From: Patescibacteria group bacterium
GTDB lineage: Bacteria; Patescibacteriota; Microgenomatia; Woykebacterales; 2-01-FULL-43-14
Reading direction: 5' to 3'
Length of the DNA stretch: 37,636 nt
Assembly: GCA_023485445.1 (NCBI GenBank)
Contig: JAMCZT010000012.1
Location: 1-37,636 of the forward strand
Shown here: piece after piece, positions 1 to 37,636 of the stretch
Layout: every line of letters begins with the position of its first letter
Position numbering within the stretch: position 1 is the stretch's first letter
Translations under genes and position numbers: made by a program
The notes under the pieces: generated by a model
Seen by the model: only the letters and a program-made list of their open reading frames with translations
What the model was told of the DNA's origin: nothing
Database searches by the model: none

Positions 1-99
1 ACAAGACTCTTTCAGTCTTTGTTAATTTAGTATGTTTGCTCAAAATATTCACCTCCTAACTAGTTCAGGAAGTGAATTTTACTCTTAATTATTTATCTA

Positions 100-300
100 G
101 GGGGTTGCAATCGTTTTTAGAACTCGTGAGGACTATCTCCGAAGACTGCGGCTGCTTATCTAAGGAGTGGACGATAAACTCCGGTAGTATGAGTGTTGTA
201 GTTCGACTGAGGATTGCTACACACGATGAGTGTTCTTTTGGACATTATCCTCGTGCAAAGCTAATGACGAACCGGAGTACTATGCGGTAGATCTTTGGTT
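100..300 (+). ncRNA. Candidate structured leader/ncRNA upstream of a small membrane ORF
   Basis: Closing stem ACTCCGGT (178-185)/ACCGGAGT (271-278), 8 bp; inner stem GTG-TGTAG (193-201)/CTACACAC (217-224) with one bulge; followed by an RBS and a short ORF. Confidence 0.35.
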
Positions 301-343
301 GATGCTTCAAACTGAAGTTATTAAAGGAAGGAGGTGAGAAAAG

Positions 344-517
344 ATGGAAATTGTTTGGCAGATCTTGATCATATATGCTTTCCTCGCGGCGATCACGATG
401 ATTCTATCATTTGCGATTAGCCGGGCGGGGGCGTGGAATTCTTTCGGATACGGACTTTTCTGGCCATTCTACTGGTGGGAGACGCTTCCCACTTTGGCCA
501 GCTTACGAGAGAGGTAA
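344..517 (+). CDS. Small single-TM protein, 57 aa (MEIVWQILIIYAFLAAITMILSFAISRAGAWNSFGYGLFWPFYWWETLPTLASLRER)
   Basis: ATG preceded by AAGGAGGTGAG; hydrophobic segment; stop directly before a strong terminator. Below the ORF-track length cutoff. Confidence 0.7.
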   Translation: MEIVWQILIIYAFLAAITMILSFAISRAGAWNSFGYGLFWPFYWWETLPTLASLRER

Positions 518-524
518 GACTTTT

Positions 525-570
525 GGGGCCGCAGCGATACAGGACTTTCGAGTCTTTTGCGGCCCCTTTT
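525..570 (+). terminator. Rho-independent terminator
   Basis: GGGGCCGCA...TGCGGCCCC stem followed by TTTT; inner GACT-TTCG-AGTC hairpin. Confidence 0.8.
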
Positions 571-801
571 CCTAAGCAAACCAGCAGCTGGTTAGAAGAA
601 ATAGGGTAGGTTTTTAAAGAAATTTAAAGACAGAAATCCGTCTTTGATGTAAGAAGACTCTTTATCTTTTATGATAGGGTAAAAGGTAAAGGCCTTGCCA
701 TTGGAGACGGGTTTTTGTTTGCGCCGAAACCTATAACGGTGGAAACGAAGAGAAGGAAATGATACGATAAAGATGGATCAATTGTTGGCAGTCCCATAGC
801 A

Positions 802-830
802 TTGACAGAAACTTGGTTAAATGATAAAAT
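802..830 (+). promoter_or_regulatory. Sigma70-type promoter
   Basis: TTGACA - 17 nt - TAAAAT upstream of the 877 CDS. Confidence 0.75.
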
Positions 831-876
831 ACTAGCCAAAATCCTTGAAAAAAAGGAAAATTAAAAGGAGAGTGAC

Positions 877-1290
877 ATGGCCACACGTTTCATTAAATGG
901 TTGAACGGAAAACTCATCCGCTTGGCTTCCTTCAGCTATGAGGCCGAAGTAGAAATTACGACGAGGAAGCCGCCTTTCTGCCGAAACGTTCAGCTTGCCT
1001 GTGTAGGTGCAGAAAGTTGGTTTTTCCAGACGAAGGTTGGACGTGGGATCGACCTTATCCTCCTGGTAATCAGCTTACTAGGCGTCGTATTAATAGGTTA
1101 CTTGGCCTATATGCTCATACCAAAGGTTGTGCCTCAAGCGGAAGGGTTTTTTATCCAGATAGGTTTTGCCCTCGGGGTACTACTAGGATTCCGGTTGCTT
1201 GGTTTTCTTCTGTTTGACGTGATAGGCGGGGGAATACGTTGGATTTTTCGAAATCTGGCCTATCGCTGCCCCATTCGGTTTGAAGACTAA
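877..1290 (+). CDS. Hypothetical membrane protein with two hydrophobic segments
   Basis: ORF 137 aa; RBS AAAGGAGAG before ATG; TM-like segments LILLVISLLGVVLIGYLAYML and IGFALGVLLGFRLLGFLLFDVI. Confidence 0.75.
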   Translation: MATRFIKWLNGKLIRLASFSYEAEVEITTRKPPFCRNVQLACVGAESWFFQTKVGRGIDLILLVISLLGVVLIGYLAYMLIPKVVPQAEGFFIQIGFALGVLLGFRLLGFLLFDVIGGGIRWIFRNLAYRCPIRFED

Positions 1291-1314
1291 GCTGAGGCGG
1301 TAGGTCATTTCTTT

Positions 1315-1345
1315 AGCGCTGGAAATTTTTTCTGGCGCTTTTTTC
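1315..1345 (+). terminator. Probable rho-independent terminator
   Basis: AGCGCT...GGCGCT stem followed by a T-rich tract. Confidence 0.55.
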
Positions 1346-1366
1346 TTGATTAAAACCCTATAGCGG

Positions 1367-1395
1367 TTGACGGGCTTATTTGAGTATGATAAAAT
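1367..1395 (+). promoter_or_regulatory. Sigma70-type promoter
   Basis: TTGACG - 17 nt - TAAAAT upstream of the 1439 CDS. Confidence 0.65.
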
Positions 1396-1438
1396 TTGGC
1401 CATTAGAAAATCAATCCGAAGAGGAGGAAGAGAGATAA

Positions 1439-1918
1439 ATGAACTCTGAAACTGCTTTACCGCTTGGCGATCCAAATCGTCCCAAACAGGTAGCTGCAGC
1501 TTTAGGAGGGAACTTTTACAATGAAGGAACAGAATATTGCCGATTATGGTTAGCCAGCCACCGAGGAGACTGCCAAGAATGCCGATCATATTTGGGGTGT
1601 CTAAAGGCCCGTCAGCTTGACTTGATCATGACTGAGCTTATCAGAGCGCATCTTGATCTGATGGACACCTTAAATACCCTAAACGAATATCGACAAGCTT
1701 GTTTTGGATGCTCTCTTTGGGAGTGCCCGCGCAATCTCAATGACGCGCTTACTTTTGATCAGCAAGTGGAACTAGCAATAGGCAAGAGCGCGGAGTCTGA
1801 GCGGGAGCTGGTTTCCCAGTGGTTAAGAGTGACAGCGGCTTCTTCCGTGAGACAACTAGAACAAGTTATCGGGGAAAGGATTGAACATGAGGAAATCTGT
1901 TCAAGAAAGGAGGTTTGA
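1439..1918 (+). CDS. Hypothetical Cys-containing protein
   Basis: ORF 159 aa with clustered Cys (CRLWLASHRGDCQECRSYLGC; CFGCSLWEC); adjoins the PHP gene. Confidence 0.65.
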   Translation: MNSETALPLGDPNRPKQVAAALGGNFYNEGTEYCRLWLASHRGDCQECRSYLGCLKARQLDLIMTELIRAHLDLMDTLNTLNEYRQACFGCSLWECPRNLNDALTFDQQVELAIGKSAESERELVSQWLRVTAASSVRQLEQVIGERIEHEEICSRKEV

Positions 1919-1920
1919 GA

Positions 1921-2586
1921 ATGGTCAAGATTGATTTTCACTCGCACACCATTTACTCCTCAGACTGTCACGTTTCTTTATCGACTTACGTTCAAGCCAT
2001 GTCTGAACGGGGCATTATCCCGGCGGTGACTGATCACAACAACATGGAGGCGGTTTGGAAATTAAGAAAAGATTTCCCCACTTTTAAATTCATCCCAGGT
2101 GAAGAGATCAAAACAACGGGTGGGGAAATCATCGGACTGTTTCTAGAGGAAGCCATTCCGAAAGGCTTAACGCCAAAGGAAACCGTCAGAAGAATTCGGG
2201 AACAAGGCGGCCTAGTTTATGTTCCCCATCCTTTCGACGGGTTGAGGAAAAAGTCAGCCTTGGGCTGGAAAATGCTGGAGGTTATTCATGAAGTGGATGT
2301 GGTCGAGGTCATAAATAGTCGGGTTTATTTGCCAGGAGACCGAAAGCGAGCGGATGACTTAGCGGGAATCAAATCGCTAAGGAAAGCGGCGGGAAGCGAT
2401 GGCCACAGTCGAGGCGAGTATGGGCGTGCTTTTGTTTACCTCCCGGACTATGCCTTAGAAGGTCCGAGGGTGATGCTGGATGCTTTGGCCGTAGGTTTGC
2501 TTGGCGGCGGTTGGTCCTCGATTTGGGTTCGAGGACACAGTACAGCAGCCCGAGTTAAAAAGTTTCTCGGGATGGCTCCTGAGTAA
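1921..2586 (+). CDS. PHP-domain metal-dependent phosphoesterase
   Basis: HSHT, TDHN, GEEI, HPF and GSDGHS motifs; RBS AAGGAGG upstream of ATG at 1921. Confidence 0.85.
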   Translation: MVKIDFHSHTIYSSDCHVSLSTYVQAMSERGIIPAVTDHNNMEAVWKLRKDFPTFKFIPGEEIKTTGGEIIGLFLEEAIPKGLTPKETVRRIREQGGLVYVPHPFDGLRKKSALGWKMLEVIHEVDVVEVINSRVYLPGDRKRADDLAGIKSLRKAAGSDGHSRGEYGRAFVYLPDYALEGPRVMLDALAVGLLGGGWSSIWVRGHSTAARVKKFLGMAPE

Positions 2587-2650
2587 GATTAGTTGAAACT
2601 AAACGTTGATCGTGGTATGAATTAAGTAGAGATTTTTTGGAGGGAGTGGA

Positions 2651-2866
2651 GTGGCGACGCGAATCACGATCCTAGAGCTGTCCAACTTGCTAGGAGGGAA
2701 GCCAAGGTATACGAGGCTGAAAGATGGTCAAAGATTGCAGTTGGGGTTCAGAATGGTTCGAATTGGCGAGCGATTTGGCGTAATACTTTTGAATCCTGTG
2801 CCCTATGACCCGTCGGAGTCGCCTAGCAATGGACAAAATGATTCCTCGCTGGAAATGGGAGATTGA
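2651..2866 (+). CDS. Small hypothetical protein
   Basis: 71 aa ORF, GTG start with GGAGGGAG upstream; followed by a terminator. Confidence 0.55.
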   Translation: MATRITILELSNLLGGKPRYTRLKDGQRLQLGFRMVRIGERFGVILLNPVPYDPSESPSNGQNDSSLEMGD

Positions 2867-2883
2867 TCAAGGAGATGGGACTT

Positions 2884-2924
2884 GGGGTTGTTGAATTTTA
2901 TCATTCGGCAACCCCTTTCTTTTT
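2884..2924 (+). terminator. Rho-independent terminator
   Basis: GGGGTTG...CAACCCC followed by TTTCTTTTT. Confidence 0.75.
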
Positions 2925-3137
2925 GGAAAAATGGAGCTGGTGACCGTAACTGGCTTGGACCTATTTGAGCACGATGACTATATCAATCGGTCTCCGCTAT
3001 TACGTTACAGCTGATTTTATTTTACAACTTGATGAATTAAAGCCAACTTAAAAAGATCAATTTCTTTATGTTTGAAGAGATTTTTGGGAAACTAAAAAGG
3101 TTAAGAAGATACAGTTAAGATATACTAAAATTGAGTC

Positions 3138-3250
3138 ACCGAATGATCCCCGTGGTGAAAGTACCTTACTGTTAGGGAACGAACGTTGGACGTAGTGCCC
3201 TTATGATCCATCTCGGGAAGTCTAACTTCCCTGCCACGGGGACCGATCTT
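3138..3250 (+). ncRNA. Copy A of a duplicated structured RNA motif
   Basis: Shares ACCGAATGATCC..GTGGTGAAAGTACCTTACT.TTAGGGA.CGAA.GT with 31961-32057; closing stem GATCCCCGTGG (3145-3155)/CCACGGGGACC (3234-3244), 10 of 11 paired; inner hairpins CCTTA-CTGT-TAGGG and GGGAAG-TCTAA-CTTCCC; TATACTAA upstream. Confidence 0.7.
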
Positions 3251-3294
3251 AAAAAGTCATTGCATAAAATTGCGATTTCTGAAATATTAATCCT

Positions 3295-4041
3295 ATGGAA
3301 GAGAATATATCTAATCAACCAGTAAATCCTAAAGAAACTACAACCCAACCTACTTCTAATTCTATTAATAACCAAAGAGGAAATACATTAATCCTTTTAG
3401 GAGTTCTATTTTTACTTTTGGTAGTTGGTGGTGGAGCTTATTATTTAGGAACGAGGAATCAGAGTAATTTTCAAAACTCTCCACAATCGACTCCTACGCC
3501 AACTGTGAAACCATCTCAAGACTTACAAGTTACCTCCAATCAGTCAGGTATTTTTGAAAAATCTCAAATAGTGTTTGAGAAAGATATACCGTCTTCTAAT
3601 AAAAAGTTGATAGTTTTTAATACAAAAAACAATATTGAAGGATTCGATTCCGAACTTTACGCTACAAATAGTACTTATAATAGACAATCAGCCAAAAAGA
3701 TTGATGTTAAATTAGTTAGTATTGCTAAATACGAAGCATTTGTTTCTCCTAGCAGTACTAAATCTTATGTTGTGCTAAATTCAAGTTTAGGAGATGGACA
3801 AGAGTTTTATGTTATAGAGTCAGATGGAAATTTAATTGGTGATGAAATTATTAAAATTAACTATAAAGCAATTGGATATGGTGTTAAGTTTGGTTGCCAA
3901 TGTGAAACTAGTTTCAAAGAGTGGAATGATAATACACACTTCACATTAAAAATTGTAAACGGGACTGGTGAAGAGTATGAAATTCTTGTTGATGCCGCTA
4001 CAGGCAAAGTGAACGAATCCTCTTTCAAAAAGATCAAATAA
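3295..4041 (+). CDS. Hypothetical membrane-anchored protein
   Basis: ORF 248 aa, N-terminal TM segment (TLILLGVLFLLLVVGGGAYYLG), AT-rich. Confidence 0.7.
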   Translation: MEENISNQPVNPKETTTQPTSNSINNQRGNTLILLGVLFLLLVVGGGAYYLGTRNQSNFQNSPQSTPTPTVKPSQDLQVTSNQSGIFEKSQIVFEKDIPSSNKKLIVFNTKNNIEGFDSELYATNSTYNRQSAKKIDVKLVSIAKYEAFVSPSSTKSYVVLNSSLGDGQEFYVIESDGNLIGDEIIKINYKAIGYGVKFGCQCETSFKEWNDNTHFTLKIVNGTGEEYEILVDAATGKVNESSFKKIK

Positions 4042-4068
4042 TAATTAAAAAATCACTAAATTTCTGTA

Positions 4069-4105
4069 TCTCGTAAATCGTTAGGTTCGACTCCGGTCGT
4101 CGGTA
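4069..4105 (+). pseudogene. Possible tRNA 3'-half remnant
   Basis: CTCGTAAATCGTTAGGTTCGACTCCGGTCGTCGGTA resembles anticodon loop to T-arm to acceptor, but no 5' half was found and stems are broken. Confidence 0.35.
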
Positions 4106-4211
4106 TAAATTTTTCTGAAGCTAGCGAAAAACTGCTGAAAAATTAGGTTCGAACTAAAGAAAATCTTGCTTTGAAGGGTAAAAGTGGAGATTTTTAATAA
4201 CTACTCTGAAT

Positions 4212-4285
4212 TGGAGCGGGATACCAGAATCGAACTGGCGCTTCCACCTTGGGAAGGTGGCGCACTGCCACTATGCAAATCCCGC
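4212..4285 (-). tRNA. tRNA-Gly (anticodon CCC), CCA encoded
   Basis: Acceptor GCGGGAT/ATCCCGC; anticodon loop TTCCCAA in CCACC/GGTGG; T-arm CCAG-TTCGATT-CTGG. Confidence 0.93.
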
Positions 4286-4358
4286 ATTGTATAGATTTTA
4301 CCATATGAATATCTCCCGCTCAAGACGGGCTAAAATTTCAAAGCCAACACGAGAAAAT

Positions 4359-5087
4359 CTAGGGGCTACTCAAGGAAGGAATTGATAAGACTTGGTTTGG
4401 TCGGATTAGACCTACCCTTCCGTCAGCAAACAAACCTACTTTATCTGGATTAGCCGCCTGGATTTTTACCCAAGCATAGCCGTTTCCGTAGTAGTGCTGC
4501 GCGAGGTCCCAAAGGGTGTCCCCATTTTGGACTACGTGGGGAGCAGAAGTAGATTTTTCGCTACTATTTAACCCTGAACCGTTACTGTTTGCAGTTCCGT
4601 CTGGCTGGCCTGTTTTAGGCATAGCGGTATTGGTGTTGCTGACATTCGCTTTTGGAATAATAAACACGTTTCCAGCGTGGATAATCTGGGGGTTTGCCAG
4701 ATTATTGGCACGGCTGATCTCCGGCCATTTATTGCAATCGCCTAAAAATCTCGCGGCGATTTGGCAAAGGTTGTCTCCCCTAACGACAGTGTAAGTCGAA
4801 GGCGAAACGGTTGCCACTGGATCCGGCGTGCTAACCTTTGGCGGTTGGACATTCTGAGCCAAGTCCTTCTTTTGGTTTTGGCTTTGATTTTCTTGACTTT
4901 TATCACTTACTTCGGGAAGTAAACTTTGCTGAGTTACCTCGACTGATTGTTTCGGGGCAACTTGCCGTTGGGGTCTCGAAACGGTCGAAAGAACCACAAA
5001 ACCAACAACGATAATCAGCAATGCCGCCAGTCCTGAAGCCAGCGTTGATTGTCTACGAGCTACAAAGCTCCAAAATTTTTCTTTCAT
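4359..5087 (-). CDS. Membrane-anchored protein with two LysM domains
   Basis: N-terminal TM; YTVVRGDNLCQIAARFLGD... and HVVQNGDTLWDLAQHYYGNG... LysM signatures. Confidence 0.9.
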   Translation of the reverse strand: MKEKFWSFVARRQSTLASGLAALLIIVVGFVVLSTVSRPQRQVAPKQSVEVTQQSLLPEVSDKSQENQSQNQKKDLAQNVQPPKVSTPDPVATVSPSTYTVVRGDNLCQIAARFLGDCNKWPEISRANNLANPQIIHAGNVFIIPKANVSNTNTAMPKTGQPDGTANSNGSGLNSSEKSTSAPHVVQNGDTLWDLAQHYYGNGYAWVKIQAANPDKVGLFADGRVGLIRPNQVLSIPSLSSP

Positions 5088-5298
5088 AATCTTTTAGTAA
5101 TTTCTTTATTCTGTAGATTTTTTTGGATTTGATTTCTACTCCTAAATTTGGCAGTAATAAGACGTGAAGTGAAATGGCAGCTAGTGTTTCACTTAGAAAA
5201 AGAGGATTGTTTTGTTTCTTCTCTCGACCTTAACTATGTTAGTAATACTATCAGATTTGAATAAGATTCGTCAACCAGACGAGCTTTTGGAAGAAAAA

Positions 5299-5341
5299 TG
5301 AGGTTATCGAGAAAGTTTTTGATGAATTCTCGGTAACCTCA
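5299..5341 (-). terminator. Terminator on the minus strand
   Basis: GAGGTTATCGAGAA...TTCTCGGTAACCTC long stem; minus-strand reading followed by ATTTTT. Confidence 0.6.
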
Positions 5342-5360
5342 AATAAAGATTGTCCTTGTT

Positions 5361-5492
5361 TCAGTCGTCCTGGATCTCGTACAGGACTTGTTTTTCCATT
5401 TCGATGGCGATCAGTTGAGCAATGCGATCATCTATCGTTGACCAAAAATGCCTTTTCCTTATCCTGACGATTGATAGGGTTTTCGTCTCCAA
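5361..5492 (-). CDS. Small protein, 43 aa (METKTLSIVRIRKRHFWSTIDDRIAQLIAIEMEKQVLYEIQDD)
   Basis: TTG start preceded by AGAAAGGAG on the minus strand; minus-strand terminator downstream. Not in the ORF track. Confidence 0.6.
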   Translation of the reverse strand: METKTLSIVRIRKRHFWSTIDDRIAQLIAIEMEKQVLYEIQDD

Positions 5493-5650
5493 GAGATTTC
5501 TCCTTTCTAATTTTTTGAAGATTTCTCTCCATCATTGAGATACAGTATACACGAAATAAGCAAATTTTCAAGGGGATGGTTGTCTAGCATTAAAAAACAC
5601 CATTTTAGCGGTGTTAAAAAAAATGTCAGCTATCTAAAGTTTAGCGAAAA

Positions 5651-5728
5651 TGGCGGGGCGGACGGGATTCGAACCCGCGACCTCATGCGTGACAGGCATG
5701 CGCTCTAAACCGGCTGAGCTACCGCCCC
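5651..5728 (-). tRNA. tRNA-Asp (anticodon GTC), CCA encoded
   Basis: Acceptor GGGGCGG/CCGCCCC; anticodon loop CTGTCAC in CATGC/GCATG; T-arm GGGTTCGAATCCC. Confidence 0.95.
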
Positions 5729-5885
5729 AAGACTGACCTTGATATTTTACCAGGTTTGGATTAGCTTCGTCAACTATCGACGGTTTGGGAATGCGGTTTC
5801 AGCAAGCTCGAAAAGTGTTCTTGACAGCTTAATGATTTTAGGAGTATTTTTTTAAAACCTTCTAGACAGAAAAGAAGATCACTAC

Positions 5886-6446
5886 ATGGAGAGGAGAAGG
5901 ATCGTGGACGATTTTCCAAAAGGGGGACTGATCGGTTTTTTTGGGTTGGGGGAGTCTTGGGAGTTGGGGGAAAGAGTCGGAGGGATAATTGGCGAAGCTG
6001 GATATCAGCTGGTGGTGTATTCTGACGGACCAGAAGCTCATCGAGGCGCTTGTACTGGGTTCGAAAAAGCGGTAAAAGCCAAAGGATGGGGTTTGCATCT
6101 CGCAAGAACGTCTCAAGCCAATCCGGAGACTTTCATCAGCCAGTCACGTGATGCAGTCATTGTCAGTTTAAACAGCACCGATCTTAAGTTTTATTTTTCC
6201 GTTGTCGCGATTCTTGCTCTGGCCGCTTCATCGAAGCGTTCTATTGGTGTTTTGGCCACAGGATCACTGATGGGACATATTCCAGAACTCCTTTTTGGTT
6301 ATCGGCATCAAGATACGGAGAACGGATTTGTCGTTATCATCGATCAGTTTGACTCAACGTTGAAATATGAAGAACAAAGGATTAGGGGGGTAGAGAAAGC
6401 CGTCCTAGGCGTAATTAACGCCTTAACAAATAAGAGAAAAAAGTAA
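5886..6446 (+). CDS. SLOG/LOG-like Rossmann-fold protein
   Basis: ORF 186 aa; GLIGFFGLGESWELGERVGGIIGEAGYQLVVYSDGPEAHRGACTGFEKAVKAKG resembles LOG-family N-termini. Confidence 0.6.
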   Translation: MERRRIVDDFPKGGLIGFFGLGESWELGERVGGIIGEAGYQLVVYSDGPEAHRGACTGFEKAVKAKGWGLHLARTSQANPETFISQSRDAVIVSLNSTDLKFYFSVVAILALAASSKRSIGVLATGSLMGHIPELLFGYRHQDTENGFVVIIDQFDSTLKYEEQRIRGVEKAVLGVINALTNKRKK

Positions 6447-6453
6447 GATTTGG

Positions 6454-6490
6454 ACGTCGAAGGAATTAACCCCTTCGGCGTTTTCTTTTG
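6454..6490 (+). terminator. Rho-independent terminator
   Basis: CGAAGG...CCTTCG stem followed by GCGTTTTCTTTT. Confidence 0.6.
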
Positions 6491-6527
6491 CAAAAAAATT
6501 TGCTAGAATTCCCTTAGGAGTATACCT

Positions 6528-8216
6528 ATGACTAATTCCCAAGTCGCTGAGTTACTGCGTAGCATTGCCGCCGCTTACGCCATCAAGGGCGGAAACCGAT
6601 TCCAGATCGCGGCTTATGAAACTGCGGCTGACAGCATCGAACACATGAGCGGAAGTCTCCAAGACTTTTGGGCCCAAGGAACACTTGATTCCGTTCCTGG
6701 TGTTGGAAGCCACCTGGCCACGTATCTCGACGAACTTTTCCAGACTGGAAAAGTAAGACATTTTGAAGAAACCGTGAAAGGCATTCCTGAGGCGACCTTT
6801 GATTTTTTAAAGATTCCAGGCGTTGGGCCAAAAACCGCTTATAAAATCGCGGAAGCCGGAGTGATTAGTATCGCTGATTTAGAAAAACGGATCCAAAGCG
6901 GTTATCTAGAGAAAAAAGGATTTGGTAAAAAGACCTTACAAAATATTTTACGTGGGATAGAAGAATTTCGAAGGAAAAGCGACCGGATTCTTTTGCCCCT
7001 AGCTTGGGAAACGGCAGAAGGGGTGCTGAATTATTTAAGAGCGATGCCTGAAGTGAAACAAGCTGATTCTTTAGGAAGTCTTCGCCGGATGGTGGCTACG
7101 GTAGGTGACGTGGATTTATCTGTCGCCTCGAAAGAGCCGAAAAAAGTAATTGACTTCTTCACCAGATATCCGGAAGCAGCAAGGGTAATCGAAGCGGGTG
7201 ATAAAACTGCTACAATAGCCCTAAAAAGCGGGATTAGAGTGGATCTAATGGTACAACCACCTGAGCATTATGGATCGCTCCTACAGCATTTCACAGGCTC
7301 TAAATCACACAATATCGCCTTACGTACTTACGCCTTAGGAATTGGCTACTCTTTATCGGAATATGGAGTTAAAGAGGAAAAATCCGGAAAGACTATTTCA
7401 TGTCCGACTGAAAACGACCTTTACGATTTGTTAAAAATGCAGACTCCCCCGCCAGAGTTAAGGGAAGGGACTGGGGAAATAGAAGCGGCCTTGAAACTCC
7501 AGCTGCCAAGGATAATTACCACAGGCAAAATCAAAGGAGACTTGCACACCCACACGGTTTGGAGCGACGGACAAAATACCCTTGCAGAAATGGTTGAAGG
7601 AGCGAAATCTTTAGGGTATGAATATTTGGCTATAACCGATCATTCTTACCCAAATCTTGATTTTGAAAAAAGAATCTTTCAAATAGAACAATATAATTAC
7701 TCAAAGAGAGATATTAGAGTAATAATTGGACTCGAAGTAAATATTTCAGCTGATTCTACTCTTCAAATTCCGGATAAAATACTTCAAAAACATGAGTTTA
7801 TAATAGCATCAATCCACACGAGTTTTCGCCAACCTAAAGAGCAAATTACCGCCCGACTGATTTCCGCTATTGAAAACCCCTACGTAGACATGATCGCCCA
7901 TCCGACAGGAAGACTACTTCTCGAAAGAGAAGGTTACGAAGCCGATTGGGAAAAAGTTTTTGAAGCTTGCGTTAAGCATGACAAAATCTTGGAAATAAAT
8001 GCTTTTCCAAATCGGTTGGATTTGCCTGATAACCTAGTCCGATCGGCGGTTGCCGCGGGAGTGAAATTAGCCATTAACACGGATTCACACCATGTATCGC
8101 AACTGTCCTTAATGCCTTACGGGGTTTCTGTCGCCAGGCGAGGATGGGCGGGAGAAAAAGGCATCGTTAACACGTTGCCTTGGAATAAAGTTAAGAGTAT
8201 ACTAAAAATAAATTAA
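6528..8216 (+). CDS. polX: DNA polymerase X family protein with C-terminal PHP domain
   Basis: HhH motifs ([18 protein letters not shown]), NT-fold GDVDLSV, PHP motifs [30 protein letters not shown]. Confidence 0.93.
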
Positions 8217-8251
8217 AAATTCAAAAGTCAAAACTTTTTATGGAGGCTAAA

Positions 8252-8803
8252 ATGTATCCAATTTGGATTGTTCTTGGGGTCGTTGTTCTGTTATTCTTGT
8301 TTGTTTGGTTTCTTTACAACAATTTGATCACAGCCAGAATGCGTGTCCAGGAGGCTTGGTCAGGAATAGACGTCCAACTAAAAAGGCGTTCTAGTCTAAT
8401 TCCTAATCTAGTGGAAACCGTTAAAGGTTACGCCTCACACGAGAAGGAAGTGTTTGAAAACGTGACCAAAGCCAGGTCGGCCCTGATGGGCGCTTCGAAC
8501 GCGACAGCGGCAGCCGAAGCGAATAACCAATTAACCGGTGCGTTGAAATCGCTCTTTGCTGTGGCCGAGAACTATCCTGATTTGAAAGCCTCTGAAAATT
8601 TCAGACAGCTTCAAGAAGAGCTTTTCGACACAGAAAGCAAGATTGCCTATGCCAGACAGTTTTATAACTCAAACGTATTGGATTACAACACCAAGATTCA
8701 AGTTTTTCCGAACGTTTTGCTGGCAAACAACCTTGGTTTTAAGCCCGCTGATTTCTTTGCTGCAACTGAAGAGGAAAAGAAGGACATAGAAGTTAAGTTT
8801 TGA
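8252..8803 (+). CDS. lemA: LemA family protein
   Basis: N-terminal TM then [51 protein letters not shown] before ATG 8252. Confidence 0.93.
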
Positions 8804-8858
8804 TTCGTATTAAAGAGCTTTAAAAAGTAATGTTAGTTAGGATAAAAAATGCGACCAA

Positions 8859-8891
8859 CTAATTCAAAAGGCAGTTAAAGTTTTGAATTAG
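8859..8891 (+). repeat. Perfect 11-bp inverted repeat upstream of htpX
   Basis: CTAATTCAAAA (8859-8869)/TTTTGAATTAG (8881-8891). Confidence 0.6.
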
Positions 8892-8917
8892 GCGGGCTTT
8901 GTATTTTTGAATTTTTT

Positions 8918-9829
8918 ATGTCTGTACCAACGATTTATAACCAAATCAGTGCCAACCGGAATAAAAGCTGGTTGATCATGTTTTTATTCACCGCCTTTAT
9001 TTTGATGGTAGGCTATGTTTTTGCTCTGGCTTTAGGTTACCAAGGGCCGGGGGCACTGGGAATAGTGGGTTTTGCTCTGGTTTTCGCGGGGCTGATGAAT
9101 CTAGTTTCCTATTATTTTTCTGACCAGGTGGTTATTGCTTTATCAGGAGCAAAGCAGATCAAGGAAGGAGACGCCCAAGAGCTTTACCATCTTGTTGAGA
9201 ATTTATCAATCGGCGCTGGATTGCCAATGCCGAAGGTTTATATTATTGAGGACGATGCGCCAAACGCTTTTGCTACAGGTCGAGATCCGAAACACGCCGC
9301 TTTAGCCGTGACGACAGGCCTACTAGCTATAATGGATAAACTAGAGTTGGAGGGGGTGGTTGCCCACGAACTTTCCCACATTAAAAATTATGACACTCGG
9401 TTGATGGCAGTGGTGGTGGTCTTGGTTGGTCTAGTGGCAATCTTGGCGGACATATTTCTAAGGATTACTTGGTTTGGCGGGCGCGACCGTGAGGAAAATA
9501 AAGGCAGCGGAATTATTTTCGTGGCGGCGATTATTTTAGCTATTTTAGCTCCGATCGTTGCTCAGTTGATCAAGTTAGCGATTTCCAGACGAAGGGAGTT
9601 TTTGGCTGATGCCTCAGGAGCGCTGCTAACGCGATACCCCGAAGGGCTAGCCAATGCTTTGCTCAAAATTGGTTCTTACAATAAGCCTATGGCAAATGCA
9701 AGCACGGCAACCGCTCATCTTTATATTTCAAACCCCTTTAAAGATAAAAAGGCAGCGTCTTGGTTTGTAAATTTATTTAACACCCATCCCCCCATTGAAG
9801 AACGGGTTGCGGCTTTGAGAGCAATGTAA
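8918..9829 (+). CDS. htpX: HtpX-like membrane M48 metalloprotease
   Basis: HELSHIKNYD zinc motif, multiple TM segments, adjacent to lemA. Confidence 0.93.
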   Translation: MSVPTIYNQISANRNKSWLIMFLFTAFILMVGYVFALALGYQGPGALGIVGFALVFAGLMNLVSYYFSDQVVIALSGAKQIKEGDAQELYHLVENLSIGAGLPMPKVYIIEDDAPNAFATGRDPKHAALAVTTGLLAIMDKLELEGVVAHELSHIKNYDTRLMAVVVVLVGLVAILADIFLRITWFGGRDREENKGSGIIFVAAIILAILAPIVAQLIKLAISRRREFLADASGALLTRYPEGLANALLKIGSYNKPMANASTATAHLYISNPFKDKKAASWFVNLFNTHPPIEERVAALRAM

Positions 9830-9845
9830 ACAAAAGGAGTAAAAA

Positions 9846-10139
9846 TTGGCGATTCAGAAAACACAAGTGCAGCATGTGGCCGAGTTGGCTCAACTGAAGT
9901 TAACCTCGTCAGAGTTGGAAAAATATACGAAACAGTTGTCTGAAATTATTGACTATGACATGGGTTTATTAAATAAGATCGAAACGGACGGGATCGAGCC
10001 AACCGCCCAGGTGACGGGTTTGGAAGACGTGACGCAAAACGACAATCCGAGGCCTTCTTTGGATCAAAAAGAAGCTTTGAAGAATGTTCCTGAAACGGAA
10101 GAGGGGTACTTTAAGACAGGGGTTATCTTGGAACAATAA
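9846..10139 (+). CDS. gatC: Asp/Glu-tRNA(Asn/Gln) amidotransferase subunit C
   Basis: 97 aa GatC-like sequence ([31 protein letters not shown]), immediately upstream of gatA. Confidence 0.9.
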
Positions 10140-10146
10140 GATATTT

Positions 10147-11565
10147 ATGAAAGGCAAGCTTATAGAATTGACGATAAAAGAGGCGCACAAGTTAATTAAA
10201 GATAGAGAGATTTCTGCAGTCGAGTTAACCGAAGGGTTTTTGGCACGAATTAGAGACGTTGACGCGAAGATAAAGGCTTATTTAACCGTCACACCAGAGT
10301 TGGCTTTAGCACAAGCCAAGGCGGTGGATGATTTCGTGGCTAAGAAACAAGAAATTGGCCTTTTGGCGGGTATTCCAGGGACGATCAAAGATGTTTTGAT
10401 GACCAAAGGCATTCAAACAACAGCAGCTTCAAAGATTTTAGAAAACTTTAATCCGCCATATAGTGCCACTACCGTGGATAAACTGCTAGATCAGCGAGCG
10501 GTGTTGCTCGGAAAGACTAACTGTGACGAATTTGCCATGGGGGCTTCAACGGAAAATTCAGCCTATTTTGAAAGCCGCAACCCTTGGGATCTCCAAAGGG
10601 TGCCCGGAGGATCAAGCGGTGGCTCTGCGGCCGCGGTAGCGGCTTCAGAGGCTATGTTTGCTTTAGCCTCTGACACTGGCGGTTCGATTCGCCAGCCAGC
10701 TTCTTTTTGCGGTGTGGTCGGTCTAAAACCTACTTATGGCCGGGTTAGCCGATTTGGCTTGATTGCCATGGCTTCGTCTTTCGACACAGTCGGACCCATT
10801 ACGAGAGACGTGAAAGACGCGGCGATTGTGCTGCAAGAGATCGCTGGTTCTGATGCCAATGATTCCACGTCTCTGAAAAAAGATGTTCCTGATTATTTGA
10901 AAGCTTTGGAAAGGCCAATCAAGAGTTTGAAAGTGGGTATGCCAAAAGAGTATTTTATTAAAGGGATTGACCCGACCGTGGAAAAGGTGGTTCGAGAAGC
11001 AATTAAAAAAATTGAAGGTCTAGGAGCGGAATTGGTTGAGGTTAGCCTTCCTCATACTCAGTACGCCATTCCAACGTATTACATTTTGGTTCCTTCCGAA
11101 GTTTCTTCAAATATGGCTCGATTTGATAGGATACGTTATGGTCTTGGCCGAGATAAGTTTGGGGAGGAAGTTAAACGACGGATAATGCTGGGAACTTACG
11201 CCCTTTCTTCTGGCTACTTTGACGCTTACTATTCAAAAGCCGCGAAAGTTAGAACTTTGATCAAGCAAGACTTTGAAGAGGTTTTTAAGAAAGTTGATAT
11301 TCTAGTTACCCCGACGACTCCTTCAACTGCGTTTAAATTTGGCGAAAATATTAACGATCCTTTGAAGATGTATTTGGCCGATATATTTACCTGTCCAGTA
11401 AATTTAGCCGGCGTTCCAGCTATCAGCATCCCGTGTGGTTTCGCAGATGGTTTGCCAGTCGGGCTGCAGGTTATCGGCCCTCACTTTGATGAAGAGAGGG
11501 TTTTGAACGTGGCTTACCATTACGAGCAGTCTACCGATTGGCATAATCAAAAACCAGAGATTTAA
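10147..11565 (+). CDS. gatA: Asp/Glu-tRNA(Asn/Gln) amidotransferase subunit A
   Basis: Amidase signature [56 protein letters not shown] at 10147 is more likely than 10084. Confidence 0.95.
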
Positions 11566-11569
11566 ACAA

Positions 11570-11965
11570 ATGGGGATTTTTAAGTTTTTATTTAAAAGTT
11601 TTTTTCCAGCTGAAGGTCGATTAACGGCTAGTGATGTTAATCAGATTAGGGGTAGCTGGGGTAAGGTTGAGGAGCAGTTGAGCTTCGGGAAACTGAGTAA
11701 TTTGCAGCAAGCCGTGATTTTGGCCGATAAAACAGTGGATTATGCTTTGAGGGCTTTTTATCCCAATACGGTTACAATGGGAGATCGTTTGAAGCTGGCA
11801 AAACAAAAGTTCCAGGGAGATTTAAAGGCTTACGATGACTTATGGTACGCCCATAAAATTAGGAATGAAATAGCTCACAACATCGATTTTTACCTGCCAA
11901 GTTTTGAAGCCAAGAGTGTCGTTGAGAAATTTAGGAATGCCCTAAAGTATTTGGGGGCGATTTGA
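11570..11965 (+). CDS. HEPN-like hypothetical protein between gatA and gatB
   Basis: 131 aa, predicted helical; ILADKTVDYALRAFY... and YAHKIRNEIAHNIDF (Rx4H motif). Confidence 0.5.
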   Translation: MGIFKFLFKSFFPAEGRLTASDVNQIRGSWGKVEEQLSFGKLSNLQQAVILADKTVDYALRAFYPNTVTMGDRLKLAKQKFQGDLKAYDDLWYAHKIRNEIAHNIDFYLPSFEAKSVVEKFRNALKYLGAI

Positions 11966-11967
11966 TT

Positions 11968-13464
11968 ATGAAATACGATGTTATCATCGGACTCGAAGTC
12001 CACGTCCAATTGAAAACAAAATCAAAAATGTTTTGCCGCTGCTCGGCTAGCGTGTGGAAGGCGCAGCCTAATTCCCATACTTGTCCGGTTTGCTTGGGTT
12101 TGCCCGGAGCCTTGCCAGTGGCGAACGAAGAAGCGGTTAGGGAGGCTTTGAAAATAGGTTTAGCGCTAAATTGCCAGTTACTAAACAGAGCCAAATTTGA
12201 TCGCAAGCATTATTTTTATCCAGATTTGTCGAAGGGTTACCAAATTTCCCAGTACGATCTGCCTTTTTGTGTTAATGGGTGGTTGGAGGTAGATGGCAGC
12301 CGAATCGGGGTTACTCGCTCCCACTTGGAAGAAGATACCGGAAAACTAGTGCATGATGACAAGAACAGCTTAATCGACTTTAACCGAAGCGGAATTCCTC
12401 TCATGGAAGTTGTTTCCGAACCAGATATCCGGTCTCCGCAAGAAGCCAGGCTTTATGCACAAAAAATCCAGCAAATCGTCCGCTACTTAGGGGTTTCAGA
12501 TGCGGATATGGAAAGAGGTAGCTTGCGAGTTGACGCGAATGTTTCTCTTCAAAAGCCAGGGAAATGGAAAGTCGAAGATGGGAAAGTTTTGGGAGTTGTG
12601 AACAATGAGCTCAACCCTAAGGTAGAAATAAAGAACATGAATTCTTTTCGATCGATAGAGCGGGCTCTGACTTACGAGATCGAAAGGCAGTTACAACTTT
12701 TTGAAAAAGAGGAAAAGCTTAGCCAGGAAACGAGAGGTTGGGTTGAGGCAAAAGGAATAACGGTAAAGCAGAGGTCGAAAGAGTTTGCCCCGGATTATCG
12801 GTATTTTCCGGAGCCTGACTTACCGCCTTTTGTTTTTAAGAATTCTTACTTTGAAGTAATAAAAAAGGAAATTCCCGAGCTGCCTGACCAAAAAATAAAC
12901 CGTTTTTACCATGATTACGCTTTGGAGATCAAAGAAGCGGAGATTGTGACGGCGACAAAAGAACTTGCGGATTGGTTTGAAGGAGCGGTTAAAGCTTACG
13001 CTCAAACCGAAAAAGAAGGTACCACTTACGACCATATTGACTCTTGGAAAGTGAAGTTGATTTATAATTGGGTTTCTGGAGAATTATTGCGACGGATTAA
13101 TGAGCTTCAAGTGCCTCTTGGCGAAGTAAAAGTAACTCCCGCCCAGCTTGCCGAATTGTTGTATTTGATCGACAAAGGGGAAATTTCCAGCACAATAGCT
13201 AAGGAAGTGTTCGCGGAAATGTTTAAAACAGGCCTTGACGCGAAAAAAATAGTCGAAGAAAAAGGCTTGAAACAAGTTTCAGATGAAATCCAGCTCCGAG
13301 AGGCAGTTCGTGAAGTAATTAACCTGAATCCAAAGCCGGTCGCCGATATTGCGGTCGGAAAAAAAGAAGCCAAAGGGTTCTTAATCGGCCAAATAATGAA
13401 AATGACTTCCGGCCGGGCTAATCCAGGCTTGGTGAATAAAATACTAGAGGAAGAGTTAGGTTAA
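11968..13464 (+). CDS. gatB: Asp/Glu-tRNA(Asn/Gln) amidotransferase subunit B
   Basis: YDVIIGLEVHVQLKTKSKMFC, TCPVCLGLPGALPVAN, LEEDTGKL, NRSGIPLMEVVSEPDI. Confidence 0.95.
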   Translation: MKYDVIIGLEVHVQLKTKSKMFCRCSASVWKAQPNSHTCPVCLGLPGALPVANEEAVREALKIGLALNCQLLNRAKFDRKHYFYPDLSKGYQISQYDLPFCVNGWLEVDGSRIGVTRSHLEEDTGKLVHDDKNSLIDFNRSGIPLMEVVSEPDIRSPQEARLYAQKIQQIVRYLGVSDADMERGSLRVDANVSLQKPGKWKVEDGKVLGVVNNELNPKVEIKNMNSFRSIERALTYEIERQLQLFEKEEKLSQETRGWVEAKGITVKQRSKEFAPDYRYFPEPDLPPFVFKNSYFEVIKKEIPELPDQKINRFYHDYALEIKEAEIVTATKELADWFEGAVKAYAQTEKEGTTYDHIDSWKVKLIYNWVSGELLRRINELQVPLGEVKVTPAQLAELLYLIDKGEISSTIAKEVFAEMFKTGLDAKKIVEEKGLKQVSDEIQLREAVREVINLNPKPVADIAVGKKEAKGFLIGQIMKMTSGRANPGLVNKILEEELG

Positions 13465-13479
13465 GTTTAAGCGAATGTT

Positions 13480-15273
13480 ATGGCTACCCTAGAAGATATA
13501 AAATATGAATTTATCACGACTCAAGAGGCTTTAGAAAAGATTGTTCCAGGTTTAGAAAAAGCTCCAACGGTTTCTGTTGACACCGAAGGAAATAGTCTTG
13601 ATCCGTACCAATCAAAGCTTTTATTACTCCAACTTTCAACTCCTGAAGAAAATTACGTCATTGATTGCACTAAAGTAAATCTATCTCCGGTAAAGGCGGT
13701 TCTTGAAGCAGAAAAGCCTTTAAAAATTCTCCAGAACGCAAAGTATGATTATTCTGTCTTAAAAGTCCAGGCGGGGATAATCTTAGGGGCGATTTACGAT
13801 ACCATGATCGCCGAACGTTTGATCACTTGCGGTTTGAGTCGCGAGATTTCCTTGAGGACAATAGCTGATAAATATCTAGGTGTGAAATTGGAAAAAGTCA
13901 CCCGGGAAAGTTTTACCGATCCAAAAAATCCTGCCTTGAGGGGAAAATTTACTAAAGAGCAGTTAGATTACGCGGCTCGCGACTCTCATATTTTATTGGA
14001 TATTTTTAAAAAACAGTTCAAGCAATTGCAGGAACAGGGGCTAATAGAGACAGCTAAACTGGAATTTAAAGTGATTTCAGTGGTGGCGGAGATGGAATTG
14101 AAAGGTTCTTTGATCGACACCAAAAAGTGGCGGGCGCATATTGAAGAACTAGAAGAAAAAAGGAACGCCATTAACCAGGAAATCCAAAACGATCTTCGGC
14201 CGCTAGCCGCTTTTACCCAAGTCGATTTATTCGGAAATGAAATGGATGCCATTAACCTCGATAGCCCCTTGCAGTTACTGGACGCTTTTAAGAAATTAGG
14301 GGTGGAACTTCCAAATACATCTGAAGCCACTTTGCAGAAATGCGAACACCCTTTGGCCAAAAAATTGCTGGAGTATCGGGGCTACGAAAAAATGATCACG
14401 TCCTTTGGGGAAACGATTTTGCAAAAGATTAACCCCATTACCGGTAGGCTTCATCCAGATTTCATTCAGCTTGGCGCAGACACGGGACGCTTTGCCTGCA
14501 ATAACCCAAACCTGCAGCAGATTCCGGCTGAATCTGGTTTTCGCAGCTGCTTTGTGGCGAGCCCTGGTTATAAGTTAGTTACGGCCGATTATTCTCAAAT
14601 CGAGCTGAGAATCATGGCCGAAGTAAGCGAAGATCCTGTTTTTTTGGAAGCTTTTTTATCTGACCAGGATTTGCACACTTTGACGGCCAGCCAGATGTTT
14701 CGGATTCCCATCGAGCAAGTGGATAAAGCTAAGAGGTTCCAGGCAAAATCGATTAATTTTGGTTTGATGTATGGTCGTGGGCCGGCTTCTTTAGCTGTTC
14801 AAATTGGTGTGACGGTAGATGAAGCCAGAGAACTTCTCGATGTTTATTTTAAAACTTATCGAAAAGTAAAGCAGTGGTTGGATAATATCGGTCGATCTGC
14901 GGTGAAGAATTGCTACGTCCGGACATTGGGTGGAAGGAGGAGGTCTTTTATTTTACCGGACCGCGATCACCCTGATTATTTAAAATTAATCGGTGGAATT
15001 GAACGGCAAGGGAAAAATACGCCTATTCAAGGGACTTCCGCCGATATTACCAAATACGCCTTAATTTTTATTTATGGAGAATTTTCAAAGAAGAATTTGG
15101 ATGCTCATCTGATCCATACGGTTCATGACGAAATTGTTTCTGAAGCCAGGGAGGATATTGCCGAGGAAGTAGCCAAAATTGTTGAAGAGCAGATGATCAG
15201 GGCTGGAGCGCTTCTTTTGAAAAAATGCCCCGTTAAAGTCGAAGTAAAGGTTTCCAACTATTGGGAAAAGTAG
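13480..15273 (+). CDS. polA: DNA polymerase I with 3'-5' exonuclease and polymerase domains, no 5' nuclease domain
   Basis: DEDDy exonuclease residues (VDTEG, YAARDSHILL), motif A ADYSQIELRIMAE, RFQAKSINFGLMYG, motif C HTVHDEIV; 597 aa. Confidence 0.93.
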   Translation: MATLEDIKYEFITTQEALEKIVPGLEKAPTVSVDTEGNSLDPYQSKLLLLQLSTPEENYVIDCTKVNLSPVKAVLEAEKPLKILQNAKYDYSVLKVQAGIILGAIYDTMIAERLITCGLSREISLRTIADKYLGVKLEKVTRESFTDPKNPALRGKFTKEQLDYAARDSHILLDIFKKQFKQLQEQGLIETAKLEFKVISVVAEMELKGSLIDTKKWRAHIEELEEKRNAINQEIQNDLRPLAAFTQVDLFGNEMDAINLDSPLQLLDAFKKLGVELPNTSEATLQKCEHPLAKKLLEYRGYEKMITSFGETILQKINPITGRLHPDFIQLGADTGRFACNNPNLQQIPAESGFRSCFVASPGYKLVTADYSQIELRIMAEVSEDPVFLEAFLSDQDLHTLTASQMFRIPIEQVDKAKRFQAKSINFGLMYGRGPASLAVQIGVTVDEARELLDVYFKTYRKVKQWLDNIGRSAVKNCYVRTLGGRRRSFILPDRDHPDYLKLIGGIERQGKNTPIQGTSADITKYALIFIYGEFSKKNLDAHLIHTVHDEIVSEAREDIAEEVAKIVEEQMIRAGALLLKKCPVKVEVKVSNYWEK

Positions 15274-15311
15274 GCGCGTTCAAAGTTTCCAAAAACGCGC
15301 CGTAAGTTTTT
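15273..15311 (+). terminator. Rho-independent terminator after polA
   Basis: GGCGCGTT...AACGCGCC then GTAAGTTTTT. Confidence 0.65.
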
Positions 15312-15323
15312 ATTCATCAAACT

Positions 15324-15770
15324 TTATTTCCGTAGCTTTGCCTCAAAGTTTTCTAGCATCTTTTTGCTTCTTTCGTCTAACAAAGAATAGTTATCTTCAT
15401 AACGAGATACTATTCTTGAGACTTTTTTGGTAAGTTCTGGCGACCCTTGTTGAAACGTTTGGGTTGCATTTAAGGCATAAGTCATTAGGAAGATGACATC
15501 TTGGTTAGATTTGGGTTGCCGGAAAAATTGGGTTGAATGGGTGGACTCTAAGTAGTTCGCCCAGAAGTCTAGCTCCTTATTTACCCATTGGCTCATATCT
15601 CTCTCGTATCTTCCGGCATGGATGGCTTGCCACTGTCGGCTATCCTCAACGTACTGCCTTAGCTGGTGCTGATTAAACGCCAGCTCTTCGTTGACCTGCA
15701 CGTAATTATAAGCAAGCACGACAAACAAAATGTTGACTATGATAGCTTCCCAGATTACAAGGTGTTTCAC
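15324..15770 (-). CDS. Hypothetical membrane-anchored protein
   Basis: 148 aa ORF with N-terminal hydrophobic segment, RBS-like sequence upstream. Confidence 0.65.
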   Translation of the reverse strand: MKHLVIWEAIIVNILFVVLAYNYVQVNEELAFNQHQLRQYVEDSRQWQAIHAGRYERDMSQWVNKELDFWANYLESTHSTQFFRQPKSNQDVIFLMTYALNATQTFQQGSPELTKKVSRIVSRYEDNYSLLDERSKKMLENFEAKLRK

Positions 15771-15895
15771 TTTCCTCTCTCCTTTGGAAATTTAATTTTC
15801 TTTTTTATATCATGAGCTTCGTTGCTTGTCAAACTTTTGACAGCTCTAGTTTAGGTGCTATATTTTCCTTAACATTCAAAAAAGGAGAGGAAGAA

Positions 15896-16045
15896 ATGCC
15901 AAGTTTTCTGATAGTGAACCAGGGGAGACACATTATCGAATGTTATATAAATCCAACTGATGACATTTTAAGCGATGCGAACGCGCATGTTCGCAAGTCG
16001 AAGGGGAAGGAGAATCTCGACGAGAGGTTCTTATCCTTATTTTGA
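15896..16045 (+). CDS. Small protein, 49 aa
   Basis: AAAGGAGAGG then ATG at 15896; better supported than the 15812 start. Confidence 0.5.
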   Translation: MPSFLIVNQGRHIIECYINPTDDILSDANAHVRKSKGKENLDERFLSLF

Positions 16046-16049
16046 GGGC

Positions 16050-16078
16050 TTGACAGGTACTTTTGTTCGAATTATAGT
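16050..16078 (+). promoter_or_regulatory. Sigma70-type promoter
   Basis: TTGACA - 17 nt - TATAGT upstream of the LysM gene. Confidence 0.75.
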
Positions 16079-16113
16079 TAATATACTAACTGCCCCTTAG
16101 GAGGGCTTTTTTT

Positions 16114-16749
16114 ATGAAAAAAGAAAAAAAACAAAAGTCGATAGGTACAAACTTACCCCTTTATTTTTCCCAGTTAAATCTCTCCAACCAACAAAATTTA
16201 ATTACCGCAGGAATTTCTTTGGTGCTAGTGTTTGTTTTAGGTTTTTCGATTTTTAATTACTTTTCTTCAGTCAATAAAGAAGCTAAACAAAACGTGGGAG
16301 AAAATTCAACACAGTCTTCAGAGACGGTTAAAGGTGAAAACAAGGCGGCGAAAGATACTACTTCCAAGCCAGAAACATACACGGTTAAAGAAGGGGATAC
16401 CCTTTGGAATATCGCGGAAAATGTTTATAAAGATGGTTTCCGTTGGACGGAAATCAGCCAAGCCAATGGTTTGACGGACCCAAACACGATTCATGTTGGA
16501 AATGTTTTGACTATTCCTCAGGGACAAGTTTCCGGAACTTCAACGGTGGCCGAAGGTGTTCCAACTTCTAGCGCCGGAACTGGTGGTGGATCATATATTG
16601 CTCGAGAAGGTGACAGTGTTTGGAGCATTGCCGAGCATTATTATGGCAGCGGTTTTGAATGGTATCGAATTGATCAAGTGAATAAGTTTGACAAGCTTCC
16701 AAACGGCCGTCCATTAATCAGGCCAGGTCAAAGAATCACCATCCCCTAA
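16114..16749 (+). CDS. Membrane-anchored protein with two LysM domains
   Basis: TM segment then YTVKEGDTLWNIAENVYKDG... and YIAREGDSVWSIAEHYYGSG... repeats; paralogous to 4359-5087. Confidence 0.92.
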   Translation: MKKEKKQKSIGTNLPLYFSQLNLSNQQNLITAGISLVLVFVLGFSIFNYFSSVNKEAKQNVGENSTQSSETVKGENKAAKDTTSKPETYTVKEGDTLWNIAENVYKDGFRWTEISQANGLTDPNTIHVGNVLTIPQGQVSGTSTVAEGVPTSSAGTGGGSYIAREGDSVWSIAEHYYGSGFEWYRIDQVNKFDKLPNGRPLIRPGQRITIP

Positions 16750-16753
16750 TTTC

Positions 16754-16782
16754 TTGCTTGAAAATTTTTTTATTGTTATACT
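16754..16782 (+). promoter_or_regulatory. Sigma70-type promoter
   Basis: TTGCTT - 17 nt - TATACT upstream of the CAP gene. Confidence 0.6.
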
Positions 16783-16788
16783 TTAATC

Positions 16789-17691
16789 ATGGAATGGCTT
16801 GCCCACTTGCTAATTCCCCACGAAGGGAATAATCATCACGCCCATTTGATCCGCTACCCAAATTTAGCTATAGTGGCCGCTTTTTTGATTTTGGCCTCCT
16901 TTTCTGTCAGCCTTTTTTCCAAAGGGTCGCCCCAAGTTTTAGGGTTCGCGACTGATATTAAGGTCGAAGAGCTTATTTCCTTGACTAATAAAGAAAGGGA
17001 AAAGAACGGGTTGCCTTCCTTGAAAGAAAGTCCTGTTTTAGATGCAGCAGCGGCACAAAAAGCCCAGGATATGTTTAAGAAAGATTATTGGGCCCATATT
17101 GCCCCTGACGGCACGACTCCTTGGGTCTTTTTCAAAAATAACAGCTATGTTTACAGTTACGCCGGAGAAAACTTGGCTCGTGATTTTTACACTTCTTCTG
17201 CAGTGGTAGCCGCTTGGATGAAAAGTTCTAGCCACCGTGAAAATATCGTCAACTCTCGCTATGAGGAAATCGGTATGGCTGTGGTCGACGGGAAACTAGG
17301 CGGTGAAGACACTACTTTGGTCGTCCAGTTTTTCGGGACTCCATCAAAGGCGACATTACTGCCAATTATTTCCTCAGATCAAGGGGCTCAAGGCGTAGGT
17401 ATCGGCCAGCAGTTAGAGTCTAACGGGTCAAAACCTGTTTCCGTTCTTCCTTCTGCGACTACTGCTCCCACCGAGAACTCAATTTTTAGCGGGTTGGAAA
17501 ATTTGGGGCTGACCCAAAAGATATATTTAGGAGTCTTAATTTTGCTTTTCTTGGCTTTCGTGATCGATAGCGTTGTATTGTATCGACGGAGAATCGAGCG
17601 TAAAAACAGCCATTCTCTAATGCATGCGTCGTTAATTGCCATTCTTGTATTTTTGATAATCATTGGAGCGACGAAAGGGGTTATCATCTAA
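16789..17691 (+). CDS. CAP/SCP-domain (YkwD-like) protein with TM segments
   Basis: LTNKEREKNGLPSLKESPVLDAAAAQKAQDM, AGENLARDF, WMKSSSHRENIVNSRYEEIGMAVV. Confidence 0.9.
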   Translation: MEWLAHLLIPHEGNNHHAHLIRYPNLAIVAAFLILASFSVSLFSKGSPQVLGFATDIKVEELISLTNKEREKNGLPSLKESPVLDAAAAQKAQDMFKKDYWAHIAPDGTTPWVFFKNNSYVYSYAGENLARDFYTSSAVVAAWMKSSSHRENIVNSRYEEIGMAVVDGKLGGEDTTLVVQFFGTPSKATLLPIISSDQGAQGVGIGQQLESNGSKPVSVLPSATTAPTENSIFSGLENLGLTQKIYLGVLILLFLAFVIDSVVLYRRRIERKNSHSLMHASLIAILVFLIIIGATKGVII

Positions 17692-17694
17692 GCT

Positions 17695-17952
17695 ATGGTT
17701 GGATATTTTTTGAAGCATGTTGCCCAATTTTTCCTCTTGATTATCGCGCTATCCGCGGCGCTCTTTGTGCTGAATTTTACTTCGGACTTGTTTTGGCGGA
17801 CGACGATGATTTTTGCTATTTCTGCCGGTTATTTAGGATACGGGACGGCCCATCATCAAGAAGAAAAGAACTTAAATTTTTCCACTCTTTTGGAGTACCT
17901 TTTTATCGCCCTCATTGCTTTAATAACGCTCTACGCAGTTTTTGTCCGTTAG
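17695..17952 (+). CDS. Small hypothetical membrane protein
   Basis: 85 aa, several hydrophobic segments, directly after the CAP gene. Confidence 0.65.
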   Translation: MVGYFLKHVAQFFLLIIALSAALFVLNFTSDLFWRTTMIFAISAGYLGYGTAHHQEEKNLNFSTLLEYLFIALIALITLYAVFVR

Positions 17953-17988
17953 TTTGCAACAAACCTTTTGATAAGTTACGATAGAAAC

Positions 17989-18789
17989 ATGAAGAAAATT
18001 GTTCTTTGCCCTCCTGATTATTATGATATTGAATACGAAATAAACCCTTGGATGAGCCTTGGAAATAAGGTTGACAAGCTAAAAGTTCAAGGGCAGTATC
18101 AAGCTTTAAGACAGCTTTACCTTCGACTGGACGTACAAACATTAGAAATAAAACCAGACCCTGGCTTGCCGGATATGGTTTACACGATTAACACTGGTTG
18201 GGTAGCGAAAGGTATTTTCATCAAGGCAAATTTCCGCTACCCTCAGCGCAGGAGAGAAGCGGATTTAATGGGAGAGTTTCTCGAGGAAGAACTGAATTTA
18301 GAAACGAAAACATTACCCACAGGTGTTTATTTTGAAGGTGGGGGCGACCTATTGAAAGCGGGAGAAAAATACTTTTTAGGTTGGGGGAAGCGGTCAGTTT
18401 ATGAAGCAAAAAATTACTTGGAAGAGTTTCTTGAAAGCAAAATTATTGATATAAACCTTGAAAACCCTTATTTTTACCACCTTGATACCTGTTTTGCTCC
18501 CCTTTGCGAAGATACGGTGGTAATAAATGAAGGCGCCTTTAAACCAGAAGAGTTGAAAAAAATCCAGCAAAATTTTAAAAACATAATCGTAACCAATGAG
18601 CAAGACAATAAATTTTTAGCTTGTAACATCGTCGTATTTGAAAAAAATATCATCATCACCAAAGGAATTTCCCTTGGTCTGCGCCAAAGGATAGAAAGCT
18701 TTGGTTTTCAGGTCCACGAAGTCGGGATGAGCGAATACTTAAAAGGCGGCGGCAGCGTCAAGTGCGTTAGTTTGGGGATTGAAGATTGA
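17989..18789 (+). CDS. Amidinotransferase/DDAH-like protein
   Basis: PPDYYDIEYEINPWM, PDMVYTINTG, FEGGGDLL, LDTCFAPL, GGGSVKCVSLGI (putative catalytic Cys). Confidence 0.85.
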   Translation: MKKIVLCPPDYYDIEYEINPWMSLGNKVDKLKVQGQYQALRQLYLRLDVQTLEIKPDPGLPDMVYTINTGWVAKGIFIKANFRYPQRRREADLMGEFLEEELNLETKTLPTGVYFEGGGDLLKAGEKYFLGWGKRSVYEAKNYLEEFLESKIIDINLENPYFYHLDTCFAPLCEDTVVINEGAFKPEELKKIQQNFKNIIVTNEQDNKFLACNIVVFEKNIIITKGISLGLRQRIESFGFQVHEVGMSEYLKGGGSVKCVSLGIED

Positions 18790-18867
18790 CTTCCAAACTT
18801 CCATTCGTTAGAATGGTTTATACTAGAGGGTTGAGGCATTTTTCTAAAAATTAAAGGTTACGGAGAG

Positions 18868-19389
18868 ATGAAAATAAACATTGATAGCGACAATTTGCTC
18901 TTTGCAATCAAAGACTTGGAAAGGCGAATTTCGTTACCTGAAGAATGGGCCGTTATCAAAGGCCCTTTTATCCGGGTGACCTATGGGCCTTTTAGGAAGA
19001 TTTTAGTGGTAGCAACGAAAGGCCGACCAGAAAAGCTGAAAGTCCGGATAATAAAAGGGAAGGACCAGTTGTCAGAGGTGTCAAGCAGGAATGGGAAAGT
19101 GACACTAACGGTTTCAGAAATCCCTGAAGGAATTGATCCGGAGGCGGCCGTGATTTCAATCGACGCCGATGGTGAGGATGAGATGCTCGTTTCTGGAACT
19201 TGCCTCTACTGCGACGACCTGATCAGGCCAAGCCAAAAGTCTAGCTGTAGTCACCACTGCAAAGATTGCGGTTCTTTCTGTGCAGAGTGTTCCGGCAAGA
19301 AAAGACAAGCTATCCGAAGGTTTCTGAAAGAAAAAATAGGAAAGGAGAGTAAAAACTTTGAGCGAGCTGTTAAGGCAATTCAATGCTAA
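18868..19389 (+). CDS. Hypothetical protein with Cys-rich putative zinc-binding region
   Basis: CLYCDDLIRPSQKSSCSHHCKDCGSFCAEC near the C-terminus. Confidence 0.65.
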   Translation: MKINIDSDNLLFAIKDLERRISLPEEWAVIKGPFIRVTYGPFRKILVVATKGRPEKLKVRIIKGKDQLSEVSSRNGKVTLTVSEIPEGIDPEAAVISIDADGEDEMLVSGTCLYCDDLIRPSQKSSCSHHCKDCGSFCAECSGKKRQAIRRFLKEKIGKESKNFERAVKAIQC

Positions 19390-19684
19390 TTGGCCGGATT
19401 GGATCTTGGGAAGCATTAAAAGGTTAGTCTTTTTCCTCTTCCTTAGCTTCTTGTTTTCGGCGTTTGTGACGGCTATCGTTCTCGACTGGCTGTTGAGAAC
19501 CGTTTATAGCCTTTCCTTTGGTTGGCAACCGCTCCTGATGGTGTTGATTTCTGGTGAGGCGACTAGCCTTATCTTTTTAGGGGTAATTTTCTTTCTATTT
19601 TGTCTTGCCTTGGTTCAAAGGGACACTACGATAATGATTCCAGGCGATGTTGCTCCCGAATCTTTAAGCGACTTAGGGATTTAG
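19358..19684 (+). CDS. Small membrane protein
   Basis: 108 aa with hydrophobic segments; overlaps the end of the preceding ORF. Confidence 0.6.
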   Translation: MSELLRQFNANWPDWILGSIKRLVFFLFLSFLFSAFVTAIVLDWLLRTVYSLSFGWQPLLMVLISGEATSLIFLGVIFFLFCLALVQRDTTIMIPGDVAPESLSDLGI

Positions 19685-19709
19685 GACGATTGGCAGGTTC
19701 TTATCAAGA

Positions 19710-19737
19710 GGCACTGTAAGGTTTATAGTGCCTTTTT
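19710..19737 (+). terminator. Rho-independent terminator
   Basis: GGCACT...AGTGCC followed by TTTTT. Confidence 0.8.
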
Positions 19738-19754
19738 CTTTTCTCCGTCGGTAC

Positions 19755-19783
19755 TTGTCCCATTTTGTTTTTTATGATACAAT
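19755..19783 (+). promoter_or_regulatory. Sigma70-type promoter for rplS
   Basis: TTGTCC - 17 nt - TACAAT. Confidence 0.6.
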
Positions 19784-19818
19784 TTAGCAACCTATTTTGA
19801 TTTTTATTTGGAGGACGT

Positions 19819-20151
19819 ATGACAGAGGCCAAAACTGAAGTTACCGAAGAGAAAAAAGTTGAATCGAAAAAAGCTGAATTTGAATTTAAACCTGGAGATA
19901 TTATCCGCGTTTCCGCCAAAGTTAAAGAAGCGGGTAAGGAAAGAATCCAACAGTTCGAAGGTACCGTTCTTGCCATTCGCGGGCGCGGAGAAAATAAGAG
20001 CTTTACAGTTCGCCGGATTGCGACTGGCGGAATCGGGGTAGAAAGAATCTGGCCCATCCATTCACCTTCCGTCACCGAAATTAAAATAATTAAAAAAGGT
20101 AACGTGAACCGAGCGAAACTTTATTACCTCCGCCATAAAAAAGGTAAATAA
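19819..20151 (+). CDS. rplS: 50S ribosomal protein L19
   Basis: FKPGDIIRVSAKVKEAGKERIQQFEGTVLAIRGRGENKSFTVRRIATGGIGVERIWPIHSP. Confidence 0.96.
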   Translation: MTEAKTEVTEEKKVESKKAEFEFKPGDIIRVSAKVKEAGKERIQQFEGTVLAIRGRGENKSFTVRRIATGGIGVERIWPIHSPSVTEIKIIKKGNVNRAKLYYLRHKKGK

Positions 20152-20192
20152 ATATCCAATTTTTAAAAAGTTTAAATTTTGAAAACTAAGAG

Positions 20193-20810
20193 ATGGTTGT
20201 TTTTCCCACTTTAGAACAAGAAGGGGCTCTTTGGTCAGAAGGTTACCAGTTCATCGCTGGCCTAGACGAAGTTGGCCGTGGGGCATGGGCGGGGCCGGTC
20301 GTTACGGCGGCGGTAATTTTTCCGAAAGATGTGAAAATTCCTCAAGGGTTAAAAGACTCTAAACAGCTTACTCCTCAAAAACGGATCGAATTTGCCAAAT
20401 TAATTAAAGAAATCGCCGTTGATTTTGCAATCGGTTTGACGGAAATCGAACAGATAAATCGGTTGGGGATCGGTAAGGCGACCCAACTGGCCTTTAGGTC
20501 CGCTCTAAATAACCTAAAGACAAAACCTGATTTTCACGTGATCGACGCTTTTTATATTGAGGAGTTAAACCGGAAATTTCAACGGCCGATCAAAAACGGG
20601 GACGAACTTTGCGCTACGATCGCTGCGGCTTCCGTTATCGCCAAAGTTTTCCGGGATGGCTTGATGATTAAACTTCATCAAAAGTATCCCCAGTACGGGT
20701 TTGACGTTCATAAAGGCTATGGGACGAAGAAACATCAAGAAGCGATCCGCAAATATGGCTTTTGTGAGATCCATCGAAAATCGTTTGACTTGGATTATTT
20801 ACTTAGTTAA
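20193..20810 (+). CDS. rnhB: Ribonuclease HII
   Basis: IAGLDEVGRGAWAGPVVTAAVI, LKDSKQLTPQKR, ASVIAKVFRD. Confidence 0.96.
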   Translation: MVVFPTLEQEGALWSEGYQFIAGLDEVGRGAWAGPVVTAAVIFPKDVKIPQGLKDSKQLTPQKRIEFAKLIKEIAVDFAIGLTEIEQINRLGIGKATQLAFRSALNNLKTKPDFHVIDAFYIEELNRKFQRPIKNGDELCATIAAASVIAKVFRDGLMIKLHQKYPQYGFDVHKGYGTKKHQEAIRKYGFCEIHRKSFDLDYLLS

Positions 20811-20841
20811 ATAAAGATTTTCAAATTTAAAATCTAACTTT

Positions 20842-21207
20842 ATGTCTACCGGTAGGAAAAACTTAGGAAAACTTGGGGAAGATTTGGCTTGTGGCTACTT
20901 GAAGAAGCGGGGTTATCGAATCTTGGCTAGGAATTTCTTTAGCCGTCGGGGAGAAATAGACATTGTTGCCCAAGAGGCGGATTGCTTGGCTTTTGTCGAG
21001 GTGAAGACCCGTTTTTCAGACAGTTATGGTTTGCCAGAAGAGGCGGTTACTCCTAAAAAAATAGAGTCAATCCTCCGAACTGGAGAATTTTACCAATTCC
21101 TCAACCCAGAGTCTCCAGAATCTTTAAGGATCGACGTCGTGGCAGTGGAATTTGATAATGATGGAAGGCTAAAAAGAATGGAATTACTAAAAAACGTAAC
21201 CGGATGA
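20842..21207 (+). CDS. yraN: UPF0102/YraN family endonuclease-like protein
   Basis: GEDLACGYLKKRGYRILARNFFSRRGEIDIVAQEADCLAFVEVKTR. Confidence 0.92.
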   Translation: MSTGRKNLGKLGEDLACGYLKKRGYRILARNFFSRRGEIDIVAQEADCLAFVEVKTRFSDSYGLPEEAVTPKKIESILRTGEFYQFLNPESPESLRIDVVAVEFDNDGRLKRMELLKNVTG

Positions 21208-21213
21208 AAAATA

Positions 21214-22773
21214 TTAATTGTGCCAGCAGAAGAAAAAGTACCTCGGTTTTAAAGGTTTATTTTTTGGACTTTTTTTAAATAAAAAGTACAATATCAAGCC
21301 TCCGGCGACAATTATTCCAAGACCTACTTCTACCGTTAGCGGATTTTCCACAGCGAAACCAAAAAGGCTCGCTCCTTTTGAGACTTTCCACAGGACTCCG
21401 GATTCTGGTTTAGCTTTTAATGTATTGTCCTTAACGTTTAAAACCCCAAAATCGGCCACATACATTTCCCCGTTTGGGCTAAACTTGACGTCAGTGGGCC
21501 GCTCTATTCCTGACTTGCCAATGGTAGAGGCTGGTCCACTTTTATTGTTGGCTTTTTTATTGGTAATAAAATCAGAGATTTTTCTTCCCTTTAAGTCAAG
21601 TCTGACCACCGAAAACCCAGAATTTTTATCTGAACCATCGGTTAATCCTTTAACGCTTCCTGAAAGGGCAACAAAAATCTGGTCTTTAAAGCCGAATTTT
21701 TCGGGGGAAAAGGCAAACCCGGCGACTCTTGAATAAGGCTTGAATTGAGCCAAAGGTGAAGGAGGCATCTCTTTGCCTGGATGGTCCTGCAAGACAAATT
21801 GGGGTTGAAATGTTCCGGCAAGTTTAAACTTAGAAAGGCTGATAGGCTGTCCCGCCGAATAGTCCGGCCAACCGTACCATTTCCCATCCAAAGCGTAAAA
21901 ATTATCTCCGCTGCTTTTAATCAACCTCCTTCCGCGAAGGTCAAACCCCTGTTCAGTAAAATATATCTTCCCTTTAGAATCAGTCCCGATCCCGACTGGG
22001 TTTCGCAGGCCCCACGCGATTACTTCGATTTCCTTTGGATTCGTTGGGTCAATACGCATAATCGAGCCGTTGCAGGGTTTACTGCCCTTCACTTGCTGGC
22101 CTTCATTTGTCGTTGACCCGAATGGGACGAAGGCGCCAGTTGTGTTTTGGTTTGAAGCAAAGTCAACCCCATTTAAGGATAAGCTCTGGCAAGGTACATC
22201 GGCTAAATCGGCGTTTTCCCTCAACCATCCCGTGACTAAGTTGTCTTCTCCAACGATTCCGGCGTTAGTAACAGTTCCTTGAGTGATGTAAAGTTTTTTG
22301 TCGGTTCCGATCAAGATTTGGTTGTTGGAAAAATCCCCGTCACTTGGCAATCCCTTGATAATGTCTTGGATAGTTCCGTCAGAGGCAACTGAGGAGACCT
22401 TTCCGCGGTGTGAAACGTACAATTTTCCTTTAAAAAAGGCTAAGCCGTTTATGGGTGCATCAAACCCGGTCAAGGTGGAAATGGCTTTTCCTTCAGGACT
22501 GATTTTTAAGACTTTGGCTCCACCGGCTTCAGCAAAGCCGGACTCGGCTAAGAAAATATTGCCCGAATCATCAAAAGCCAGCGCGGAAGGTCCGTTTAAT
22601 TTGTCAAGAATTGGTTTGATCGAGTAACCAGAGGCGACAGAGATGTTATCTGTGCTTACTTTAGAAACAGCGAAAGCGGGAGAAAAGAAGTTTAACGTGA
22701 AAAGCGCAAAGACTAGAAGGAATAATAAAAATCTAAAGCTTTTGACTTTTGACTTTTGACTTGTTATTTTCAT
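21214..22773 (-). CDS. Secreted sugar dehydrogenase-like beta-propeller with C-terminal TM
   Basis: Signal-like N-terminus; GLRNPVGIGTDSKGKIYFTEQG, RPTDVKFSPNGEMYVADFG typical of glucose/sorbosone dehydrogenases; C-terminal hydrophobic segment. Confidence 0.8.
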   Translation of the reverse strand: MKITSQKSKVKSFRFLLFLLVFALFTLNFFSPAFAVSKVSTDNISVASGYSIKPILDKLNGPSALAFDDSGNIFLAESGFAEAGGAKVLKISPEGKAISTLTGFDAPINGLAFFKGKLYVSHRGKVSSVASDGTIQDIIKGLPSDGDFSNNQILIGTDKKLYITQGTVTNAGIVGEDNLVTGWLRENADLADVPCQSLSLNGVDFASNQNTTGAFVPFGSTTNEGQQVKGSKPCNGSIMRIDPTNPKEIEVIAWGLRNPVGIGTDSKGKIYFTEQGFDLRGRRLIKSSGDNFYALDGKWYGWPDYSAGQPISLSKFKLAGTFQPQFVLQDHPGKEMPPSPLAQFKPYSRVAGFAFSPEKFGFKDQIFVALSGSVKGLTDGSDKNSGFSVVRLDLKGRKISDFITNKKANNKSGPASTIGKSGIERPTDVKFSPNGEMYVADFGVLNVKDNTLKAKPESGVLWKVSKGASLFGFAVENPLTVEVGLGIIVAGGLILYFLFKKSPKNKPLKPRYFFFCWHN

Positions 22774-24533
22774 TAGCCACCTTCTCCTATCGAGAATGGA
22801 AATGTCCCCGTGGCTTTGCTTTTGTCTCCAGAGACATTGACGGTATGCTCTCCACCCTTAAGTCCGGATGGGACGGAAAAAGTAACGTTGTCAAAGTTAC
22901 CTTTTCCATCAGTTTGGGCCTCGCTGACATTTACTTCATCAAATTTGACGATGATGTGTTCATTCGGCGCAAATGAATTTCCCTTAATGGTTACGACTGA
23001 TTCAGGAGCGCCAAAAAACGTACTGGGAGTTACAGAAGGTCGCAACGCTTGTAGTTCTAAGTTTTGAATCGCTGAGGTTCCGCTTAGGGAACCAACGGCC
23101 TTGATCTGAGCTTGCCCGCCTAGGCCGTAAGGGACTTGAATCTTAGCAGAATTTTTAAAGCTGCCTTTTGAATCAGAGAAAGCACTTCCGACAAGTTGGT
23201 TATTAAAATATATTTGGATTGGTTCATTAGGCGGAAATCCGCTGCCCGAAAAAGCAATCGAGTTTCCGGGGAGAGGAGCAAAATTGCTCGGGACAATGTT
23301 GGCCGTGAAGGCGCCGACGTTGAAAACAGCTTGTTGAGGTTTATTGCTTTCCCGTCCGACAAAGTTAAAAACGTTTTCTCCTGCTCTTATACCAAAGGGA
23401 AGAGTAAATTCTCCCTTGTTTTTAAAATCTCCTTGGTCATCGGTCATGAAAACGTTAACCAACTTTCCTTTCCCCTGCCCCCCACCTCCAAAATAAACAT
23501 CAACCCTCTCCTTAGGAACAAAACCATTTCCGCTAAATCTTAAGATTGTATTACCCGGAAGTCCAAAATAACTACTTAAGGTAATCGAAACATTAAAATC
23601 TTGAAACGTAAGACTGATCGTGACGGGTTTTTTGCTTTTTTCTCCAATCAAGGTGAAGGAACTCTTCATTCCGGTTATTGTATCCTTAGGGATCTTGAAT
23701 TCTCCAAGATTCTTGAAGGTTCCGTTTTTATCAGCCTTTAAGTTAGCAACGGATTTAGAATTATTGGGGTCACCTAGAAAAACCCCGATTTTTTCTCCTG
23801 GGATAAAGCCGTTCCCAGAAAAGGTAATTTTGGTACCTACTTTAGGGGCGTAATTGCTGGGGCTGGCATTCGGATAAAAGCCCTGAAGGTAGATCGAAGA
23901 ATTGGCCGAACTTTGGCTGCAGTCTCCGATGGCCGTAATGCGGCTGACTTTTTCGCCTTTAACATCAGGCGGAATTGGTAGTTTTTGACTATTTAGGCTA
24001 CCTTTTTTATCGGTTTTGATGCTTCCGGCTGGGACGCCCGAAGAACTAGCTTCTTTGTCAAAAACAATCTTGACTTTTTCTTCTGATAAAAATCCTCTTC
24101 CGGAGATTTCAATGTCTTTTCCTGGTTTTGGGTCGCTGGCTTTGACAGTGATCGAAACGGGAATCGGCTGGACAAAGAAAGACTTTTCGGCCTTTGTCTT
24201 GCTGGAACTCCCGATTGCAGAGATAGAATGCCTTTGGTTTGGGGTGCTGCAGGGAACTTCGAAGGAAGTTTCTTTTAGGTCTCCATTCCCTTCTGATTTG
24301 GCTGATTTTATTTTTTTCTGATCAAAGAAAACGTCAACGTTTTCCCCGCCTTTAAAACCATTTCCTGAGATGTTGACTTTGGAATTAACTTTTCCGAATG
24401 AGGGTTGGGAATTGAGACTGCCTGCGGCGAATAAGTCGTTTACCGGAAGAAAAATAAGGGTAAAAAACAAGGTTTTTAGTATCAATATTTTAAATACTCT
24501 AGCTAACATGATTATTCCTTTCACTGCCCTCAT
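22773..24533 (-). CDS. Secreted protein with about six Ig-like (IPT/TIG-type) repeats
   Basis: Repeated units such as PSNFAPLPGNSIAFSGSGFPPNEPIQIYFNN...GSFKNSAKIQVPYGL; stop overlaps the start of the propeller gene (TAATG). Confidence 0.8.
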   Translation of the reverse strand: MRAVKGIIMLARVFKILILKTLFFTLIFLPVNDLFAAGSLNSQPSFGKVNSKVNISGNGFKGGENVDVFFDQKKIKSAKSEGNGDLKETSFEVPCSTPNQRHSISAIGSSSKTKAEKSFFVQPIPVSITVKASDPKPGKDIEISGRGFLSEEKVKIVFDKEASSSGVPAGSIKTDKKGSLNSQKLPIPPDVKGEKVSRITAIGDCSQSSANSSIYLQGFYPNASPSNYAPKVGTKITFSGNGFIPGEKIGVFLGDPNNSKSVANLKADKNGTFKNLGEFKIPKDTITGMKSSFTLIGEKSKKPVTISLTFQDFNVSITLSSYFGLPGNTILRFSGNGFVPKERVDVYFGGGGQGKGKLVNVFMTDDQGDFKNKGEFTLPFGIRAGENVFNFVGRESNKPQQAVFNVGAFTANIVPSNFAPLPGNSIAFSGSGFPPNEPIQIYFNNQLVGSAFSDSKGSFKNSAKIQVPYGLGGQAQIKAVGSLSGTSAIQNLELQALRPSVTPSTFFGAPESVVTIKGNSFAPNEHIIVKFDEVNVSEAQTDGKGNFDNVTFSVPSGLKGGEHTVNVSGDKSKATGTFPFSIGEGG

Positions 24534-24656
24534 GTTAGCGACAAGTTAACTTTTCCTGAAAAAAACATAGCTCAATCCTGGCTTCGAATCAAGTTTCAAG
24601 CGAAAGATGTTAGGATCTTGGAAATGAGGAATCCAAAGCAAAGCCTCCTTAGTTTG

Positions 24657-24685
24657 TTGACCTCTAAGGTTTCTTTTGGTAAAAT
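24657..24685 (+). promoter_or_regulatory. Sigma70-type promoter upstream of the GH8 gene
   Basis: TTGACC - 17 nt - TAAAAT. Confidence 0.65.
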
Positions 24686-24693
24686 CCCCCCAA

Positions 24694-24752
24694 TTTGACC
24701 TAAAAATGAGTCAAATAAGAAAAGTTTACCGTAACAGGTAGACTTAAGGGGG
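24694..24752 (+). promoter_or_regulatory. Structured 5' UTR of the GH8 gene
   Basis: Hairpins TTTGAC/GTCAAA and AAGTTTACC-GTAACA-GGTAGACTT, the second abutting SD-like AAGGGGG. Confidence 0.45.
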
Positions 24753-24759
24753 TATTAGT

Positions 24760-25947
24760 TTGAGGGAAAAATTTAATAAATATTGCCAACAAATTTCCAC
24801 ACAGACGGATTCAGCTAAATATTTCTTCTTGGGAATAATTGTTCTTTTCTTCTTGGCGGTTGGAGCTATCTTAACGCAAAGCGCGACGAGTTTAGTAGCA
24901 GACCAAACTCAAAAATTCCTTTCGGTCCACCCAGTCCCAAGTTTTATCAGTTCGAATGAAAGTGATAAGAAAATCACGGAAAAGTTCTACCAAGATTGGA
25001 AAACCCACTACCTTACTTCAAAAGGAGCTGGGGGAAATTTGCGTGTTCAGAGACCGGAAAACGGGGGAGACACAGTTTCCGAGGGGCAAGGTTACGGGAT
25101 GTTGATGGCGGTTATGCTTAATGATAAGCCTACCTTTGACAAGCTTTGGGCTTATACAAAGCAGCATTTTAATGGGGCTGGGTTGATGAACTGGCGAATC
25201 GGCGCTGATGGTTCAATTGCCGGGACTGGTCCTGCCACCGACGCCGACGAGGACATGGCTTACGCATTGGTTGTGGCTGATAAAAAGTGGGGCGGTTATC
25301 AAAACGACGCGCAGAAATTGCTTAAATCAATTATGGATAACGAGGTTGAACAGGACACTTTCATTCTCAAACCTGGGCAGTGGGGTGGAAAAGAGGCCCT
25401 AAACATTTCTTATTTTGCTCCTGGGTACTACCGAGTTTTCGCCGATTATTCTGGGGACGGCCGGTGGAATAAAGTTGCGGAAAAAAGCTACGAATTGATC
25501 AAGAAAACTGCCGATAATAAAACTGGCTTAGTTCCAGATTGGTCAAACGCCCAAGGCACGCCTGCGGGCAGCCTCAAAGGTGATCCTCGTAACGAAGAAT
25601 TCTTCTATAACGCGGTGCGGACCCCGTGGAGAATCGCGACAGACTACGCTTGGTTTGGGGAAAAACAAGCTAAGCCGATTGTGGATAAAATGACCAACTT
25701 CTTCGCTTCAATTGGTGTGGATAATCTTAAAAGCGGTTATACCATGGGTGGTAAACCGACGGCAGATTACTTTGACGCGACGTATGCTTCTCAGATTACG
25801 GCTGGTGCAGCTATTTCGGATAATCGGAGCTTTTACCAACAAGTCCACGATAAACTTCTTTCAATCCCCCAAGGGAGTTACTTCGGAGATAGTTTGCGGG
25901 TCTTGACCCTGATGTTTGTCCACGGACAGTTTGACAGGGTTAATTAA
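24760..25947 (+). CDS. Glycoside hydrolase family 8 (endoglucanase-like)
   Basis: VSEGQGYGMLMAVMLNDKPTFDKLWAYTKQHF, LMNWRIGADGS, GPATDADEDMAYALVVADKKWG; TTG start with SD AAGGGGG. Confidence 0.9.
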   Translation: MREKFNKYCQQISTQTDSAKYFFLGIIVLFFLAVGAILTQSATSLVADQTQKFLSVHPVPSFISSNESDKKITEKFYQDWKTHYLTSKGAGGNLRVQRPENGGDTVSEGQGYGMLMAVMLNDKPTFDKLWAYTKQHFNGAGLMNWRIGADGSIAGTGPATDADEDMAYALVVADKKWGGYQNDAQKLLKSIMDNEVEQDTFILKPGQWGGKEALNISYFAPGYYRVFADYSGDGRWNKVAEKSYELIKKTADNKTGLVPDWSNAQGTPAGSLKGDPRNEEFFYNAVRTPWRIATDYAWFGEKQAKPIVDKMTNFFASIGVDNLKSGYTMGGKPTADYFDATYASQITAGAAISDNRSFYQQVHDKLLSIPQGSYFGDSLRVLTLMFVHGQFDRVN

Positions 25948-25954
25948 AAAAATT

Positions 25955-25998
25955 AGGTGGGTAGAAGTTTTTAATATATTTACTCTGCCCACCTTTTT
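25955..25998 (+). terminator. Terminator, possibly bidirectional
   Basis: AGGTGGG...CCCACCT then TTTT, between convergent genes. Confidence 0.7.
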
Positions 25999-26001
25999 GG
26001 T

Positions 26002-26337
26002 CTAGTTTAGCCAGTCACTGATCTTGCCTCTCGTTTGGATATTCCAAAAGACGAACATTCCGATCACGAACCATGCAGCCGTTATCCAAATAACCCCGAT
26101 TCTTTCGCTTGGTTCAAGATAGAAGCTGAAACCAACGGCGATGATCGGCCCTAGTGTCACGAACGTTACGACCAGGTGGCGGATAGGCTTTGGCATTTTT
26201 GTCGCTATCCACTCCATTGGTTCCCAGATCCCCTGGAAGAATATGATTAGACAGATACGAGCAAACGGAACAACAACTGGGATCAGCAAGATAATGGCTT
26301 TATCGAAAGCTCTTACCCACCAGGACTCGTGGTACAT
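26002..26337 (-). CDS. Hypothetical membrane protein
   Basis: 111 aa, several hydrophobic segments, AGAGAGGG upstream on the minus strand. Confidence 0.65.
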   Translation of the reverse strand: MYHESWWVRAFDKAIILLIPVVVPFARICLIIFFQGIWEPMEWIATKMPKPIRHLVVTFVTLGPIIAVGFSFYLEPSERIGVIWITAAWFVIGMFVFWNIQTRGKISDWLN

Positions 26338-26384
26338 TTCTACCCCTCTCTTTCTTGTTTGATGATATTATTATAACAGAAATC

Positions 26385-26696
26385 TTACTGAGTAATTGGG
26401 GATGCCTCAGGAGGTTCGCTAACGGGACGGGATTGGGGAACGGGAGTAGGTTGTGAGGGAGGTGTTTCACTTGAGGGTGGGGATGACTCTTCTGGCTTTG
26501 ACTCTTGTTTTTGGCCAGGTTGTTTCGGCGGTTCGGGGAGGTTTTGTTTTGAGGTTTGGGAATTATCAGATCCGGACCCTTCCGAAGGACCTTCGTTCCA
26601 CGGCCCGATCGTATTTATCGGGTGCCCCTGAGCGAGAAGGGCTCCAACCCAGACGACCAAGATTATAATTGTTGCTCCTAAGACGAACTTTTTCAT
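26385..26696 (-). CDS. Pro/Ser-rich membrane-anchored protein
   Basis: 103 aa; N-terminal hydrophobic anchor followed by a Pro/Ser/Glu-rich tail. Confidence 0.55.
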   Translation of the reverse strand: MKKFVLGATIIILVVWVGALLAQGHPINTIGPWNEGPSEGSGSDNSQTSKQNLPEPPKQPGQKQESKPEESSPPSSETPPSQPTPVPQSRPVSEPPEASPITQ

Positions 26697-26722
26697 ATTT
26701 TTCCTTTTTGAAAAAAATCTCT

Positions 26723-28264
26723 TTATTTTTGGACTTGCCTTATCTCGACAGTAGTGTTACCTAAAGTAAAGGTTTTGATCACCGTTGAATTATTATACGC
26801 ATCTTTAGATAAAGTTCCATCTTCCAGCCATTGGGCCATGTTTGGCGACATGATCAGGTAATCGATATTTTTATAATTCATATGCAAAATTTTTTCATTA
26901 ACATCCGGGTCGCGAGCCACTTTCCAGTGAGAATGGGCGAGAGGATACTTTTTTCTTCCGTCTCGGAAATCAACCCACAGGTTATCATCGATTAATAAGA
27001 ATTTATCAGGGGAAATATTTTCTTTAACCCAGTTAAATGAAGCGATTTGCAGGCCCGTGAGGTTTAGAAGGTACGCATCACGGCTTGCAACGATATTTCC
27101 GAAGGCTAATAGAACGATAAATCCGCCGATGAGCGAAAATTTCATTATTTCCGGTAAAAAACTAGCTATTTTATCGATAAATAAGCCGATGTTTAAGGCA
27201 AAAAAGGGCAGTAGCGGGACAATGTAAAAAGGCAAAATCACGCTGCCTTTGATGATATAAATTAAATATGAGAGGGAAAAGATAGAGGCGATAAATAAAG
27301 ATTTATACTTAAAACCTAAGAAAAAGTTAATGATGCTGATGGCTGCCCCGGAGACGATTAAAAATGGATCGCGGAAGAGCCAGTCGCCTTTTAAATACTG
27401 TTGAAATTGGCTTTGACTATCCCAAACCATCCCCCCGCTTCTCGACATCTGCCAAAGGAACGTCCCGATCAACGAGGGCCGTTGGTTTGGATCGGATAAA
27501 GGGGCGGAAAAGGCGGTGATTAAATTAGGAGGGAGAAATTCACCTTTTAGCAAAGAGTACAAGACATACAATGAAATGACGCTGCCGAAGCTAAAAACCC
27601 AACCAGGTAGGGCAAAACGGAAGTTGTACTGGTTTTTTCGCTTGTATAAAAGGTAAATCATAATCGGAAAAAAGAAAATCGCATTTTCCTTTGTCAAAAT
27701 CGCCACGGCAAAAAAAATCCCGCTGAGGATCAAATTTGTCAGCCGTTGGTTTTCAAAAAGTATTAAATAAAAGCTAATCAGGATCCAGAAAACCATGATG
27801 TTATCCAGTAGAACCATTCTTTGGTAATAAAGGCCAAGAGGGGATAGGGAGAAAATTAATCCAGCGATAATTGCCGGAAAAATGCTGCCTGAAAGTTTTT
27901 TAGTTACTTGAAAAAGCAATCCCGTGGAGGCGAGATGGATGAGGAGCATGAAAATTCGACCGGAGTTGATCGACATTCCGAAAGTAAAAAAACCGCCCGT
28001 TAGAAACGACCAAAGAGCGATCAAAAACCAACCACCTGGCGCGTGGTCATACCAAAAGGTGTATGGGGAAACTTTCGCTTCCCGCACGACGGCCCAGGCC
28101 TGCTCAACGTAAATTCCTTCATCCCCTAAGTACAAGGGATAGTTAAACATATTAAATGAATGGGCAAGGAAAGAAATAAATAAGACACCAAGAAGGGCTC
28201 GATTACTCCAGCTTTCCATCCACTTTTTAACATCGCCAAATACATCCTGGAAAAAATTACTCAT
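26723..28264 (-). CDS. GT39/ArnT-like membrane glycosyltransferase
   Basis: Multi-TM; LYLGDEGIYVEQAWAVV and WYDHAPGGWFLIALWSFLTG resemble this superfamily. Confidence 0.8.
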   Translation of the reverse strand: MSNFFQDVFGDVKKWMESWSNRALLGVLFISFLAHSFNMFNYPLYLGDEGIYVEQAWAVVREAKVSPYTFWYDHAPGGWFLIALWSFLTGGFFTFGMSINSGRIFMLLIHLASTGLLFQVTKKLSGSIFPAIIAGLIFSLSPLGLYYQRMVLLDNIMVFWILISFYLILFENQRLTNLILSGIFFAVAILTKENAIFFFPIMIYLLYKRKNQYNFRFALPGWVFSFGSVISLYVLYSLLKGEFLPPNLITAFSAPLSDPNQRPSLIGTFLWQMSRSGGMVWDSQSQFQQYLKGDWLFRDPFLIVSGAAISIINFFLGFKYKSLFIASIFSLSYLIYIIKGSVILPFYIVPLLPFFALNIGLFIDKIASFLPEIMKFSLIGGFIVLLAFGNIVASRDAYLLNLTGLQIASFNWVKENISPDKFLLIDDNLWVDFRDGRKKYPLAHSHWKVARDPDVNEKILHMNYKNIDYLIMSPNMAQWLEDGTLSKDAYNNSTVIKTFTLGNTTVEIRQVQK

Positions 28265-29549
28265 TCTTATTCCCCGCGCTAAACTTTGCGTACTGCCGGC
28301 TTACCCCGACATGCTTTGTCTTTTCCCAACCTTTTTGCCGGCTGCCTTCTCGGAAAACAGCTCTTAAAGCGCTAAAGGCAAGTAACCACTGGTACGGGAA
28401 ATAGGTTACCAGGGCTTGAAAGACAAAAGGAAAATGAAGTGAAAAACCGTAAATCGAGGCAAATTCGTAAAGGCCGATGACGTTAAATAAAAATTGGGCG
28501 GCTAAAAGATAAACTGGAACGTTAAAAAGGATTGCTAAAGCAGTTGGAACTTTGATTAAGAGAGCCATGTAGGCCGAAAAAGGCAGATAGCTCAAAAGGA
28601 TAGCCTGGAAAATTGGAAAAGAGAAAATATAAAAGGCGGTAATTCTTTGTGGCCAAGTGGAAAGTTTTTCCCAATTTTCTTTTTTCAAGATTTGGATAAA
28701 TCCTTGGCTCCAGCGCGTCCTTTGATGGATAAATTGACCAAGCGTCGGAGGGGTTTCCTCCCGCGTGGCGTATTCGTCCCCATAAATTACTCTTACTTTA
28801 TAACCGGAAAGTGAGATTCGGACTCCGACATCAGCATCTTCGGTCAAGATGTTTTCGTCCCAACCGCCAATGTCTTCGAGGACGTCCTTTCGGAAGAATA
28901 TCGTATTCCCCCCTAAGGTTGTAAATCCTTGCTTAGCATGGTAATAGAGACGTGACTTAAACCAGAAAAAATATTCCAGGACGTTATGGACAGAATACCA
29001 GTGCGATCCGAAGTCCATCAGTTGAACGCCGGCTTGAACTACCCGAACGCCTTCATTGGTCATGATCGTATTGATGACGTTAAAAATATCAGGGTGAAAT
29101 TGATCTTCCGCGTCGAATATTGTTATTACTTCTCCTTTGGCGTTGGCTAAACCTAGATTTAGAGCGTGTGGTTTATTGACAGGTTTGTCGGCAAAAATTA
29201 TCAACGTGATGTTACTAATTCCTTTGTCCTTTAGGCTTTTAATCTTCTCTTCTGCCTCTTGGATTGTTCCAGAATCCGATTTCTCACAGATTACCAGGGC
29301 TTCGACTAATTCTTTCGGATAGTTCAGATTGGCGAAATTTTGGATCGTTTGCGAAATTACCCCCTCCTCGTTTTTAGCGGGAAGAAGGGTGGTAAAGGAA
29401 AATTTTGGCGCGGCAAATTCATTAGGGGGTCTTTGTTCCTGAAACTTAGTTTCATCATCCCACGTGTATATCATGAGATAGGTCGTGTATATGGCCTGGA
29501 CGATGACAATAATAGTAAAAATTGTAAGTATGGCTAATATGATAACCAA
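28257..29549 (-). CDS. Family 2 processive-type glycosyltransferase (BcsA/HAS-like)
   Basis: FTTLLPAKNEEGVISQTI, DAEDQF, TEDADVGVRI, QRTRWSQGFIQ; TM segments on both sides. Confidence 0.88.
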   Translation of the reverse strand: MVIILAILTIFTIIVIVQAIYTTYLMIYTWDDETKFQEQRPPNEFAAPKFSFTTLLPAKNEEGVISQTIQNFANLNYPKELVEALVICEKSDSGTIQEAEEKIKSLKDKGISNITLIIFADKPVNKPHALNLGLANAKGEVITIFDAEDQFHPDIFNVINTIMTNEGVRVVQAGVQLMDFGSHWYSVHNVLEYFFWFKSRLYYHAKQGFTTLGGNTIFFRKDVLEDIGGWDENILTEDADVGVRISLSGYKVRVIYGDEYATREETPPTLGQFIHQRTRWSQGFIQILKKENWEKLSTWPQRITAFYIFSFPIFQAILLSYLPFSAYMALLIKVPTALAILFNVPVYLLAAQFLFNVIGLYEFASIYGFSLHFPFVFQALVTYFPYQWLLAFSALRAVFREGSRQKGWEKTKHVGVSRQYAKFSAGNKNE

Positions 29550-29594
29550 AGATAATCCTCCCTAAAATTCCCTATGGCCCGTAAGTATTTTTCG

Positions 29595-30161
29595 TCATTT
29601 GGTAAATTTAAAAGTGCTGATGATCCGAAGCAAATTTTCTTTGTCTTTATCGTAATGAGGATTAGTTGTCTCTGTATTTCCAAATCTAATGTCGTATTGG
29701 ATCTTGTTTTGTTCCAGTTGGGCAACGAGGTAACCAGTTTCGTCTTTGAATACTACTTCCGTTGCTTCCACACTCACGCCATCAATATTAATATTTGTTT
29801 TCCTGACGCTGGGCGGGTTTGACCCGCTAGTCTCTAAGGGTTGGTTTCCGATATTAATCTGAATCCAACCGGTATTTCCACTAAATCTTGTATAGATGGA
29901 GTCTCCACTGCTAACAGTCTTGATTTTCTCCGCTGTTTTCCAATCCTTTGGATAGCTAATGGTATATCCATAAGCGCTGCTGCGGTAAGTTTCGGTCGAC
30001 TCAGAACCGCTGCTCCTGTTAGCCGGTTCTTCAGTTGATGAAGTGGGAGTATCTGGTTTTTGGGACATTTTTGTCCCTAAATAATAAGAGCCCATGGCCA
30101 CGATTAGAATTGCTAAAAGGCTTAAACCAAACTTTATCAGTGATTTTTTTGAAAAATTCAC
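29595..30161 (-). CDS. Hypothetical membrane-anchored protein, PsbP-like C-terminal region
   Basis: N-terminal TM, then YTISYPKDWKTAEKIKTV...; 188 aa. Confidence 0.6.
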   Translation of the reverse strand: MNFSKKSLIKFGLSLLAILIVAMGSYYLGTKMSQKPDTPTSSTEEPANRSSGSESTETYRSSAYGYTISYPKDWKTAEKIKTVSSGDSIYTRFSGNTGWIQINIGNQPLETSGSNPPSVRKTNINIDGVSVEATEVVFKDETGYLVAQLEQNKIQYDIRFGNTETTNPHYDKDKENLLRIISTFKFTK

Positions 30162-30345
30162 GTTTTCCTCCCGTTTTCGTGATTATTCATCCTTGAATTT
30201 TCTAATTTACATGGGAGGAAAGTCAATCAGGGGCCAAGAGGCTAGTTGGATGAGAGAGGACAGTAATTTTTCACTTAGGGTTGAAGTGACGGCTGAATTG
30301 TGATAAAATTTCTTAGTCAAATTTGGTTAAACCTTGCCTTTTCGT

Positions 30346-30420
30346 GGGCCCGTAGCTCAATGGTAGAGCGACAGCCTTTTAAGCTGTGCGTTGAGGGTTC
30401 GAATCCCCCCGGGCTCACCA
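30346..30420 (+). tRNA. tRNA-Lys (anticodon TTT), CCA encoded
   Basis: GGGCCCG/CGGGCTC acceptor; anticodon loop CTTTTAA in ACAGC/GCTGT; T-arm GGGTTCGAATCCC. Confidence 0.95.
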
Positions 30421-31916
30421 GATAGTGTTAAAACAGACTGGGGATTAGATTGATATAACGAGCTAAATGGAACTTTCCATTTTATGTCAACTATATTTCT
30501 GTCGTCTACAATTAAGGTTTCAAAAAAAGCCTTATGGTACATAAGGCGAGTTGGAGTATCAGAAACTTTATAGAGCTTGTAGAGATTTCCTAACACTTCT
30601 ACAGTTTTATTTAAGGCCACCAGATTAGCGTGGTCGTCATCTTGTATTTCTTTAAGTCTTACATTGGCTAAATCCAAGTCCCTTTGAATTAGTTGAAGTT
30701 TTCCATAGCACAAGTCTTTATCAATTAACCCTTCTAACCTGTCATCAAGTAACTTTTGCTGCTGTTCCTCAAGTTTTGCGATCTTGGCTCTCAAAGCCCG
30801 TCTTTCGTTACCAACTCCTTGCGTTCTGTTTTCCTCCATCTGTTTTATCTGCAATTTGGCCAAAGAAATAAGCTCTTCCGATAACTGCATATGTTTGAAA
30901 AGTTGCATCACCTGATCTTGAATTACTTTATCCGGTACCATTTTTTGAACACAATGTAAGCCGTAACGAGCAGCAGAACTGCAACGATAATAGGAAAACC
31001 TGCCTTGCTTGTGGGTCTCAGCTACATAGTGTCTGCCACACTTAGCACAAGTTAAAATCCCCCTTAAAGAGAAACGATATTTAATATCTTTCGAGGTATT
31101 TTTCTTTCTTAACGCTAAAACGTCCTGTACTCTGTAAAAAAGTTCCGGAGAAACTAAAGGTTCATGAGTGCCCATCATTGTATTTCCGCCCCATTCCATA
31201 TATCCCATGTAGAATTTATTTTGGAGCATGTGTTTAACATTGCTGGGAGTAAGAGTTTTACCAGTCCTGGATTTAAACCCAATCTTTTTTAATTCATCGG
31301 CGGTAGCATTTAGAGTAAATTTAGTAGTAGCAAAAAGCCTAAATATCTTTTGGATCATTGGACCGCGAACAGGGTCAACCTCAACTGTTTTTACTAAAGT
31401 CCCGTCTTCATTTGGTTCTTTTTTATTGATATATCCAAGCGGGGCTACTGTTGGCCAACGGCCTTTTTTAAATGCTTGTGTCATACCCTTTTTAACCTCC
31501 TGTCCAAGGTTGGCAGAATAGAACTCGGCAACTGAAGCCATAATATTTTCTAACAGATGACCTGTTGGGCTATCGTCAACCGGTTCTACTACTGATACTA
31601 ATTGTACATCATGTTTTTTAAGAATTGTACGGATAGCTGCATGATCGCCCACATTACGAGCTAGTCTATCTATCTTATGAACTATAATCATCTCAACATT
31701 TTTATCTTTTTTGCATCGGCTCAACATTTCTTGAAGCGCTGGGCGGTTAGCGCTTCTTGCAGATTCTCCGGCGTCTATATAAATGTCTTTCTCTTGGTCA
31801 ACTTGCCATTGCTTTAATTCTGCGTATTTCAAGCAGGCTTCCTTTTGAGCAGGAATAGACAGGCCTTTATCGGCTTGCTCATCAGTTGATACCCTAAGAT
31901 AGATTAAAGCTCTCAT
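30357..31916 (-). CDS. Large serine recombinase (integrase), C-terminus overlapping antisense tRNA-Lys
   Basis: LIYLRVSTDEQADKGLSIPAQ, HKIDRLARN, recombinase domain, CAKCGRHYVAETH zinc ribbon; the last ~20 residues (GEPGGIRTLNAQLKRLSLYH) are antisense tRNA. Confidence 0.92.
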   Translation of the reverse strand: MRALIYLRVSTDEQADKGLSIPAQKEACLKYAELKQWQVDQEKDIYIDAGESARSANRPALQEMLSRCKKDKNVEMIIVHKIDRLARNVGDHAAIRTILKKHDVQLVSVVEPVDDSPTGHLLENIMASVAEFYSANLGQEVKKGMTQAFKKGRWPTVAPLGYINKKEPNEDGTLVKTVEVDPVRGPMIQKIFRLFATTKFTLNATADELKKIGFKSRTGKTLTPSNVKHMLQNKFYMGYMEWGGNTMMGTHEPLVSPELFYRVQDVLALRKKNTSKDIKYRFSLRGILTCAKCGRHYVAETHKQGRFSYYRCSSAARYGLHCVQKMVPDKVIQDQVMQLFKHMQLSEELISLAKLQIKQMEENRTQGVGNERRALRAKIAKLEEQQQKLLDDRLEGLIDKDLCYGKLQLIQRDLDLANVRLKEIQDDDHANLVALNKTVEVLGNLYKLYKVSDTPTRLMYHKAFFETLIVDDRNIVDIKWKVPFSSLYQSNPQSVLTLSGEPGGIRTLNAQLKRLSLYH

Positions 31917-31960
31917 ATTTTCCGCTTGATTTTTGACCCAAAATTTGGTAGTATACTAAT

Positions 31961-32057
31961 ACCGAATGATCCTTGTGGTGAAAGTACCTTACTTTTAGGG
32001 AGCGAATGTCGGCACTGGCAACAGATGACCGTCTTGGCCACAGGGATCGCTTTTTTT
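31961..32057 (+). ncRNA. Copy B of the duplicated structured RNA motif
   Basis: Closing stem GATCCTTGTGG (31968-31978)/CCACAGGGATC (32038-32048), 11 of 11 paired with one wobble; CCTTA-CTTT-TAGGG; CGGCACTG-GCAA-CAGATGACCG; TATACT at 31952; T7 tract at 32051-32057. Confidence 0.75.
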
Positions 32058-32061
32058 AGGT

Positions 32062-32691
32062 CTAGTAAGGCTTCCATAAATCTTCCTCTCTTTTCTTGAT
32101 AATCTTGTAAAACTTATCTTCTGAACGATTGTATTTTCGATAAATTGCCCCACAAACCATATCGGCAAGCTGTAGTAAATTATTACTTTTTGAATCCTGG
32201 TGTTTTAGTCTTCCGATAATCTTTTCTATATTTGTATTCAGCCTTTTTCTTAGATATCCATTAAAATCATCAACAAAGGATTTCGAAATACGGTCTATAA
32301 AAATGGAAGCATTTTTCATTCTCGATTCTGCTCTCAAAAATAGATGGTCGGCAACAATCATATAAAGACTGTCTTTAGGATATATCGGGTTCTGTTTAGC
32401 AAGGATTGCTTTATCAACAATCACAGTTCTATAGCGGAAATTAAATTTTGATAGTTTTTGTAAGAAGGCCTTTTTATACTTATCAGATGTACCGGTGCTA
32501 AATTTAAACTCAAAGTTTTCCGGGAGTTTTAACTCTTTGCGGATTTCTTTTACTGCCTCATTTGCTTTTTCCGCATCAGCCAAGCTATCGAAAATAATGA
32601 TAACTAAAACAAAAAACCTACTGGAAGTTTTACTGAACTTAAATCCAGTATCACCGGACTCATCCATAAAAATTAACATTGCGATTGCCAT
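32062..32691 (-). CDS. DUF3800-like protein
   Basis: N-terminal LIFMDESGDTGFKF and later LLQLADMVCGAIYRKY. Confidence 0.85.
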   Translation of the reverse strand: MAIAMLIFMDESGDTGFKFSKTSSRFFVLVIIIFDSLADAEKANEAVKEIRKELKLPENFEFKFSTGTSDKYKKAFLQKLSKFNFRYRTVIVDKAILAKQNPIYPKDSLYMIVADHLFLRAESRMKNASIFIDRISKSFVDDFNGYLRKRLNTNIEKIIGRLKHQDSKSNNLLQLADMVCGAIYRKYNRSEDKFYKIIKKREEDLWKPY

Positions 32692-33134
32692 TATTTTTCC
32701 CCCCGTAAAATTTCTAAACGATATTTAACCAATTCTTCCGTAACGCAAAAGCGATCTGATAATTCACGTATTGAAAGATTGATTAAGGGTTTTATAAGTT
32801 TTTCAGGGATTAAAAGTTCAGCTGCAAAGGCTTGCGCTTCACATTCCTGCTTAAAGGTTACAAATTGATCGTGGGTTTCAAAATATAAATGATTTCCTTC
32901 GTGCAAAAAATGATGTCCGAGTGCATGGGCTATTAGTTCTCGTCTTTTCTTTACTCCAACAGTATTTTGGATACCAATACTGTCTCCCAAGTAGGCTTCT
33001 TTAATCCGTCCGGAAAAATGCCAGTCGTCCAGGCAGATCCGCTCACGCTTAATAATTTTTTCTATGTTTATTGGGGCAGAGGAAAGTTTATTTTGTTGTA
33101 AAATTTCCTTAGCCCTTTTTAGGGCCTTTTTCAT
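32691..33134 (-). CDS. ImmA/IrrE-family metallopeptidase-like protein
   Basis: RELIAHALGHHFLHEGNHLYF (HxxxH-type) and ECEAQAFAAELLIPE. Confidence 0.85.
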   Translation of the reverse strand: MKKALKRAKEILQQNKLSSAPINIEKIIKRERICLDDWHFSGRIKEAYLGDSIGIQNTVGVKKRRELIAHALGHHFLHEGNHLYFETHDQFVTFKQECEAQAFAAELLIPEKLIKPLINLSIRELSDRFCVTEELVKYRLEILRGEK

Positions 33135-33570
33135 ACTTTTTCCTTCGTGACTTAACGAAGTCTATATAATCAAGCAAAGACTGCTTCTCATCATCCGTCA
33201 TTTTAGGGACTTCTTTTAACATTAAAGTAAAAGCCACGTCTTCTTCTATTTTAGGTCGCTTGCTATCCAGATAACCAGCTTTCTCAAAGATTATTTCATG
33301 GTCAACATTGTAAATTAAGGCAAGAGTGCCTAATATCACCGGAGAAGGACGACTGACACGGCGACTTTCGATATTGGAGATATAAGCGTAGGAGATAAGA
33401 CCTTCTTTTTTTATAACGCCTTTCTTGTAAAGTTTCTTAGCTTCTTCTTCAACATCCCTCATGCTTAGATGGCGGAGCTTTCGGAGAAAATAAACATAAT
33501 CTGCTAAATCGCGGAATTCTTCAGGACTTCTCAAAGGTGATTGCTTTATTTCTTTTGCCTTTTTTCTCAT
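33109..33570 (-). CDS. XRE-family HTH regulator
   Basis: LRKLRHLSMRDVEEEAKKL...GLISYAYISNIESRRVSRPSPVILGTLALIYNVD; overlaps the ImmA/IrrE gene. Confidence 0.85.
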   Translation of the reverse strand: MRKKAKEIKQSPLRSPEEFRDLADYVYFLRKLRHLSMRDVEEEAKKLYKKGVIKKEGLISYAYISNIESRRVSRPSPVILGTLALIYNVDHEIIFEKAGYLDSKRPKIEEDVAFTLMLKEVPKMTDDEKQSLLDYIDFVKSRRKKYEKGPKKG

Positions 33571-33629
33571 ACTTATTCTAAGGTAGCAAAATAGTTAACA
33601 GTTGTCAACAATAATTAAAAGAAAGTTTA

Positions 33630-33658
33630 TTGACCATAGTTAAAATTATATATAAACT
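33630..33658 (+). promoter_or_regulatory. Rightward promoter in the divergent regulator region
   Basis: TTGACC - 17 nt - TAAACT, between divergent HTH genes. Confidence 0.6.
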
Positions 33659-33689
33659 AATTTTATCTTGTTAATTTTCTCTAACACTT

Positions 33690-33926
33690 ATGGAAGATAC
33701 ATTAAAGAAGATAAACAATAATGAGCCTAGAATTAACCACGAACTTTTCAACAAAGCTCGTCTTCAAAAAGGATTATCCAGAATGAAATTAGCGCTTGAA
33801 GCAGAAGTTGCACCGCAAACTGTAAATCGACTTTTACAGGGAAAACCTACCCGTCCGTCAAATGTTAAAAAAGTTGGGGAAGCCTTAGAAATTCCCCCGC
33901 ATGATTGGTACATAAGGGACAAATAA
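33690..33926 (+). CDS. Small XRE/Cro-like HTH protein
   Basis: LFNKARLQKGLSRMKLALEAEVAPQTVNRLLQGKPTRPSNVKKVGEALEI. Confidence 0.85.
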   Translation: MEDTLKKINNNEPRINHELFNKARLQKGLSRMKLALEAEVAPQTVNRLLQGKPTRPSNVKKVGEALEIPPHDWYIRDK

Positions 33927-33930
33927 AAAA

Positions 33931-34065
33931 ATGTTGGAGCTAGAAGTAATAAGAAAATACTATCCGAATTTACCGGATGAGCAATTAAAAAGCATTCAGG
34001 AATTTGTATACATGCTTTGTTGCGGACTAATGCAATATTTCTACGGCGATAATTGGGAAGGCTAA
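33931..34065 (+). CDS. Small hypothetical protein, 44 aa (MLELEVIRKYYPNLPDEQLKSIQEFVYMLCCGLMQYFYGDNWEG)
   Basis: Tightly packed between the HTH gene and the M23 gene; below the ORF-track cutoff. Confidence 0.55.
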   Translation: MLELEVIRKYYPNLPDEQLKSIQEFVYMLCCGLMQYFYGDNWEG

Positions 34066-34066
34066 T

Positions 34067-34678
34067 ATGGATTTAAAAATAGGAAAACCATTAGAAGGAG
34101 AGCTGATTATTACTTTCCCCTTTGGGGCAAACACAGACTGGTATTTAAAACAGTTTGGTTATCCGCACAACGGAGTTGATTTTAGGGCAAGTATTGGAAC
34201 ACCGGTTTTAGCAGTTGATGATGGAGAAGTTATTTTTAATGACGATATTGCAGACGCAGACGGAATGGGAATTATTATCAAACATTCATGGGGTCAATCT
34301 TTATACTGGCATCTTTCCAAAATTGGAGTAAGGATTGGTGAACAAATCACTAAAGGTCAGGAAATAGGAAAAAGCGGAGCCACCGGTTTTGTTACCGGTC
34401 CTCATCTTCACTTTGGAGTGAAAGTTCAGGGAGATGCACCGGAAGGGATGAAAGGTTGGACTGATCCGATGAAATATATAAGCGAGGTACCAACAAGCGC
34501 CATCAATGAAGCCAAAATTGTTAATCATTATCGAGTTCAGCCCGGAGACTCGCTGTGGAAAATAAGCGAAAAGTTTTATGGCAATGGTAATCGCTGGAAA
34601 GATATTTTTGAAGCCAACAAGGAACAGATTCAAAATCCGGATTTAATTTACCCGGATCAGGTATTTATAGTTCCGTAA
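34067..34678 (+). CDS. M23 peptidase with C-terminal LysM domain
   Basis: YPHNGVDFRASIGTPVLAVDDGEV, GPHLHFGVK, YRVQPGDSLWKISEKFYGNGNRWKDI. Confidence 0.92.
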   Translation: MDLKIGKPLEGELIITFPFGANTDWYLKQFGYPHNGVDFRASIGTPVLAVDDGEVIFNDDIADADGMGIIIKHSWGQSLYWHLSKIGVRIGEQITKGQEIGKSGATGFVTGPHLHFGVKVQGDAPEGMKGWTDPMKYISEVPTSAINEAKIVNHYRVQPGDSLWKISEKFYGNGNRWKDIFEANKEQIQNPDLIYPDQVFIVP

Positions 34679-34683
34679 ATTTA

Positions 34684-34716
34684 TGCCCGCCGGTTCAGGG
34701 CAGGAGCTGGCGGGCA
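34684..34716 (+). repeat. Perfect 8-bp hairpin
   Basis: TGCCCGCC...GGCGGGCA around GGTTCAGGGCAGGAGCT; lies in the gap before the next gene. Confidence 0.6.
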
Positions 34717-34733
34717 CCAAAAATATAAAAAGT

Positions 34734-35111
34734 ATGGGAGAACTTGAAGAGTTTGCAAAAGCAAATAGTCCGTATTTAATGCTAAAGCCTGGAGAATCCG
34801 CGGTGGGTATTTACTGCGGATATAAAATGGTGCCAAGTTTTCGGGACCCAACCAAAGAAAATCCCCGCTATACCATTGAAGTTGACGGCGAGAAAAAACT
34901 ATTTACTTCTTCAGCTTCCCGGATTGCTTTGTTTTTCTCGGAAATAAAAGAGGGCGAATTTATCAAAATCACTAAAGTTAAGCAGGGTGAAAGTGTCCAC
35001 TATGAAGTACAAAGAGCAAATAGTGATAGTCCGGTGTGGAATAAAGGTAATCCGGAAATTTCAGATGAGGACATGGAAGAAATAAGTAAAAACGCCAAGA
35101 AGAAAACTTAG
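34734..35111 (+). CDS. Hypothetical protein, possibly OB-fold-like
   Basis: ATG at 34734 avoids the hairpin; MLKPGESAVGIYCGYK...FIKITKVKQGESVHYEV looks beta-rich. Confidence 0.6.
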   Translation: MGELEEFAKANSPYLMLKPGESAVGIYCGYKMVPSFRDPTKENPRYTIEVDGEKKLFTSSASRIALFFSEIKEGEFIKITKVKQGESVHYEVQRANSDSPVWNKGNPEISDEDMEEISKNAKKKT

Positions 35112-35119
35112 TTACTTCT

Positions 35120-35330
35120 GGCAGGTCGCTGGGGGTTTGCATGGTGGGAGCGACCAAAAGAGAGTGGTGCAATTCCCTCCGGGAGCTGAGAGGTTAAAAC
35201 CTCAAAGCTCTTTAAGTCTCACCAGCCGTTCGGCGAGAAACTAACCCAGACGGGATAGGAAAGCAAAAACTTTCCTCGCAGGCGGTCTCCTAGCCTCATT
35301 TCGGCGTTAATGGGGTTAGGGGGACCGTTT
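35120..35330 (+). ncRNA. Compact structured RNA candidate with possible pseudoknot
   Basis: Stems GGTCGCT/AGCGACC (35124-35130/35149-35155), GAGCT/AGCTC, GAGGTT/AACCTC, GCCG/CGGC, GGAAAG/CTTTCC, CTAACCC/GGGTTAG (35241-35247/35313-35319) crossing CGGTC/GACCG (35283-35287/35323-35327). Confidence 0.6.
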
Positions 35331-35447
35331 GCTTAAAATCTACCCTCCAGGATAGAAATAAACAAAGTTTTTCTAACGAATAAAAAAATATAACGCCAAA
35401 AATAAACAAGTTTTAACTATGGTAAGTAATTGTAAGTTTAAGTCATT

Positions 35448-36567
35448 TATAATCGGCAACGATAAAAAATTTCAGCGCGGGCAGTAAGCCTAGTTTAACA
35501 GATTGAGGTTCGTCCCGCGCAACATCGGAAGCCAATGGGTGCATGCACTTTGAAATTGTAGGTTATGCTTAGCGCAAGCTCGAAAGCAGGGAAAAACAGA
35601 CGCATTGTGTTTCTTTTTCGGCGGCTGTTGCCTGCCCCCCGAGCGAAGCGCACGAGCCAAAAAGAGGGGGCGCGCTAAGATAACCCTTCGCGATTTATAA
35701 GAGTTTTGGCGCCGCGCCCCCAATAACCCAAGCGAGCGCGAAGTAGACCTTAGTATTAAAAGATAAGCGCGAGCGCCCACAGGATCAGTGTCAAGGTTGG
35801 CGCACGGGTACAAAGGTTGAGTTTCCACAAGCCTATCGACGGCGAGGGGGGCTCCCCCCGCAAGCAGGTAAGCGACCAGAGGGAGCGCCCCTGCGCAGAA
35901 GGGGGGAAACCGACAAGGAGCGAAGCGACGCGGAGGAGAGGGGAAAAGGCACACCCCCGCGTAGGCAGGCGGTACTAAACCACCCTAAAAGGTAGCCGTC
36001 CCGCCGAAGAGGTAGGGTTCAAAATAAACTTTTTCGGGCGGCGAGGTAGAGACTGTACCAAGCTATTAGAAAGCAAGGACAAGGGCGAGGCGCCCCCTAG
36101 GGCGCCCTCTCGCCCAGCGAACGAGCACCTTTAAAAATTATGATAAAAGCGAGTGAGCGATAAGCGGGGGTCACAGCCGCCGAAATAGGCGTAGGATGGT
36201 TCAACTCGCACCGAATCCGCTATTGGCGGATTCCACTTCAACGCCGCTAAATACCGGATGAATTACTTCGGGAGAAGTTTTGGTTATTACAAAAAGATAA
36301 TTCTTTTTAGTAATAGTTAGCGGGCGTTGAAACAGAAAGGGATAAAAAAGCGGGCACGGCAAGCGAGCGAAGACCGCAAGAGATGGAGCGAGCGCGCCAG
36401 AAAGAGCAACGGAAACAGGAAATCATGGGAATTGGAGGCGACGAGTTGGAGAAATTGAGGCTCCGACGAGCCGCCGAATAAGCGAAGCAGCGGGAGGTAC
36501 AGGGTTCCCGCTGCGTAGCGTCAGAGAAAGGGAAAAAAAGCGACTATAGATTATCGCCCGCTTTTTT
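35448..36567 (+). ncRNA. Large ORF-free, hairpin-dense segment; candidate large structured RNA
   Basis: TATAAT at 35448-35453; perfect stems incl. GCGCGGG/CCCGCGC, GGGGGCGCG/CGCGCCCCC, GGGCGAG..CTCGCCC, GAATCCGC/GCGGATTC, CAACGCC/GGCGTTG, GCAGCGGGA/TCCCGCTGC; terminator-like AAAAAAGCG...CGCTTTTTT at 36534-36567. Confidence 0.55.
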
Positions 36568-36576
36568 AAGCGAGAA

Positions 36577-36960
36577 TCCCCCCAAGAGCGTCTCTCCCCC
36601 TAATATGGCGATACATTTGATTAAGGGGGGTTGCCTAGTAAGGGGGTTTTAGGGGGAGAGAGCGGCGGGGGGAACCGAGCGACCCTTTTCTGCTGCCCGA
36701 AACGAGCGAGGCCAGGCACTGCGAAGCGAGGTGAGGGCAGTAATGGTGCGAGTTAGTAGGAATTTGTAAGGGGTTTGGAAACAGTACAGCGGTAGCGAGT
36801 GCCGAAGCTCAAGCGAGGACTGCGAAGCAGGACGAGCGATAAAGCGAGGCACGAGCGTGGGTGTCGAATGAGGTTGGCGACGAATATGCGGTTGGGTGGC
36901 GATTGTGCTTTCGTTAGTAGTATGACGCTGGGGAATTGCGATTGAGTTTGGAAGCGTAAA
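36577..36960 (+). other. Second hairpin-rich non-coding block
   Basis: TCCCCCC/GGGGGGA (36577-36583/36667-36673) around CTCTCCCCCTAA/TTAGGGGGAGAG (36592-36603/36649-36660); CTGCCC/GGGCAG; GTGCC/GGCAC. Confidence 0.5.
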
Positions 36961-36969
36961 AATTTAAAT

Positions 36970-37479
36970 ATGCAAGACTTACAAACAAAAATAATGGTTG
37001 AGAATATCAGTGCTATAGTTACCCCTTTGCCGGGGCGGGCCTTTATTGGAACGATCACAGATTGTGTTCGGCAAGCCAAGGCGAGTATAGATATTATTCA
37101 ATTTGAGTGGAAGTGGTATCACCACGATCACGCTTCAACCATTCAACAACTATCTTATGAAGTCTTGCAAGCCGCAAGGCGCAAAGTTGCAGTTCGGGTG
37201 CTTCTTAATAAAGAACATCCCAGACATCCACTAAATTCGGTTAACAAAAACACTATTTTAAATTTGCAAGAAGCTGGTGCTTTAGCAAAATTTGGTCCAT
37301 CTTCCCCTATTACTCACGCCAAACTTTGGGTTATAGACAAAGAGATTACAGTTTTAGGTTCACATAATTTATCAAGACGGGCTGTAACAGTAAATGATGA
37401 GGCGTCGGTCAAAATTATTTCAAAAGAAATTGCGGGTGAGTTCACCCGTTATTTTGAAGCGCTATGGAATCGACAATAA
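36970..37479 (+). CDS. Phospholipase D-like (HKD) nuclease
   Basis: Single HKD-type motif HAKLWVIDKEITVLGSHNLSRRAVTVNDEASV. Confidence 0.88.
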   Translation: MQDLQTKIMVENISAIVTPLPGRAFIGTITDCVRQAKASIDIIQFEWKWYHHDHASTIQQLSYEVLQAARRKVAVRVLLNKEHPRHPLNSVNKNTILNLQEAGALAKFGPSSPITHAKLWVIDKEITVLGSHNLSRRAVTVNDEASVKIISKEIAGEFTRYFEALWNRQ

Positions 37480-37636
37480 AAGCATTTAGTAAACTTATGG
37501 AAAGAATGAGACCAATAGATTTATTAGCAATGATTGTAGTAATCGGCTCGTTTATTTTAATCGGGCTTGGCCATGATGGCGTGGTAAGTTCAGTCCTCAT
37601 GGCTATCGTGGGTTTTTATTTTGGCTTTAAAACCAC
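37464..37636 (+). CDS. Small membrane protein, truncated by window end
   Basis: ATG 37464 overlapping the PLD stop; MESTIKAFSKLMERMRPIDLLAMIVVIGSFILIGLGHDGVVSSVLMAIVGFYFGFKT. Confidence 0.55.
   Translation, partial: MESTIKAFSKLMERMRPIDLLAMIVVIGSFILIGLGHDGVVSSVLMAIVGFYFGFKT

Follow-up and report, generated by a model that had tools for sequence, protein, structure and literature searches.

Only a small number of very large structured RNAs are known from bacteria, and those solved recently are RNA-only assemblies whose function is unknown. Phages and prophages carry GOLLD, often close to tRNA islands; OLE RNA is linked to partner proteins. A homo-oligomeric nanocage is a hallmark of GOLLD, and a very abundant transcript one of ROOL. 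GOLLD is a large ornate bacterial non-coding RNA (>800 nt in many members) found on mobile DNA, and ROOL, whose studied example has 659 nt, has a multi-helix fold, also occurs on mobile DNA and has no known protein partner; both form RNA-only cages, of unknown function (PMC12286853).

The window considered here, the whole 37,636-nucleotide stretch of contig JAMCZT010000012.1 from a Patescibacteria group bacterium (GCA_023485445.1), contains at ~35.6-36.95 kb a region that we hold, with a probability of about 85%, to be the gene of a large structured non-coding RNA whose family is carried on integrative elements (Table 1). Its start may alternatively lie at ~35.45 kb, and it is probably read rightward, on the plus strand. 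The family is real, new and previously undescribed, and its carrier is not the one that the original prediction had guessed. That prediction had recognised no known RNA here, and none was matched in the window at the Rfam gathering threshold, the models of GOLLD, ROOL, OLE and group I and II introns included; a relaxed search of 34.6-37.1 kb (E≤5) returned sub-threshold microRNA matches only, and seven homologue loci searched at E≤1 gave no family and one sub-threshold chance match. As a large ornate non-coding RNA on mobile DNA the new RNA resembles GOLLD, but in the absence of a covariance match it is analogous, not homologous; where GOLLD is found on phages and prophages, often by tRNA islands, the new RNA matched nothing in the phage collection and is tied to serine-recombinase elements, the one in the window having a single tRNA, at its end. 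With ROOL it shares a similar length, a multi-helix fold, mobile carriage and the lack of a known protein partner, but there is again no covariance match, and motifs and host range are different. OLE is likewise long and ornate; it has partner proteins, whereas the new RNA has no fixed neighbor and no match to the OLE model.

The interval originally proposed, 35448-36567, is indeed structured, but its right boundary was drawn too short: the structured region runs past 36567, with good support to ~36.73 kb and perhaps to 36.95 kb. The window copy, at ~1.35 kb, is the longest member seen; the P1-closed core of its relatives measures ~330-560 nt, and together with the 3' domain their conserved stretch comes to ~600-900 nt. 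That the interval holds no credible ORF also stands, the only one of at least 80 aa lying on the minus strand (35490-35954, GTG start, 154 aa); it is not a conserved gene, because its counterpart in L069, an 87%-identical relative, has just 88 aa. The predicted stems and the TATAAT are all present at their positions, the arm GGGCGCCCTCTCGCCC starting at 36100.

Table 1. Coordinates in the window of the RNA, its parts and its neighbors.
Feature	Position	Strand	Basis
tRNA-Lys(ttt), presumed integration site	30346-30420	+	ARAGORN; in relatives the module follows tRNA-Gly genes
Large serine recombinase (integrase)	30357-31916	-	Pfam Resolvase/Recombinase/Zn_ribbon; PHROG integrase
M78 metallopeptidase (32691-33134) and HTH regulator (33109-33570)	32691-33570	-	Pfam, PADLOC
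TATAAT, candidate -10 box of the window-sublineage leader	35448-35453	+	sequence; weak
5' leader, with hairpin 35475-35481/35514-35520	35456-35612	+	sequence, L069 alignment
P1 5' strand, closing helix, TTTCGGCGGCTGT	35616-35628	+	13-bp pairing with 36173-36185
P1b 5' strand (C-run), pairs with G-run 36166-36170	35635-35639	+	A3 helix 2; window MFE
P2 hairpin, arms 35666-35674 and 35713-35721	35666-35721	+	A3 helix 3; window MFE
Conserved core from which R1 was built: hairpin P5 (G-rich/C-rich), P6, unpaired motif, P7	35931-36115	+	
P6 hairpin, arms 35995-36008 and 36030-36042	35995-36042	+	A3 helix 6
Strongly conserved unpaired motif GAGGTAGAGACTGTA	36043-36057	+	exact or near-exact in relatives
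P7 hairpin GGGCGAGGCGCCCccuaGGGCGCCCUCUCGCCC	36083-36115	+	A3 helices 7 and 8
3' strands of P1b (36166-36170) and P1 (36173-36185)	36166-36185	+	as P1
3' domain	36190-36735	+	fold z; compensatory changes against L069; downstream motifs conserved in relatives
Distal 3' part	36736-36950	+	alignable to L069, which has a large insertion; low confidence
PLD gene, directly after the RNA region	36970-37479		

The motif GAGGTAGAGACTGTA, with CTCTCGCCC ~50 nt behind it, came to light through a BLAST match in a relative, and the same motif and hairpins occur in eight relatives of the window. Window 35931-36115 and seven relatives served to build the covariance model R1, which scores the window at 163.7 bits (by construction) and at E≤0.01 matches 42 of 385 genomes of the class and essentially none in other classes of Patescibacteria. 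Model R2, built from 36 sequences with the window left out, recovers the window over 35924-36170 with 90.5 bits (E 5e-23). Homologues, by which the original prediction proposed to be checked, thus exist: R2 matches 40 of 333 sampled genomes of the class at E≤0.001 (~12%), some with 2-4 copies, and outside the class gives two marginal matches only (E ~1e-3). The carriers include Candidatus Daviesbacteria, Levybacteria, Gottesmanbacteria and Blackburnbacteria, whose class we take to be Microgenomatia (Patescibacteria); because these named relatives carry the same RNA, the host class is assigned as Microgenomatia, within which the family is patchy. No description of this Microgenomatia RNA was found in the literature. 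Searches with the window's DNA sequence, as opposed to its structure, found nothing among 50,697 phage and 72,556 plasmid records, and two motif patterns found no homologues in IMG/VR contigs: all 49 matches to GAGGTAGAGACTGTA there lack the surrounding motifs and are due to chance, and none of the five matches to a G-run pattern has an R1 match. Also rejected were a blastn match in genome G008 (L003), judged to be a chance one inside coding sequence, and, as false, the matches in G656 and G544 and the marginal out-of-class ones (E ~1e-3 or weaker): loci L146 and L147 lack the motifs and score at most 11 bits with R2, and the later matches in G499 and G621 have 21 bits.

In an alignment of 33 sequences (A3), the RNA begins with P1 and its inner C-run/G-run helix, P2, P3 and a variable domain; there follow a conserved GGACA(C/G)..AGGG stretch, the hairpin P5, and P6, which is missing from several members; and after these come the unpaired GGUAGAGACUGUA..UAGAAA, the hairpin P7 with its CCCCUAGGG apex, and the 3' strand of P1, a helix that brings together both ends of the core. 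This strand is followed by GGGUGGGUGGG in nearly all members, the window sublineage excepted. Farther downstream, relatives have in common a TATAAT-like box, AAAAUCGCGCGC, GCAAAAAAUAC, GAGCGAGGCCGAAGGCCGAGCG and, as the terminal element, GUUCGAA; the conserved region thus exceeds the core. About 30 nt from where the 3' strand of P1 begins, nearly all relatives (for example L125, L126 and L137) also show a near-invariant triple G-run, GGGTGGGTGGG, which is missing in the window and L069 and is possibly part of a G-quadruplex or an intermolecular contact.

The helices covary. Over the 59 pairs of A3 the covariation is 0.248, against 0.05-0.09 with partners slid by 1-3 columns (a control that keeps relatedness, although it tends to be exceeded when the structure comes from a part of the aligned sequences) and 0.096 when shuffled (a control inflated by relatedness); compensatory changes occur in 34 pairs, and double-change cells number 189, against 54-81 with slid partners. 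P1, P2, P3, P6 and P7 all lie far above slid and shuffled controls, with compensatory changes in six pairs of P1 and seven of P6, double changes in five of P2, and covariation in all six inner pairs of P7, where 96.5% of cells are paired. The strands of P1 pair with their own partners better than with permuted ones (p = 1.5e-4, with the window pair misregistered by three), as seen in UUUCGGCGGCUGU/ACAGCCGCCGAAA in the window, UUGUCGCGGU/GCCGCGACAA in L110 and UGUGCUCCU/AGGAGCACA in L141. The window MFE fold alone forms P1, P2, P6 and P7; the fold of window 35606-36210 has -233 kcal/mol and, relative to dinucleotide shuffles, a z of -2.85, and that of the 3' part, 36190-36960, a z of -4.30. The covariation by which the original prediction was to be judged is therefore present, in two of its own stems (35666/35713, now P2, and 36083-36115, now P7) among others, and a long non-coding region with a covarying multi-helix structure is one mark of a large ornate non-coding RNA of a mobile element. 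With homologues found, helices covarying and Rfam models silent, its central reading is supported. GC-rich repeats such as GAGCGAAGCG might suggest intergenic DNA that is decayed or of low complexity, its GC-rich stems arising by chance, a reading left with a negligible probability by homologues in many genera, by the covariation, and by conservation above the neighboring genes; between window and L069 the RNA regions are 91-94% identical, the coding neighbors 80-89%.

The large structured RNA includes a 3' domain, composed of the hairpins 36213-36233 and 36487-36514, both predicted at the outset and retained in L069, and of the helices 36343-36355/36556-36568 and 36591-36603/36649-36661, in which window and L069 differ by compensatory changes (such as GCGGGC/GCCCGC to GCAGGU/GCCUGC and GUCUCUCC/GGAGAGAG to GUUCUUCC/GGAAGAAG); it also holds GACTATAGATTATCGCCCGC, resembling a box conserved in relatives. 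The first of these helices is long-range, with 13 bp and perfect. It claims the 3' arm of AAAAAAGCG..CGCTTTTTT (36534-36567), originally proposed as the terminator, and the compensatory changes against L069 identify this arm as part of an internal helix; a terminator scan of the plus strand of the window found nothing. At the other end, the TATAAT at 35448 is present and conserved in L069, where TTTATAATCGGC is preserved while the AT-rich flank has diverged, but it has no matching -35 box; the 5' leader is confined to the window sublineage (window, L069, L072). No sigma-70 promoter was found on the plus strand of the window, and a search for -10 boxes upstream of P1 across loci gave no clear peak. 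In several copies the 3' domain is preceded by an extended -10-like TGGTATAAT, for which reason it may be a separate transcript. As to the strand, the purine richness of the plus strand (AT skew 0.29) favors the rightward reading; fold energies barely separate the strands, as the minus strand of 35606-36210 folds with a z of -2.37, and neither they nor the wobble counts in well-supported pairs (37 G-U vs 31 A-C) decide.

From 30.3 kb rightward the window is occupied by an integrative element, with the order tRNA-Lys, large serine recombinase, DUF3800, M78 protease with HTH regulator (a pair that may be ImmA/ImmR-like), M23-LysM enzyme, 142-aa protein, RNA region and PLD-family protein. The recombinase, whose gene overlaps the tRNA-Lys with its 3' end, is the sole PF07508 match in the genome assembly (0.9 Mb), and it lies near the RNA. 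Among all loci, 21 of 44 RNA copies have a PF07508 recombinase no farther than 11 kb away, where 2.8 ± 1.6 are expected from recombinase density with contig ends ignored. A segment of 9.5 kb is 99.8% identical between L069 and L072, whose genomes belong to different families; in each it begins at the 3' end of a tRNA-Gly gene, and the two tRNA-Gly genes differ, which fits a recent transfer of the element. A binning error, though conceivable, would not explain the differing tRNA junctions. The RNA is thus cargo of large-serine-recombinase integrative elements beside tRNA genes: the mobile element originally suspected is borne out, but it does not look like a typical phage. The recombinase 3' end overlaps the adjoining tRNA also in L069 (4277-4351) and L072 (4291-4364; both in oriented coordinates), and as closely related elements follow tRNA-Gly(gcc), tRNA-Gly(ccc) and tRNA-Lys(ttt), their tRNA targets may shift. 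In L071 (5232-8633, G011:C1) the serine recombinase ORF is unusually long (1133 aa), and its recombinase domains lie in the C-terminal third. An element is not apparent around every copy: about half lack an integrase within 11 kb, many of them on short contigs and others beside housekeeping genes, four of them adjoining the rpsI end of the ribosomal-protein operon, so that some copies may be residents or remnants.

The linkage to integrases, together with wobble counts that leave the strand unassigned and repeated palindromes flanking the core at many loci, could point to a structure at the DNA level, such as an origin of transfer or replication or a recombination site folding as single-stranded DNA. 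This is distinctly improbable: known oriT and att sites are far shorter and less multi-branched than the RNA, and serine-integrase sites are short; the RNA has long conserved unpaired stretches; RNA copies lie kilobases away from the integrase; and the covariation includes a helix whose strands are several hundred nt apart. A long cis-regulatory leader, riboswitch or regulatory RNA for the downstream gene might be suggested by the PLD gene directly following the RNA in the window; as the downstream genes vary between loci in family and strand, we consider this very improbable. No conserved neighbor or partner protein was found at RNA loci, the neighbors being diverse. A new type of large ribozyme or self-splicing, mobile intron-like RNA would agree with the size, purine-rich invariant loops, multi-domain fold and patchy, multi-copy distribution, and group I and II introns are likewise large folded RNAs spread on mobile DNA; this too is unlikely, as no Rfam intron or ribozyme model matches at relaxed thresholds, the copies are intergenic in the loci examined, no intron-encoded protein is seen, and there is no reverse transcriptase among the families recurrent beside the RNA. 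A reading by eye of TTGCGG..CCGCAACGGCAG and AGAGACTGTA as the P/Q/R/S elements of a group I intron was rejected, having no Rfam match and leaving the R-like strand without a partner.

Several other structures accompany the RNA. Just upstream of it in the window, at 35120-35345, lies a second, separate structured RNA candidate (z -5.02), which is 95% identical to L069, above the flanking genes, and has no Rfam match; it is also present in genomes G298, G279 and G320 (G320:C22:16236-16459, 10 nt before the contig end) and searches of 20 other RNA-bearing genomes did not find it. In L142 (~8510-9960, G320:C5) a Tn5-like transposase insertion splits one copy of the large RNA within its P7 apex, and the two halves can still be recognised. 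Upstream of the RNA in L067, L073, L137 and L145 there recurs an island with, in this order, a 970-1362-aa adhesin-like protein, a TrpR-like small protein, a small membrane-like protein and an M23 peptidase or a nuclease. The palindromes, either a long TCGGCC-N15-GGCCGA or, at other loci, CCACAA/TTGTGG or ACCGT/ACGGT, occur at ~-220 to -320 from the core (L070, L073, L111, L115, L122, L128, L132) or ~+375 to +417 (L067, L137, L138, L145); within the 10-20 kb loci they lie mostly beside the RNA, and they may be likened to operators or small hairpin elements.

As a stand-alone ornate RNA, the molecule would be transcribed rightward and act in trans, as RNA, rather than through any fixed partner protein from an adjacent gene. 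It is possible, and we propose it tentatively, that it serves the element as a compact scaffold or RNP core, perhaps multimeric like GOLLD and ROOL, which it resembles in size, conserved purine loops, mobile carriage and absence of a fixed protein; it would be used in the life cycle of the element, and its purine-rich conserved loops would make tertiary or intermolecular contacts. More doubtful is a catalytic or cage-forming RNA machine for excision, transfer or packaging, working alongside the serine integrase, of a type known in no element. As an unrelated new family on integrative elements, the RNA offers an independent case for what large RNAs do for mobile DNA, in uncultured, ultra-small bacteria with reduced genomes and with dozens of natural variants already in hand.
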